A stretch of DNA of 64,000 nt from Bordetella pertussis 18323 (GTDB taxonomy: Bacteria; Pseudomonadota; Gammaproteobacteria; Burkholderiales; Burkholderiaceae_B), in NCBI RefSeq assembly GCF_000306945.1, contig NC_018518.1, positions 1,550,001 through 1,614,000 of the forward strand, given 5' to 3'. The notes beneath the pieces were generated by a model. It made no database searches. It had not been told where the DNA came from and worked only from the letters and a program-made list of their open reading frames with translations. This document shows positions 1 through 64,000 of the stretch, in pieces; the stretch's first letter is position 1; every line of letters begins with the position of its first letter. Position numbers and translations under genes: made by a program.

Positions 1-753
1 ATCGATCAGGCCCGCGCGGTACAGCGCCAGGGGCAGTGCATGCACGGCGTCGAATACCTCGGGCCGTTCGACCCGTACGCCCACCAGATCGCCGATCTCG
101 AAGAAGCGCCGCCAGTTGATGGCCTGCGCCGCGCTGCGCCACCATGCCAGGCGGTAGGCCTGCGCCCGCAGCAAGGCATGCCATTGGGCGGGCGTTCCGC
201 CATGGTGCAGCAGCAGCGCGGCCATGGGCAGGCTCGCCGGCGCCAACGGCAGGTCCAGCCCGTTGGCATGCAGCGCCGGCGTGCCGTCGGAGCCGGCGCG
301 CAGCCCGATCTCGCCGCTGGCCAGCGCGGCGCGCGCGCCGCAGGTGAGCACGGGCAGCAGCACCCGGCCGCGCAAGGTCCGGCCGGGGGGGCGCCAGTCG
401 ATGTCGAACCAGTCGGCATAGGCGCTGGCCGGACCGTCGCGCAGCACCTCGCGCCACCAGCGATTGTCCGGATGGGCGGCCATGTGGTTGGGCACGATGT
501 CGAGGATCAGGCCCATGCCGCGCGCACGCGCCGCGCCGGCCAGGCGCCGCAGCGCCGCCAGCCCGCCCAGTTCGGGGTTGACCTGGGCGTGGTCGATCAC
601 GTCGTAGCCATGGGTGGAGCCGCACCGCGCGCGGGCGACCGGCGACAGGTACAGATGGCTGATGCCCAGCGCGTCGTAGTAGTCCAGCTGGGCGCCGGCG
701 GCGTCGAGCGTGAAGCCGGCATGCAACTGCAGGCGGACGGTGGCGCGGATCAT
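1..753 (-). CDS. treY: Maltooligosyl trehalose synthase, N-terminal part (runs off the window)
   Basis: The reading frame is open from the ATG at 753 to the window edge, giving 251 residues. TreY (GH13) rearranges the reducing-end alpha-1,4 bond of a maltooligosaccharide into a trehalose-type alpha-1,1 bond; TreZ then releases trehalose. Visible family motifs are YLSPVARARCGSTHGYDV, which is typical of TreY, and the GH13 region I motif DIVPNHMA. The start codon overlaps the malQ stop (ATGA), so it is the last gene seen of the minus-strand glycogen/trehalose operon. No damage is seen in the part present; the rest lies outside the window. Confidence 0.9.
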   Translation of the reverse strand, partial: MIRATVRLQLHAGFTLDAAGAQLDYYDALGISHLYLSPVARARCGSTHGYDVIDHAQVNPELGGLAALRRLAGAARARGMGLILDIVPNHMAAHPDNRWWREVLRDGPASAYADWFDIDWRPPGRTLRGRVLLPVLTCGARAALASGEIGLRAGSDGTPALHANGLDLPLAPASLPMAALLLHHGGTPAQWHALLRAQAYRLAWWRSAAQAINWRRFFEIGDLVGVRVERPEVFDAVHALPLALYRAGLID

Positions 754-2123
754 GGCCGTCCCCGGTGCGCGGCGATCGCCGCCAGCGCCAGGCGCGCGGC
801 CGGCTGCGCCAGCATCGCCGCGGCGGTTGCGGGCATGCGCCGGCGCCAATTGGGATGGTCCGGGCAGCCCGGCACGTTGGGCTGTTCGGCCAGCCCCGCC
901 AGATCCTCGAGCGGCACCAGCATCAGCGGCGCACGGCTGCGCGCCACATGGGACAGCAGGGCGGCGCAGGGCGGCTCGGCGGGCGGCGCCGTAGCGGCCA
1001 GGCCGGGCGGGGCCGCCTGGCGCCACAGGGCGCGCCGGTCCTGGTCGCGCTGCCGGCGCTGCGCGTCGGCCTCGTGCGCAGGCACGCACCAGTCCAGATC
1101 GCGCGCCTGCCACCAGCCTCGCAGGGTAGGCAAGTCGTGCGTGCTGGTCATGGCGACGGCGCTGGCGGGCCAGCGGCCCGGCGGGCGAAAGCGTCCCGCG
1201 CCGCCTGGCCCGGTTTCGCGCTGCAGCCACAGTACGTCCATCCCGAGCACGCCGTGCGCGCGCAGGCGCGCGTTGAAGTCCCGCGGCACCGTGCCGAGGT
1301 TCTCGCCGATGAGCACGGCGCGGTGGCGCCACGCTTCCAGGGCCGCCAGGCGCAGCAGGTCTTCGACCGGAAAGGCCAGGTACGCGCCCTGGTCGGGCGA
1401 CGCGCCCTCGGGGATGACCCAAAGGCGCGCCAGGCCGAGTACGTGGTCGATGCGCACGCCGCCGGCGCTGGCCAGCGCGCGGCGCAGCATGTCGATGTAG
1501 GCCGCGTAGCCTTGCGTGGCGAGCGTGGCGGGCGAGCAGGCGGTCAGGCGCCAGTCCTGCCCGCCGGGGTGGCGCAGGTCGGGCGCCGCGCCCACGTTCA
1601 GCCCGCCGAGCATGGCGTCGGGCTGGGCCCAGGTCTGGCTGCCGGCCGGGTCCACCCCGACGGCGAGGTCTGCGATCAGTCCCACGCCCATGCCTGCCGC
1701 GCGCGCGGCGGCCTGGGCGTGCGCGGCGGCGCGACAGCCAAGGCGATGGACGCGCTGCCCAGCCGCAGCGTGTGGTAGCCGGGTTGCCTGGGTGCGCGCA
1801 GCGCCAGGCCGCCGGCGCCATCGGGCTCGGCCAGGCCGTGCGCCACCTGGCCGTCGTCCAGCTCGATGGCATAGCGCGTGGCGGTGTCGCCGGGCACGCG
1901 CAACATCCCGCCGGCGCGCGCGGTCAGCATGGCGGGAGGCCGGGCGCGCCAGCGCGCCAGGGTGTCGGCGGTCTGGGCCGGCGTGGCCGCCGGCAGGTCG
2001 AGCGCGGCCAGGACCGCGCGCAAGACCGGCGGGGCGACGTCACGCGCGGCCCCATACATCGGTCCAGCGCGGCGAGACGCCCGCCAGCGCGCACAGCCGG
2101 GCGAGGGCCTGGTTCTCGCTCAT
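750..2123 (-). pseudogene. malQ: 4-alpha-glucanotransferase (amylomaltase), broken by a frameshift and an internal deletion
   Basis: The ATG at 2123 overlaps the treZ stop (ATGA) and begins MSENQALARLCALAG, but this frame hits a TGA at about codon 25. The homologous reading resumes one frame over (RDVAPPVLRAVLAAL), which fits loss of one GC dinucleotide in the GC tract near 2042-2050. A second break lies near 1690-1735: the N-terminal domain ends in PPRTPRPP and the next recognisable segment is already GVGLIADLAVGVDPAGS, in another frame. Roughly 250 residues of the expected ~700-residue protein are missing, including the first part of the GH77 barrel. The C-terminal part keeps RIDHVLGLARLW, IGENLGTVP and TSTHDLPTLRGW, the three catalytic-acid regions. 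The gene cannot make a working enzyme. Confidence 0.87.
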
Positions 2124-2201
2124 GGCGCGGGCTCCCACAGCGCCAGCGCGCAGCCGCCGCGCAGCACGCCGGCGACCAGGTCCTGGCCCGCGCCGGCTAG
2201 T

Positions 2202-3244
2202 TGTGAAGATTCAATAGGTTGTATGCATGGTTCATCCGAACCGGATTTGAGAAACTGGAAATCGCCACCCCCCCAGTTCACTCAAGGAGCCCGGCCGGAT
2301 GAACACCCATAAGCATGCCCGATTGACCTTCCTACGTCGACTCGAAATGGTCCAGCAATTGATCGCCCATCAAGTTTGTGTGCCTGAAGCGGCCCGCGCC
2401 TATGGGGTCACCGCGCCGACTGTGCGCAAATGGCTGGGCCGCTTCCTGGCTCAGGGCCAGGCGGGCTTGGCCGATGCGTCCTCGCGCCCGACGGTCTCGC
2501 CCCGAGCGATTGCGCCGGCCAAGGCGCTGGCTATCGTGGAGCTGCGCCGCAAGCGGCTGACCCAAGCGCGCATCGCCCAGGCGCTGGGCGTGTCAGCCAG
2601 CACCGTCAGCCGCGTCCTGGCCCGCGCCGGTCTGTCGCACCTGGCCGACCTGGAGCCGGCCGAGCCGGTGGTGCGCTACGAGCATCAGGCCCCCGGCGAT
2701 CTGCTGCACATCGACATCAAGAAGCTGGGACGTATCCAGCGCCCTGGCCACCGGGTCACGGGCAACCGACGCGATACCGTTGAGGGGGCCGGCTGGGACT
2801 TCGTCTTCGTGGCCATCGATGACCACGCCCGCTTGGCCTTCACCGACATCCACCCCGACGAGCGCTTCCCCAGCGCCGTCCAGTTCCTCAAGGACGCAGT
2901 GGCCTACTACCAGCGCCTGGGCGTGACCATCCAGCGCTTGCTCACCGACAATGGCTCGGCCTTTCGCAGCCGCGCCTTCGCCGCGCTGTGCCATGAGCTG
3001 GGCATCAAGCACCGCTTTACCCGACCTTACCGCCCACAGACCAATGGCAAGGCCGAACGCTTCATCCAGTCGGCCTTGCGTGAGTGGGCTTACGCTCACA
3101 CCTACCAGAACTCCCAACACCGAGCCGATGCCATGAAATCCTGGCTACACCACTACAACTGGCATCGACCCCACCAAGGCATCGGGCGCGCTGTACCCAT
3201 CTCCAGACTCAACCTGGACGAATACAACCTATTGACAGTTCACA
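2202..3244 (+). mobile_element. IS481 copy 1, inserted in treZ
   Basis: This is a 1,043-bp element with imperfect terminal inverted repeats: the left end reads TGTGAAGATTCAATAGGTTG, and the complement of the right end reads TGTGAACTGTCAATAGGTTG. It is flanked by perfect 6-bp target duplications GCTAGT (2196-2201 and 3245-3250), matching the NCTAGN preference of IS481. The duplication shows simple transposition into treZ. Confidence 0.96.
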
Positions 3245-3249
3245 GCTAG
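2299..3249 (+). CDS. IS481 transposase (copy 1)
   Basis: This 316-residue DDE transposase of the IS481 family has two helix-turn-helix regions (about residues 26-48 and 86-108) and a catalytic triad readable as D139 (LLHIDIKK), D217 (LLTDNGSAF) and E253 (GKAERFIQ). The 35-residue D-to-E spacing is that of the DDE(35)E family. An AAGGAG ribosome site lies just upstream of the ATG. The last codon and the TAG stop lie in the target duplication, giving the end LTVHS. This copy has Leu at residue 179 where the other four have Val. Confidence 0.95.
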   Translation: MNTHKHARLTFLRRLEMVQQLIAHQVCVPEAARAYGVTAPTVRKWLGRFLAQGQAGLADASSRPTVSPRAIAPAKALAIVELRRKRLTQARIAQALGVSASTVSRVLARAGLSHLADLEPAEPVVRYEHQAPGDLLHIDIKKLGRIQRPGHRVTGNRRDTVEGAGWDFVFVAIDDHARLAFTDIHPDERFPSAVQFLKDAVAYYQRLGVTIQRLLTDNGSAFRSRAFAALCHELGIKHRFTRPYRPQTNGKAERFIQSALREWAYAHTYQNSQHRADAMKSWLHHYNWHRPHQGIGRAVPISRLNLDEYNLLTVHS

Positions 3250-4919
3250 TGTGGCATAGGCCAGCTGGCCCGCCGGCGGCGCGGGCACGATGACGCTGCC
3301 GGGCAGCAGGTTGGCGTACAGCGTGAGCCGGGCGCCATCGCCCAGTCGCCACGCGGCGCGCACCGCCGCCGGGCCCAACGCCGCGGCGCCGTCTGCGCGC
3401 GCGCCAGTCAGGCGCTCGCCCAGCAGGCGCGCGCGCAGGCGCAGCAGTTCGCGGTAGTACTCGAACCAGGCCTGGCGTTCGGCGCCGGGCGGCGGCCAGG
3501 GGCACGAGCGGCGGTAAGTGTCCGGATCGTTCGGATCGGGCGGGGGATCGCAATCATGCATCGACGCCGCGAACTCGCGCGCCCGGCCCGCGCGCACCGC
3601 GGCGGCCAGCTCGGGACCGTGGCTGGTGAAGTAGAAGAAGGGCGCGGTCGAGCCGTACTCTTCGCCCATGAAGAGCAGGGGAATGTGCGGCGCCAGCAAC
3701 TGCAACGCGATGGCCGCGCGCAGGGCCGGCGAGCCGGGAGCAAGCAGCGAGGTCAGCCGCAGGCCGTCGGCGCGGTTGCCGACCTGGTCATGATTGTGCA
3801 GGAACAGCACGAAGGCCCACGGCGGCAGGTGCGCGCTGGGCTCGCCGCGCGCGCGCCCGCCGCGCGTGGGCGCGGCCTGGCCCTGGTACACGTAGCCTTC
3901 GCCGAGCGCGCGCGCCAGCAGCGCGGCGGGCGCCTGCGCGTAGTCGGCGTAATAGCCTTGCCGCTCGCCGGTCAGCAGATGGTGCAGGACATGGTGGGCG
4001 TCGTCGTTCCATTGGGCATCGAACCCCTGTTCCAGCAGGCTGGCCTGGTTGGCGTCGTTTTCCACCACGAGGTGGACGCGGCGGTCCGGACAGGCCGCGC
4101 GCGCCTCGCGGGCCAGCCCGGCCAGCCAGTCGGTGCGGCCCATGGCGTGCACGGCGTCGAGCCGCAGGCCGTCGAAACGATATTTCCGCAGCCAGTACAG
4201 CGCGTTGTCGATGAAGTAGCGCTGCACGGCCTGCTGCCGATAGTCGATGGCCGCGCCCCACGGCGTGTCGGCGCGCGCGTCAAAGAAGTCGGCGGCGTAG
4301 CGATGGAGGTAATTGCCGTCGGGCCCGAAGTGGTTGTAGACCACGTCCAGCATGACGCCCATCTCCAGGCCGTGCGCCGCATCGATGAGGGCCTTCAGTT
4401 CATCGGGCGTGCCGTAGGCGGTGTCCGGCGCGTACGGCAGCACGCCGTCGTAGCCCCAGTTGCGCGGGCCGGGAAAATCCGCGATGGGCATGAGTTCGAG
4501 CAGCGTGACGCCCAGGCGCGCCACCTCGGGCAGGCGGCGGCGCAGGCCGGCGTAGCCGCCGCACAGGCCGGCATGCGCTTCGTAGATGACGCTGTCCTGC
4601 CAGGGACGGCCGCGCCACCCGGTGTGGCGCCACGGATAGCGGTCGGGTCCGACCACCACGCTGTGGCCGTGCACGTCGCCGTCCTGCAGCCGCGAGGCGG
4701 GGTCCGGTACGACGCAATCCGCGGCGAGCCGATAGCGATAGCGCAGGCCGGGCGCGCCGTCCACGATGGCCTGGGCGTAGCCGTCGGGGCCGGGCCGCAG
4801 GGCGATGGGCGCGCGGCCTTCGATCTCCAGGGCGAGCGCGGGCGGCGCGCTGGGGGCCCAGAGCCGGAAGCGGATCTTGCCGGGCGCGCAGACGGTCGCG
4901 CCGAGGGGCGCTGGCTCGT

Positions 4920-7040
<2,121 letters not shown>

Positions 7041-7044
7041 GGCT

Positions 7045-9240
7045 TTACTCCGAGTGGCGCAGGTACAGCGCGGTGAAGCCGGGCAGGTCCAGGACCAGCG
7101 ATTGCGGGTGCCCATGGGCCGGGATGGGTTCGCTGCGCAGGCAGATGGGCGGACCGCCGCCGGCGCCGCCGTAGCGCGTCGCCCCGGTGTCCACGCGTAC
7201 GCGCCAGTCGCCCGCGTGGGGTACGCCGAAGCGATAGCCCGGTCGCGGCACCGGCGTGAAGTTGCACACGGCCACCAGGCAATGGCTGGCGTCCACGCGG
7301 GCGAAGGCGAGCACGCTGTTGTCCGCGTCGTCGCCGACGATCCAGGCGAAGCCGCTCGGGTCGGCGTCGCGGCAATGCAGTTCGGGCAGGGTGGCGTAGA
7401 CGTGGTTGAGATCCGCGACCAGGCGCTGCAGCCCGCGATGGGCCGGATCGTCCAGCAACGACCACTGCAGCATGGCGTCGTGGTTCCACTCGCCTTGCTG
7501 GCCGAACTCGCCGCCCATGAACAGCAGCTTCTTGCCGGGATGGGCCCACATGAAGGCGTAGTACAGCCGCAACTGGGCCAGCTGGGCGGCCCGCTCGCCC
7601 GGCATCTTGCCCAGCAGCGAGCCCTTGCCGTGCACCACTTCGTCATGCGAGAGCGGCAGCACGAAGCGTTCGGCATAGGCATAGACCATGCCGAAGCTGA
7701 GATCGTGGTGGTGATGGCGGCGATGGATCGGATCGCGCCGCATGTAGCGCAGCGTGTCGTGCATCCAGCCCATGTTCCACTTGTAGTCGAAGCCCAGACC
7801 GCCGTTGGCCACCGGCGCGGTCACGCCGGGCCAGGCGGTGGACTCCTCGGCCACGGTGATGGCGCCGGGGCACTGGACGCCCACGGCGGCGTTGAGTTCG
7901 CGCAGGAAGTCGATGGCTTCGAGATTCTCGCGCCTGCCGTGGCGGTTGGGGATCCACTGGCCGGCCGGGCGGCTGTAGTCGCGATACAGCATGGACGCGA
8001 CCGCGTCCACGCGCAGCCCGTCTACATGGTAATGGCGCAGCCAGTGGATGGCGCTGGCGATGAGAAAGGTCCGCACCTCGCGGCGGCCGTAGTTGTAGAT
8101 CAGCGTGTTCCAGTCGGGATGGCGGCCTTCGCGCGGGTCGGCGTGCTCGTAGAGCGGCGTGCCGTCCAGGCGCGCCAGCCCGTGCGCGTCGTCGGGGAAG
8201 TGGGCCGGAACCCAGTCCAGGATGACGCCCAGCCCGGCCTCGTGGCAACGGTCGACGAAATGCGCGAAGTCGGCCGGCGCGCCGTGCGCGGCCGCCGGCG
8301 CGAACAGTCCGAGCGGCTGGTAGCCCCACGAACCGCCGAAGGGATGCGCCATCACGGGCAGCAGCTCGATATGGGTGAAGCCCAGCGAGCGCGCGTATTC
8401 GGGCAGGCGGGCGGCCAGGTTTTGCCAGCGCGGCGCGCCGGCGTCGTCGAACCAGGAGCCGGCATGCACTTCGTAGATGGAGATCGGCGCGTCGCAACGC
8501 TGGCGCGCCGCGCGTTGTTCCATCCAGGCCTTGTCGGTCCACGCGAAGGGGCGTTCGTCGGGGACGATGGACGCGGTGGCAGGCGGCGCCTCGGCCTGGC
8601 GCGCCAGCGGGTCGGCCTTGAGCACGGTATGGCCGTCGGCGCCCAGCACCTGGAATTTGTAGCGCGCGCCCGGCCCCACGTCGGGCAGGAACAGCTCCCA
8701 GACGCCCGCCGGATAGCGCAGGCGCATGGCGTGGCGCCGGCCATCCCAGCCGTTGAAATCGCCCACCACCGCCACGCGCCGGGCATTGGGCGCCCATAGC
8801 GCGAAGCGGGTGCCCGCGCAGCCGTCCACGCTGGCGGCGTGCGCGCCCAGCAGGCCGGCCAGGTAGCGCCAGCCGCCGGCCGCGCAATGGTCGAGCTGGG
8901 CGGCGTCGAGCACCGGCCCGAATGCGTAGGGGTCGGCGGTGTGCTGGATGCCTCCCTCCCATTCGATGCACAGTCGGTAGGCTGCCGGCGCGCCCGGCTG
9001 CAGGCCCGGCACGGTGTTTTCGAACAGGCCGGGCTGCATGGGCAGCAAGGGTGTGCGCTGGCCGCCGGGCAGCACGGCCATCACGGTGCGCGCGCCGGGC
9101 GCCAGCACCCGCACCACGGTATGCGCGCCGGCCTGGTGCGGCCCCAGCACGGAAAACGGATCGGCATGGCGGCCGGCCAGCAGCGCGTGCTGGGTGGCCG
9201 CGTCCAGCGTGCCCTGGATGGAAGGCGAATCTCGCATCAT
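7045..9240 (-). CDS. glgB: 1,4-alpha-glucan branching enzyme
   Basis: The predicted protein has 731 residues, typical for GlgB. It makes alpha-1,6 branches by transferring segments of linear glucan. Two beta-sandwich domains precede the barrel: an N-terminal one ([16 protein letters not shown]) and a CBM48 ([21 protein letters not shown]). The GH13 motifs [31 protein letters not shown] and [15 protein letters not shown] are all present. The ATGATG start overlaps the treS stop, indicating translational coupling. No frameshift is seen, so glgB and glgX are the two complete genes of this operon within the window. Confidence 0.95.
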
Positions 9241-10248
9241 GGCGCCGGTCCTTCATCGTGGTCGACGGCGGCCGCCAGCAGCGCGGCGCGGGCGGTTTCG
9301 GCCAGGCCATGGATGGGCACCGGCAGGCGCTCGGGCCGGTAGGCCGACTCGTAGCAGATTTCGTAGGCGGCCTTCTCCAGCAGGTACAGGCAGGTAAGCG
9401 CCTGGGCACGCTCGGGCGGCAAGGCCAGCACGGGGTCGATGGCATTGCCATAGCTGGCCAGCAGGGCCGCGCCGGCGCGCTGCCGGAAGCGCGCCAGCAG
9501 CGCCTCGCGCGTTTCCCGGGGCGCGCTGGCCGGGTCGGCCGGCTCGGCCACGCCGGTGTTGAAGTCGCGCGGCGCGCCGCCCAGCGGATCGTCGCGGCTG
9601 AGTTCGGCCACCGCATAGTCGAACGAGCGCAGAATACCGGCAACGTCCTTGAACGGGCTGCTCAGTTGCCGGCGCTCGGCCATGGGCCGGGCCGGCTCGC
9701 CCTCGAAATCGATCAGGTAGGCGTCGGTCTGCGCGACCAGGATCTGGCCGAGATGGAAGTCGCCGTGCACGCGGATGCGCAGCGCGCCGGTTTCGGCCTG
9801 CGCCAGTGTCATGATGTGGGCCGCCAGCCGGTCGCGATGCTCGAACAGCCATTGCGCGCAGGCGTGCGATGCAGGGGCGAGCCCGCTCTCGCACGCCCGC
9901 AAGGCCTGCAGCGCGCGGTCCAGCTGCGCCACCGCGCGCTCGCCCGCCAGGGCGGCGTCGCGCTCGCTGGCCGGCCGCGGCGCGAAGCCCGGCAGTTCGC
10001 CGGCGCGCGCCAGCACCGAGTGCATCTGAGCCAGGCGTTGCCCGATGGTGCCGGCCAGCACTTCGTAGCCGGCCAGTTCCTGCTGGTAGTCGTCGGCGCT
10101 GGCGCCGGTCAGTATGGCGGCGTCGAGCGTGCGTTTCAGGTAGGCCACGGTCCAGTTCCACGCATCGCCTTCGTTGACGACGTAGGCGTGGGCCAGCGCC
10201 AGCGTATGGGGCGCCTGGTCGCCCTGCACGCGCACGACCTCGCCTAGC

Positions 10249-11291
10249 TGTGAAGATTCAATAGGTTGTATGCATGGTTCATCCGAACCGGATTTGAGAA
10301 ACTGGAAATCGCCGATCCCCCAGTTCACTCAAGGAGCCCGGCCGGATGAACACCCATAAGCATGCCCGATTGACCTTCCTACGTCGACTCGAAATGGTCC
10401 AGCAATTGATCGCCCATCAAGTTTGTGTGCCTGAAGCGGCCCGCGCCTATGGGGTCACCGCGCCGACTGTGCGCAAATGGCTGGGCCGCTTCCTGGCTCA
10501 GGGCCAGGCGGGCTTGGCCGATGCGTCCTCGCGCCCGACGGTCTCGCCCCGAGCGATTGCGCCGGCCAAGGCGCTGGCTATCGTGGAGCTGCGCCGCAAG
10601 CGGCTGACCCAAGCGCGCATCGCCCAGGCGCTGGGCGTGTCAGCCAGCACCGTCAGCCGCGTCCTGGCCCGCGCCGGTCTGTCGCACCTGGCCGACCTGG
10701 AGCCGGCCGAGCCGGTGGTGCGCTACGAGCATCAGGCCCCCGGCGATCTGCTGCACATCGACATCAAGAAGCTGGGACGTATCCAGCGCCCTGGCCACCG
10801 GGTCACGGGCAACCGACGCGATACCGTTGAGGGGGCCGGCTGGGACTTCGTCTTCGTGGCCATCGATGACCACGCCCGCGTGGCCTTCACCGACATCCAC
10901 CCCGACGAGCGCTTCCCCAGCGCCGTCCAGTTCCTCAAGGACGCAGTGGCCTACTACCAGCGCCTGGGCGTGACCATCCAGCGCTTGCTCACCGACAATG
11001 GCTCGGCCTTTCGCAGCCGCGCCTTCGCCGCGCTGTGCCATGAGCTGGGCATCAAGCACCGCTTTACCCGACCTTACCGCCCACAGACCAATGGCAAGGC
11101 CGAACGCTTCATCCAGTCGGCCTTGCGTGAGTGGGCTTACGCTCACACCTACCAGAACTCCCAACACCGAGCCGATGCCATGAAATCCTGGCTACACCAC
11201 TACAACTGGCATCGACCCCACCAAGGCATCGGGCGCGCTGTACCCATCTCCAGACTCAACCTGGACGAATACAACCTATTGACAGTTCACA
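10249..11291 (+). mobile_element. IS481 copy 2, inserted in treS
   Basis: This full-length 1,043-bp IS481 is in the plus orientation, with perfect CCTAGC duplications at 10243-10248 and 11292-11297. It has the same terminal repeats as copy 1. Between the left end and the transposase start it reads CCGATCCCCCAG where copies 1, 3 and 4 have CCACCCCCCCAG. Confidence 0.96.
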
Positions 11292-11296
11292 CCTAG
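10346..11296 (+). CDS. IS481 transposase (copy 2)
   Basis: This is a 316-residue DDE transposase with the triad D139, D217 and E253 and Val at residue 179. The final Thr codon and the TAG stop are completed by the CCTAGC target duplication, giving the end LTVHT. The gene is intact and probably active. Confidence 0.95.
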   Translation: MNTHKHARLTFLRRLEMVQQLIAHQVCVPEAARAYGVTAPTVRKWLGRFLAQGQAGLADASSRPTVSPRAIAPAKALAIVELRRKRLTQARIAQALGVSASTVSRVLARAGLSHLADLEPAEPVVRYEHQAPGDLLHIDIKKLGRIQRPGHRVTGNRRDTVEGAGWDFVFVAIDDHARVAFTDIHPDERFPSAVQFLKDAVAYYQRLGVTIQRLLTDNGSAFRSRAFAALCHELGIKHRFTRPYRPQTNGKAERFIQSALREWAYAHTYQNSQHRADAMKSWLHHYNWHRPHQGIGRAVPISRLNLDEYNLLTVHT

Positions 11297-12419
11297 CAGC
11301 GCCGGCGTATGCGCGTAGCCGGCCTGGGTGAGGTAGCGCGTCATCTCGGCTTCGGGGTGCGGGCCGGCATGCAGCTCGCGCAGCAGCTTGAACACGACGC
11401 GCTCGCCGACCAGCAGCGAACTGTTGGACTGGTCGGCGCTGAGCGCGCGCACCTCGCTGTCATCGCGCAGCGCCAGGTCGGCCAGGCCCGGCTCGGGCAG
11501 GAAGCGCAGCCGCACGGCGGGCTCGCCGCCGGCCTGGATATCGCGGCCGGCCGTCAGGGCCGCCAGCAGCACGCGCGCATAGCCGGGCTGCAGCGAGGCG
11601 TCGGTGAGCGTGCCCAGCTGCGCGCCGCGCCGCACGCGCGCCAGCGGATACTGGGCGGCGGTATCGTCCTGCCAGGCCAGCGCCACCGGCGTATGGAAGC
11701 GGCGCGGCGGTCCGTCGTCGCTGACTTCGATCTCGGCTTCGTAATAGCTTTCCACGTCGTCGTTCAGCGGCACGCTGTAGGCCAGCCGCATGACGCCGGG
11801 CTTGCGGCGCGCGGCATACCAGCGCTGCCGCTGCAGGTAGGCCGGCAGCACGTCCGCTTCCAGCTGGCGGCGCGATGCCTCGGTCAGGCGCAGCGCCGCG
11901 CCCGCGCCGCGCGACACCAGGGTGATCGATTCCGGCATTTGCGGCGGCAGCTCGCTGTGCCACGCGGGCGGCGCGGCGCCGGCGCTCAGGTCCAGCCAGT
12001 AGAAGCCGAAAGGCGGCAGCGTCAGCAGATAGGGCAGCTCGCCGATCTGCGGAAAGGCGGTGCCGCCCAGCATTTCCACCGGTACGCGGCCGGCGTACTC
12101 GGACAGGTGCAGTTCGACCGGCTGGGCCGCCTGCGAAAGGTTGGCCACGCACAGCACCACCGTGTCTTCCCAGGTGCGCAGATAGGCCAGGATCTTGCGG
12201 TTGCCCGGATACAGGAACGACAGTTCGCCACGGCCGAACACATGGCTCTGGCGGCGCTTGGCCAGCATGCGGCGGGTCCAGTTCAGCAGCGAATGCGGGT
12301 CGCGCTGCTGCGCCTCCACGTTGACCGCCTCGTAGCCGTACAGCGGCCCCATCAGCAGCGGCAGCGGCAGGCGCTCGGGGTCGGCGCGCGAGAAGCCGCC
12401 GTTGCGGTCGGGCGACCAT

Positions 12420-12451
<32 letters not shown>

Positions 12452-13638
12452 CAGGTGGATGTTGTCGCCCATGCCCAGCTCGTCGCCGTAGTACAGCACC
12501 GGCGTGCCCGGCATGGACAGCAGCAGGCTGTTCATCAGTTCGATGCGGCGCCGGTCGCGCTCGAGCAGCGGCGCCAGGCGGCGCCGGATGCCCAGGTTGA
12601 TGCGCGCGCGCGGCTCGGCCGCGTAGACGTTCCACAGGTAGTCGCGTTCGCGGCTGGTCACCATCTCCAGGGTCAGCTCGTCGTGGTTGCGCAGGAAAAT
12701 GGCCCATTGGCATTGCGGCGCGATGGACGGCGTCTGGCGGATGATGTCGGTGACGGGCAGGCGGTCCTCCTGCGCGATGGCCATGTACATGCGCGGCATC
12801 AGGGGAAAGTGGAACGCCATGTGGCATTCGTCGCCGGCGCCGAAGTACTCTTGCGCGTCCTCGGGCCACTGGTTGGCCTCGGCCAGCAGCATCCTGCCGG
12901 GATACTCGCTGTCGATGACGCGGCGGATGCGCCGCAGGATGGCGTGGGTTTCCGGCAGGTTCTCGTTGTTGGTGCCTTCCCGCTCGACCAGGTAGGGCAC
13001 CGCGTCCAGGCGCAGGCCGTCCACGCCCATGTCCAGCCAGTAGCGCATCGCGCCCAGCACTTCGCGCAGCACCTGCGGATTGTCGTAGTTCAGGTCGGGC
13101 TGGTGCGAATAGAAGCGGTGCCAGAAATAGGCGCCGGCCACCGGGTCCCAGGTCCAGTTGGACTTTTCCGTGTCGCAGAAGATGATGCGCGTGCCGGCAT
13201 AGGCCTTGTCGTCGTCCGACCAGACGTAATAGGCGCGGTGCGCCGAACCCGGCCGCGCGGCGCGGGCGCGCTGGAACCAAGGGTGCTGGTCGGAGGTGTG
13301 GTTGATGACCAGCTCGGTGATGACGCGCAGGCCGCGCGCGTGGGCCGCCCGCACCAGCAGCCGGGCGTCGGCCAGCGAGCCATAGTCGGGGTGCACCCCG
13401 CGATAGTCGGCGATGTCGTAGCCGTCGTCGCGGCGCGGCGACGGATAGAACGGCAGCAGCCAGATGGTATTGACGCCCAGCTCGACGATGTAGTCCAGCT
13501 TGGCCAGCAGGCCGGCGAAGTCGCCCACGCCGTCGTCGTTGGCGTCGAAGAAGGACTTGACGTGCAACTGGTAGATGACGGCGTCCTTGTACCAGAGCGG
13601 GTCGGGAGCGGGATGGGTGGCAGGCATGATCGGTACGC

Positions 13639-16332
13639 TCAGGATGACAGGGGTCGGGACCACAGGCGCCACAGCCGGTATGGACGTTGCGGCGTCAATT
13701 CCAGGTCCAGCGCGGCCTCGCGCCAGCTTGCGCGCGCGCCGTCGAGCAGGTCCTCGCCGTGCAGGTCGGCGCTGTCGTCCAGGCCGAACAGCCAGCGCGG
13801 CAGGGCCACCCGGACCGATTGCGGCGCCCAGGGGTCCAGGCTGATCGCCACCAGCACCACGCTGGCCCGGTTCGGCGTGGCCTTGCAGAACGTCAGCACC
13901 TGCTCGTTGGCGCACTGCAGCGGCACGTAGCCCAGGTGGCTGTGCAGCGCCGGGTTGGCGCGGCGGATGCGATTGAGCGCCGCGATCTCGGCGGTCACGT
14001 TGCCGGGGGCATGCCAGTCGCGCTGGCGCAACTGGTACTTCTCGGAGTCCAGGTATTCCTCCTTGCCGGGCACCGGCTGGGCCTCGCACAGTTCGAAGCC
14101 GCTGTACATGCCCCACAGTCCGCTGCCGGCGGTGGCCAGCGCGGCGCGGATGAGAAAGCCGGCCCGGCCCGAGGCCTGCAGGAAATACGGATTGATGTCG
14201 GGCGTGTTGACGAAGAAGTTGGGCCGGAACCACTCGCAGACCGGCGGGCGCGACAGTTCGCGCAGATAGCTGTCCAGCTCATGGCGGGTATTGCGCCAGG
14301 TGAAATAGGTATACGACTGGGTGAAGCCCAGCTTGGCCAGGCGGTACATCATGCGCGGGCGCGTGAAGGCTTCGGAAAGAAACACCACGTCGGGGTGGCG
14401 GGCGTGGACGTCGGCGATCAGCCACTGCCAGAACGGCAGCGGCTTGGTATGCGGATTGTCGACGCGGAAAATGCGCACGCCGGCGTCGATCCAGTACAGC
14501 AGCACATCGCGCAGCGCGCGCCACAGCGCCCGGCGCGGGCGGCCGCTGGCCTGGTCGTAGAAGCTGACATTGACGATGTCTTCATAGCGCTTGGGCGGGT
14601 TCTCGGCGTGCCGGATCGAGCCATCGGCGCGGTGCTCGAACCAGTCGGGGTGGCGTTGCAGCCAGGGATGGTCCGGCGAACACTGGATCGCGAAGTCCAG
14701 CGCGACTTCCATGCCATGCGCCGCGGCGGCTTGCACCAGCCGCGCGAAGTCGGCCCGGGTGCCCAGCTGCGGGTGGATGGCGTCGTGGCCGCCGTCGGGC
14801 GAACCAATCGCGTAGGGGCTGCCGGGGTCGTCGGCGGCGGCCTGCAGCGCGTTGTTGCGGCCCTTGCGCTGCGACTGGCCGATGGGGTGAATGGGCGGCA
14901 GGTACAGGACGTCGAAATCCATGGCGCGCAGCGCGGGCAGGCGCGCGATCACGTCGTCGAAGGTGCCGTGCGCGCCGGCGGGCACGGCCTGCGACCGCGG
15001 GAACAGTTCGTACCAGCTGCCGTGGCCGGCGGCCGCGCGGTCGACCCAGAGCGGTCGGCTTGCGCTGGTGTGCATGAAGGGCCGCGCGGCCAGCGCGCAC
15101 ATGGCCTGGGCCAGTCCGTCGCGCAGCAGGGCGGCCACGGCGTCGGCCGGCGCCGGTCCGCCATTCAGCATGGACAGGGCCGCTTCGATGGGCGCGCGTC
15201 GCCGCGCGCCTGGCGCCGCGCCAGGGCTGTCCGCAGGTGCGCGGCATCCTCGGCGAGGTCCAGCGCGATGTCCTGGTCGGCCTCGTGCTTGAGGCGCAGC
15301 TCGCGGCAGAAAGTCAGCCAGGTGTCGCGCCAGGCGCACACGCGGAACTCATGCAGGCCGACCCGGCGCGGCGCGAAGCGCGCGTGCCAGCGGTCGTTGT
15401 CGCCCGGCGCCAGCGGCACGCCGTGCCAGCCGGCCTGGTCGACGGCCCGCCATTGCAGCTCGCCGGCCAGCTGTTCGTGTCCGTCCGAGATCAGGTCGAC
15501 GCCGACTTCGACCGGCACATGGGCCAGGGCCTTGGCGGCCAGGCTGCCGTGCGCCACCGAAGGCGCGACGTGCTCGAAGACGACGCGGGCGTCGCGGTCG
15601 CACGCCGAGGGCGGGCCGGGCAACAGCGCGCCCGCCGTGGCGCGCACCGGACGCTCGGCGGCAACGCGGTACAGCGCGCAGTGTTCGACCGGGTCGGCCA
15701 GGTGCCTAGGCACGCCGGCCGGCAGCAACGCGGCGCCGGCGCTCCAGTCGACCCGCGGCTCATGCGCGGCCTGCGGATCCAGCGCCAGCATGTGGCTCGT
15801 GCCGGGCGGGCCCGGGCGGATGATCAGCGTGGCCCAGCCATCGCGCCCGCACAGCAAGACCGGCCGGCCGCGCGGCGCGGCCTGGCGGCGCCAGCGCAGC
15901 GCGCGCGCCACGGCGGGCATCATGCGCTGCAGTTCGCTGCCCACCAGCAGCCCGTCGCCCCACAGCGCGGCCACCCAGAGGGCGCGCAGCGCGGCGTGCG
16001 CGGCCGCGCTGGCGGGCGCCAGCGGCGCGCCGCCGGCCGAGGCGAGCGGGGCGGCGAGCAGCGGCGCTATCTCGCGCAGGCGCTGCGATTCGGCGTCCAG
16101 CCACGTGGCGTCGGGCGACCACCAGGGGATCGAGCCGAATACGCCGTCGAACCCCACGCCGGCCAGGGCGGCCGATTGCGCCGGCGTCAGGCCCGCGGTC
16201 CAGGCCAGCAGCCGCAGCGCCGGCCGGCTGGCCCGCAAGGGTTCGAACAGGGCGCGCCAGTCGGAAGGATCGAGACGCTGCGGCGCGGTGCAGCGAAAGC
16301 CGGCCACGCCGGCGTCCAGCCATCCGGCTAGT
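13639..16332 (-). pseudogene. glgE: Alpha-1,4-glucan:maltose-1-phosphate maltosyltransferase, frameshifted and 5'-truncated
   Basis: GlgE (GH13) extends alpha-glucan using maltose 1-phosphate. The 3' part carries [29 protein letters not shown] (nucleophile Asp), [11 protein letters not shown] (Glu) and [11 protein letters not shown], and ends at the TGA 11 bp before treS. The upstream part, in another frame, holds the GlgE N-terminal beta-domain (VEVGVDLISDGHEQLAGEL). It also has an extra N-terminal amylase-like region (GWLDAGVAGFRCTAPQRLD), as in long proteobacterial GlgE proteins. The frame changes in the GC tract at 15191-15199; the upstream frame ends at about 15165. The 5' end is missing because IS481 copy 3 joins unrelated DNA at 16333. 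No functional protein is expected. Confidence 0.85.
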
Positions 16333-17375
16333 TGTGAAGATTCAATAGGTTGTATGCATGGTTCATCCGAACCGGATTTGAGAAACTGGAAATCGCCACC
16401 CCCCCAGTTCACTCAAGGAGCCCGGCCGGATGAACACCCATAAGCATGCCCGATTGACCTTCCTACGTCGACTCGAAATGGTCCAGCAATTGATCGCCCA
16501 TCAAGTTTGTGTGCCTGAAGCGGCCCGCGCCTATGGGGTCACCGCGCCGACTGTGCGCAAATGGCTGGGCCGCTTCCTGGCTCAGGGCCAGGCGGGCTTG
16601 GCCGATGCGTCCTCGCGCCCGACGGTCTCGCCCCGAGCGATTGCGCCGGCCAAGGCGCTGGCTATCGTGGAGCTGCGCCGCAAGCGGCTGACCCAAGCGC
16701 GCATCGCCCAGGCGCTGGGCGTGTCAGCCAGCACCGTCAGCCGCGTCCTGGCCCGCGCCGGTCTGTCGCACCTGGCCGACCTGGAGCCGGCCGAGCCGGT
16801 GGTGCGCTACGAGCATCAGGCCCCCGGCGATCTGCTGCACATCGACATCAAGAAGCTGGGACGTATCCAGCGCCCTGGCCACCGGGTCACGGGCAACCGA
16901 CGCGATACCGTTGAGGGGGCCGGCTGGGACTTCGTCTTCGTGGCCATCGATGACCACGCCCGCGTGGCCTTCACCGACATCCACCCCGACGAGCGCTTCC
17001 CCAGCGCCGTCCAGTTCCTCAAGGACGCAGTGGCCTACTACCAGCGCCTGGGCGTGACCATCCAGCGCTTGCTCACCGACAATGGCTCGGCCTTTCGCAG
17101 CCGCGCCTTCGCCGCGCTGTGCCATGAGCTGGGCATCAAGCACCGCTTTACCCGACCTTACCGCCCACAGACCAATGGCAAGGCCGAACGCTTCATCCAG
17201 TCGGCCTTGCGTGAGTGGGCTTACGCTCACACCTACCAGAACTCCCAACACCGAGCCGATGCCATGAAATCCTGGCTACACCACTACAACTGGCATCGAC
17301 CCCACCAAGGCATCGGGCGCGCTGTACCCATCTCCAGACTCAACCTGGACGAATACAACCTATTGACAGTTCACA
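16333..17375 (+). mobile_element. IS481 copy 3, at a rearrangement junction
   Basis: The element is a full-length 1,043-bp IS481, but its flanking hexamers differ: GCTAGT on the left (16327-16332) and ACTAGG on the right (17376-17381). The other four copies have identical hexamers on both sides. The left flank is the interior of glgE and the right flank is the region downstream of fliA. It is therefore best read as a hybrid IS481 formed by homologous recombination between two copies. Confidence 0.94.
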
Positions 17376-17380
17376 ACTAG
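16430..17380 (+). CDS. IS481 transposase (copy 3)
   Basis: This is an intact 316-residue DDE transposase with the same catalytic residues as the other copies. The last residue is Asn (LTVHN) because the stop-containing target is ACTAGG. The preserved reading frame fits a recombination point anywhere within otherwise identical IS481 sequences. Confidence 0.95.
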   Translation: MNTHKHARLTFLRRLEMVQQLIAHQVCVPEAARAYGVTAPTVRKWLGRFLAQGQAGLADASSRPTVSPRAIAPAKALAIVELRRKRLTQARIAQALGVSASTVSRVLARAGLSHLADLEPAEPVVRYEHQAPGDLLHIDIKKLGRIQRPGHRVTGNRRDTVEGAGWDFVFVAIDDHARVAFTDIHPDERFPSAVQFLKDAVAYYQRLGVTIQRLLTDNGSAFRSRAFAALCHELGIKHRFTRPYRPQTNGKAERFIQSALREWAYAHTYQNSQHRADAMKSWLHHYNWHRPHQGIGRAVPISRLNLDEYNLLTVHN

Positions 17381-17381
17381 G

Positions 17382-17678
17382 CCGCCCATCTGTAACATCG
17401 GACTTTCGCTTGCACAGCGCCGCGATTTCCTTTGTTGCCTGGATTACGGCAGGTTTGCGACGGACTTAAGCAAAAAAAGTGAAGTTCGGAAATGTGCGGG
17501 GGAATCTGGCTGCAAAGGGCATGCTCCTGCGGGGACAGGCGCCCGTGCGGCGGGGGCGGGATGCGGCAGGCGCCCGTGTGGCGCGGATGGGATGGGGCAG
17601 GGTGCCTGTCCCCGCAGGGGGACTGGCACCGTTGGCGCAGCGCTCGGCAGGCAGGCGCCGCGCGGCCATGGCATGCGC
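17382..17678. other. Intergenic region downstream of fliA, no gene recognised
   Basis: These 297 bp lie between the rearranged IS481 and the fliA stop. No credible coding frame is seen. The stretch holds a short A-rich segment (AAGCAAAAAAAGTGAAG, 17468-17484), a half-site related to the dispersed palindrome (CGGGGACAGGCGCCC, 17530-17544) and the palindrome at 17601-17630. Whatever gene originally followed has been cut off by the IS481-mediated junction. Confidence 0.6.
17601..17630 (-). terminator. Palindromic putative terminator downstream of fliA
   Basis: GGTGCCTGTCCCC is followed 2-3 bases later by its near-perfect inverted complement (GGGGGACTGGCACC). The same arm occurs after cheZ at 29509. 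The hairpin lies about 50 bp beyond the fliA stop in the direction of fliA transcription, fitting a transcription-end role. No T-run follows it, so it could equally be a dispersed repeat. Confidence 0.6.
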
Positions 17679-18416
17679 CTATACCACCTGCGCCAGGTGA
17701 TGGGCGGTGGGCAGGCGGGCCCAGGCTTGCTCCTTGAGGCGGGCGCGGATGCGGGCGGTGGCCTGGGCGCGCAGTTGGCACACGCGCGCCTCGGTGACGT
17801 TGAGCACGGCGCCGATTTCCTTGAGGTTCAGGCCTTGTTCGTAGCACAGCGACAGCAGCAGCTTCTCGCGTTCGGGCAGGCCGTCGATGGCGTCGATGAG
17901 GGCGCGGCGCAGGTCGCCGGCGAGCAGGGCGTCGAGCGGATCGGCATGTTCGGCGCTGCTTTCAGCCCACGGGCTGTCGCTGTCGCCGTCGGTATTGAAA
18001 TCTTCGTAGTGCAGGATCTGCACGCCTTGCGCATCGGCCAGCATGCCCTGGTACTCGGCCAGCGGCACGCCCAGCTCCTCGGCGATCTCGCCTTCGCTGG
18101 GAGCGCGCATCAATTCCTGTTCCTTGCGCTGGATGGCGGTTTCGATGCGGCGGCTCTTGCTGCGCACGCTGCGCGGCAGCCAGTCCTGGCTGCGCAGCTC
18201 GTCGAGCATGGCGCCGCGGATGCGCGCGGTGGCGTAGGTCTCGAACTGCGCGTCAGGGCTTTCCTGGTAGCGCCGCACGGCGTCGAGCAGGCCGATCATG
18301 CCGGCCTGCACCAGGTCGTCCAGCTGCACGCTGGAGGGCAGGCGCGCCAGGAGCTGTAGCGCCAGTTTGCGCACCAGCGGGGCATATTGGACCAGGCTGT
18401 CTTCGGGGTTGGGCAT
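17679..18416 (-). CDS. fliA: Flagellar sigma factor sigma-28 (FliA)
   Basis: FliA directs RNA polymerase to late flagellar and chemotaxis promoters. The 245-residue protein shows region 2 (YAPLVRKLALQLLARLPSSVQLDDLVQAGMIG is split over residues 11-42, with FETYATARIRGAMLDELR), the FliA-typical DWLPRSVR, region 3 (APSEGEIAEELGVPLAEY) and the region 4 helix-turn-helix (LNLKEIGAVLNVTEARVCQL). The ATG at 18416 gives the family length. It is divergent from flhDC across a 435-bp control region. It appears intact although some chemotaxis genes nearby are broken. Confidence 0.95.
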   Translation of the reverse strand: MPNPEDSLVQYAPLVRKLALQLLARLPSSVQLDDLVQAGMIGLLDAVRRYQESPDAQFETYATARIRGAMLDELRSQDWLPRSVRSKSRRIETAIQRKEQELMRAPSEGEIAEELGVPLAEYQGMLADAQGVQILHYEDFNTDGDSDSPWAESSAEHADPLDALLAGDLRRALIDAIDGLPEREKLLLSLCYEQGLNLKEIGAVLNVTEARVCQLRAQATARIRARLKEQAWARLPTAHHLAQVV

Positions 18417-18851
18417 TCAGGTTCTGTCTGCGGATGTCTCGCGCGAACAAAGCTGCGAACGGGTGGGGTGTTGCTGGGCGGCGACAGTGGCCTGGCGGTC
18501 AGGCCGCTGGGCGCGGACCGGTTCGACCCTGTCGTTTCAAGGGGAGATTGTCGGCAAATAGCCGCTTTTCATTCGGAGAAGAACGCAACTTTTTATACGT
18601 TTATTTACGAAATTGCCGACATCGAAATGCAAATAATGTTACTAGTTAGTAACTTTACCGGAGATAATCTGCAAAATATCAATGTTTTGTCATAAAAGTC
18701 ATAAAAAATGACACAATTCATGGTAAATTGCATTCAAATTGCGATGAAATAATACATTTCGCATTAAGACGAAAGCAGGCTGGCGCGGGGTTCTCGGGGC
18801 GCGCCGCCTGGAGTTCAGCCCCCCGGCTTGCCTAAGTCTCAGGAGTCATGT
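18417..18851. promoter_or_regulatory. fliA/flhDC divergent control region
   Basis: This 435-bp non-coding stretch separates divergent fliA and flhD. Its centre (about 18555-18780) is strongly AT-rich against a GC-rich background. It contains a perfect 7-bp-arm dyad GTTACTAGTTAGTAAC (18638-18653) and a tandem direct repeat of GTCATAAAA (18689-18697 and 18698-18706) followed by an inverted ATGAC. In Bordetella the flhDC locus (frlAB) is negatively controlled by BvgAS, so operator sites are expected here; which protein binds these repeats cannot be told from sequence. Confidence 0.65.
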
Positions 18852-19175
18852 GTGAAAACAGCCGATAGTTCCTTGCTCGCGGATATTCGGGAAGTCAATC
18901 TTTCGTATCTGTTGCTGGCCCAGCGCATGCTGCGCGACGACTATGCCGCGTCGATGTTCCGCCTGGGTTTCAGCAATGAAGTGGCCGATATCCTGATGCG
19001 GCTATCGCCGGCCCAGCTGGTGAAGCTGGCCAACTCCAGCTCGCTGCTGTGCCGATTTCGCTTCGACGATTACAGCCTCCTGTCGGCCCTGACACAGGAC
19101 GTGCTGGGCGGCGCCCTGCAACAGGCGCACGCCACCATCCTGCTGGCGCGCCAGCCTGTCGAAGAGCTGGCCTGA
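18852..19175 (+). CDS. flhD: Flagellar master regulator FlhD (FrlA)
   Basis: FlhD forms the FlhD4C2 complex that activates class II flagellar promoters. The sequence matches the family ([32 protein letters not shown], seen over residues 9-40; then [16 protein letters not shown] with the conserved Cys). I chose the GTG at 18852 (107 residues) because AGGAG lies 6 bases upstream; the in-frame ATG at 18828 has no ribosome site, and the ATG at 18848 is out of frame and stops after six codons. flhC follows after 34 bp. No damage is seen. Confidence 0.92.
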
Positions 19176-19209
19176 GCGCCGGCTGGATAGATAGGAACAA
19201 GAGGGCGCA

Positions 19210-19770
19210 ATGGCCACCAAGAGTGTTTCGCAGGAAGCCGACGAGATCCTGCTTGCCAGTTCGATGATCACGCTGGGCGCGCGTCTGCAGGTGCTGCAGG
19301 CCGAAACCGGCCTCAGCCACGACCGGCTGGCGCGGCTGTACCGCGAAATTCGCGGCTGTTCGCCCCCCAAGGGCATGCTGCCGTTCTCGGTGGACTGGTT
19401 CATGACCTGGCTGCCGAACATCCATTCCTCGCTGTTCTACAACGTGTATACGTTCCTGAACCAGCGCACCTCGAGCCAGGGCATCCGGGCCGTGATCGAC
19501 GCATACCGCCTGTACCTGGAGCACGCGCCGGCCGATGCCGCCGAGCCGGTGCTCAGCTTCACGCGGGCCTGGATGCTGGTGCGGTTCTTCGACGGCGGCA
19601 TGCTGCAGCTGTCGGGCTGCCGCCAGTGCGGCGGGCATTTCATCGCCCACGCGCACGATCCGCAGACCGATTTCGTCTGCGCCATCTGCCGGCCGCCGCC
19701 CCGGGCCGGCAAGACGCGCGCGGCGGCCCGCGCGCGCGCCGGGCAGCTCGCCGCGCCGGCGCGGCCTTGA
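19210..19770 (+). CDS. flhC: Flagellar master regulator FlhC (FrlB)
   Basis: FlhC is the DNA-contacting partner of FlhD. The 186-residue protein has the zinc-binding cysteines at positions 137, 140, 157 and 160 (GCRQCGGHF and FVCAIC), the same positions as in the enteric protein. An acidic/aromatic core with LPFSVDWFMTWLPN and SSLFYNVYTFLN is also present. The C-terminal tail is Arg/Ala-rich. It lies directly after flhD and appears intact. Confidence 0.94.
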   Translation: MATKSVSQEADEILLASSMITLGARLQVLQAETGLSHDRLARLYREIRGCSPPKGMLPFSVDWFMTWLPNIHSSLFYNVYTFLNQRTSSQGIRAVIDAYRLYLEHAPADAAEPVLSFTRAWMLVRFFDGGMLQLSGCRQCGGHFIAHAHDPQTDFVCAICRPPPRAGKTRAAARARAGQLAAPARP

Positions 19771-19890
19771 GCGCGCCAACTTCCAAATAGGCCAAAAGCA
19801 CCAGAAAACCCCCCATAACCCGCGTTTTTGCCCGACGGGTCAGGGGGGATCATTGGCGTCGGTTCTAGACTTCGTTGGCAGAGGCCTGAT

Positions 19891-20766
19891 GTGTTGATTG
19901 TTATCGGTTATGCAGTGGTCATCCTGGCGGTGGTCGGCAGTTTCATCGGCCTGGGCGGCCATCTGGGCGCGCTCTACCAGCCTTTCGAGCTGACGCTGAT
20001 CGCCGGCGCGGCCGTGGGCGCCTTCATGGCGGGCAACAGCCGCAAGTCGCTCGGCCTGGTCGCCAAGGCGATCCCGGAGGCGTTTCGCAGCTCGCCCTAC
20101 AGCAAGGACGTGTACATGGAGCTGATGGCGCTCCTGTACGTGCTGCTGAACAAGGCGCGCCGCGAAGGGCTGATGGCCATCGAATCGCACATCGAGGATC
20201 CGCTGTCCAGCCCGATCTTCAATGAGTATCCGCGCATCATGAAGGATGCCAAGCTGATGGAGTTCATCACGGACTACCTGCGCATCATGATCAGCGGCAA
20301 CATGAGCTCGTTCGAGATCGAAACGCTGATGGACGAGGAGATCGAGACCTACCGGCACGAGCGCGAAGTGCCCACCCATGCGCTGCAGCAGGTGGCCGAC
20401 GCCTTGCCGGCCTTCGGCATCGTGGCCGCCGTGCTGGGCGTGATCAAGGCGCTGGCGGCGGTGGACCAGCCGCCGGCGATCCTGGGCGACCTGATCTCCA
20501 AGGCCATGGTCGGCACCTTCCTGGGCGTGCTGCTGGCCTACGGTTTCGTGGCGCCGATGGCCGCCCGCATCGAACGGCGCACCTCGGAATCGGTCAAGGT
20601 GCTCGAATGCATCAAGGTGACCTTGCTGGCCAGCATGAACGGCTATCCGCCCCAACTGGCGGTGGAGTTCGGCCGCAAGGTGCTGTTCTCGGCGGTGCGC
20701 CCCTCGTTCGGCGAGCTGGAAGAGCATGTGCGCCAGGCCAAGAGCGCGGCCACCGGCCGCGCCTGA
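19891..20766 (+). CDS. motA: Flagellar motor stator protein MotA
   Basis: MotA, with MotB, forms the inner-membrane proton-channel stator. The chosen GTG at 19891 gives MLIVIGYAVVILAVVG, matching MotA N-termini, and a 291-residue protein. Upstream in-frame starts have no family support. Four membrane segments are visible (about residues 2-20, 30-50, 168-190 and 200-222). These include the conserved-proline segments DALPAFGIVAAVLGV and LLAYGFVAPMA, and a charged cytoplasmic loop with EIETYRHER. motB follows 12 bp later. Confidence 0.93.
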   Translation: MLIVIGYAVVILAVVGSFIGLGGHLGALYQPFELTLIAGAAVGAFMAGNSRKSLGLVAKAIPEAFRSSPYSKDVYMELMALLYVLLNKARREGLMAIESHIEDPLSSPIFNEYPRIMKDAKLMEFITDYLRIMISGNMSSFEIETLMDEEIETYRHEREVPTHALQQVADALPAFGIVAAVLGVIKALAAVDQPPAILGDLISKAMVGTFLGVLLAYGFVAPMAARIERRTSESVKVLECIKVTLLASMNGYPPQLAVEFGRKVLFSAVRPSFGELEEHVRQAKSAATGRA

Positions 20767-20778
20767 CGGAGCCGCCGC

Positions 20779-21726
20779 ATGAGCACGGTCAACAATCACC
20801 GTGTGGTGATCCGGCGCCGCAAGGTGCGCCGCGGCGGACACCACGGCGGCAGCTGGAAGATCGCCTACGCCGACTTCATCACGGCCATGATGGCGTTCTT
20901 CCTCGTCATGTGGCTGATCAGCATCGTGCCGCGCGAAGAACTCAAGGGCATCGCCGAGTATTTCCGCATGCCCCTGCGGGTGGCCCTGACCGGCGGCCCC
21001 AGCAGCTCGGCCGAGACCAGCGCGATCCCCGGCGGCGGGCAGGACCCGCTGCGCAGCCAGGGCGACGTGCGGCGCGCCGAGGGCAACCGGGTCGAGGCCC
21101 AGCCCATGGGCGACGCCGAGCGGCGCGACCGCCATCGCCTGGAACGCCTGAAGGTCCGCCTGGAAAACCTGATCGAGGAAAGCCCGGTCCTGAAGAATTT
21201 CCGGCCACAGCTGCTGATCGACATGACGACCGAGGGCTTGCGCATCCAGATCGTCGACAACCAGAACCGCCCCATGTTCGCCACCGGCAGCGCCGACGTG
21301 CAGCCGTACATGCGCGACATCCTGCGCGAGCTGGGGCCGGTGCTCAACGACCTGCCCAACAAGATCAGCATCGCCGGCCATACCGACGCGTCGCAGTACG
21401 CGCGCGGCGAGCGCGCCTACAGCAATTGGGAGCTGTCGGCCGACCGCGCCAACGCGTCGCGCCAGGAGCTGGTGGCCGGCGGCATGCACGAGGGCAAGGT
21501 GTTGCGCATCCAGGGCCTGGCCTCGAGCATGAGCCTGGTTAAAGATGACCCGTTTGCTGCCGTTAACAGACGTATCAGTCTGGTGGTGCTCAATGCATCG
21601 ACCCAGCGGCGCATCGAGAACGAGAACGCCGCGGCGGCCGATGTCAACGCGCGCGACGCGCAGGGCGTCGGCGCGGCGCTGGCCGGCCAGTTGGCGGCCA
21701 GCGGCTCGGACGGGGGCGCCAGGTAG
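20779..21726 (+). CDS. motB: Flagellar motor stator protein MotB
   Basis: This 315-residue protein has a basic N-terminus, one membrane helix ([20 protein letters not shown]) and a C-terminal OmpA-like peptidoglycan-binding domain ([20 protein letters not shown] and [17 protein letters not shown]). Asp32, the essential proton-conducting residue, is present at the same position as in Escherichia coli. MotB anchors the stator to peptidoglycan. The tail of about 40 residues after the OmpA-like domain is low in complexity. The gene appears intact. Confidence 0.94.
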
Positions 21727-21740
21727 CGATAGGGAGAGGC

Positions 21741-22121
21741 ATGACGGCAAGAATTCTGGTGGCGGACGATTCGGCGACGATGCGCATGATCGTGCAGGCC
21801 GCGTTGACGGGGGCGGGTTGACAGGTCGTGACCGCCAGCGACGGCAAACAGGCGCTCGAACTGGCCCAGGCGCAGGCTGTCGACCTGGTCGTCAGTGACT
21901 GGAACATGCCCGTCATGGGCGGGCTGGGCCTGATCCGGGGCTTGCGTGGGCAGGCCCGCTACCAGGATCTGCCCGTGCTGGTGCTGACCACCGAGGACGA
22001 TGGCGACAGCAAGGCCGCCGCGCGCGATCTGGGCGTATGCGGCTGGCTCAACAAGCCGCTCGATCCGGATGTGCTGGTCGATCTGGCGGCGGAGCTGCTT
22101 GGCGTGGCGCCAGGCGCGTAG
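21741..22121 (+). pseudogene. Single-domain response regulator (CheY-like), nonsense codon at position 27
   Basis: The ATG at 21741 starts a receiver domain (ARILVADDSATMRMIVQAAL with acidic-pocket D9 and D10) that meets a TGA at 21819-21821. The same frame continues with a complete receiver: VVTASDGKQALELA, the phosphoacceptor [12 protein letters not shown] (D53), LVLTTEDDGDSK and GWLNKPLDPDVLVDLA. The codon is most simply a former TGG or CGA. Any restart, for example at the GTG at 21828, would lack the acidic pocket. The gene lies between motB and cheA, separate from the canonical cheY at 28469, and was probably a second receiver of this pathway. Confidence 0.86.
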
Positions 22122-22147
22122 CGGTTTCTATAGGAAGCATACGGGTC

Positions 22148-24205
22148 ATGAGTTCAGGTCTGGACCTCAGTCAGTTCTACGAAACATTCTTCGACGAAGC
22201 CGACGAGCTGCTCGCGCAGATGGAGCAGTTGCTGCTCGAGCTGGATGTGGGCGCGCCCGACATCGAGCAGCTCAACGCGATTTTCCGCGCCGCGCATTCC
22301 ATCAAGGGCGGCGCGGCCACTTTCGGCTGCTTCCAGAAGCTGGCCGGAACCACGCATTTGCTTGAAAACCTGCTGGACGCGATCCGGCGCGGCGAGATGG
22401 GACTGCGCGCCGACATGGTGGACATTTTCCTGGAAACGAAAGACGTGCTCAAAAGCCAACTGGACGCCTACCGGGCCTCCGAAGAGCCCGAAGATGCCGT
22501 GTTCGAGCGCATTTGCGCCGTGTTGCGCCAGCTGGCGCTGGAAGGCGGACAGGCGCCGGCGGCCGCGGCGCCGGCGCCGGTAGCGGCTCCCGAACCCGAC
22601 CCGGAACCCGAACCCGCGCCCCAGCCCGCCGCGGCATCGACGGCGGCGGGCCTGCCGTTGCGGGTGCGTTTCAGCAAGGTCTCGGACAAGGATGCCCAGT
22701 CGCTGCTGGAGGAAATGGGCAACCTGGGCGACGTGCGCGCCAGCGAGCGCGCCGGCCAGACGTTGACGGTGTGGGTCGACACGACCTGCTCGCCGGACGA
22801 TATCGAAGCGGTGTGCTGCTTCATCATCGACGCGGACCAACTGGAAATCGCCCGCGAGGCCGAGCCGGCCCATGCGCCGGCGCAGGCGGCCGTAGCGGCC
22901 GCGCCGGATGCCGCCGCCACGCCGACGCCGGCTCCCGCTCCCGCCGCGGCCCAGGCCGCCGAGCCGGCGCGCGCCGCGCGCCCGAGCATTGCGCCCGCGC
23001 ACGCCGACAAGGAGTCGACCTCGATCCGCGTCGGCGTCGAAAAGGTCGACCAGGTGATCAACCTGGTCGGCGAACTGGTGATCACGCAGGCGATGCTGGC
23101 GCAGACCGCCTCGACGCTCGATCCGGTGCTGCACGATCGCCTGCTCAATGGCATGGAGCAGCTCGAGCGCAATGCGCGCGACCTGCAGGAAGCGGTCATG
23201 TCCATCCGCATGATGCCGATGGACTACGTGTTCAGCTGCTTTCCGCGCCTGGTGCGCGATATCGCCGGCAAGATGGGCAAGCAGATCGAACTGCAGACCT
23301 ATGGGCGGGCCACCGAGCTGGACAAGAGCCTGATCGAGCGCATCATCGACCCCTTGACGCACCTGGTGCGCAACAGCCTGGACCATGGCATCGAAACGCC
23401 GGACAAGCGCGTGGCGGCCGGCAAGGAGCCGGTGGGCCAGCTGGTGCTCTCGGCGCAGCACAATGGCGGCAACATCGTCATCGAGGTCAGCGACGATGGC
23501 GGCGGCCTGAGCCGCGAGCGCATCCTCAGGAAGGCCGTGGCCCAGGGGCTGACGGTCAACGAGAACTCGCCCGACGACGAGATCTGGCAACTGATCTTCG
23601 CGCCCGGTTTCTCCACCGCCGACCAGGTCACGGACATCTCCGGGCGCGGAGTCGGCATGGACGTCGTGCGCCGCAATATCCAAGACATGGGCGGCCACGT
23701 GCAGCTCTCCAGCGTGCCGGGGCAGGGAACGACCACGCGCATCGTGCTGCCGCTGACGCTGGCCATCCTGGACGGCATGTCGGTGCGGGTGGGCGAGGAA
23801 ACCTTCATCCTGCCGCTGAACCATGTGACGGAATCGCTGCAGCCGCAGGTCGACCAGATCTATTCGGTGGCCGGCAACGAGCGCGTGATGCAGGTGCGCG
23901 GCGAATACCTGCCGCTGGTGGAAATGCACCGGGTGTTTTCGGTGGGCCAGGCGCAGGCCGATCCCACCCAGGCCATCGCCGTCATCATGCAGGCCGAGGA
24001 GCGCCGCTTCGCGCTGCTGGTCGATCACCTCGTCGGCCAGCACCAGGTGGTGGTGAAGAATCTCGAATCGAATTATCGCAAGGTGTCTGGCATTTCGGCC
24101 GCCACCATCCTGGGCGACGGCAGCGTGGCGCTGATCGTGGACGTATTAGCGCTGGCGCGCGCCAATCGGGAAAAGTGGTCCCAGCCCGAAGCCATTCTGA
24201 ATTGA
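22148..24205 (+). CDS. cheA: Chemotaxis histidine kinase CheA
   Basis: CheA autophosphorylates in receptor arrays and passes phosphate to CheY and CheB. The 685-residue protein has an Hpt domain with phosphorylated His50 ([12 protein letters not shown]), an Ala/Pro linker, a P2-like domain ([18 protein letters not shown]) and a dimerisation helix pair ([20 protein letters not shown]). An HATPase with [21 protein letters not shown] and [10 protein letters not shown] follows, then a C-terminal CheW-like domain. The ATG at 22148 begins [15 protein letters not shown]. cheW follows 14 bp later. The gene appears intact. Confidence 0.96.
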
Positions 24206-24219
24206 CGGAGAGACATATC

Positions 24220-24720
24220 ATGGCAGCCAAACCGCACACCCAGGCCACGCGCGCCGAAGACGTGGGCAACGAGTTCCTGGTCTTCACGCTGGGCGAGGAA
24301 GAATACGGCATCGACATCCTGAAAGTGCAGGAAATCCGCGGCTACGACGCGGCCACGGTCACGCGCATCGCGAACGTGCCGTCCTTCATCAAGGGCGTGA
24401 CCAACCTGCGCGGCATCATCGTGCCCATCGTGGACCTGCGCATCAAGTTCAACCTGGGCAGCGTCGAATACAACGAGCAGACCGTCGTCATCATCCTCAA
24501 CCTGGACCGCCGCGTGGTCGGCATCGTGGTCGACGGGGTGTCGGACGTGCTGATGCTCAACGCGGCCCAGGTGCGTCCGGCGCCCGAGTTCGGCGCCACC
24601 CTGTCCACCGAGTACCTGACCGGCCTGGGCACGGTGGACGAACGCATGCTCATCCTGGTCGACATCGAGAAGCTGATGACCAGCGACGAGATGGCGCTGG
24701 TGGAGAAAGTGGCGTCCTGA
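24220..24720 (+). CDS. cheW: Chemotaxis coupling protein CheW
   Basis: This 166-residue protein is a single CheW/SH3-like domain linking receptors to CheA. Motifs include [38 protein letters not shown] and VVDGVSDVL. The ATG at 24220 follows a GGAG site. It sits between cheA and the receptor gene, the usual operon position, and appears intact. Confidence 0.95.
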
Positions 24721-24793
24721 CGGCGGTCAGTCCGCGGGCGGTGCGCCGCCCGTCGTTTCGTTCAACGCTTGCAGTCAAGGAGTGGTTCCTGTC

Positions 24794-26500
24794 ATGCGCA
24801 AGTTCCTCGCGAACCTGTCGATACGCGGCAGCCTGTTGGGCGTGCTGGCGTTCTTCTCTTTCATGCTGGTCGTCGGCGCCGCCCTGGGCGTGCTGTCGCT
24901 GCGGGTCAGCAACGACACGTTGCAGGGAGTCAAACAGACCCAGGATGTCGCCGACGCGATGGATCGCGTCGTCAACAGCTACAAGGACGCGCTCAACGGC
25001 CTGGGCCGCGTCGCGGCGTCGCACTATGGCGCGATCGTGAGCGCCATCGGCCAGCCGGTGCAGGTCGAACAGGGCCTGGGCAGCGAGGCGGCGGGCTTGC
25101 TGCAGCGCGCCAAGGCTTCGCTCAACCGCGCCGAGACCGAATACGAGTACTACAAGGGCCTGGCCCGGCCGGCCAGCGCCGCCGACAGCCTGAAAGAAGT
25201 CGAGAACGCCTTCGAGGCGCTGGTCGGCCAGGGGCTCCATCCGCTGGCCGCCGCGTTGGAGAAGGGCGACATGGCCGGCTACCAGTCGCATGCGCAGAAC
25301 GTCCTTGACGCGCTGGAAGGGCGTTTCTCGGGCGCCATCGCCGCATTCGACTTCTGGCGCGCCAGCGAGCTGCTCGACGCCCACGAAGTGGCCGAGACGC
25401 GCTATCGCTTCGTGCTGGCGGCCGTGGCCGCGGGCGGGGTGCTGGCCGCGCTGCTGGTGTTTTCGACCTATCTGTTCCTGCGCCGCCGCGTGCTGCAGCC
25501 GCTGCGCGAAGTGGGCCAGCATTTCGACAAGATCGCCGCGGGCGACCTGACCGCGCGGGTGGACGTGCGCAACAGCAACGAGATCGGCCAGCTGTTCGCC
25601 GGCCTCAAGCGCATGGAGGAAAGCCTGACGCGTACCGTCGCGGCGGTGCGCCGCGGGGTGGACGAGATCAACGTGGGTTCGCGCGAGATTTCGGCCGGCA
25701 ACACGGACCTGTCCAGCCGCACCGAAGAGCAGGCGGCCTCGCTGGAAGAGACCGCGGCCTCGATGGAGCAGCTGGCCTCGACGGTCAAGCAGAACGCCGA
25801 CAACGCGCGCCAGGCCAACCAGCTGGCGGGAGTCGCCTCGGACGTGGCCGAGCGTGGCGGTTCGGCGGTGTCCGAGGTGGTGACGACGATGCAGGACATC
25901 TCGGCCAGCTCGCGCAAGATCTCCGAGATCGTGTCGGTGATCGACGGGATCGCGTTCCAGACCAATATCCTGGCGCTGAACGCGGCGGTGGAAGCGGCGC
26001 GCGCGGGCGAGCAGGGCAAGGGTTTCGCGGTGGTGGCGGGCGAGGTGCGCTCGCTGGCGCAGCGCAGCGCCCAGGCGGCCAAGGAGATCAAGGTGCTGAT
26101 CGAGGATTCGGTCGGCAAGGTCGGCACGGGTTCGCAGCAGGTCGAGCGCGCCGGCGCGACGATGCAGGAGATCGTGGCCTCGGTCAAGCGGGTGACGGAC
26201 ATCATGGGCGAGATCTCGGCGGCCTCGGAAGAGCAGTCCAGCGGGATCGAGCAGGTCAACCGCGCGGTGTCGCAGATGGACGAGGCGACGCAGCAGAACG
26301 CGGCGCTGGTGGAAGAGGCCGCGGCGGCGGCCGGCTCGCTGCAGGAGCAGGCGCAGCGCCTGGCCGAGGCGGTCGCGGTGTTCAAGATCAATACCGGCGA
26401 AGTGATCGAAGTGCCGGCGCACCAACTGGGATCGAGGCAGGCGCCGGGTGCGCGCGAGGCGGCGCTGGCGCGCGATGACGCGCTGGCGCTGGGGCACTGA
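24794..26500 (+). CDS. Methyl-accepting chemotaxis protein
   Basis: The 568-residue receptor starts at the ATG at 24794, placed 11 bases after AAGGAG. It has a membrane helix at about residues 16-38, a roughly 170-residue helical periplasmic sensor of the four-helix type, a second helix at about 206-228, a HAMP domain ([20 protein letters not shown]) and a long coiled-coil signalling domain. The hairpin tip reads [19 protein letters not shown] followed by [21 protein letters not shown] in two contiguous parts. Methylation-type Glu/Gln clusters flank the tip. The C-terminus has no NWETF-type CheR/CheB tether. The ligand is unknown. The gene is intact. Confidence 0.93.
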
Positions 26501-26508
26501 GGTCAGGC

Positions 26509-27367
26509 GTGGCGACAGCAATGACGACGCCGGCTTTCAGCGCCGAGCGCCAGTTCGAGTTCCGCGACGCGGACTTCGCCCGGGTACGGCAGATGATCTA
26601 CGCGCGCGCCGGCATTTCGCTGGGCGCGCACAAGCGCGAAATGGTGTACAGCCGCCTGGCGCGGCGCCTGCGCGCGCTGGGGCAGCAGGAGTTCCGCGTC
26701 TACCTGGACGGGCTGGAGAACGAGCCGGCCGCGCCCGAGTGGGAAGACTTCGTCAACGCCCTGACGACCAACCTGACCGCCTTCTTTCGCGAGTCGCATC
26801 ACTTTCCCATCCTGGCCGATTTCGCGCGCCAGCGCGGCGGGCCGGTATCGGTGTGGTGCTGCGCCGCCTCGACCGGCGAAGAGCCGTACTCGATCGCCAT
26901 GACGCTGGTCGAGAGCCTGGGCGCGCGCCCAGGCCAGCCAGGTGCTGGCCACCGATATCGATACCAACTGCCTGCAGCGCGCGCGCGCGGGCGTCTATCC
27001 GTACGAGCGGGTGGCCAAGCTGGACCCGGCGCGCCTGAAGCGGTTTTTCATGCGCGGACGCGGCGCCAATGAAGGGCAGGTCAAGGTGCGCGCGGAGCTG
27101 GCCGACATGGTGCGCTTCGAGACCTTGAACCTGCTGGCGCCGCACTGGCCGATCAACGAGAAATTCGACGCGATCTTCTGCCGCAATGTCATGATTTACT
27201 TCGACAAGCCGACCCAGGCCAGGATCCTGCGGCGGTTCGTCCCCTTGCTCAAGCCGGGCGGACTGCTGTTTGCCGGGCATTCCGAGAATTTCACCTATAT
27301 CAGCCGCGACTTCCGCCTGCGCGGACAGACTGTCTATGAGCAGGCCAGCGGCGAGTTGCCAGTATGA
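26509..27367 (+). pseudogene. cheR: Chemotaxis methyltransferase CheR, frameshifted
   Basis: CheR methylates receptor glutamates using S-adenosylmethionine. The first frame (start 26509, or the ATG at 26521) shows the N-terminal helical domain and VWCCAASTGEEPYSIAM, the SAM-binding motif, then leaves the family at ESLGARP. Homology resumes in another frame as VLATDIDTNCLQRARAGVY, IFCRNVMIYFDKPTQ and GLLFAGHSENF. The switch lies in GCGCGCGC at 26921-26928; one more GC unit would restore ESLGARAQASQVLATDID. The stop overlaps the cheB ATG. A functional CheR is unlikely, so adaptation would be lost. Confidence 0.9.
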
Positions 27368-28416
27368 AGAAGATCAAGGTCTTGTGCGTGGATGATTCCG
27401 CGCTGGTGCGCGGTCTGATGACCGAGATCATCAACAGCCATCCGGACATGGAGGTGGTCGCGACCGCGCCCGATCCGCTGGTGGCGCGCGAACTGATCAA
27501 GAAGCACAACCCGGACGTGCTGACGCTGGATGTGGAAATGCCGCGCATGGACGGCCTGGATTTCCTCGAAAAGCTGATGCGGCTGCGGCCCATGCCGGTG
27601 GTGATGGTGTCGTCGCTGACCGAGCGCGGCGGCGAGATCACGCTGCGGGCGCTGGAACTGGGCGCGATCGATTTCGTGACCAAGCCCAAGCTGGGGATCC
27701 GCGACGGGTTGATCGAGTATTCCGAGGTGATCGCGGACAAGATCCGCGCCGCCTCGCGCGCGCGCCTGCGCGCGCTGGCGCCGGCGAGCCACGCGGCGCC
27801 GCTGCGCCTGCGCAGTCCGTTCGCCAGCTCCGAGAAGCTGGTGATCGTGGGCGCATCGACCGGCGGCACCGAAGCGATCCGCGAGGTGCTGCAGCCCCTG
27901 CCGGCCGACAGCCCGGCGATCCTCATCACCCAGCACATGCTGGCCGGCTTCACGCGCTCGTTCGCGCAGCGCCTGGACGCGCTGTGCGCGGTGACCGTGC
28001 GCGAAGCCAGCGACGGCGAGCGGGTGCTGCCTGGCCACGTGTACCTGGCGCCGGGCGGCGAGACGCATATGCGCCTGGGCCGCAGCGGCGCCAACTACGT
28101 GATCGGGCTGCAGGCCAGCGAGCCGGTCAACCGGCACCGCCCCTCGGTGGACGTGCTGTTCCATTCGGCCGCCGAGGCGGCCGGCGGCAATGCGATCGGG
28201 GTGATACTGACCGGCATGGGTAAGGATGGCGCGGCCGGCTTGCTGGCCATGAAACGCGCCGGCGCACGGACCATGGCGCAGGACGAGGCCAGTTGCGTGG
28301 TCTTCGGCATGCCGCGCGAGGCCATCGCGCTGGGCGCGGCCGACGAGGTCGTGCCGCTGGCCGACATCAGTGAGCGGATTCTGACGCGTCTGGGCGACCG
28401 CGGGCATCGCGTTTGA
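27364..28416 (+). CDS. cheB: Chemotaxis protein-glutamate methylesterase CheB
   Basis: This 350-residue protein combines an N-terminal receiver (D10, D11, phosphoacceptor D56 in [15 protein letters not shown] motif) with a C-terminal methylesterase. The catalytic triad residues are visible in [13 protein letters not shown] (Ser), [15 protein letters not shown] (His) and [12 protein letters not shown] (Asp). The ATG overlaps the cheR stop. The gene itself is intact, but its antagonist cheR is broken. Confidence 0.95.
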
Positions 28417-28468
28417 CGCCCCGGTCCCAACGGAGCGGGCGTCCGGACATTATTTTCTTGGAGTTGAG

Positions 28469-28858
28469 ATGGTAGATAAGGGAATGAAGATACTGGTGGT
28501 GGATGATTTCCCCACCATGCGGCGCATCATACGCAACCTGCTCAAGGAGCTGGGTTTCGAGAACGTCGACGAGGCCGAGGACGGCGCCATCGGGCTGGAG
28601 AAACTGCGCAACGGCGCCTTCCAGTTCGTGGTGTCGGACTGGAACATGCCGAACCTCGACGGCCTGGAAATGCTCAAGCAGATCCGCGCCGACGCGGCGC
28701 TGAAGTCGTTGCCGGTGCTGATGGTGACGGCCGAGGCCAAGAAGGAGAACATCGTGGCGGCGGCCCAGGCCGGCGCCAACGGCTACGTGGTCAAGCCGTT
28801 CACGGCCGCGACGCTGGAAGAGAAGCTGAACAAGATCTTCGAGAAACTCGCCGGCTGA
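28469..28858 (+). CDS. cheY: Chemotaxis response regulator CheY
   Basis: Phospho-CheY binds the flagellar switch to change rotation. The 129-residue receiver has every canonical residue at the enteric position: D12, D13, phosphoacceptor D57 ([12 protein letters not shown]), T87 and K109 (YVVKPF). A GGAG ribosome site precedes the ATG. cheZ follows after 8 bp. The gene is intact. Confidence 0.96.
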
Positions 28859-28866
28859 GGTACCGA

Positions 28867-29499
28867 ATGAATGCGACGGACACTGGCATGCAGGCAGACC
28901 CGACCGACCTGATCCAGCGGATCGCCTCGTTGACGCGCATGCTGCGCGACAGCATGCGCGAGCTCGGGCTGGACCAGGCCATCAAGGATGCCGCCGAGGC
29001 GATTCCCGATGCGCGCGACCGCCTGCGCTACGTGGCGCAGATGACCGAGCAGGCCGCCAATCGGGTATTGAACGCCACCGAGGCCGCCGGCCCCATCCAG
29101 GACGGCATGGCGCGCGGCGCCCAGGCGCTGGACGAGCGCTGGCAGCAATGGTACGACCAGCCGCTCGAGTTGCCGCAGGCGCGCGCCCTGGTGCAGGACA
29201 CGCGGGCCTTCCTGGCCGCCGTGCCGCAGCACACGCAGCAGACCCAGGCCAAGCTGATGGAAATCGTCATGGCGCAGGATTTCCAGGACCTGACCGGCCA
29301 GGTCATCATGCGCATGATGGACGTGGTGGGCGCGATCGAGCGTGAACTGCTGCAGGTGCTGCTGGACAACGTGCCGCAGGAGCGCCGCGACGAAGCCAAT
29401 TCGCTGCTCAACGGCCCGCAGGTCAACCCCGGCGGCAAGGCCGACGTCGTCACCAGCCAGGACCAGGTCGACGACCTGCTGGCCAGCCTGGGCTTCTGA
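28867..29499 (+). CDS. cheZ: CheY-P phosphatase CheZ
   Basis: The 210-residue, mostly helical protein carries the catalytic segment [18 protein letters not shown], which contains the conserved Asp and Gln that stimulate CheY-P hydrolysis. It ends in the CheY-binding peptide [13 protein letters not shown]. It is the last gene of the plus-strand chemotaxis run; a palindromic terminator begins 10 bp after its stop. The gene is intact. Confidence 0.94.
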
Positions 29500-29508
29500 G
29501 CAGGGCAG

Positions 29509-29531
29509 GGTGCCTGTCCCCGCGGGGACAG
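29509..29531. terminator. Interrupted palindromic terminator after cheZ
   Basis: GGTGCCTGTCCCCG is followed by CGGGGACAG and then breaks off at the IS110-type element. The missing GCACC is found at 30744-30748, directly beyond the other end of the element. Rejoined, the two pieces make a perfect 28-bp palindrome between convergent cheZ and the P-type ATPase gene, suited to ending transcription from both sides. Confidence 0.75.
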
Positions 29532-29546
29532 ATACCGTCTTGGCAG

Positions 29547-30572
29547 TCAACCGTTCATGGCGTAATTGGGCTGGTAGGGGATGCGGTTTTTGAGGACCCC
29601 GAAGCACAGATGCACCAGTTTTCTCATGGCCGCGCCCAGCGCGGCCTTTTTGCTTTTTCCTGTTTTGAGCAGGCGCTGGTAAAGGGCGCGGATGTGGGGG
29701 TTGTGGCGGGTCCCAACCAGGGCCGCCATGTATAACGTGGCGCGCACCTGGGAGGGGCCGGCTTTGGACAGGCGTGCGCAGCTGTTCAGACTGCTGCCGG
29801 ATTGGCGCTGCACAGGGACCACCCCGAGATAGGCGGCCAGGCTCTGGGCGGAGTCGATATGCCGATTGTGCATGACGGCCAGGATGGCGTTGCCGGCCTG
29901 AGGCCCGATGGCGGGGATGGAGTTCAGCAGCTCGCAGTCTTGCTTGAGGTCGGGGTGGTTGTCGATGTGCTGATCGATCGCCCGCTCGATTTGTTTGATC
30001 TGTTCGCGCAAGAACGCGATGGCCTTGTCGATGGAACCATCGACCAAGGGCGCCGAGGGGCTGAACTGGCTCTTCTCTTTGCGATTGAGCTCACGCAACA
30101 GATCCTTGCTCAGCGCCTCGCGTCGCGTCAACAAGGCGCGCAGTTGACGCGCATGCAAGGGCGCCGGGTGCCACAGCGCCGGGCTCAGCGTCTGTCCATA
30201 GCGAGCCAGCACGTAGCTGTCGAGCGCATCATTTTTGGAGCGCAGCGCCAAGGCCTTGGCAAAGTCCCGGGCCTGGGCGGGATTGACCAAAGAGACCCGG
30301 ACCTGGGGCAGCGCCGTGGCCGCTTGCTCGTGATACAGACCCGTAGGCTCCAGGATGGCGTGCAACTGCGCCGGCTGTGCGCCGTGTTTGGCGCACCACG
30401 CCAGCAGGGCTTGTACGCCCGCGGCGGTGTTGACCACCACCTTGGTCTTACGCTTGTCAGCCTCAGCCGTCAGCAACGTGCAATCCAGCTTGGCCTTTGA
30501 TACATCAATACCTATGAAAACATGGACTTGGCCTCCTGCAGATAACAAACTGCTGTCAGCCACTGCGCCCAC
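29547..30572 (-). CDS. IS110-family DEDD recombinase/transposase (IS1663 type)
   Basis: The predicted protein has 341 residues. The N-terminal RuvC-like DEDD domain shows FIGIDVSKAKLDCTLL (first Asp), AILEPTGLYHEQAATAL (Glu) and KNDALDSYVLARYGQ (two Asp). The C-terminal Transposase_20 domain shows LLNSIPAIGPQAGNAILAVM and RLSKAGPSQVRATLYMAALV, with Ser residues in QSGSSLNS. No ATG gives this frame: the start is GTG at 30572 or a near-cognate codon just before FIGIDVSK, where an AGGAGG lies 8 bases upstream. The enzyme would recombine DNA guided by the element's bridge RNA. Confidence 0.9.
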   Translation of the reverse strand: MGAVADSSLLSAGGQVHVFIGIDVSKAKLDCTLLTAEADKRKTKVVVNTAAGVQALLAWCAKHGAQPAQLHAILEPTGLYHEQAATALPQVRVSLVNPAQARDFAKALALRSKNDALDSYVLARYGQTLSPALWHPAPLHARQLRALLTRREALSKDLLRELNRKEKSQFSPSAPLVDGSIDKAIAFLREQIKQIERAIDQHIDNHPDLKQDCELLNSIPAIGPQAGNAILAVMHNRHIDSAQSLAAYLGVVPVQRQSGSSLNSCARLSKAGPSQVRATLYMAALVGTRHNPHIRALYQRLLKTGKSKKAALGAAMRKLVHLCFGVLKNRIPYQPNYAMNG

Positions 30573-30741
30573 TTGCCTTGTACATACAGGGTCCTCGCCC
30601 TACGATACCGTCCAGTGTCTCGCCGGCCCAGCAGTGCGCTGCCGAGCCGCTATCTGTCCCACAAAGTCCTCGCTTTGGGCACCAACTCGCGGTCATCGGC
30701 GCGCGGTGGTGATAGCTAATCACCACCGGAGGAAAGATACA
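30573..30741 (-). ncRNA. Candidate bridge RNA of the IS110-type element
   Basis: This non-coding end precedes the recombinase gene. Read on the minus strand it has a strong 5' hairpin (10-bp arms, 30704-30728) and then two stem-loops with the same apical sequence CGAGGA (complements of 30667-30672 and 30592-30597). The first is bracketed by GGTGCC (30683-30678) and GGGACAG (30660-30654), which match the top strand left of the core and the bottom strand right of the core at the occupied target. The second is bracketed by GACGGTAT (30612-30605), identical to the element's own right end, and TACAAG (30582-30577), complementary to its left end. This is the two-loop guide layout of IS110 bridge RNAs. 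Expression is not shown. Confidence 0.72.
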
Positions 30742-30754
30742 AGGCACCCCGTCA

Positions 30755-33091
30755 TCAGGACGCCTGGTGCCTGCCCGCGCGCAGCAGCCGCAAGCCGTTG
30801 GCGACCACCAGCAGGCTGGCGCCGACGTCGGCGAACACCGCCATCCACAGCGTGGCCTGGCCGGCCATCGCCAGCACCAGGAACACCGCCTTGATGCCCA
30901 GCGCCAGGACGATGTTCTGGGTCAGGATGCGGTGGGTGGCGCGCGACAGGCGCACGAACGTGCCGATCTTGCGCAGGTCGTCGTCCATCAGCGCCACGTC
31001 GGCGGTTTCGATGGCGGTGCCGGTGCCGGCCGCGCCCATGGCGAAGCCGATGTCGGCGCGCGCCAGCGCCGGCGCGTCGTTGATGCCGTCGCCCACCATG
31101 CCCACGCGCAGGGCCGGATCCAGCTTGGCCTCGACGGCGTCCAGCTTGTCCTGCGGCAGCAGGTCGCCGCGCGCCTCGTCGATGCCGGCCTGGGCGGCCA
31201 CCGCCTGGGCGGCGCGGGTGTTGTCGCCGGTCAGCATGAGGGTGCGCACGCCCAACCGGTGCAGGTCGGCCACGGCGGCGGCGCTGCTGGCCTTGAGCGT
31301 GTCGGCCACCGCGGCCAGCAGCAGGACGCGCTGCCCGTCGGCCAGGGCGATGGCGGTCTTGCCGGCCGCTTCATAGGCGTCGATGCGGGCCTCGATATCG
31401 GGCGTGCTGACGCCCAGCTCGCGCATCAGGCGGCGGTTGCCCAGCTGGAAGCGCTCGCCGCCGATCTCGCCCTGCACGCCGCGGCCGGGCAGGGCGGCGA
31501 AACCGTTCACCTCGTCCAGCGGCGCGTCCAGGGCGTGGTCGGCCTGGGCCAGCGCGCGCGACACGGGGTGGTCCGAGCGCGCCGCCAGGCTGACCGCGGC
31601 GCGCAGCGCCGGGCGCCCGCCCGCGCTGGCGTCGTGCAGCAGTTCCAGGTCGGTCTGCACCGGCTTGCCCTGGGTCAGCGTGCCGGTCTTGTCCAGCGCC
31701 AGCCAGCGCAGCTTGCGTCCTTCCTCCAGGTAGACGCCGCCCTTGATCAGGATGCCGCGCCGCGCGGCGGCGGTCAGGCCGCTGACCACGCTGACCGGGG
31801 TGGAAATCACCAGCGCGCAGGGGCAGGCGATGATCAGCAGCGCCAGCGCGCGGTACACGGAGTCGAGCCAGGCGTGGCCCAGCAGCAGCGGCGGCGCCAG
31901 CGCGACCAGCACCGCCAGCCCGACCACGGCCGGCGTGTAGATGCGCGAGAAGCGGTCGATGAAGCGCTGGGTCGGGGCGCGCGCGCCCTGGGCCTGTTCG
32001 ACCGCGTGGATGATGCGGTCCAGCGTGGTATTGCCGGCCGCCGCCGTGACGCGGTAGTCGAACGACCCGGAGGCATTGACGGTGCCGGCGTAGACGTCGT
32101 CGTCCGGGCCTTTTTCCACCGGCAGGCTTTCGCCGGTGATGGGCGACTGGTCGATCGCGGACTGGCCTTCGCTGATGGTGCCGTCGGCGGCGATGCGCTC
32201 GCCCGGGCGCACCCGCACCAGGTCGCCCGGGCGCAGTCGCGCCGCCGGCACCTCGGCCCACGAGCCGTCCGGCTGGCGCGCGGTGGCGGTCTGCGGCGCC
32301 AGGTCCAGCAGGCCGCGCACCGCATGGCGGGCGCGGTCCAGGGCGCGGGCCTCGATCAGCTCGGCCACGTTGAACAGGAACATCACCATGGCCGCTTCCG
32401 GCCATTGGCCGATGAGCATCGCGCCGGTCACGGCGATGCTCATCAGGGCATTGATGTTGAGGTTGCCGTTGCGCACCGCGATCCAGCCCTTGCGGTAGGT
32501 CGACAGCCCGCAGGCCAGGATGGCCGCCAGCGCCAGGGCGGCGGCGACATAGACCGGCTGGCCGGTGAAGTGGGCGAGCTCGGACAGCGCCGCCAGCACC
32601 CCGCCGGCGGCCAGCAGGCGCCAGCCGCGCGAAGGCGCGGCCGCGCCGGCTGGGGTCGCCGGGGCGTCGCCGGCCAGGGGCTCGGGCGTCATGCCCAGCG
32701 AGCGGATCGCCGCGTCGATGCGATCGAGCGCGCCGTCGGCATGCAGCACGATCAGTACGCGCTGCATCAGGTTGAAGTCGAGCTCGTGCACCTCGGGCAG
32801 GCTGGCCAGCTTCTTGCGGATCAGCGTTTCCTCGGTGGGGCAGTCCATCTGCCCGATGCGCACCCGCGTGACCTGCTGGCCCGGACCGGGCTGCCAGGCC
32901 GGGGCGGCCGCGGGCGCGGCCGGCTGGCCGTGCCCATGGCCGCAGCAGGCCGGGATGCCATGGTCGTGGGCATGGTCGTGCCCGGCATGGTCATGGCCTG
33001 CGTGGTCGTGGCCTGCGTGGTCGTGGCCGTGGGCGTCCGTGCGTTGGCCAGATGGCATATCGAGGGCAAGGTCGCGGGTCGTGGAGGGCAT
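30755..33091 (-). CDS. cadA: Heavy-metal (Cd/Zn/Pb) translocating P-type ATPase
   Basis: This inner-membrane exporter of divalent soft metals has 778 residues from the ATG at 33091, which has AAGGACG upstream; an in-frame ATG 12 codons earlier lacks support. The N-terminus has four GHDHA repeats plus CCGHGHG, then an HMA-like domain with GQMDCPTEE. The P1B motifs are TGES, CPC in LIIACPCALVIS, DKTGT, the HP motif ARSDHPVSRALA and GDGINDAP. The CPC type with a divergent CadR-like regulator points to Cd/Zn/Pb rather than copper. The gene ends beside the interrupted palindrome, convergent with cheZ. Confidence 0.93.
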   Translation of the reverse strand: MPSTTRDLALDMPSGQRTDAHGHDHAGHDHAGHDHAGHDHAHDHGIPACCGHGHGQPAAPAAAPAWQPGPGQQVTRVRIGQMDCPTEETLIRKKLASLPEVHELDFNLMQRVLIVLHADGALDRIDAAIRSLGMTPEPLAGDAPATPAGAAAPSRGWRLLAAGGVLAALSELAHFTGQPVYVAAALALAAILACGLSTYRKGWIAVRNGNLNINALMSIAVTGAMLIGQWPEAAMVMFLFNVAELIEARALDRARHAVRGLLDLAPQTATARQPDGSWAEVPAARLRPGDLVRVRPGERIAADGTISEGQSAIDQSPITGESLPVEKGPDDDVYAGTVNASGSFDYRVTAAAGNTTLDRIIHAVEQAQGARAPTQRFIDRFSRIYTPAVVGLAVLVALAPPLLLGHAWLDSVYRALALLIIACPCALVISTPVSVVSGLTAAARRGILIKGGVYLEEGRKLRWLALDKTGTLTQGKPVQTDLELLHDASAGGRPALRAAVSLAARSDHPVSRALAQADHALDAPLDEVNGFAALPGRGVQGEIGGERFQLGNRRLMRELGVSTPDIEARIDAYEAAGKTAIALADGQRVLLLAAVADTLKASSAAAVADLHRLGVRTLMLTGDNTRAAQAVAAQAGIDEARGDLLPQDKLDAVEAKLDPALRVGMVGDGINDAPALARADIGFAMGAAGTGTAIETADVALMDDDLRKIGTFVRLSRATHRILTQNIVLALGIKAVFLVLAMAGQATLWMAVFADVGASLLVVANGLRLLRAGRHQAS
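32969..33028 (-). repeat. Four 15-bp repeats encoding GHDHA in the ATPase N-terminus
   Basis: Four consecutive 15-bp units (complement of TGCGTGGTCGTGGCC, with small changes) encode residues 22-41, GHDHA four times. The array is in-frame, so a gain or loss of units would change the number of metal-binding histidines without breaking the gene. Confidence 0.85.
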
Positions 33092-33127
33092 CTGGTACGT
33101 CCTTTCTGGATGTTGGACGCATTTCAC

Positions 33128-33148
33128 ACCCTGGAGTTACTATAGGGT
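33128..33148. promoter_or_regulatory. MerR-family (CadR-type) operator and promoter
   Basis: The dyad ACCCT-N11-AGGGT lies between the divergent ATPase and regulator genes. On the ATPase strand it sits between a TTGACC -35 box (33151-33146) and a TGAAAT -10-like box (33126-33121) with a 19-bp spacer. That over-long spacer is the hallmark of promoters activated by MerR-type DNA distortion. Confidence 0.82.
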
Positions 33149-33173
33149 CAAGCACCCGGATCAAGGAGCCCCC

Positions 33174-33608
33174 ATGAAAATCGGCGAACTGGCCCGCACG
33201 GCGGGCACCACGGTGGAAACCGTGCGCTATTACGAGAAGGAAGGGCTGTTGCCCGCGCCCGAGCGCGGCCTGAACAACTACCGCAGCTACGGCGAGGCCC
33301 ATGTCGAGCGGCTGCGCCTGATCCGCAATTGCCGCGCGCTGGACATGACGCAGGACGAGATTCGCACCGTCCTGGCCCTGGCGGACAACCACGAGGCCGG
33401 CTGCGCTCCGATCAACCAGGTGTTCGACGAGCACATCGCCCACGTGGACGCCCGCATCGCCGAGCTGACCCAGCTGAAGGCCCAGCTGGGCGAGCTGCGC
33501 CAGCGCTGCGCCTCGGCCCGCCCGGACGCCGAGGACTGCGGCATCCTGCACGGCCTGAGCGAGATGCAGGTCGAAGAGCGTCCCGAGCGCCACACCCACC
33601 TCGGCTAG
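33174..33608 (+). CDS. cadR: MerR-family metal-responsive regulator (CadR/PbrR-like)
   Basis: The 144-residue protein has an N-terminal MerR helix-turn-helix (KIGELARTAGTTVETVRYYE), a coiled-coil dimer helix and metal-ligand cysteines at 77, 112 and 122, close to the Cys77/112/119 set known for CadR. A His-containing tail (RHTHLG) follows. It would activate the divergent ATPase gene on metal binding. Its TAG stop lies within the CTAG at which IS481 copy 4 inserted, and the stop is unchanged, so the protein is intact. Confidence 0.9.
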   Translation: MKIGELARTAGTTVETVRYYEKEGLLPAPERGLNNYRSYGEAHVERLRLIRNCRALDMTQDEIRTVLALADNHEAGCAPINQVFDEHIAHVDARIAELTQLKAQLGELRQRCASARPDAEDCGILHGLSEMQVEERPERHTHLG

Positions 33609-33609
33609 C

Positions 33610-34652
33610 TGTGAAGATTCAATAGGTTGTATGCATGGTTCATCCGAACCGGATTTGAGAAACTGGAAATCGCCACCCCCCCAGTTCACTCAAGGAGCCC
33701 GGCCGGATGAACACCCATAAGCATGCCCGATTGACCTTCCTACGTCGACTCGAAATGGTCCAGCAATTGATCGCCCATCAAGTTTGTGTGCCTGAAGCGG
33801 CCCGCGCCTATGGGGTCACCGCGCCGACTGTGCGCAAATGGCTGGGCCGCTTCCTGGCTCAGGGCCAGGCGGGCTTGGCCGATGCGTCCTCGCGCCCGAC
33901 GGTCTCGCCCCGAGCGATTGCGCCGGCCAAGGCGCTGGCTATCGTGGAGCTGCGCCGCAAGCGGCTGACCCAAGCGCGCATCGCCCAGGCGCTGGGCGTG
34001 TCAGCCAGCACCGTCAGCCGCGTCCTGGCCCGCGCCGGTCTGTCGCACCTGGCCGACCTGGAGCCGGCCGAGCCGGTGGTGCGCTACGAGCATCAGGCCC
34101 CCGGCGATCTGCTGCACATCGACATCAAGAAGCTGGGACGTATCCAGCGCCCTGGCCACCGGGTCACGGGCAACCGACGCGATACCGTTGAGGGGGCCGG
34201 CTGGGACTTCGTCTTCGTGGCCATCGATGACCACGCCCGCGTGGCCTTCACCGACATCCACCCCGACGAGCGCTTCCCCAGCGCCGTCCAGTTCCTCAAG
34301 GACGCAGTGGCCTACTACCAGCGCCTGGGCGTGACCATCCAGCGCTTGCTCACCGACAATGGCTCGGCCTTTCGCAGCCGCGCCTTCGCCGCGCTGTGCC
34401 ATGAGCTGGGCATCAAGCACCGCTTTACCCGACCTTACCGCCCACAGACCAATGGCAAGGCCGAACGCTTCATCCAGTCGGCCTTGCGTGAGTGGGCTTA
34501 CGCTCACACCTACCAGAACTCCCAACACCGAGCCGATGCCATGAAATCCTGGCTACACCACTACAACTGGCATCGACCCCACCAAGGCATCGGGCGCGCT
34601 GTACCCATCTCCAGACTCAACCTGGACGAATACAACCTATTGACAGTTCACA
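33610..34652 (+). mobile_element. IS481 copy 4, between cadR and the ABC exporter
   Basis: This full-length 1,043-bp IS481 has perfect GCTAGC duplications at 33604-33609 and 34653-34658. Both flanking genes end inside these duplications, so the insertion breaks neither coding sequence. Confidence 0.96.
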
Positions 34653-34657
34653 GCTAG
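33707..34657 (+). CDS. IS481 transposase (copy 4)
   Basis: This is an intact 316-residue DDE transposase (D139, D217, E253) ending LTVHS. Its TAG stop lies in the right GCTAGC duplication and overlaps, on the opposite strand, the stop codon of the ABC exporter gene. Confidence 0.95.
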   Translation: MNTHKHARLTFLRRLEMVQQLIAHQVCVPEAARAYGVTAPTVRKWLGRFLAQGQAGLADASSRPTVSPRAIAPAKALAIVELRRKRLTQARIAQALGVSASTVSRVLARAGLSHLADLEPAEPVVRYEHQAPGDLLHIDIKKLGRIQRPGHRVTGNRRDTVEGAGWDFVFVAIDDHARVAFTDIHPDERFPSAVQFLKDAVAYYQRLGVTIQRLLTDNGSAFRSRAFAALCHELGIKHRFTRPYRPQTNGKAERFIQSALREWAYAHTYQNSQHRADAMKSWLHHYNWHRPHQGIGRAVPISRLNLDEYNLLTVHS

Positions 34658-36486
34658 CTGGCCGCCGCGCCGCCCAGCTCCCATTGCGACAGGCCGCGCG
34701 TCAGCTCCAGCGCCTGGCGTTCGAACAGGCGCCGGTACACGCCGCCGTGCAGGCGGATCAGCGCTTCGTGGCTGCCTTCCTCGATGACGCGGCCCCGGTC
34801 CATGACCAGCAGGCGATCCAGCGCGCGGACGGTGGACAGGCGGTGCGCCACCACCAGCGTGGTGCGGCCCTCCATCAGGCGCTCCATGGCCCGCTGGATG
34901 AGCACCTCGCTTTCGCTGTCCAGGCTGGAGGTGGCTTCGTCCAGGATGAGGATGGGCGCATCGGCCAGGAAGGCGCGCGCGATCGCCACGCGCTGGCGTT
35001 CCCCGCCCGACAGCTTGACGCCGCGCTCGCCCACCAGCGTGTCGTAGCCCTTGGGCAGCGCCATGATGAAGTCGTGCGCGCTGGCCAGCCGGGCGGCGCG
35101 CTCGATCTCGGCCTGCGTGGCCCCGGGCCGCCCGTAGGCGATGTTCTCGGCCAGCGAGCGGTGGAACAGCACCGGGTCCTGCTGCACGATGGCGATCTGG
35201 CTGCGCAGCGACGCCTGCCGCACCGCGGCGATGTCCTGCCCATCGATGGTGATGCGTCCGCCGTCCACGTCGTACAGGCGCTGGATCAGCTTGATGAACG
35301 TGGTCTTGCCCGAGCCGGAGTGGCCGACCAGGCCGACCCGTTCGCCCGGCGCGATGCGCACCGAGAAGTCGCGGTACAGCGGCTGCTCGTGCGGGCCATA
35401 GCGGAACGTGACGTTCTCGAAGCGGATCTCGCCCGCGCCGATGTCGATCGGCCCGGCGCCGGGCAGGTCCTCGACATCCAGCGGCTGGCGCTGCAGCGAG
35501 ACCAGCTCCTCCATGTCGTTGATCGAGCGCTGCAGGTTGCGGATGTTCATGCCCACGTCGCGCAGGTAGCCCTGCAGCATGAAGAAGGTCGTGAAGGCGA
35601 AGGTCACGTCGCCCACGCTGGCCTGGCCGCGCTGCCACAGCAGCAGCGCCACGCCGAGGATGGCCGCCTGCATGGCCACCAGCATCGCGCCCTGCACGCC
35701 GCCGTTGATGGTTCCGCGCACCCACCCGCGCCGGGTGCGGTGGCGCCATTTGTCGGTGACGCGGGCCAGCCGGGCTTCCTCGCGCCATTCGGCGCCGAAG
35801 GCCTTGACCACGGCGTTGCAGCTCACCGCGTCGGCCAGCGCGCCGCCCATGCGGGTGTCCCAGGCGTTGCCCAGGCGCGCCGCGGGCGCCACGTAGTCCA
35901 GCGACAGCGCCATCGTTACCGCCACGTACAGCAGCGAGCCCAGTCCGACCACCAGCCCCATGAGGGGCCAGTGCCAGCCCAGCAGAGCGGTGGCGCCGGC
36001 CAGCATGGCCAGCGAGGGCAGCAGGGCGATCAGCAGCGTGTCGTTGAGCAGGTCGAGCGCCCACATGCCGCGCGTGATCTTGCGCACGGTCGAGCCGGCG
36101 AAGGTGTTGGCGTGCCAGTCGGACGACAGCCGCTGCACCTGGTGGAACGCCAGGCCGACGATGTCGTGCATCATCTTCAGCGTCAGCGCGATGATGTTCA
36201 TGAAGATGGCCTGGCGCAGCAAGGTGGCGCCCACGCCCAGCGCGATCAGCAGCCAGAAGGCGCCGAGCGCGGCGTTGCGCGCCACCGTGTCGGCGGGCGC
36301 GCCGCCGGCCACGGCGTCGATCAGCCGGCCGACGTACAGGGGCGTGAGAATGTCGGCCAGCGCCGAGAGCAGCGCCAGCATGGCGATGAGGCCGATGCGC
36401 CAGGGTTGCCTGGCCCAGTGCCTGAAAGTAAAGCCGAGAACGGCCTTGAACGCGGATCCGCGCAAGTCGAGTTTATTGCGAGCCAT
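34654..36486 (-). CDS. ABC transporter with fused membrane and ATPase domains (MsbA/multidrug type)
   Basis: A 610-residue half-transporter is read from the ATG at 36486; a GTG at 36504 would add six residues. Six membrane helices span roughly residues 25-310, followed by an ATPase domain with Walker A (VGHSGSGKTTFIKLIQ), signature (VKLSGGERQRVAIARA), Walker B (ILILDEATSSLDSESE) and H-loop (LVVAHRLSTV). It would act as a homodimeric exporter; the substrate is unknown. Its TAG stop is the complement of the CTA in the CTAG used by IS481 copy 4. The gene is intact. Confidence 0.92.
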   Translation of the reverse strand: MARNKLDLRGSAFKAVLGFTFRHWARQPWRIGLIAMLALLSALADILTPLYVGRLIDAVAGGAPADTVARNAALGAFWLLIALGVGATLLRQAIFMNIIALTLKMMHDIVGLAFHQVQRLSSDWHANTFAGSTVRKITRGMWALDLLNDTLLIALLPSLAMLAGATALLGWHWPLMGLVVGLGSLLYVAVTMALSLDYVAPAARLGNAWDTRMGGALADAVSCNAVVKAFGAEWREEARLARVTDKWRHRTRRGWVRGTINGGVQGAMLVAMQAAILGVALLLWQRGQASVGDVTFAFTTFFMLQGYLRDVGMNIRNLQRSINDMEELVSLQRQPLDVEDLPGAGPIDIGAGEIRFENVTFRYGPHEQPLYRDFSVRIAPGERVGLVGHSGSGKTTFIKLIQRLYDVDGGRITIDGQDIAAVRQASLRSQIAIVQQDPVLFHRSLAENIAYGRPGATQAEIERAARLASAHDFIMALPKGYDTLVGERGVKLSGGERQRVAIARAFLADAPILILDEATSSLDSESEVLIQRAMERLMEGRTTLVVAHRLSTVRALDRLLVMDRGRVIEEGSHEALIRLHGGVYRRLFERQALELTRGLSQWELGGAAAS

Positions 36487-36884
36487 TTGCCAGGGTCCGG
36501 CCACGCGGCGCGCGCCAGGACGTCAGTAGAAAGTGAATGCCAGCCAGCGCGGGCCGCCCATGGGGGGCCGGCAGGCTACGGATTGCGTAGGGGAGGGCGC
36601 GTGGGCCGCGATGCGGCCCGGCGCGGGCTGCGACCTAACGGCGCGGCGGGGTCACGCGCGGAGTGGCGATGTGCGGTACGAGCATGGGGCGCCTCCGGGT
36701 GAGTGATCGTGGATGGGAACGAGGGCCCGTGAGCAGGGCCCAAAGTGCGATCCTAGCAGCGGGTCCGGACCGCGCGCAAGATTCGCCGCCGCCGGCGTTG
36801 CGTAATCGACACGGAAGGCGCGTGCCGGGCCGGGCGCGCCGGGTCTCTACAATATGTCCCGACATGATCGATGGAGGATGAGGC
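36487..36884. promoter_or_regulatory. Divergent intergenic region between the ABC exporter and tpm
   Basis: No credible gene is seen in this roughly 400-bp stretch. Near the right end a TACAAT (-10-like) element occurs in CTCTACAATATGTCCC, followed by AGGATGAGGC just before the tpm start, so a tpm promoter is likely there. The rest holds no feature I can name. Confidence 0.4.
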
Positions 36885-37544
36885 ATGGACGCGGATTTCT
36901 GGCTGGATCGTTGGCGCGAAGGGCGCACGCATTTTCACCAGACGCGGGTGACGCCGCTGCTGCAAAAATACTGGCCGACGCTGGACGTGCCGGCCGGCGG
37001 CCAGGTGCTGGTTCCGCTGGCGGGCAAGTCGCTCGACATGGTGTGGCTGGCCGGGCAGGGACTGCGCGTGCTGGGCGTGGAGCTGTCGCAACTGGCGGTC
37101 GAGCAGTTCTTCGACGAGAACGACCTGCGCCCCGAGATCCACCAATCTGCGCAGGGCCGCCACTATGTGGCGGGCAACCTCGAACTGATCTGCGGCGACG
37201 TGTTCGCGCTGGAAGACGCCACGCTGGCCGCCTGCGCCGGCGTGTACGACCGCGCCGCGCTGGTGGCGCTGCCCGAGCCCATGCGCAAGCGCTACGCGCG
37301 CGAGGTCTATGGCCGCCTGGGCCGGGGCTGCCGGGGCATCCTCATCACGCTGGACTATCCGCAGGACCAGATGGAAGGTCCGCCCTTTTCCGTGGACGAC
37401 GCCGAAGTGCAGGCGCTGTATGCCGGCCATACCGAAGCCCGCCTGATCGACCGGCGCGACATCCTCGACAAGGAGCCCAAGTTCAACCAGCGCGGCGTGG
37501 CGCGGCTGGACACGCTGGTATACCGGCTCGAACGCCTGGGCTGA
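36885..37544 (+). CDS. tpm: Thiopurine/tellurite S-methyltransferase (TPMT family)
   Basis: The 219-residue protein matches bacterial Tpm: [20 protein letters not shown] at the start, the SAM-binding segment [35 protein letters not shown], and later [11 protein letters not shown] with [19 protein letters not shown]. Family members methylate thiols and are linked to tellurite and selenite detoxification. AGGATGAGGC precedes the ATG. The length is normal and the gene is intact. Confidence 0.93.
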
Positions 37545-37637
37545 GCGCGGCGATGCTGCGCCTTGTTACCGACATCCATGCCTGGTAGCGATGGGCGAGC
37601 CTACACTTGCGCCGTCTCCAACAACAGGAATATGGGC

Positions 37638-37784
37638 ATGAAATCGATACTCGGGCTGTTGCTTGCCGCGGCGCTGCTGGGCGGCTGTGCCGTCTATACC
37701 CCGCACGGCGCGGCCGTGGTGGATCCGCCCGACCGCGGCGGCGGCTTCTGTCCGCCCGGCCAGGCCAAGAAGGGCAACTGCTGA
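37638..37784 (+). CDS. Small lipoprotein, function unknown
   Basis: This 48-residue protein has a lipoprotein signal MKSILGLLLAAALLGGC with lipobox LLGGC, then a short Pro/Gly-rich tail ending in FCPPGQAKKGNC. I chose the ATG at 37638 because AGGA lies 8 bases upstream; the ATG at 37632 is too close to it. No domain is recognised. Tails of this FCPPGQAKKGxC type occur in small hypothetical lipoproteins of related bacteria. Confidence 0.75.
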   Translation: MKSILGLLLAAALLGGCAVYTPHGAAVVDPPDRGGGFCPPGQAKKGNC

Positions 37785-37892
37785 CTGCGCACGGCTGAGC
37801 GCGGCGCGCCGCATGCGCGGCGCCGAAATCGCTACACTGGACGTACGGGCGCGCGCCGGCGCATCGGCCGCGCAGCGCCCAAGGAGGCGATC

Positions 37893-38060
37893 ATGAAATT
37901 CTGCATGGCGACATTGATGCTGGCGGCCAGCCTGGCGCTGGCCGGCTGCGCGGGCGGGCAAGGCTCGCAGCCCGGCCCGCCGCATCCCGGCGCGGTCAAC
38001 CCCTACAGCAGCGGCGGTTTCCACGACGCCGGCCCGGACTACCCCGATACCGGCCGTTGA
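37893..38060 (+). CDS. Small lipoprotein, function unknown
   Basis: This 55-residue protein has an AAGGAGG ribosome site 6 bases before the ATG. The signal MKFCMATLMLAASLALAGC carries lipobox LAGC; the mature part is Gly/Pro/Ser-rich and ends YPDTGR. It follows another small lipoprotein gene by about 108 bp. No domain is recognised; the start and signal are the evidence that it is real. Confidence 0.72.
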   Translation: MKFCMATLMLAASLALAGCAGGQGSQPGPPHPGAVNPYSSGGFHDAGPDYPDTGR

Positions 38061-38071
38061 ACCGCGCGGCC

Positions 38072-38752
38072 TTATTTGCTGCGCACGTAGTTGCGTATTT
38101 CACGCGCGACGTTATCGGTCCATTCGTCGATCAGCGGCTTGAGCGCCGAGGCCGGCACCGAGGCCTGGCCCTGGGCGATGGCGCGTACGCGCTCGCCGGT
38201 GCCCCCGCGCACCGACGCCCACAGCAGCTGGCCCGTCTGGCTGTCGGTGACCTTGCTTTCGATCGCGATGGTGGCCTGCTGCGGCCGGCCGCCTTCCAGC
38301 ACGGCCCTGGCGCCGGTGACGGCCAGCGCCACGGGGATGTACTGGTAGGCCGCCAGCGCCTCGCTTTCGCTGCCGACCGCTGTGATCGCGATGCGCGCCT
38401 TGGCCACGCCCGGGCCGGGGCCGTTGACCAGGCGGATCTCGCGGCCGATCTTGCGGCGCAGCGACTGGTCCAGGTAGTTCTGCAGTTCGGTCAGCGTTTC
38501 CATCGACACCTGCGCCGACGGTTGCGGGCTGGGGTAGTACTCGACCGGCGACAGCCACATGGCGGTGTACTGGCGCGGCTTGAGCGCGGCGTCGCGGTAG
38601 ATCAGCCGCGCGCCGCCGGGCACCTGCTCCTCGCGCAACTGCGAGTAATCGCCGAGGAAGCCCGACTCCTTCGGAGCGCGCTGGTTGGCGCAGCCGGCCA
38701 GCAACAGGGCAGCGGCGCTGAGCGCTGCGATTCGATACAGGGACGACTTCAT
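38072..38752 (-). CDS. DUF3313-type outer lipoprotein
   Basis: The 226-residue protein has the lipoprotein signal MKSSLYRIAALSAAALLLAGC (lipobox LAGC) and opens with SGFLGDYSQLREEQVPGGARL, the segment typical of DUF3313 proteins. The function is unknown. It is convergent with the small lipoprotein gene at 37893 (11 bp apart). The start at 38752 gives the signal peptide; longer in-frame extensions upstream have no family support. Confidence 0.82.
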   Translation of the reverse strand: MKSSLYRIAALSAAALLLAGCANQRAPKESGFLGDYSQLREEQVPGGARLIYRDAALKPRQYTAMWLSPVEYYPSPQPSAQVSMETLTELQNYLDQSLRRKIGREIRLVNGPGPGVAKARIAITAVGSESEALAAYQYIPVALAVTGARAVLEGGRPQQATIAIESKVTDSQTGQLLWASVRGGTGERVRAIAQGQASVPASALKPLIDEWTDNVAREIRNYVRSK

Positions 38753-39033
38753 AGCGGGTTTCCCTACAAAAGAGACGTTGGCCCAGGAGACGGGTGGCCC
38801 AGCATACGCGGCGCGGCACCCCCCTGCAACGCGGGCACGCGCGCAACGGCGCCGCTCATCCGTCGGGACGGCTGCCGATGGCCGATCCCGGCCAGGCCCG
38901 GCGCCGGGATTCGCGGCATGATCTGGTAAAATAATAAAGATTTCGTAACAAATTGGCAATTTTCGGCGCTGCCCGGCGCCCCGCCAGCTTCCCGGCTGCG
39001 TGCCGGCAGTCCTGCCTTGCCCCGACATTCCTT

Positions 39034-39750
39034 ATGCCCGATGCTCACGACCCGTACCTGGTAAGCGGCAGGTTCGAAATCGCCAACCTGCTGCAGACGC
39101 TCCAGGCCCGCCAGTGCCTGCTGCTCATGCGCATCCCGGGCCGCCCCTTCAACAGCGTGACCTCCGTGCTGCACGTGGATGCGCAGGCGGGCCAGGTCGT
39201 GCTGGACGCGGCCCAGGACGACACCCTCAATCAGCGCCTGGCCGATGTCGGCGATGTGGCTTTCGACACCTCGCTGGACAACATCAGCATTTCGTTTGCC
39301 GCCGCGCGCGTGGCGCGCTGCGAGTTCGAGGCGCGGCCGGCCCTGCTGGTCGATCTGCCCGAAACCCTGACCAGGGTGCAGCGGCGCGATACGTTCCGCA
39401 TCGCCGTGCCGGTGGCGCAGCCCGCGACCTGGGTGCGCGAGGCGGGCGGGGCCGAGCCGCTGGCGCTGTGCGACATCAGCCCGGGCGGACTGGCGCTGGC
39501 CGATCCGCTGCAGACGCTGGACCCGGCGCCAGGCAAGATCTACCGCGGCGTGCTGGCCTTGCCGGAGCTGGGCGCGTTCGCCGCGGCGATCCGCGTGGTC
39601 CATCACCTGGACGAGGTCCTGGCCAAGGGCAAGACCAGCCGGCGCATCGGCTGCGCGTTCGTCGAGCTCGACAAGGGCACGGGCATCCGCATCCAGGCCT
39701 ACGTCAACGCCTTGCAGCGCGACCAGATCGCGCGCCAGCGCGGCCTGTAG
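39034..39750 (+). CDS. ycgR: YcgR-like flagellar brake protein (PilZ domain)
   Basis: This 238-residue protein has an N-terminal YcgR domain (residues about 8-105) and a C-terminal PilZ domain. The c-di-GMP motif is visible as RVQRRDTFRIAVP (RxxxR) and DISPGGLALAD (DxSxxG). In motile relatives such proteins slow the flagellar motor when c-di-GMP is high. The 281 bp upstream contain an AT-rich patch (TGGTAAAATAATAAAGATTT, about 38923-38942) likely to hold the promoter. The gene is intact. Confidence 0.86.
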   Translation: MPDAHDPYLVSGRFEIANLLQTLQARQCLLLMRIPGRPFNSVTSVLHVDAQAGQVVLDAAQDDTLNQRLADVGDVAFDTSLDNISISFAAARVARCEFEARPALLVDLPETLTRVQRRDTFRIAVPVAQPATWVREAGGAEPLALCDISPGGLALADPLQTLDPAPGKIYRGVLALPELGAFAAAIRVVHHLDEVLAKGKTSRRIGCAFVELDKGTGIRIQAYVNALQRDQIARQRGL

Positions 39751-39764
39751 CCCGCCGCGCCCGC

Positions 39765-41066
39765 TCAGGGCACCAGCGACAGGCCGATGCGGAACTGCGA
39801 GTCGTGGCGCTGGTTGTAGCCCAGCAGCGTCTCGCCGTAGCCGTTGAAGTACTGCAGGTGCAGGTAGCCGTTCATGTCCAGCCAGGTCCGCTTCAGCGGC
39901 CAGGCGAAGTCCAGCTGGGTGGTGCGCCGGCTGCTGGCGCCCTGGCGGTACATGGCCGACACCACCGCGCCGCCGTCCTGCGCCCAGCGCAGGTTCCAGT
40001 CCACATAGCCGGCATAGTCGGCGTAGTCGAGGTTTTCGCGCGCCACGCCGAAGTAGGTCTTGACCTTGGGCGCGAAGGTCAGCGTGCTGCCGCTGTCGAA
40101 GCGGTAGTTCAGCGCCGGCTGCACGTAGGCGTCGTTGAGCGAGCGCGAGTCGTTGCCGCTCTTGCCGTTGGACTGGTGTTCGACGCCGGTGTTCAGGCCG
40201 ACGCGCCAGTTCTGGCTGGCTGACGACCAGATATTGTCCGATAGCCAGAATGCGCTGGGGTTGAAGGTGGTGTCGATGAAGGGCTTGGAGTCGCCTTCCA
40301 GGTCCCACAGCGAAGTCTGGGTGTAGCCGAGGTAGAAGTTCTCGCCGAAGGTGGCCGGACGGTCGCCCTTGGGCGAGAACAGCCGGTATTTGGCGCTGAT
40401 CTGGAAGCGCGCGGTGGTCTGCTCGCGCGTGCCGATGTCGAAGTACATCGGCTGGTATTCGCTGATGGCGCTGCGGAACACATCGAACGCGCTGGCCGGC
40501 TGGAAGGTCTGGCTGACGGCCACCTGCGCCGGCGCCGGGCCGGAGTCGGGCGAGACGCCGGCCGCCGTCACGGCCGCCGGCGGCAGGGGCTGCCCGGTGC
40601 GCGCATCGGTCACCGGCACATCGGCCGGCGTGCTGGCCAGCGTATCCTGCTCGCGGCCGGTGGCGTCCAGCGCCAGCATGGTGGACTCGCCCTCGATCGA
40701 CACCGCCTGCAGGCCGCGCGCGTGCACCGGCACCACGGCGTCCCAGCTCATGCGGGCGAAATTGTTGACGGGGATGTTCAGCGCCGCCTCGCCCGCGGGG
40801 CGCTGCGCCAGGCTGCGTATGGTCTGGTCGTCGGCGCCGCGCCACTGCAATACCAGCTGCTGCGGCGCGTTCCACGCCGCGCTGGCCGAACCATCGTTGA
40901 AGAACACGGCCTCCAGGCGCACCGTCTCGCCCGGCGCCGCCGCGGGGCGGTCGAGCCGGTAGGAAATGCCAGCGAGAGCGGGGAGCGACATTCCCGCCAG
41001 CGCCAGCGCGAGCGCGCCAGCCAGGGCGGGGCGAATGAACGGGGATCGGGGGTCCGGCACTTGCAT
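39765..41066 (-). CDS. pldA: Outer membrane phospholipase A (OMPLA)
   Basis: OMPLA hydrolyses phospholipids misplaced in the outer leaflet. The C-terminal part is a beta-barrel with the active-site block GVEHQSNGKSGNDSRSLND, containing catalytic His and Ser of HxSNG and the downstream Asn. The protein is 433 residues, longer than enteric PldA, because about 180 residues precede the barrel. This extra part looks like a beta-sandwich (APGETVRLEAVFFNDGSASA) followed by an Ala/Pro linker. A Sec signal (PALAGALALALAGMSLPALA) is present. The gene is convergent with ycgR and intact. Confidence 0.9.
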   Translation of the reverse strand: MQVPDPRSPFIRPALAGALALALAGMSLPALAGISYRLDRPAAAPGETVRLEAVFFNDGSASAAWNAPQQLVLQWRGADDQTIRSLAQRPAGEAALNIPVNNFARMSWDAVVPVHARGLQAVSIEGESTMLALDATGREQDTLASTPADVPVTDARTGQPLPPAAVTAAGVSPDSGPAPAQVAVSQTFQPASAFDVFRSAISEYQPMYFDIGTREQTTARFQISAKYRLFSPKGDRPATFGENFYLGYTQTSLWDLEGDSKPFIDTTFNPSAFWLSDNIWSSASQNWRVGLNTGVEHQSNGKSGNDSRSLNDAYVQPALNYRFDSGSTLTFAPKVKTYFGVARENLDYADYAGYVDWNLRWAQDGGAVVSAMYRQGASSRRTTQLDFAWPLKRTWLDMNGYLHLQYFNGYGETLLGYNQRHDSQFRIGLSLVP

Positions 41067-41200
41067 AGGAAACGACCAGCTATGGTGACGGCGAACTGTA
41101 GCATTCGACGCTGTAGCCGTTGAAACGCCATGTAAGGCAGGCTTGCATGCCGCTGGCGAAAAGGCCGAGCCGCCGCGGGCAGGCGGCGGGCTACAAGCGG

Positions 41201-42693
41201 TTACTCGCCGAACCGGATGCCTTGCGCCAGGGGCAGCGCGCGCGAGTAATTGACGGTGTTGGTGGCGCGCCGCATATAGTGCTTCCAGGCGTCCGAGCCG
41301 GACTCGCGGCCGCCGCCGGTTTCCTTCTCGCCGCCGATCTCCGCGCCCGAGGTGCCGATGTTCACGTTGGCGATGCCGCAGTCCGACCCGGCGGACGACA
41401 GGAACGCCTCGGCTTCGCGCAGGTCGTTGGTGAAGATGGCGGACGACAGGCCTTGCGGCACGCCGTTGTGCATGGCCAGCGCCGCCGGGAGGTCGCCGTA
41501 GCGCATGACATACAGGATGGGGGCGAAGGTCTCGTGGCAGACCACGTCGGTCTGGCCCGGCATTTCGACGATGGCCGGGCGCACGTACCAGGCGTCGGGA
41601 TACCGCTCGGCCAGCAGGCGCTCGCCGCCGCTGACCTGGCCGCCCTGTTCGCGCGCGGCCGTCAGCGCGGCCTGCATGGCGTCGTACGCAGCGCGGTCGA
41701 TCAGCGGCCCGACCAGGGTGCCGGGTTGCAGCGGGTCGCCCACCGTCGCGCTGGCGTAGGCCTGCTTCAGGCGCGCGACCAGGGTATCGGCGATATCGGT
41801 GTGCGCGATCAGGCGGCGCGTGGTGGTGCAGCGCTGGCCGGCCGTGCCGATGGCGCCGAACACGATGCCGCGCGTGGCCATCTCCAGGTCGGCGCTGGGC
41901 GCCACGATGATGGCGTTGTTGCCGCCCAGCTCCAGCAGGACGCGGCCGAAGCGCTGCGCCACGCGCGGGCCCACCTGCCGGCCCATGCGGGTCGAGCCGG
42001 TGGCCGAGACCAGCGCCACGTCATGCGAATCGACCAGCGCCTCGCCAAGCTGGCGCCCGCCTATCAGTACTTCGGCCAGCCCGGCCGGCGCCTCGCCGTA
42101 GTCCTGCAGGGCGCGCGCCAGCAGCGCCTGGCAGGCCAGCGCGGTCAGCGGCGTTTTTTCGGAAGGCTTCCAGACCACGGCATTGCCGCACACCAGCGCC
42201 AGCGCGGCGTTCCAGGACCAGACCCCGCGACCGGGAAGTTGAACGCGCTGATCACGCCGACCACGCCCAGCGGATGCCAGGTTTCCATCATGCGGTGGCC
42301 GGGGCGCTCGGACGCGATGGTCAGCCCGTACAACTGGCGCGACAGGCCGACGGCGAAATCGCAGATATCGATCATTTCCTGCACTTCGCCGGCGCCTTCG
42401 GCGAGGATCTTGCCGGCCTCCAGCGAGACCAGCCGGCCCAGCGCCTCCTTGTGCTCGCGCAGCACGTCGCCGAACCGGCGCACCAGCTCGCCGCGCCGCG
42501 GCGCGGGCACGTCGCGCCATTGCTGGCTGGCCTGGCGCGCGCGGGTGATCGCGGCATGCGCCTGCGCCACGCTGTGCTCGGGAACGCGGGCCAGCAGCGC
42601 GCCGTCGATGGGGCTGCGGGCCTGCAGGCTGCCCTGGGCCAGGGCGGCGGGGTCCAGCCCCAGCTTGCGCAAGAGATCGGAAGGCGTATCCAT
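41201..42693 (-). pseudogene. Aldehyde dehydrogenase (ALDH7/aminoadipate-semialdehyde type), frameshifted
   Basis: The ATG at 42693 opens [15 protein letters not shown] and runs in the family to [13 protein letters not shown], then shifts. Homology resumes one frame over as [30 protein letters not shown] (catalytic Glu) and GTAGQRCTTTRRL (catalytic Cys), and ends at 41201. Relatives read NFPVAVWSWNA here. The break is at the C4 run 42223-42226, where two extra bases explain the shift. Without it the enzyme would be about 497 residues, the normal length. ALDH7 enzymes oxidise semialdehydes in lysine and related catabolism. Confidence 0.86.
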
Positions 42694-42817
42694 GATTGCT
42701 CCTGTAAGCGTGGCAACGGCGGCTTTGAAGCCGGAAAAACAGACACTGTACTACGTCGCCGGCATGCCGTGGGCATCGATCGGCGGGGGCGATTGGGCCG
42801 GCCTGCGCCTTCCGGGG

Positions 42818-42823
42818 TAAAAT
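42818..42823 (+). promoter_or_regulatory. Putative -10 box of the tRNA-Arg gene
   Basis: TAAAAT in GGGGTAAAATGCGCGCC lies about 50 bp upstream of the tRNA, a suitable distance for its promoter. A clear -35 box is not evident; TTGGGC at 42793 would require a 19-bp spacer. Confidence 0.4.
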
Positions 42824-42874
42824 GCGCGCCCGGCCATGCGCCCGCCGGCATCGCCGCGCCGCGCGCATTCCGTA

Positions 42875-42951
42875 CCGCCCTTAGCTCAGTTGGATAGAGC
42901 ACAGGTCTTCTAAACCTGGGGTCACAAGTTCGAATCTTGTAGGGCGGGCCA
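42875..42951 (+). tRNA. tRNA-Arg (anticodon TCT)
   Basis: A full cloverleaf can be drawn over 77 nt. The acceptor stem is CCGCCCT pairing with AGGGCGG, and the D arm is GCTC...GAGC. The anticodon arm is CAGGT-CTTCTAA-ACCTG with anticodon TCT, and the T arm is ACAAG-TTCGAAT-CTTGT. The discriminator is G and CCA is encoded. It reads AGA/AGG codons, which are rare in this GC-rich genome. Confidence 0.97.
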
Positions 42952-42981
42952 CAGCTTTCCCGCGCATTGCGGCCAGACCGG

Positions 42982-43020
42982 AAATCCCATGCAGATCACT
43001 GATTTGCATGGGATTTTTTT
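42982..43020 (+). terminator. Rho-independent terminator after tRNA-Arg
   Basis: AAATCCCATGCA pairs with TGCATGGGATTT around an 11-base loop, and the right arm runs into a T-rich tail (TTTTTTT). This is a textbook intrinsic terminator about 30 bp beyond the tRNA. Confidence 0.92.
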
Positions 43021-43210
43021 CGCTTCGGCGCCGCGGTCGCCCTGGGTTGCCCTCTCTGGAGATAATAATGGTTACTTCGGGTTTTATTTAATGGCATATT
43101 GACGCCAGTCCTTCAGGCTTGCCGGAGGGGCCGGAGGGCTGCGCCGGGGCTACCCGCGGCGGTCCGCTTCCCCGATCCAATCGCCGTGCGGCGGCGCGCA
43201 GTCCTGCCGC

Positions 43211-46107
43211 ATGGCTCCAGCGAGGGTGTGCAAGATGGGAAATGGTGCTCGACGCTTGCGGGGCTGGCCGGTGCGCCTGCTCATCGCGGGCCTGGCCGTC
43301 GCCGCGATTTTCCTGGTCGCGGCCGTCCTGATCGCGCTGAGCTGGATGAACTCGCGCAACCTGCTGCTCGACGCGGCCGCGCGCACCGCCAACGATGCGG
43401 CGCAGATCACCTTCGAGCGCACGCGCCGGATGATCGAGCCGGCCTCGGCCACCTTGCGCACCCTGTCGTTCGATCCCATCGTGAGCGCGCCGCGCCTGCA
43501 GGACCGCCTGGAGCGCATGCGGCTGCTGGCCGAAGAGCTGGCTGCCAATCCCTTGATTTCCGCGCTGTACGTCGGTTATGACAACGGGGATTTCCTGCTG
43601 GCCCGCATGCTCGACGACCCGGGCATCCGCCAGCATTTCGGCGCGCCCGGGCAGGCCCGCTTCCTGGTGCAGACGGTCACCCGCGCGGCCGACGGCACGG
43701 CCGAGGGAGATTTCCTGTTCTACGACGGCGGGCTGAGCCCGATTACGCGCCGCAGCGAGGCCGATTACCGGTACGACCCGCGCGAGCGGCCCTGGTATGC
43801 GAACGCCGGCGAGGGCGCGGCCTTGACCATCTCCGCGCCCTATGTGTTTTTCTCGACCCGCCAGGTGGGCGTCAGCCTGTCGCGGCGGGCCGAGGGCGGC
43901 AAGGCCATCGTGGGCCTGGACATCGTGCTGGACGACCTGGGCAGGATGCTGGACGAACTGCGCATCACGCCGAGCGCCGAGCTTGCGCTGGTCGACGGCA
44001 GCGGCGCGGTGGTCGCCTACCGCGACCCGCGGGTCCTCACGGCCAGGGCCCTGGCCGCGGGAGATACGCACCTGCGGCCGCTGGACGACCTGGGGGTCGA
44101 GCCCTTGTCGGATCTGCGCCGGATCGCCCGCGACGGCCGACCCGTCTCGTATGACGTCGCAGGACATGAGTGGCTGGGGGTCATGCTGCCTTTCGACGGC
44201 TTCGACAATGTGGACATCCGCCTGCTGTTGACGGCGCCCGCCGACGAACTGCTGGGCGACCTGCAGCACGACCGCCAGCGCATGGTCCTGATCACCGGCG
44301 GCCTGATCCTGCTGTTCCTGGGCCTGGGGTGGTGGGGCGGCAGCCGCATCGGGCGGGCGCTGGAGCGCACCACCGCGCAGGCCAAGCGCATGTCCGCCTT
44401 CGATTTCAGCCGGCCGCCGGATGCGCCGGCATGGCTGCGCGAGACCAGGGAACTCAATGGCGTCATGGACAACGTCAGCAACACGGTCGAGGCCTTCCTG
44501 GCGATCAGCGACGTGCTCGGCGCCGAGCCCCGCATCGAAACCATGCTGGCGCAGGTGCTGGAGAAGTTCGTCCATGCCACGCGTTGCCGCAGCGGCGCCA
44601 TCTACCTGCTGCAGAAGGACTCGCAAACCATGGCCCGGGCGGCCGTTGCCGGCGATGCGCACGGCCTGGAGGAATCGCTGCCGTGCGCCGGCGGCGGCGA
44701 TGCGGCGCCCGCGGCAGGCGCCGCGGACGGCCTGCAGCGCGTCCAGTTCGAGCTGCGCAGCCGCGCCGGTCGGGTGGAGGGCCTGCTGGTGCTGCGCCAC
44801 GCCCAGGACCAGGACCACGCCGCGCCGGGGTTCCAGGCCTTTGCGTTTCGCCTGACCGGCATGTTGAGCGCGGCGATCGAGACGCGGCAGTTGATCGAGT
44901 CGCAGAAGCAGTTGTTCGACGCGGTGATCCGGGTGCTCGCCGATGCGATCGACGCCAAGAGCCCCTATACCGGCGGCCACTGCGAGCGGGTGCCCGCGCT
45001 GGCGATCATGATGACCGACCGCATGTGCGCCGATACCAGCGGCCCCTACGCCGACTTCACGTTCACCGAGGACGAGCGCTACGCGTTCTACCTGGCCGCC
45101 TGGCTGCACGATTGCGGCAAGATCACCAGCGCCGAGCACATCGTGGACAAGGCCACCAAGCTGGAGGTCATCTACAACCGCATCCATGAAATCCGCATGC
45201 GTTTCGAGGTGCTGTGGCGCGACGCGGAGATCGCGCACCTGCGCGCGTGCCTGGACGGGCAGCCGGCCGCGGCCAGCGCCCAGGCGCGCGACGAACGGCA
45301 GGCGCAACTGCAGGACGACTTCCGGTTCGTCGCCGAATGCAACCTGGGCGGCGAGTTTCTCGCCGACGAGGCGATCGAGCGCCTGCGCCGGCTGGGGCAG
45401 GCAACCTGGCTGCGCCATTTCGACGATGGCCTGGGCCTGGCCGCGGCCGAGCGGCGCCGCCTCGAGGGCAGCCGCGCCGGCGCGCCGGCGCGCCGGCGCT
45501 GCCGGCCATCGAACCGCTGCTGGCCGACAAGCCGCAGCACCGGGTGGAGTGGGGCGACAACAAGCCCGCCGTCGAGCGCGACGATCCGCGCAACGCGCTG
45601 GGCTTCGACATGAAGCTGCCGGCGTACCGGCAGGACATGGGCGAACTGCACAACCTGAGCATCAGGCGCGGCACCCTGACCGACGAGGACCGCTTCGCGA
45701 TCAACGACCACATCGTGCAGACCCTGATCATGCTCAAGCAGCTGCCGTGGCCGCGCCACCTGGAGCGGGTGCCGGACATCGCCGCGAACCATCACGAAAA
45801 AATGGACGGCACGGGCTATCCGCGCCGCCTGCCGGGCGAGGCGCTGCACCTGACCGAGCGGGTGATGGCGGTGGCCGACGTGTTCGAGGCGTTGACGGCC
45901 GCGGACCGTCCCTACAAGCTGCCCAAAACGCTGTCCGAATCCCTGCGCATCATGGCGGTCATGTGCAAGGAGCGGCACCTCGACACCGAGCTCTATCTGT
46001 ATTTCCTGCGCAGCCGCATCTGGCTGGCTTACGCGCAGCAGCACATGAACCCGTCGCAGATCGACGACGTGGACATCGAAGCGCTGGCGCGCATCGCCCA
46101 GGGCTGA
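43211..46107 (+). pseudogene. Membrane HD-GYP c-di-GMP phosphodiesterase, frameshifted in an 8-bp repeat
   Basis: Order of domains: a short cytoplasmic N-terminus, a membrane helix (about 22-46), a dCache-type extracytoplasmic sensor, a second helix (about 357-377), a HAMP-like linker, a GAF-like domain (residues about 440-560), and an HD-GYP domain. The HD half has GGHCERVPALA and AAWLHDCGKITSAEH (His633-Asp634). The frame then breaks in a triple 8-bp repeat at 45476-45499. The GYP half, NHHEKMDGTGYPRRLPG, lies in the other frame and ends at 46107. With two repeat units the frame is continuous, about 962 residues. As sequenced, the upstream product stops at 45613 without the GYP half. The start may instead be the ATG at 43235. 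Confidence 0.87.
45476..45499 (+). repeat. Three tandem copies of GCCGGCGC inside the HD-GYP gene
   Basis: The unit GCCGGCGC is repeated exactly three times. Because 8 is not a multiple of 3, each gain or loss of a unit changes the reading frame. Two units give RAGAPALPAIEPLLA and a continuous gene; three units, as here, do not. Confidence 0.9.
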
Positions 46108-46229
46108 CCCGCCTCTTTCATCCCCTGTCCTGAAGCCGGCCATCCGGCCGCCGCGGCGCAAGCCGCGGGCGGCCGGATGGCCGCGCCCATTCCGTTCTCC
46201 TCCCCCTGCGCAAGTCTCGCGCCGCTGGC

Positions 46230-46330
46230 GATGCGGGAAAACACCTAGTCATCTTAGTTAGATATCTATCTTGTACAACTTATATATAGAAGTTTAGAAT
46301 TCATCGAAACACACCAACAACGGAGACGTC
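46230..46330 (+). promoter_or_regulatory. AT-rich promoter/operator region of the catabolic cluster
   Basis: This stretch upstream of the MmgE/PrpD gene is conspicuously AT-rich. It contains two perfect palindromes, TAGATATCTA (46259-46268) and TTGTACAA (46271-46278), and a TATATA box (46281-46286) that could be the -10. Closely spaced palindromes are expected at the operator of the GntR-family regulator encoded in this cluster. Confidence 0.5.
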
Positions 46331-47683
46331 GTGAACATCACGCAAGAAATCGCCAAGCGGGTCGTGCAGACTTCGATCCGGGATCTGCCGGCCGATGCAG
46401 TGGGTTACTCCGAAACCTTGGCCATGAGCGCGCTGGGCGCGATGGCCGCCGGCCACCGCAGCGCGGGCGGCCGGGAAATCGTCGATTACGTCAAAAGCGC
46501 CGGCGGCGCCGCCCAGGCCACGGTGCTCGGCCACGGCCTGAAGACCAGCATGGAAATGGCCGGGCTGGCCAACGGCACCTTCGCGCACGCGACCGAATAC
46601 GAGGACGACAGCTTCCCCGAGGCGGTGTCCAGCTACACGCTGTTCCCGGCCATCTTCGCCGTGGCCGAGCACGCCCAGGCAAGCGGCGCCCGCGTGGTGG
46701 AGGCCTTCGCCGCCGGCTACGAAGCGCAGGCGCGCATCGGCCTGGCGTGCCGCCAGGCGCGCCGCAACGGCTTCATGGTGCTGAGCCTGGCCGGGTCGAT
46801 CGGCTGCGCCGCGTCGGCCGCCAAGCTGCTGGGCCTGGACGAGCGCCAGACCACCATGGCGCTCAGCCTTGCGGCCTCGCAAGGGGCGGGTATCGGCTAC
46901 CAGACCGGCTCGATGGCGCACATCGTGGAAATGGGGTTCGCGGCCCGCAACGGCATCGCCGCCGCCCTGATGGCGGCCCAGGGCATGACCGGGCAGCCGG
47001 ACGTGCTGGAGGCGCCGCGCGGGCTCATGAACATGATCACCGGCGACCAGGTCGAAGCGCCGGCCGCCATCATCGAGCACTGGGGCAGGCCGTACCGCCT
47101 GATGGAAATCGGCATCAAGTCCTATCCCTGCTGCTATCACCTGCAGCGCATCATCGAAACCACCGTGGACCTGCGCCACGCCGAAGGCCTGGCCGCCGCC
47201 GACATCGAGGAGATTTCGGTGGAGGTCAACGCGTTCTTCCCCACCGTCGTCCAGCACATGGAACCGCACGACGAGATCGAGGCGCAGTTCAGCCTGCCGC
47301 ACGTGCTGGCCATCGCCATGCTGGAGGACCAGGTGGTGCCGGCCGGATTCTCCCAGGCGCGCATCGACGACGCGGCGTTCCAGGCATTCCGGCGCAAGGT
47401 CAGGCAGGTGGTGCGGGAAGACTGGGGCTGGACCCCCACGGGCTGGACGCCGCGGATCACCTACCGCCTGGCCGACGGGCGGGTGATCGTGCGCGAGCCC
47501 GAGCAGGCGCGCGGGCAGCCGCCGGCGCTGCTGACGTTCGACCAGTGCGTGCCCAAGTACCTGGGCTGCGTGCAGGGCATCTACCCCGAACAACAGGTCG
47601 AGCGCTCGATCGCGCTGCTGCGCGGGCTGGCCGGGCTGGACAGCGTCGCCGAGCTCATGCGGTGCCTGGCCACGCCCGCCTGA
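46331..47683 (+). CDS. MmgE/PrpD family protein
   Basis: The 450-residue protein belongs to the MmgE/PrpD family (2-methylcitrate dehydratase, cis-aconitate decarboxylase and iminodisuccinate epimerase relatives). Visible are ANGTFAHATEYEDDSFPEAV, an active-site-type segment with His and Asp/Glu, AGYEAQARIGLA, and IKSYPCCYHLQRII. The GTG start follows GGAGAC. The family acts on di- and tricarboxylates. Being first in a run with biotin carboxylase parts and a TRAP transporter, it probably processes the transported acid; the substrate is not known. The gene is intact. Confidence 0.88.
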   Translation: MNITQEIAKRVVQTSIRDLPADAVGYSETLAMSALGAMAAGHRSAGGREIVDYVKSAGGAAQATVLGHGLKTSMEMAGLANGTFAHATEYEDDSFPEAVSSYTLFPAIFAVAEHAQASGARVVEAFAAGYEAQARIGLACRQARRNGFMVLSLAGSIGCAASAAKLLGLDERQTTMALSLAASQGAGIGYQTGSMAHIVEMGFAARNGIAAALMAAQGMTGQPDVLEAPRGLMNMITGDQVEAPAAIIEHWGRPYRLMEIGIKSYPCCYHLQRIIETTVDLRHAEGLAAADIEEISVEVNAFFPTVVQHMEPHDEIEAQFSLPHVLAIAMLEDQVVPAGFSQARIDDAAFQAFRRKVRQVVREDWGWTPTGWTPRITYRLADGRVIVREPEQARGQPPALLTFDQCVPKYLGCVQGIYPEQQVERSIALLRGLAGLDSVAELMRCLATPA

Positions 47684-47711
47684 TCCGCCGTCTTCCAATC
47701 AAAGAGCAAGG

Positions 47712-48233
47712 ATGCTTGTGGTGAAAACAAAATTCTCCGATTTGACGCACGAAGACATTGATCGGATTCTCGAAATCGTGAACCGGGTCGACGACATCGA
47801 CCTGCAGATCCAGGTCGACGGCCTGGGCCTGCGCGTACGCAAGGGCAATGTCGGCGCGCCGGTCGCGCCGCCGGCCGTGTCCGCGCCGGCCGCCGCCGAG
47901 GCGCCGGCTCCCGCGCCATCTCCCGCGCCGGCGGCGCAGCCCGCGGCCGCCCCGGCGGCCGCGCCCGCCGCGCCCGCCGCGGCGCGGCAGGACCTGCTCA
48001 GCATCACGGCGCCCATGATAGGCCGCTTCTATGCCAAGCCATCGCCCAACGATCCGGCGTTCGTGGCGCTGGGCAGCCAGGTCGGGCCGGACGACAGCGT
48101 CTGCATTCTCGAAGTGATGAAGCTGTTCAACACGGTCAAGGCCGGCGTGGCGGGCGAAATCGTCGAGATCCTGGTGCAGGAGGGCGACATGGTCGAAGAG
48201 GGCGATGTGCTGTTCCGGGTGAAGCCGCAATGA
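47712..48233 (+). CDS. Biotin carboxyl carrier protein (AccB-like)
   Basis: This 173-residue protein has an N-terminal region like AccB (TKFSDLTHEDIDRILEIVNR), a long Ala/Pro linker, and a C-terminal biotinyl domain with VCILEVMKLFNTV, the Lys being the biotinylation site. The start may be the GTG at 47721, which is better spaced from AAGGA. Its stop overlaps the start of the next carboxyltransferase gene (ATGA), suggesting the two proteins are made together. It is not the housekeeping accB, which normally sits beside accC. Confidence 0.88.
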   Translation: MLVVKTKFSDLTHEDIDRILEIVNRVDDIDLQIQVDGLGLRVRKGNVGAPVAPPAVSAPAAAEAPAPAPSPAPAAQPAAAPAAAPAAPAAARQDLLSITAPMIGRFYAKPSPNDPAFVALGSQVGPDDSVCILEVMKLFNTVKAGVAGEIVEILVQEGDMVEEGDVLFRVKPQ

Positions 48234-49684
48234 GCCGCCGCATAGGAATCATCGACACGACGCTGCGCGACGCCCAGCAATGCCTGTGGGCGACGCGGAT
48301 GACGGCCGGCATGATGGACCCGATCGCCCAGGCGCTGGACGAGGCGGGGTTCGACATGATCGATTTCATGGCCCCGGTGCAGTTCGATGTGTGCGTGCGC
48401 TACCTGCGCGAGGACCCGTTCGAGAAGGCGCGCCACTTCCGCAAGCGCTTTCGCAACACGCCCATGCGCAGCTATTGCCGCAGCAAGAGCCTGGTCGGGT
48501 TCAGCATGGTGCCCGACGACATGGTCGAGCTGTGGATCGATTGCCTGGCGGCCAACGGCTTCAGCGCGGTCGGCACGCTCGATTCGCTGCTGGACGTCGA
48601 CAACATGAAGGTCAGCGTCCGGCGCGCCAAGAAGATCGGCATCAAGTCGATCGGCGCGCTGGTGTTCTGCGAAAGCCCCCTGCATACCGACGCGCTGTAT
48701 GCCGGCACGGCCGCCGAGCTGGTGCGCTGCGGCGTGGACGGCATCATGCTCAAGGACTCCGGCGCCCTGCTGACGATCGAGCGCATCCGCACGCTCATCC
48801 CGGCGCTGCGCGCCGCCGTCGGCGACATCCCGATCGAAGTGCACAGCCACAGCAATACCGGCCTGGTCCAGCGCGTCTACCTGGACGCGGCCGACCTGGG
48901 CATCGACCAGCTGCATACCTCGATCGCGCCGCTGGCCGGCGGCGTGGCGCAGCCCTCCATACAGAACATGACGCGCAATCTCGCGCAGCGCGGCTACCGC
49001 ACCGACGTGGACATGGCGCGGGTCGAGGAGATCAGCGCCTATCTGCACCGGCTGGCGGCCCGCTACGACTTCCCGCTGGGCAAGCCGATGGAATACGACG
49101 AATTCCATTATCGGCACCAGATGCCGGGCGGCATGACGGAGAACTGGCGCTTCCAGTTGCGCCAGGCGGGGCTGGAGAACCGCTTCGAGGAAATCCTCGA
49201 AGAGATCGGCCGCGTGCGCGAGGACCTGGCCTGGCCGATCATGGTGACGCCGTTCTCGCAGATCATCGGCGTGCAGGCCATGCTCAACGTGGTCAACGGC
49301 GAGCGCTACCGCGCCGTGCCCGACGAAGTGAAGATGTACGCGCTGGGCCACTTCGGCAGGCTGCTGGGGCCGGTCGAGCCCAACGCCCTGGACCGCATCG
49401 TCGCCAACGGCTCGCCCGATGTCGGCCTGACGCCGCAACCGAAGGATCCCGCCTTGCCGGGGCTGCGCAAGGCCAATCCCGGCATGACCGACGAGGAACT
49501 GCTGCTGCGCTACATGTTCCCGGCCGACGACGTCGAGGCGACGCTGGGCTGCAAGCCGCTGAAGCTGACCGTTCCCGCCGGCGGGCCGATCGTCAGGCTG
49601 ATCGAGGAAATCCTGCCGCGCGCCGGCATACGCCATTTCGAATTGCGCAGCCAGTCCGAACACATTTCGTTCACGCGACCCTGA
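48230..49684 (+). CDS. Biotin-dependent oxoacid carboxyltransferase (PycB/OadA/transcarboxylase 5S type)
   Basis: The 484-residue protein has an HMGL-like TIM barrel followed by a PYC_OADA domain. Metal and substrate residues are readable as D9 (IIDTTLRDAQQCLWATR), K175 (DGIMLKDSGALL, the carbamylated-Lys position) and H205/H207 (IEVHSHSNTG). In oxaloacetate decarboxylase, pyruvate carboxylase B and the 5S subunit of Propionibacterium transcarboxylase, this fold moves CO2 between an oxoacid and biotin. It is translationally coupled to its own biotin carrier. The oxoacid is unknown. The gene is intact. Confidence 0.88.
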   Translation: MSRRIGIIDTTLRDAQQCLWATRMTAGMMDPIAQALDEAGFDMIDFMAPVQFDVCVRYLREDPFEKARHFRKRFRNTPMRSYCRSKSLVGFSMVPDDMVELWIDCLAANGFSAVGTLDSLLDVDNMKVSVRRAKKIGIKSIGALVFCESPLHTDALYAGTAAELVRCGVDGIMLKDSGALLTIERIRTLIPALRAAVGDIPIEVHSHSNTGLVQRVYLDAADLGIDQLHTSIAPLAGGVAQPSIQNMTRNLAQRGYRTDVDMARVEEISAYLHRLAARYDFPLGKPMEYDEFHYRHQMPGGMTENWRFQLRQAGLENRFEEILEEIGRVREDLAWPIMVTPFSQIIGVQAMLNVVNGERYRAVPDEVKMYALGHFGRLLGPVEPNALDRIVANGSPDVGLTPQPKDPALPGLRKANPGMTDEELLLRYMFPADDVEATLGCKPLKLTVPAGGPIVRLIEEILPRAGIRHFELRSQSEHISFTRP

Positions 49685-49718
49685 ACCGGTCCCGGTTTCG
49701 TTGCCACGGAGAATCCGC

Positions 49719-49967
49719 ATGACACAGCCCGCCGCTTCTTCCCACGCCGTCATCGTGATGTACGACGCGCCCGCCGAACTGGACGCCTGGATGCACGGCG
49801 ACCACTACCGCGAGGTGCTGGCCACCCCGGGCGTGACGGGCGTGCGCCGCTACGAGGTGCTGGACGGGCCGCAAGCCTGCCGCAAGTACCTCGCCGTGAT
49901 CGAGACCGACGACCTGGACGCCACGCTGGCGTGGCGCGACAGCGAAGCCGGCGCGCGCTCGCAGTAG
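49719..49967 (+). CDS. Small protein of possible EthD/dimeric alpha-beta barrel type, perhaps prematurely stopped
   Basis: The 82-residue frame (HAVIVMYDAPAELDAWMHGD and GVTGVRRYEVLDG) resembles small dimeric alpha/beta-barrel proteins. It ends at a TAG (49965-49967) after GARSQ, but the same frame stays open for a further 19 codons (DANQRGVANRLGLTCRRIY) to a TGA at 50025-50027. A change of CAG to TAG would explain this. It is uncertain whether the short form is native. GGAG precedes the ATG. No function can be given. Confidence 0.6.
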   Translation: MTQPAASSHAVIVMYDAPAELDAWMHGDHYREVLATPGVTGVRRYEVLDGPQACRKYLAVIETDDLDATLAWRDSEAGARSQ

Positions 49968-50072
49968 GACGCCAACCAGCGCGGCGTCGCCAACCGCCTC
50001 GGCCTGACCTGCAGGCGCATCTATTGAGATGCCCGCGACGCGCCCAACCCACCTGACCCAAGGACTACAAGA

Positions 50073-50948
50073 ATGATCATGCCTCCCATCCTCGACATGC
50101 GGCTGCGGCCGCCCGTTCCGGCCTGGACCAAGGGTTCGTTGTTCCGCACGGCCATGCACTATCCGCGCCATAACCTGACGTTCAAGGGCGCGCGCTCGGC
50201 CTGGCTCGAGGACGTCGGGCTGCTGTTCGAGGAAATGGACTCGGCCGGCATCCGCTATGGCGTGGCCATGGGCCGGGCTTCCAGCGGGGCCGGCAATCTG
50301 GGCGGCGTGGCCAACCAGGACATCGTCGACCTGCTGGCCACCTACCCCGACCGCTTTCTCGGTTTCCTGGGCGTGGATCTGGACAACATCGCGGGCAGCT
50401 TGGCGGAGATCCGCGAGCTGGCCGGCGCTCCCGGCGTCAAGGAGATTTCCATCGAGCCCGGCTCGGCCCGGGTTCCGCGCTGGTCGGACGACAAGACCCT
50501 GGATCCGGTCTACGAACTGGCGCTGGAGCTCAAGCTGCCGGTGTCGATCTCGCTGTCCGGCCTGCTGTCGGCGCTGGCCGGCCACGACATCACCTGGTCC
50601 AGCCCGGTGTCGATCCAGCGGGTGGCCCAGCGCTACCGCGACCTGAAGATCGTGGTGTCGCACGCCGCCTGGCCCTATGCCGACGAGATGGTCGTGGTGG
50701 CGCTGGCCTGCCCCAACATCTACGTATCGCCGGACCTGTACGCGTCGACGCGCGGCATGATCTGCGCCGACAGCTACGTCAAGGGCGCGAACATGTTCCT
50801 GGAGGACCGCACCCTGTTCGGCACCGCGTATCCGGTCAAGGACATCCAGGATTCCCTGCGCGACTTCCTGCAGCTGGGCTGGCGCGAGGACATCATCCAC
50901 AAGGTGCTGTGGACCAACGCCGCCCGCCTGCTGGGCGTGGACAAGTAA
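50073..50948 (+). CDS. Amidohydrolase-2 family (ACMSD-like TIM barrel) hydrolase or decarboxylase
   Basis: The 291-residue protein has the Amidohydro_2 pattern: ILDMRLRPP at the N-terminus, FLGFLGVDL, GVKEISIEPGSARVPRWSDD, IVVSHAAWPYADEMV (conserved His) and the C-terminal TNAARLLGVDK. The usual N-terminal HxH metal site is replaced by DMR, as in some decarboxylases and lactonases of this family. The gene is likely part of the catabolic cluster and the substrate is unknown. It is intact. Confidence 0.82.
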   Translation: MIMPPILDMRLRPPVPAWTKGSLFRTAMHYPRHNLTFKGARSAWLEDVGLLFEEMDSAGIRYGVAMGRASSGAGNLGGVANQDIVDLLATYPDRFLGFLGVDLDNIAGSLAEIRELAGAPGVKEISIEPGSARVPRWSDDKTLDPVYELALELKLPVSISLSGLLSALAGHDITWSSPVSIQRVAQRYRDLKIVVSHAAWPYADEMVVVALACPNIYVSPDLYASTRGMICADSYVKGANMFLEDRTLFGTAYPVKDIQDSLRDFLQLGWREDIIHKVLWTNAARLLGVDK

Positions 50949-50973
50949 CGCGGCGGCCAGGACGGAGAACGAC

Positions 50974-52029
50974 GTGAAGAGGACAGCGCTGATCGCCGGA
51001 CCGTACGGCATCGTGGGCAACGCGCTCGTGCAGCATCTGGCGCGCGACGCGGCCTGGGATGTCGTGACGATCTCCCGGCGCCAGGAAGCCGCGCTGCCTG
51101 GCGTGCGGCATATCGCGGCCGACCTGCTGGACGCGGCCCAGGCCGAGGCCGCGCTGGCCGCCTTCCCCGGCATCACGCATGTCTTCTATTGCGCCTATGC
51201 GCCGCGCCCCACCCTGGGCGAGGAGGCCGCACCCAACCTGGCCAGGCTGGCCAACCTGGTGTCGGCGGTGGACAGGTACGCGCGCGGGCTCGAGCGCGTC
51301 GTGCTGGTGCACGGAACGAAATGGTACGGCAATCACCTGGGGCCGTTCCGCACCCCGGCGCGCGAGGACGATGCGCGCCACTGCCCGCCCAATTTCTATT
51401 ACGACCAGCAGGACTGGATCGCCGCGCGCCAGCGCGAGTCCGGACGCTGGAGCTGGACCGCGTTCCGGCCGCACGGCATCTTCGGCTATGCCCTGGGCAG
51501 CCCCATGAACCACCTCATGGCCCTGTCCCTGTATGCCTCGGTCATGAAGGCCGTGGCGACGCCCTTGAAGTTCCCCGGCACGCCGGCGGCCTTCGCGGCG
51601 CTCAACCAGTGCACCGACGCCCGGCTGCTGGCGCGCGCCATGGCCTGGTCGGTGGATGTCGCGGCCTGCGAGAACGAGGCCTTCAATTTCCACAACGGCG
51701 AGCCCGAGCGCTGGGCCAATCTCTGGCCGGCGGTCGCCGAGGCGTTCGGCATGCAGGCGGGGGGCGTGCAGCAGATACGCCTGGCCGCCATGATGCCGGC
51801 CAACGAGGCCGCCTGGCAGGCGATCTGCCAGCGGCAGGGGCTGCGTCATTTTCCCCTGGAGGCCTATGTCAACTGGTCGTTTGCCGATTGGGTCTATTCC
51901 AACGGCTTCGACCAGGTCTGCAGCCTGTACAAGCTCCGCCGCGCGGGATGGACGGAAATTCTTTTATTTGACGATATGCTCAAGTCTATGCTTTCGGATT
52001 TACGGCAACGGAAGCTGCTTCCAGCATAA
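50974..52029 (+). CDS. SDR-family reductase of the PRISE (progesterone 5-beta-reductase-like) type
   Basis: This 351-residue extended SDR starts at the GTG at 50974. The NADP-binding motif AGPYGIVGNALVQHL is followed by VVTISRR. The active-site lysine motif is VLVHGTKWYGNHLGPF, where PRISE enzymes have Lys and a displaced Tyr, and YYDQQDWIA follows. FRPHGIFGYALGSPMN and a C-terminal W/F-rich segment complete the match. PRISE enzymes reduce activated C=C bonds in enones. It is intact; the substrate cannot be inferred. Confidence 0.82.
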   Translation: MKRTALIAGPYGIVGNALVQHLARDAAWDVVTISRRQEAALPGVRHIAADLLDAAQAEAALAAFPGITHVFYCAYAPRPTLGEEAAPNLARLANLVSAVDRYARGLERVVLVHGTKWYGNHLGPFRTPAREDDARHCPPNFYYDQQDWIAARQRESGRWSWTAFRPHGIFGYALGSPMNHLMALSLYASVMKAVATPLKFPGTPAAFAALNQCTDARLLARAMAWSVDVAACENEAFNFHNGEPERWANLWPAVAEAFGMQAGGVQQIRLAAMMPANEAAWQAICQRQGLRHFPLEAYVNWSFADWVYSNGFDQVCSLYKLRRAGWTEILLFDDMLKSMLSDLRQRKLLPA

Positions 52030-52041
52030 CCAGGACCCACC

Positions 52042-52833
52042 ATGGCTCAAATGAAAGATAACAACGTCTCGAATCGCGCGACCCTCGTCCTGTATGAGAA
52101 CCGCTCCATCCCGCTCTATCGGATGATCAAGGAGGAGCTGATCCGGTTCGTGCAGAAGAAAGGCATCAAATCCGGCATGGCGCTGCCCGGCGACAACGAA
52201 CTGGCCAGCCAGTTCGGCGTCAGCGTGGGCACCGTGCGCCGGGCCATTGCCGAGCTGGTCTCGGAGCGCATCGTCATCCGGCAGCAGGGGCGCGGCACCT
52301 TCCTGGCCCCCTACGACACCAGCCGCATGCTCAATTCGTTCTGGCACATCGAGCGGCGCGATGGCGTGGTAGACGTGCCGCTGGTGTCGACCCACGGCTT
52401 TTCCCAGGCGTCGGCCACCGAGGAGGTGGCGCAGAAACTGGCGCTGCAGCCAGGCGACCCGGTCTTCGTCATCAAGAACTCGATGACGATGCAGGGCACG
52501 CCGGTGCTGCTCGACACGATTTATGTTCCGGTGCGCACGTTCGAGGGCCTGACCCGCGAGAAGCTGAGCGCGCGCGACGCCACCATCTATGACTTCTACC
52601 GCGAACAGTACGGCATCAATATCGTCAAGACGATAGACCGCGTCAGCGCGACCGTTGCCGACAAGGACACGGCCAAGCGCCTGGGTTGCAAGCTGGGCGC
52701 GTCCATGCTGCGCATCCTGCGCGTGGCGTACAGCTTTGGAGATACGCCGATCGAGTATCGCTGCAGCCTGCTCGATTCGGAGAATCACGAATACGTCGAT
52801 GTCACCGGCGGAGACACCAGCCGCTACGGTTGA
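52042..52833 (+). CDS. GntR-family transcriptional regulator with UTRA domain (HutC subfamily)
   Basis: This 263-residue protein has an N-terminal winged helix (PLYRMIKEELIRF, ELASQFGVSVGTVRRAIAEL and IVIRQQGRGTFLAP) and a C-terminal UTRA ligand domain (VFVIKNSMTMQGTPVLLDTI and RVAYSFGDTPIEYRCSLLDS). Regulators of this type usually repress until a pathway intermediate binds. It lies inside the catabolic cluster, 12 bp after the PRISE-type reductase, and likely controls it through the palindromes near 46259-46278. Confidence 0.9.
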   Translation: MAQMKDNNVSNRATLVLYENRSIPLYRMIKEELIRFVQKKGIKSGMALPGDNELASQFGVSVGTVRRAIAELVSERIVIRQQGRGTFLAPYDTSRMLNSFWHIERRDGVVDVPLVSTHGFSQASATEEVAQKLALQPGDPVFVIKNSMTMQGTPVLLDTIYVPVRTFEGLTREKLSARDATIYDFYREQYGINIVKTIDRVSATVADKDTAKRLGCKLGASMLRILRVAYSFGDTPIEYRCSLLDSENHEYVDVTGGDTSRYG

Positions 52834-52865
52834 CATCGGGAACCCTTCATTCAAGAGGCCAATCC

Positions 52866-54236
52866 ATGAAACTGAAAAAGGTATTGATTGCGAACAGGGG
52901 AGAGATCGCCCTGCGTATCATCCGCGCGTGCCGGGAGATGGACATACGGACCGTCCAGGTCTACTCCAGCGCGGATGAGGATTCATTGCCTGTCAGGTTG
53001 GCCGATGAAGCGGCCCCCATCGGCGGCCCCGAGCCGTCGGCAAGCTACCTGAACATCGCGGCGCTGATCGCCGCCGCGCGCGAGCATGGCTGCGACGCCA
53101 TCCATCCCGGCTACGGCTTCCTGTCCGAGAACGAAGACTTCGCCCAGGCCTGCATCGACGCCGGCATCGTCTTCATCGGCCCGGACCCCGGCGCGATCCG
53201 CATGATGGGCGACAAGGCGCAGGCCCGCAAGATCGCCAAGGAGGCGGGCGTGCCCATCGTACCGGGCTCGCCCGAGCCGGTCAGCGACGTCGAGGAGGCC
53301 ATCAGGGTGGCCCGCGAGGTCGGCTATCCGTTGCTGGTCAAGGCGGCGGCGGGCGGCGGCGGGCGCGGCATGCGCGTGATCCAGGGCGAGGCGCAGCTGC
53401 GCGAGGGGCTGGAGCGCGCGTCGATGGAGACCAAGTCGGCCTTCGGCGACGGCTCCGTCTATATCGAACGCTATATCTCGCCCGTGCGCCACGTCGAGAT
53501 CCAGGTGTTCGGCGATGGCGAGGACGTCATCCACCTGGGCGAGCGGGAATGCTCGATCCAGCGCCGCCACCAGAAGCTGCTGGAGGAAAGCCCGTCGCCG
53601 GTGCTGTCCGACGAAACGCGGCAGCGCATGGGCGAGGCGGCCTGCGCGCTGGCGCGCGCGGTCAAGTATCGCGGCGCGGGCACGCTGGAGTTCGTCATGG
53701 ACGGCAAGAGCGGCGAATTCTTCTTCATCGAAATGAATACGCGCATCCAGGTCGAGCACCCCGTCACGGAAACCGTCACGGGCGTGGACCTGGTCAGGCT
53801 CCAGCTGGCGGTGGCCGCCGGCGGCAGGCTGGGCCTGCGCCAGCAGGACATCGTCATGAAGGGGCACGCGATCGAATGCCGCATCAACGCGGAGGATCCG
53901 CAGAAGGCGTTCATGCCCAGCCCGGGCACGGTCAACGATATCCGGCTGCCTTCGGGGCCGGGCGTGCGCATGGATTCGCACGTGTACCGCGGCTACAAGC
54001 TGCCGCCGTACTACGACTCGCTGCTGGGCAAGCTGATCGTCTGGGACGAGTCGCGCGAGAAAGCCATCGCCCGCATGCTGCGCGCGCTGGGCGAACTGGA
54101 GATCGTCGGCGTGAAGACGACCAAGGAATTCCACGAACGGCTCATGCGAGACGAGGATTTCATCGCCGGCAATGTCAGCACCCAGTTCGTCAAGGAAAAG
54201 CTGTACGCCGACCACCCCATGTGCCATTTGCTCTGA
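52866..54236 (+). CDS. Biotin carboxylase (AccC-like)
   Basis: The 456-residue protein has the biotin carboxylase fold: KKVLIANRGEIALRIIRACR, the glycine-rich ATP loop VKAAAGGGGRGMRVI, ECSIQRRHQKLLEESPSP, FIEMNTRIQVEHPVTE and HAIECRINAED. It carboxylates biotin on a carrier using ATP and bicarbonate. Here it is followed by an acyl-CoA carboxyltransferase gene and a small biotin carrier, the gene set of a propionyl- or methylcrotonyl-type carboxylase. It is intact, although its partner is split by IS481. Confidence 0.9.
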   Translation: MKLKKVLIANRGEIALRIIRACREMDIRTVQVYSSADEDSLPVRLADEAAPIGGPEPSASYLNIAALIAAAREHGCDAIHPGYGFLSENEDFAQACIDAGIVFIGPDPGAIRMMGDKAQARKIAKEAGVPIVPGSPEPVSDVEEAIRVAREVGYPLLVKAAAGGGGRGMRVIQGEAQLREGLERASMETKSAFGDGSVYIERYISPVRHVEIQVFGDGEDVIHLGERECSIQRRHQKLLEESPSPVLSDETRQRMGEAACALARAVKYRGAGTLEFVMDGKSGEFFFIEMNTRIQVEHPVTETVTGVDLVRLQLAVAAGGRLGLRQQDIVMKGHAIECRINAEDPQKAFMPSPGTVNDIRLPSGPGVRMDSHVYRGYKLPPYYDSLLGKLIVWDESREKAIARMLRALGELEIVGVKTTKEFHERLMRDEDFIAGNVSTQFVKEKLYADHPMCHLL

Positions 54237-55315
54237 GAAGGTAAGCCTCACATGTCACACGAAGAACTGCTTGTCGATTATGCCGCCCGCAAGGACCATG
54301 CGCTGGGCATGGGCGGCCCGGCCAAGCTGGAGAAGCGCCGCGCCGAAGGCGTGCTGAACGCGCGTGAACGGCTCGAGCTCCTGCTCGATCCGGGCACCTT
54401 CGAGGAAAGCGGCCTGTTCGCGGTGTCGCACCGCAAGGAAGTGGCCGAGCGCACCCCGGCCGACGGCAAGATCGCCGGCTACGGCAAGGTCCAGGCGCGC
54501 AAGGTGGCGGTGGTGGCCAACGACTTCACCGTGATGGGCGCATCCAGCTCGGTGGTCAACGGCAAGAAGATCCGCCATATGCGCGAAGTGGCCACCAAAA
54601 ACGGTCTGCCGCTGATCTTCCTGGGCGAATCCACCGGCGCGCGCATGCCCGACCGCATGGGCGCCGAGGGCCGCGCGATCCTGGGGCAGGATCCCTACGA
54701 GTACCGCCGCCTGCGCGAAACCCCCTGGGTGAGCGCGCTGCTCGGGCCGTGCTACGGGTCCTCCACGTGGTACGCCTGCCTCTCGGATTTCGTCGTCATG
54801 CGCCGCGGCGCCACCATGGCGGTGGCGAGCGGGCGGGTCACGTCCAAGGCCATCCGCCAGGAGATCGACTCGGAGGAGCTCGGCGGCTGGCGCATGCACA
54901 CGCAGTCCACCGGCCTGGTCGACGCGCTGGCGGAAACCGACGAGGAAGCGCTGGAGATCGTCAAGAAGTGGCTGGCCTATTTTCCCAGCAACCAGAACGA
55001 GCCGCCGCCGCGCCAGGCCGTCACGCCGGAAAGCGTGCCCGACACCGGGGCGATCCTGCAGCACGTGCCGACCGACAGCAACAAGGTCTATGACGTGCGC
55101 AAGGCGATCGACTGCATCGTCGACCGCGACAGCGTGATGGAGCTCAAGGCCAGGTTCGGCCGTTCCATCTGCACCATGGTCGCGCGCCTGGACGGCCATC
55201 CGGTCGGCATCCTGGCGAGCAACCCGATGTTCAAGGGCGGGGCGATCGACGTGGACGCCTGCAATAAGGCCATCTCGTTCCTGGTGCTGTGCGACTCGTT
55301 CAACATCCCGCTAGT

Positions 55316-56358
55316 TGTGAAGATTCAATAGGTTGTATGCATGGTTCATCCGAACCGGATTTGAGAAACTGGAAATCGCCGACCCCCCAGTTCACTCAAG
55401 GAGCCCGGCCGGATGAACACCCATAAGCATGCCCGATTGACCTTCCTACGTCGCCTCGAAATGGTCCAGCAATTGATCGCCCATCAAGTTTGTGTGCCTG
55501 AAGCGGCCCGCGCCTATGGGGTCACCGCGCCGACTGTGCGCAAATGGCTGGGCCGCTTCCTGGCTCAGGGCCAGGCGGGCTTGGCCGATGCGTCCTCGCG
55601 CCCGACGGTCTCGCCCCGAGCGATTGCGCCGGCCAAGGCGCTGGCTATCGTGGAGCTGCGCCGCAAGCGGCTGACCCAAGCGCGCATCGCCCAGGCGCTG
55701 GGCGTGTCAGCCAGCACCGTCAGCCGCGTCCTGGCCCGCGCCGGTCTGTCGCACCTGGCCGACCTGGAGCCGGCCGAGCCGGTGGTGCGCTACGAGCATC
55801 AGGCCCCCGGCGATCTGCTGCACATCGACATCAAGAAGCTGGGACGTATCCAGCGCCCTGGCCACCGGGTCACGGGCAACCGACGCGATACCGTTGAGGG
55901 GGCCGGCTGGGACTTCGTCTTCGTGGCCATCGATGACCACGCCCGCGTGGCCTTCACCGACATCCACCCCGACGAGCGCTTCCCCAGCGCCGTCCAGTTC
56001 CTCAAGGACGCAGTGGCCTACTACCAGCGCCTGGGCGTGACCATCCAGCGCTTGCTCACCGACAATGGCTCGGCCTTTCGCAGCCGCGCCTTCGCCGCGC
56101 TGTGCCATGAGCTGGGCATCAAGCACCGCTTTACCCGACCTTACCGCCCACAGACCAATGGCAAGGCCGAACGCTTCATCCAGTCGGCCTTGCGTGAGTG
56201 GGCTTACGCTCACACCTACCAGAACTCCCAACACCGAGCCGATGCCATGAAATCCTGGCTACACCACTACAACTGGCATCGACCCCACCAAGGCATCGGG
56301 CGCGCTGTACCCATCTCCAGACTCAACCTGGACGAATACAACCTATTGACAGTTCACA
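55316..56358 (+). mobile_element. IS481 copy 5, inserted in the acyl-CoA carboxyltransferase gene
   Basis: This full-length 1,043-bp IS481 has perfect GCTAGT duplications at 55310-55315 and 56359-56364, so it arose by simple transposition. It reads CCGACCCCCCAG between the left end and the transposase start. It also has a C instead of A at 55455, a silent change within the fifteenth codon region of the transposase. Confidence 0.96.
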
Positions 56359-56363
56359 GCTAG
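55413..56363 (+). CDS. IS481 transposase (copy 5)
   Basis: This is an intact 316-residue DDE transposase (D139, D217, E253), ending LTVHS with the TAG supplied by the target duplication. Apart from a silent change near its start it matches copies 2, 3 and 4 at the protein level up to the last residue. Confidence 0.95.
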   Translation: MNTHKHARLTFLRRLEMVQQLIAHQVCVPEAARAYGVTAPTVRKWLGRFLAQGQAGLADASSRPTVSPRAIAPAKALAIVELRRKRLTQARIAQALGVSASTVSRVLARAGLSHLADLEPAEPVVRYEHQAPGDLLHIDIKKLGRIQRPGHRVTGNRRDTVEGAGWDFVFVAIDDHARVAFTDIHPDERFPSAVQFLKDAVAYYQRLGVTIQRLLTDNGSAFRSRAFAALCHELGIKHRFTRPYRPQTNGKAERFIQSALREWAYAHTYQNSQHRADAMKSWLHHYNWHRPHQGIGRAVPISRLNLDEYNLLTVHS

Positions 56364-56881
56364 TGTTCCTGGTCGACCAGCCGGGCTTCCTGATCGGCAT
56401 CGAGGGCGAGCGGCGCGCCGCGCCGGGCCGGATCATGAACTGGATGAACGCGATCTCGCTGGTCACCGTGCCCAAGATCTCGGTGATCATGCGCAAGAGC
56501 TATGGCCAGGCCTACCTGAACATGGGCGGCGGCAGGAACTCCGACGAAGTGCTGGCCTGGCCCAGCGCGGACCTGGGCTTCATGGCGCCCGGCGTCGGCG
56601 CCAACGTGCTGTTCGGCGTCAACGAGCAGGACGACCCCGAGCGCTATCGCGAACTGGTGGCGCAACTGTCCAAGGACACCTCGGCCTGGGGGCTGGCCGC
56701 CCTGTACGAAACGCATGCGGTGATCGATCCGCGCGAGACGCGCGCGCATCTCATCCGCCTGCTGGACATCCATCGCGGCGCGCAGGGCCGCCGCATCGGA
56801 CAGCACCTGCTGTCGAACTGGCCCACTACCTATTGAGCGGCCGGCGCGCCGGTCCCAACCTTATCGAGAGTCGAGCACATC

Positions 56882-57103
56882 ATGGCCAATGTAGAAGTGA
56901 TTTCGGAAGTCAGCGGTTCCGTGTGGAAAGTGCTGGTGGCGGCGGGCGACACGGTCGCCGAAGACCAGGAGATCGCCATCCTGGAATCCATGAAGATGGA
57001 GATCCCGGTGCTGGCGCCGTGCGGCGGCACCATCGGCGACCTGCGCCTGGAAGTCGGCGCGCCGGTCAGCGAAGGCGACGTGATCGCGGTGATCAGCGAA
57101 TGA
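56882..57103 (+). CDS. Small biotin/lipoyl carrier protein
   Basis: This 73-residue protein is a single biotinyl domain: EVSGSVWKVLVAAGDTV, AILESMKMEIPVLAP with the biotinylated Lys in ESMKME, and GAPVSEGDVIAVI. It resembles the 1.3S subunit of transcarboxylase and other stand-alone biotin carriers. It is the second carrier gene in the cluster and lies after the acyl-CoA carboxyltransferase. Its stop overlaps the next start (ATGA). Confidence 0.9.
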   Translation: MANVEVISEVSGSVWKVLVAAGDTVAEDQEIAILESMKMEIPVLAPCGGTIGDLRLEVGAPVSEGDVIAVISE

Positions 57104-57825
57104 GCCCCGCGCCCATGGACCAGCGCGAGCTCTCGTCCATCCTGCGCCAGGCCCTGGAGGCGGGGCGCGGCGCGCTCGACGAACCGACCGGCAAGCGCAT
57201 CCTCGCCGGCCATGGCATCACCGTGCCCAGGTCCGTGGTGCTGCCCGCCGACGCGTCGTTCGCGCAGGTCGAGGGCCAGTTGGCCCAACCCTATGTCCTG
57301 AAGCTGATCTCGCCCGACGTGATCCACAAGACCGAGATGGGCGGGGTGCGGCTCAACCTGGCCAGACCGGCGGCGCTGCGGCAGGCGGCCGGCGAGATGC
57401 GCCAGCGCGTCGAGCAGGCCGGCGCGCGGGTCGAGGGCTGGCTGGTCGAGGAAATGGCCGAGCCCGGCGTGGAAGTGGTGGTGGGCGGACTGCGCGATCC
57501 CGAGTTCGGTCCGATGGTGATGATCGGCCTGGGCGGCATTTTCGTCGAGGTCTTCCAGGACGTGGCGTTCCGCATCTGCCCGGTCACGCGCGAGGACGCG
57601 CTCGACATGATAGGGGAGTTGCGAAGCAGCCCCTTGCTCGCGGGCGCGCGCGGCAAGCAGGCGGTCAGCATCGACGCGCTGGTCGAGACCATCCTGCGCG
57701 TGGGCGGCGAGGGCGGCGTGCTGCTGGCCGGCCAGCCCGAGGTGGCCGAGCTGGACATCAATCCGCTCATCGTATCGCCGCGCGGCGCCGTCGCGGTCGA
57801 CGCCCGATTCATCCTGACGCAGTGA
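57100..57825 (+). CDS. ATP-grasp subunit of an ADP-forming acyl-CoA synthetase
   Basis: The 241-residue protein matches the beta (ATP-grasp_5) part of NDP-forming acetyl-CoA synthetases: VLKLISPDVIHKTEMGGVRL (substrate/His-phosphate loop), VEEMAEPGVEVVVGGLRDPE, GPMVMIGLGGIFVEVFQDVA and AELDINPLIVSP. The alpha part is the next gene, 7 bp away. Together they would activate an organic acid to its CoA ester, or recover ATP from it. Confidence 0.88.
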   Translation: MSPAPMDQRELSSILRQALEAGRGALDEPTGKRILAGHGITVPRSVVLPADASFAQVEGQLAQPYVLKLISPDVIHKTEMGGVRLNLARPAALRQAAGEMRQRVEQAGARVEGWLVEEMAEPGVEVVVGGLRDPEFGPMVMIGLGGIFVEVFQDVAFRICPVTREDALDMIGELRSSPLLAGARGKQAVSIDALVETILRVGGEGGVLLAGQPEVAELDINPLIVSPRGAVAVDARFILTQ

Positions 57826-57832
57826 GAGCAGC

Positions 57833-59329
57833 ATGACTGAACCCAAGATTCTCGATTCGCTTTTCCAGCCGAAAAGCATCGCCGTTGTCGGCGCGTCGGC
57901 CTCGACGGTGTCCGGCGGCAACCGCTTCATCCGCAACCTGCGCGCTTTCGGCTATGCCGGGCCGATCTATCCGGTGCACCCCAGCGCCGGCGAGATCGAG
58001 GGCCTGCCGGTCTTCGCGTCGCTGGAGGCCCTGCCGGAGACGGTCGATTACGCCTACGTGGCGACGGCCGCCGAGCGGGTGCCCGGGGTGATACGCAGCG
58101 GGCGCGGCAAAGTGCGCGTGGCCCAGGTCATGTCCAGCGGGTTCGGCGAGACCCAGGAAGGCGACGCGCTGCAGCGGGACCTGCTGGCCGCGGCGCTCGA
58201 CGCCAACGTGCGCGTGGTGGGCCCGAACTGTCTGGGGGTGTATTCGCCGCGCGCGCGCGTCAGCTTCACCCGCCGCGTCACCGACGAGGCGGGCCATGTC
58301 GGCGTCATCTGCCAGAGCGGCGGGCTGGGCACCGACATCATCCGGCGCGGCCAGCAGCGCGGCCTGCGTTTCAGCGGCCTGGTCACCATCGGCAACGCCG
58401 TCGATGTCAGCGCCTCGGAACTGCTGGAGTATTTCCTGGCGGACGAGCAGACGCGCGTCATAGGCATGTATCTCGAAAGCGCCCGCGACGGACGCCGCCT
58501 GTTCGAGGTGCTGCGCCAGGCGGGATGCCGCAAGCCGGTGGTCCTGCTCAAGGGCGGCGGCACCGCGCAGGGACGGCGCGCCGCGTCTTCGCACACCGGT
58601 GCGCTGGCCGGCAGCGAGCAGGCCTGGGCCGCGCTGGGCAAGCAGACCGGCATGCCCATCGTCGACACGCTGGACGAGTTCCTCGACGTGCTGCTGCTGT
58701 GCCAGTGCCTGCTGCCCCGCTCCCAGCCGACGCGCACCATCGCCTTGTTCGGCAACGGCGGCGGCACCAGCGTGCTGGGCACCGACGCCTGCGGCCGCGC
58801 CGGCTTCTCGGTGCCGCCGTTCGCGGCGGACACGCTGGCCGCGCTGGAGGCGCTCAAGCTGCCGGCAGGCTCGTCGGTGCTCAACCCGGTGGACGTGCCG
58901 GCCGGCGCCCTGCAGCAGAACGAGGGCAGGGCGGCGACCGACATCGTGCGCATCCTCGCGCAGGACGACAGCATCGACGCCGTCATCATCCACGCCAACA
59001 TGACGGTGATCACCGACTTCCAGCACGTGGACATGCTGAAGAACATCATCGCCGCCGTGACGCAGGCCAGGCAGCACGGCCGCGGCGTGGCGCACCTGAT
59101 CCTCGTACTGCGCTCGGACGGCGACGCGGAGATCGAGGAAAGAAAACGCGGTTACCGGCGCGATTCCGTGCAGGCGGGCATTCCCGTGTTCAACGAGATT
59201 GCCGAGGCAGCCAAGGCCCTGGCCTGCCTGCGCGTCATCGAGGCCGTGCGTTGCCGGCGTGAGCAACCGTCGATCCCCGTGGATGGGCGGTCGCGGTCCG
59301 CGCCGGAGTCTGCAAGCCAGGCGTCCTGA
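57833..59329 (+). CDS. CoA-binding/ligase subunit of an ADP-forming acyl-CoA synthetase
   Basis: The 498-residue protein has an N-terminal CoA_binding_2 domain (SIAVVGASASTVSGGNRFIR), RVVGPNCLGVYSPR, and a succinyl-CoA-ligase-like domain with VICQSGGLGTDIIRR, TIGNAVDVSASELLEYF and RAASSHTGALAGSEQAW. The His in SSHTGALAG is the phosphorylated residue of the family. It pairs with the ATP-grasp protein just upstream. It is intact and the substrate acid is unknown. Confidence 0.9.
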   Translation: MTEPKILDSLFQPKSIAVVGASASTVSGGNRFIRNLRAFGYAGPIYPVHPSAGEIEGLPVFASLEALPETVDYAYVATAAERVPGVIRSGRGKVRVAQVMSSGFGETQEGDALQRDLLAAALDANVRVVGPNCLGVYSPRARVSFTRRVTDEAGHVGVICQSGGLGTDIIRRGQQRGLRFSGLVTIGNAVDVSASELLEYFLADEQTRVIGMYLESARDGRRLFEVLRQAGCRKPVVLLKGGGTAQGRRAASSHTGALAGSEQAWAALGKQTGMPIVDTLDEFLDVLLLCQCLLPRSQPTRTIALFGNGGGTSVLGTDACGRAGFSVPPFAADTLAALEALKLPAGSSVLNPVDVPAGALQQNEGRAATDIVRILAQDDSIDAVIIHANMTVITDFQHVDMLKNIIAAVTQARQHGRGVAHLILVLRSDGDAEIEERKRGYRRDSVQAGIPVFNEIAEAAKALACLRVIEAVRCRREQPSIPVDGRSRSAPESASQAS

Positions 59330-59367
59330 CCAAACGGACCCAATACATAAAAACCTAGGAGACAAAC

Positions 59368-60375
59368 ATGAAGCTCAAGATGTTGGCCGCGGCCTGCGCC
59401 GCGGCGGCGGTGTCGTTGCTTACGCCGGCCTCGGCCGTCCATGCCCAGGGCAAGCCCGCCAAGGTGCTCAAGCTGGCGCATGGCGCCACGGAGAACCAGG
59501 CGGTGGGCATGGCCTTCCTCAAGTTCGCCGAGCTGGTCAAGGAGAAGTCCGGCGGCACGCTGGCCATCGAGACCCACCTGGCCGGCTCGCTGTACAACGA
59601 GCGCACCTCCATCGAGGCGGTGCTCAATGGCGCGGTGGACCTGGGCGGCGGCTCGAACGCCAACTGGGGGGCGTTCACCCGCACGCTGATTTTCATGGAC
59701 CTGCCGTACGTGTTCAAGGACGAGGCGGCGTTCGAGAAGGCCATGGCGGGCCAGGTCGGCGAGGAAATCCGCCAGCGCTTCGAGCGCGACGGCTTCAAGC
59801 TGCTGATGCTGCTGAACAACGGCGGCTTTCGCCATGTCGTCAATACCAAGAAGCAGCTCAAGGTGCCGGGCGACCTGGCGGGCCTGAAGATCTGCACCAC
59901 GGCGTCCCCGGTCGAAATCGCCATGTTCAAGAACTGGGGCGCCATTCCCACATCGGTGGACTGGGCCGAGGTTTACAACGCCCTGAGCTCTGGGGTGGTG
60001 GACGGCGAGTTCGTGATGCCGACCTGGCTGGCGACGGCCAAGCACTACGAAGTGCTCAAGTACGCCACCGCCAACGACGCGGTGATCGGCGTGCAGACCC
60101 TGGTGATGCGCAAGGACCGGTTCGCCAAGCTGCCGGCCGAAAGCCAGCAGGCCATCCTGGAGGCGTCCCGCGAGGCCGAGGCATACGGCAACCGGATCGA
60201 CCATGACATGGCGGCCAAGGCCCTGGCCTATGCGGAAAGCCAGGGGGTGAAGGTCTACCATCCGAGCGCCGAGGAAATGACGCAGTGGCGCACGACCGGC
60301 CAGCAGATCTGGAAGCAGTTCGAGGGCCAGCTGGACAAGACACTGTTCCAGCAAGTCCTGGATGCGCAGAAGTAG
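59368..60375 (+). CDS. dctP: TRAP transporter solute-binding protein (DctP type)
   Basis: The 335-residue periplasmic protein has a Sec signal (MKLKMLAAACAAAAVSLLTP, cut after VHA) and the DctP fold: LKLAHGATENQAVGMAFLKF, ERTSIEAVLNGAVDLG, LMLLNNGGFRHVVNTKKQL and LKICTTASPVEIAMFKNWG. The Arg of the carboxylate-binding pocket is expected in the GFRHVVN segment. It delivers an organic acid to DctQM. AGGAGA precedes the ATG. It is intact. Confidence 0.92.
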   Translation: MKLKMLAAACAAAAVSLLTPASAVHAQGKPAKVLKLAHGATENQAVGMAFLKFAELVKEKSGGTLAIETHLAGSLYNERTSIEAVLNGAVDLGGGSNANWGAFTRTLIFMDLPYVFKDEAAFEKAMAGQVGEEIRQRFERDGFKLLMLLNNGGFRHVVNTKKQLKVPGDLAGLKICTTASPVEIAMFKNWGAIPTSVDWAEVYNALSSGVVDGEFVMPTWLATAKHYEVLKYATANDAVIGVQTLVMRKDRFAKLPAESQQAILEASREAEAYGNRIDHDMAAKALAYAESQGVKVYHPSAEEMTQWRTTGQQIWKQFEGQLDKTLFQQVLDAQK

Positions 60376-60416
60376 CGCCTGGCCCGCCAGGCCTTGCCCA
60401 GGCATCCCGCCGGGGC

Positions 60417-60446
60417 GCCGCGGCATGCGATCCGGCATGCCGCGGC
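60417..60446 (+). promoter_or_regulatory. Perfect hairpin between dctP and dctQ
   Basis: GCCGCGGCATGC pairs with GCATGCCGCGGC, 12 bp without mismatch, around a 6-base loop. There is no T-run. Hairpins after binding-protein genes commonly protect the upstream mRNA or lower read-through, giving more binding protein than membrane subunits. Confidence 0.65.
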
Positions 60447-60477
60447 CGGCCCAGACCGCTGACGAGGAGACAAAACC

Positions 60478-61035
60478 ATGGCTGAACTGTCCGAACGACG
60501 GGAGTACCGAACCATGAACCGCAAACAGGGCGCCGCCGCGCTGACCACCAGGGTGCTGGTCGGATTGCCCAGGATGGTGCTGGCGGGCCTGCTGGCACTG
60601 CTGATCATTTTCCTGGTGATGTCCGTCATCAGCCGCTATTTCATGCAACTGGGCACGCCATGGTCCGATGAGTTCGCCCGGATCCTGTTTGCCTGGATCG
60701 TGATGGTGGGCTTTGCCGTTGCCGTGCAGCAGCGCGCCAACGTGGCCGTCGACATCCTGGTCGAACAGGCCGGGCCGCGCATGAAGCGCGCCCTCTACAT
60801 CCTGCAGGACGCACTGATCCTGGTGTTTTCGGTGGTGTTCACCTACGCCGCCTACCAGACCGTGCAATTCGCAAGCATCCAGACGCTGCCCGGCCTGGGC
60901 ATCACGATAGGCTGGCTGTACAGCAGCTGCGTGGCCGCCGGGGTGCTGATGGTGGTCTACGCCACCCTGATGCTCATCCAGACGCTGCGGGGCCAGCGCC
61001 AGCCGCCCCATTACGAGGCCGGCGGAGATCTCTGA
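60478..61035 (+). CDS. dctQ: TRAP transporter small membrane subunit (DctQ type)
   Basis: This 185-residue protein has four predicted membrane helices (about residues 30-53, 65-86, 102-124 and 141-165) and the family segment VISRYFMQLGTPWSDEFARI, in which W-S-D-E is typical. I chose the ATG at 60478 because GAGGAG lies 8 bases upstream; an ATG 12 codons later is possible. It pairs with DctM. Confidence 0.9.
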   Translation: MAELSERREYRTMNRKQGAAALTTRVLVGLPRMVLAGLLALLIIFLVMSVISRYFMQLGTPWSDEFARILFAWIVMVGFAVAVQQRANVAVDILVEQAGPRMKRALYILQDALILVFSVVFTYAAYQTVQFASIQTLPGLGITIGWLYSSCVAAGVLMVVYATLMLIQTLRGQRQPPHYEAGGDL

Positions 61036-61052
61036 TCCCCGGAGGACATCCT

Positions 61053-62339
61053 ATGACTATCGCCATTCTCTCGTTCTCCTTCGTACTGCTGGTACTGGTC
61101 GGCATGCCGATCAGTTTCGCCATGGGCATTTCGTCGCTGCTGGCGATGCTCTACCAGAGCGACCTGCCCATCAACCTGCTGGTGCACCGCACCGTGATGG
61201 GCATCGATTCGTTCGTCCTGCTGGCCATTCCGCTGTTCATCTTCGCCGGCTCCATCATGGAGCAGGGCGGCATCTCCGAGCGGCTGGTCCGTTTCGCCTA
61301 TACTTTGCTCGGCCGCTTTCGCGGCGGCCTGCCCATGGTGGTGGTGGGGTCCACCATGCTGCAGTCCGGCATTTCGGGCTCGACCGTCGCGGACGTTTCC
61401 GCGATGTCGGCGATGACCCTCAAGCCGCTAGAGAACGAAGGCTATCCACGCCCGTACAGCCTGTCGGTGATCGGCGCATCGTGCGCGTTCTCCATCCTCA
61501 TCCCGCCCTGCATCCTGATGGTGGTCGTGGCAGCCGTGGCCAATACCTCGGTGGTCGCCGTGTTCGCCGCGGGCGTGGTGCCGGCCGTCGTCATCGGCCT
61601 GATGTTCTTCGCCTTCATCCACATCCAGGCACGCCTGCAGAACATGCCGCGCGGCGAAGCCTACTCGTTCGTGGCCATCCTCAAGGGCCTGAAGGACGCG
61701 CTGTTCGCGCTGGGCGTGCCCATCCTCATCTTCGGCGGCATACGCATGGGCGTGGCCACCGTCACCGAGATGGCGGCCTTCGCCGTGGTGTACTCGCTGC
61801 TGGTGGGCGGGCTGGTCTACCGCCGGCTGAGCTGGCGCGGCATCTACCAGGCGCTGGTCGACACCTGCGTGGCGACCGGCGTGATCTGCCTGCTGATGGG
61901 GTTCGCCATGATCTTCGGCTACCTGCTGGCGACCGAAGGGGTGCCGGGCGCGGTGGCGCAATGGATACGCGACAACCACATCAGCCCCTGGGGCGTCATG
62001 CTGATCACGGCGCTGATCTTCGTGTTCATCGGCGCGGTGCTCGAGGGCGCGCCCGCCGTGCTGATCTTCGTGCCCATCCTGCTGCCCGTGGTGCGCGAGC
62101 TGGGCATCGACGTGGTGCATTGGCTGACCGTCGTGGTGCTGGCCTCGGGCATCGGGCTGTTCGTGCCGCCCACCGGGCTGGCGGTGCTGGTGGCATGCAG
62201 CGTGGGACGGGTCAGCATGCAGGCCATCATCCGGCCGCTGATTCCCTTCCTGCTGCTGCTTCTGGCCGGCCTGGCGGTGATCATGGCCTTTCCGGTCATC
62301 TCGATCGGCCTGCCGCGCGCCATGGGCATTCCGTGGTAG
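61053..62339 (+). CDS. dctM: TRAP transporter large permease subunit (DctM type)
   Basis: The 428-residue protein has about 12 hydrophobic helices and DctM motifs including LLAIPLFIFAGSIMEQGGIS, SGSTVADVSAMSAMTLKPLE and IGLFVPPTGLAVLVACSVG. It forms the sodium-driven channel with DctQ. AGGAC precedes the ATG. It is intact. Confidence 0.93.
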   Translation: MTIAILSFSFVLLVLVGMPISFAMGISSLLAMLYQSDLPINLLVHRTVMGIDSFVLLAIPLFIFAGSIMEQGGISERLVRFAYTLLGRFRGGLPMVVVGSTMLQSGISGSTVADVSAMSAMTLKPLENEGYPRPYSLSVIGASCAFSILIPPCILMVVVAAVANTSVVAVFAAGVVPAVVIGLMFFAFIHIQARLQNMPRGEAYSFVAILKGLKDALFALGVPILIFGGIRMGVATVTEMAAFAVVYSLLVGGLVYRRLSWRGIYQALVDTCVATGVICLLMGFAMIFGYLLATEGVPGAVAQWIRDNHISPWGVMLITALIFVFIGAVLEGAPAVLIFVPILLPVVRELGIDVVHWLTVVVLASGIGLFVPPTGLAVLVACSVGRVSMQAIIRPLIPFLLLLLAGLAVIMAFPVISIGLPRAMGIPW

Positions 62340-62351
62340 GGCGCCGCGGCC

Positions 62352-63479
62352 ATGCGCGCGGCTGATCCGGACAGCCCCTACAGCTGGGCGGTGGCGGCGG
62401 CCACGCTGGTGCTGGCCTCGCTCAGCTTCGGCGCCGCCAATTCGCTGCCCATGCTGTTTCCCGAGCTCTCGGCCGAGTTCGGCTGGGACGGCGGCAGCGT
62501 GGCCTCGCTGTATGGCGCCACCATGGCCGGCGCGGCGGTGTCGTCCTTGCTGATGGGGCGGCTGCTCGATCGCATCGGCTTCTTTCCGATCGGCGTGGTG
62601 GCGACGCTGGCGATGTGCGGCGGGATGGCGCTGGCCAGCGTGGCGACGGCGCGCTGGCAGTTCTACCTGATCTACGCGGTGCTCATAGGCGGCCTGCTGG
62701 TGCCGCCGCTGCTGCGCGCCGTCAGCGGCGGGCACGGCTGGCGCGACGCGCTGCTGGCCTACGCGGCCGTCGCGGTGGTCGCGATGCTGGCCGCCATGGC
62801 GCTGTACATGCCGCGCCCGCCGGTCGGCCTGGGCAGGCCCCGGTCGCTGGCCGGCCCGCCTGCCGGCGCGGCCGCGCCGGATGCCGGCCGGCTGATCGTG
62901 TGGCTGGCGCTGGCGCTGCTCCTGGCCAATTCGGCCGCGGCGGGCGTGGCCTCGCACCTGGTTTCGTACGGCGCGCAGGCCGGCCTGTCGCCGGTGCGCG
63001 CGGGCGCCCTGATGTCGGCGCACTACGGGCTGGTGCTGGTCGCCCGGCTGGCGATCGGCTATTCGCTCGACCGCCTGGACAAGTACGCCGTGCTGCTGGT
63101 GACCACCGCCATCCAGATCGTGGGCGCGCTGCTGCTGCAGTTCACCGACTCCATCGCCATGGTGGTGGCCGGCGCGGCCGCCATCGGCATCGGCTTCGGC
63201 GGCTACTACCCGGCCTACGGCGCGCTGGTGCAGGGCCATTATCCCAAGGAGCAGGTCGGCCGGCGCCTGACCGAGCTGTATCTGGCCAGCTTCGTTGCGG
63301 CCGGCTTCGGAACCTGGCTGGTGGGCACGCTGTTCGATCTGCGCGGCGACCGTTTCGACCTGGCTTTCTTTGCCGCCTTGCTGCTGAGCGTGCTGGCGCT
63401 GGGCATCGTGCTGGCGTGCAAGTCCCGCATTGCCGGGCACGGCGGCGCGAAGCGGCTGGCGCTGCCCGCGCAACGCTAG
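62352..63479 (+). CDS. MFS transporter, possibly lacking one helix
   Basis: This 375-residue major facilitator protein belongs to the group of oxalate/formate and monocarboxylate antiporter-like carriers. Visible are SLSFGAANSLPMLFPELSAE, the loop 2-3 motif GRLLDRIGFFPIG, and C-terminal-half helices with GYSLDRLDKYAVLL. Relatives are about 400-425 residues. Around residues 112-120 helix 4 (YLIYAVLIGG) runs straight into LLVPPLLRAVSGGHGWRDAL, so helix 5 and its loop (about 40-45 residues) appear absent, without a frameshift. It may be non-functional. It lies 12 bp after dctM. Confidence 0.78.
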   Translation: MRAADPDSPYSWAVAAATLVLASLSFGAANSLPMLFPELSAEFGWDGGSVASLYGATMAGAAVSSLLMGRLLDRIGFFPIGVVATLAMCGGMALASVATARWQFYLIYAVLIGGLLVPPLLRAVSGGHGWRDALLAYAAVAVVAMLAAMALYMPRPPVGLGRPRSLAGPPAGAAAPDAGRLIVWLALALLLANSAAAGVASHLVSYGAQAGLSPVRAGALMSAHYGLVLVARLAIGYSLDRLDKYAVLLVTTAIQIVGALLLQFTDSIAMVVAGAAAIGIGFGGYYPAYGALVQGHYPKEQVGRRLTELYLASFVAAGFGTWLVGTLFDLRGDRFDLAFFAALLLSVLALGIVLACKSRIAGHGGAKRLALPAQR

Positions 63480-63480
63480 G

Positions 63481-63507
63481 CCGCGGGAACAACAGCTGTT
63501 CCCGCGG
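63481..63507. terminator. Palindromic putative terminator after the MFS gene
   Basis: CCGCGGGAACA pairs perfectly with TGTTCCCGCGG around a 5-base loop, starting 1 bp after the MFS stop. There is no clear T-run. It marks the likely end of the catabolic cluster transcript. Confidence 0.6.
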
Positions 63508-63579
63508 TGGGCTTGCGCCGCAGGCGGCGCGCGCGGCACGATCGCTTCCACGTCGCACGACAGGCACGGGAGGCCAGCC

Positions 63580-64000
63580 ATGGAGCAGCAGCACACCATC
63601 GTCATCATCGGCGCCGGGCAGGCCGGCGGCTGGGCCGCGCGGACGCTGCGCGCCGAGGGCTATGCCGGCCGCGTGCTGCTGTGCGGCGACGAAACCGCGC
63701 CGCCCTACGAGCGGCCGCCCTTGTCCAAGGAGCAACTGGCGGCGCAGGCGCCGGCCTTGCCCAGCCTGATGGACGCAGCGCAGCTGGCCGAACTGCATAT
63801 CGACTGGCTCGGTGGCGCGGCCGCCACGCGGATCGACCGCGCCGGCCGCCAGGTGCTGCTGGGCGACGGGCAGGCGCTGCGCTACGACGCGCTGATCCTG
63901 TGCACCGGCGGGCGGCCCAGGCTGCCGCCGCTGCCCGGCGTGGACCTGCCCTGCGTCCATACCTTGCGTACCATCGACGATGCCGCCCGCCTGCGCGCGG
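63580..64000 (+). CDS. Ferredoxin/rubredoxin-type NAD(P)H reductase, N-terminal part
   Basis: The frame opens at the ATG at 63580 (GGGAGG upstream) and runs off the window after 140 residues. The FAD-binding motif IVIIGAGQAGGWAARTLRAE, PPYERPPLSKEQLA and YDALILCTGGRPRLPP are typical of FAD-dependent ferredoxin reductases that serve Rieske oxygenases. Its partner genes, if any, lie beyond the window. Confidence 0.86.
   Translation, partial: MEQQHTIVIIGAGQAGGWAARTLRAEGYAGRVLLCGDETAPPYERPPLSKEQLAAQAPALPSLMDAAQLAELHIDWLGGAAATRIDRAGRQVLLGDGQALRYDALILCTGGRPRLPPLPGVDLPCVHTLRTIDDAARLRA

Follow-up and report, generated by a model that had tools for sequence, protein, structure and literature searches.

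The left non-coding end of an IS110-group insertion element of Bordetella pertussis 18323 very probably encodes an IS621-type bridge RNA that would guide the insertion of the element by the mechanism proposed below. The element lies in the window, that is the whole stretch of 64,000 nucleotides that was analysed, which belongs to a genome made of a single contig of 4.04 Mb. RNA-guided insertion of this kind is known, since bridge RNAs, also named seekRNAs, were described in 2024 (PMC11208160, PMC11208158, PMC11187229), and it is well supported that the element, IS1663, is a clear new example and an instance of the published system.

The IS1663 element and its recombinase

The element and its reading frame were placed as follows.
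29530 to 30743, minus strand: IS1663 element of the IS110 group, with CT cores at 30743-30742 and 29531-29530, 1214 bases from core to core
29547 to 30572, minus strand: open reading frame of the IS110-group DEDD recombinase, longest reading from a GTG, 341 amino acids

The recombinase frame matched PF01548 and PF02371 of Pfam and NF033542 of NCBIfam ('IS110 family RNA-guided transposase'), and it carries the DEDD RuvC-like and Transposase_20 parts with the conserved serine that mark IS621-type elements. Its nearest solved relatives by sequence are ISCro4 (PDB 9t56; 192 bits over residues 18-335) and IS621 (8wt6; E = 2.2e-53). The motifs GID, LEPT, SKNDALD and SGSSLN, at residues 21, 74, 112 and 258, align with the DEDD and serine motifs of ISCro4; in IS621 the catalytic residues are D11, E60, D102, D105 and S241 (PMC11208158). 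A non-coding stretch of 169 bases, upstream of the recombinase and hence at the left end, separates the core from GTG 30572.

The genome holds 18 full copies of equal length and one partial copy, and 17 IS1663 copies have been published. The name IS1663 was given in the original prediction. A leucine/glutamine difference occurs at residue 319 of the 341-residue reading, which corresponds to the published 316 Leu/Gln variant of IS1663 if the annotated start lies three codons later. The variant and the copy number together support, indirectly, the identity of the element with the published IS1663. Two further pieces look, from their sequence, like relics of former copies: a 444-base left-end fragment spanning the bridge RNA region (L019, C1:2553774-2554217) and an orphan 27-base right-end match with CTGTCCCC still following it (L020, C1:3825952-3825978). 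In the window the element has as neighbours a chemotaxis cluster (cheB/cheY/cheZ-like; 30755-33127, minus strand) and a P-type metal ATPase (27364-29499, plus strand), both named from the reading of their frames.

Guides and insertion sites

The original prediction had placed four guides on the minus strand of 30741-30573, each copying or complementing a flank or an end of the element. All four were found there in the order and register given, and each equals its target or end as claimed.
30678 to 30683, minus strand: predicted left target guide GGTGCC, equal to the top strand of the left target plus the core C
30654 to 30660, minus strand: predicted right target guide GGGACAG, equal to the bottom strand of the core and right target
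30604 to 30612, minus strand: predicted left donor guide GACGGTATC, equal to the right end of the element plus the core C
30577 to 30582, minus strand: predicted right donor guide TACAAG, equal to the complement of the core and left end
30744 to 30748, minus strand: left target half GGTGC, in the flank of the element
29509 to 29529, minus strand: right target half GTCCCC, then GGGGACAGGCACC, the mirror arm of the palindrome that is interrupted, in the flank of the element

When the 169 bases were shuffled with their dinucleotides preserved and all positions were searched, the donor-pair score of 15 was reached by 0 of 20,000 shuffles and the target-pair score of 13 by 26 of 20,000. The left end is identical in 13 of the 18 copies, and the remaining five carry one common change, outside the guides.

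Copies inserted at sites unrelated to GGTGC-CT-GTCCCC were looked for, and all 18 full copies of the genome lie at related sites, of the form GG[T/A]G[C/T]-CT-GTCCCC, with 5-6 of 6 bases matching the left guide and 7 of 7 the right guide; two of these copies (L008 and L018) have a common left flank. In 13 of the 18 a mirror arm in the right flank matches the left arm at 10-12 of 12 bases, compared with 55 of 9000 shuffled flanks, so that the element interrupts a palindrome. In this genome the half-site GGNGCCTGTCCCC was counted 156 times and a reversed control pattern once, both exact arms face each other in 12 of the first 30 sites listed, and each of 14 other genomes of the genus holds 0-3 occurrences. 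It looks like a dispersed, partly palindromic repeat of the REP-like kind. For GGTGCCTGTCCCC the count was 122 here and no more than one in any of 267 other genomes of the family. The BRE repeat of about 90 bp (PMC3110155) was considered as a name for the target repeat. Within the window, GGNGCCTGTCCCC is found at 17531-17543, 17601-17613 and 29509-29521.

Structure and covariation of the predicted RNA

The fold of the single sequence is unremarkable (z = -1.41, with 14 of 200 shuffles folding as well), and the structure becomes convincing only through covariation. The non-coding ends of 11 elements, at 50.6-100% protein identity, were aligned, and the alignment folds into a 5' hairpin and two stem-loops, the first target-binding and the second donor-binding.
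30563 to 30728, minus strand: predicted bridge RNA region, covariance-model match over the full model length, E = 7e-36
30706 to 30726, minus strand: 5' hairpin, helix 1, seven pairs, three of them changed on both sides
30636 to 30704, minus strand: target-binding stem-loop, helices 2-4, 14 of 18 pairs changed on both sides
30570 to 30617, minus strand: donor-binding stem-loop, helices 5-6, one of eight pairs changed on both sides

Over 33 pairs, 97.5% of the cells are paired, and 18 pairs and 60 cells are changed on both sides. With the partner slid by 1-3 columns as a control, at most 49.9% of the cells are paired, with seven pairs and nine cells changed. In a shuffle control, 0 of 500 reached four of the five covariation measures and 3 of 500 the fifth, that of further pair types. 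The covariation for which the original prediction had called is thus strong, with 18 of 33 pairs changed on both sides; most of it comes from the target stem (14 of 18), the donor stem being nearly invariant (one of eight) and therefore less informative. RNAalifold predicted 39 pairs on the alignment (A2), and six were left out of the count: 25-31, 59-96, 70-85 and three within the donor loop. On a wider alignment of 17 rows it joined the opening bases of the left end (CTTGT) to the right donor guide in a helix, which was read as donor pairing and left unused.

A covariance model was built from ten relatives, this element being excluded. Over the 64 kb it gave one strong match, at 30728-30563 on the minus strand (138.1 bits, E = 7e-36), the next having E = 0.39. 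The predicted RNA lies where the original prediction had put it, in 30573-30741, with the difference that it extends slightly past 30573. Applied to 12 more distant relatives, the same model recovered 11 of the left ends at E <= 0.0055 and missed that of L078; six repeat-site loci taken as background gave no match. A search of Rfam over 29400-30900, with E up to 1, gave no match for the predicted bridge RNA; a hit to mir-149 (26.9 bits, for a gathering score of 79), on the opposite strand inside the reading frame, was put down to chance.

The same apical sequence CGAGGA had been noted in both stem-loops. It does cap both loops here (AAAG-CGAGGA-CTTT and GGG-CGAGGA-CCC), but relatives do not keep it, having for example CGTGGA with CCAGGA, or CCTGGA with CATAGTGA, so that it is probably no functional repeat.

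Donor guides, handshake bases and putative junction promoter

Donor guides are the more conserved ones in IS621 and its orthologues (PMC11208160), and they are likewise more conserved than the target guides among the elements compared here. They nevertheless covary with the ends of the elements. L102 has GATGGTATC in guide and right end alike, and L100 has the left end CTTATA with the guide TATAAG. Six elements share the left end CTCGTAT; the guide is TACGAG in four of them and CACGAG in one, and one differs. The left donor guide mismatches the core-adjacent base in 13 of 20 elements, this one not among them. In those 13 (L024-L081), the mismatched base is the one with which the handshake position of the target loop can pair after strand exchange.

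Handshake guides, as defined in PMC11208158, and the two boxes of a putative junction promoter were located as follows.
30652 to 30653, minus strand: target-loop handshake bases AT; the right end finishes in AT, to which they are complementary
30575 to 30576, minus strand: donor-loop handshake bases GC; the left target finishes in GC, to which they are complementary
29545 to 29550, minus strand: -35-like box TTGACT of the right end, in the circle 17 bases before TATCTT
30734 to 30739, minus strand: -10-like box TATCTT of the left end, part of the putative junction promoter

In all 20 elements the core-proximal handshake base of the target loop pairs with the donor; it is changed on both sides in L078, and in L102 and L080 its position was chosen among candidates. 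The corresponding base of the donor loop finds its partner in the target in 18 of the 20, being changed on both sides in L104 and failing in L079 and L080. Since the donor-loop base is nearly constant, only L104, which fits, and L079 and L080, which do not, are informative. The handshake bases of L074, L078 and L104 were read by eye. The second handshake base of the donor loop pairs in 4 of 20 elements, including this one.

In 18 of 20 elements, all but L102 and L103, a -35-like box precedes the core by 19 bases (by 20 in L105). The junction promoters have 8-10 of 12 consensus bases, whereas shuffled junctions average 6.3 and 1.35% of them reach 9. On this sequence evidence, a sigma70-like promoter would form across the circle junction, as reported for IS621.

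Relatives with other targets

Recombinase matches at E <= 1e-60 were found in six of 268 genomes of the family, this genome included, and the other five hold relatives of about 72-74% identity. Another near-palindrome, GGTGTCTGACACC, reaches 20 or more copies in 15 of the 268 genomes (G002, G003, G015, G023, G028, G033, G038, G040, G084, G093-G096, G098 and G099), with 31-618 copies in each of these; one more genome has 10, the rest have at most two, and the distribution is patchy within genera. Each of the five genomes with a 72-74% relative belongs to these 15. Five random draws from 267 genomes would give such an overlap with a chance, worked by hand, of about three in ten million, a figure that is only a guide because of the relatedness among genomes (the 15 belong to three genera and the carriers to two). 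As 10 of the 15 have GGTGTCTGACACC without a recombinase match at E <= 1e-60, the repeat is independent of the recombinase.

These relatives have the RNA frame in common with our element and differ from it in the target letters. The target loop of the G095 element has CTGGCACC and CTCCGCAG, and this element (L029) is inserted at CTGGCAC-CT-GCGGAG, a match of 16 out of 16. The copies of G093 and G098 match well on the left and over only 2-5 contiguous bases on the right. In the single copy of G015 (L026) the central base of the left guide is changed along with the target, so that what the guide reads is the other strand of the same near-palindrome; the right flank of this copy is without a match. 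The left flank of the G002 copy (L027) matches the guide over the last bases only, and its right end is absent from the data. One of the six G093 copies (L040, G093:C1:4998995-4999966) has a right flank that matches neither guide nor repeat, and may perhaps be a rearranged site.

Correspondence between guides and targets was tested over 20 elements at 39.6-100% identity, this one included. The tblastn search gave 75 rows, 26 of which came from our genome and are represented by L003. Of the other 49, 30 entered the flank comparison, and 19 were left out as fragments, contig-end cuts, rows with no right end or more distant full-length elements (L027, L075, L084-L098, L100 and L107). From the 31 rows compared, 20 were used, after removal of copies of the same element (L023, L033, L030, L034, L036, L038, L040 and L031), of L077 and L083, whose left end is ambiguous, and of L082, which is without the left-end motif. 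G093 is represented by L024, the left flank of which is without the extra C of four of the six G093 copies. A search of plasmids gave 1147 records with matches, all below 60% identity, and in a related-locus search of genome contigs 33 stretches matched and no relative was confirmed.

With a free search over each RNA, the true pairings summed to 262, a sum reached by 0 of 5000 permutations, which averaged 222.8 and went up to 241. An element's own target ranked first in 14 of 20 cases, four of them tied; the exceptions are L073, L101, L105, L076, L079 and L080. Because several of the best pairings fell outside the expected loop positions (for example in L024, L025, L103, L079 and L080), the test was repeated with a fixed position for the right guide and a narrow range of positions for the left one. 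The sum was then 254, against a permuted mean of 178.0 and maximum of 222 (0 of 5000), and the own target was best or tied in 14 of 20. Taken alone, the left guide gave 136 (mean 95.9, maximum 114) and the right guide 118 (mean 82.4, maximum 107), again with 0 of 5000 in each case. Among the 14 closer elements the left guide alone was best or tied in 13, the right guide alone in six. Over the 20 elements the right guides span from two to eight contiguous bases including AG, and they are weak in seven: two contiguous bases in L024, L025 and L026, and four in L073, L102, L103 and L105. The left guide is poor at the fixed positions (4-5 of 8) in L076, L078, L079 and L080. These permutations ignore relatedness, and clades have guides and targets in common. 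Sequence comparison among the relatives thus indicates that target guides covary with insertion sites, strongly for the left guide and unevenly for the right one.

Overlap with the recombinase start and alternative readings

In the region 30572-30498 on the minus strand, the start used by close relatives (L029, L024, L025 and L026), a ribosome site with an ATG, is out of frame here with the main reading frame, and the 18 full copies do not differ from one another around the start. From GTG 30572, inside the donor stem of the predicted bridge RNA, the main frame is open, and GTG 30563, which sits at the edge of the covariance-model match, fits the published residue numbering. The conserved stretch could be read as a structured 5' leader controlling how the recombinase is translated, its likeness to the target and the ends being incidental or left from a past exchange of sequence. 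It stands directly upstream of the frame, with GTG 30572 inside its 3' part and GTG 30563 at its edge, and small RNAs with a regulatory role are described at the IS110 member ISPpu9 (PMC11208160). A leader, however, need not change its loops in step with the insertion site, as the loops do here in both permutation tests, nor both donor arms in step with the ends, and we regard it as very improbable in place of a guide, although it may have a regulatory side role. Choice of the target by the protein or by the shape of the DNA palindrome (hairpin recognition), with RNA pairing secondary, would account for the many targets that are palindrome arms, but is hardly credible given that the mirror arm is poor (7-8 of 12) in L004, L014, L015, L017 and L018, five of the 18 copies, which nonetheless match the right guide in full, and that the loop letters match in relatives with different targets also.

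Comparison with known systems and proposed mechanism

The predicted bridge RNA agrees with the IS621-type layout recognised in the original prediction in its left-end location, its 5' hairpin, the target loop preceding the donor loop, the CT core, the DEDD/serine recombinase, the junction promoter and the core-proximal handshake. Its four guides pair with left and right target and donor as in IS621, with the difference that the left guides of IS1663 include only the first core base. The right target guide has seven bases including the core, compared with 4 bp in IS621 (PMC11208160), the target and donor letters differ, and the recombinase is clearly homologous but diverged. The comparison with ISCro4 (9t56), the closest solved protein by sequence, covered the recombinase. 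The IS110 seekRNA (PMC11187229) is taken here as the same system under another name. In the IS1111 group the guide RNA lies downstream of the recombinase, whereas the covariance match here is upstream, at the left end.

A bridge RNA has been predicted in 85.7% of the IS110 elements of ISfinder (PMC11208160). Among the papers found to mention IS1663, only PMC11187229 was recognised, by its title, as dealing with guide RNAs. Its site pipeline holds more than 7000 unique IS1663 insertion events; a guide RNA of IS1663 was not found in the text portions of that paper and may be listed in supplementary tables. An 'IS1663' with six copies is described for Bordetella petrii (PMC2572626), and the G093 elements, with six matches, are probably these. 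They have the same RNA architecture as our element, but with 72.5% protein identity, different target guides and a different target repeat they are not the same programmed element.

By analogy with IS621, we propose that the element would excise as a circle in which the right end is joined to the left end around one CT. The junction would build the sigma70-like promoter, with TTGACT of the right end, 17 bases and TATCTT of the left end, and an RNA of about 165-180 bases would be transcribed from the left end, carrying in order the 5' hairpin, the target-binding loop and the donor-binding loop. The anatomy and pairing compared above, the covariation and the target sites suggest that the target loop would pair with one arm of the dispersed palindromic host repeat (GGTGC-CT-GTCCCC); the partner of the donor loop would be the circle junction (GACGGTAT-CT-TGTA). 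The DEDD/serine recombinase would hold both in one complex and the strands would be exchanged at the CT cores, as in IS621, giving an insertion without target duplication beyond the core.

It is conceivable, and we offer it tentatively, that each IS1663-type element tracks the palindromic repeats private to its host. The bridge RNAs of neighbouring species would have been reset to whichever repeat is abundant (GGTGCCTGTCCCC here, GGTGTCTGACACC elsewhere and once its opposite strand), the handshake bases could change along with them, and translation of the recombinase would have to begin here at an unusual start, one overlapping with the bridge RNA.

For a multicopy element of a human pathogen, the analysis gives a worked and checkable predicted bridge RNA, which would explain why the copies sit in one repeat. 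From 72-74% protein identity onwards, the relatives form a natural record of guide reprogramming and of changes in donor guides and handshake bases, a record that may help in understanding the evolution of target choice. A further suggestion is that the 'IS1663' copies of different Bordetella species aim at different sequences.
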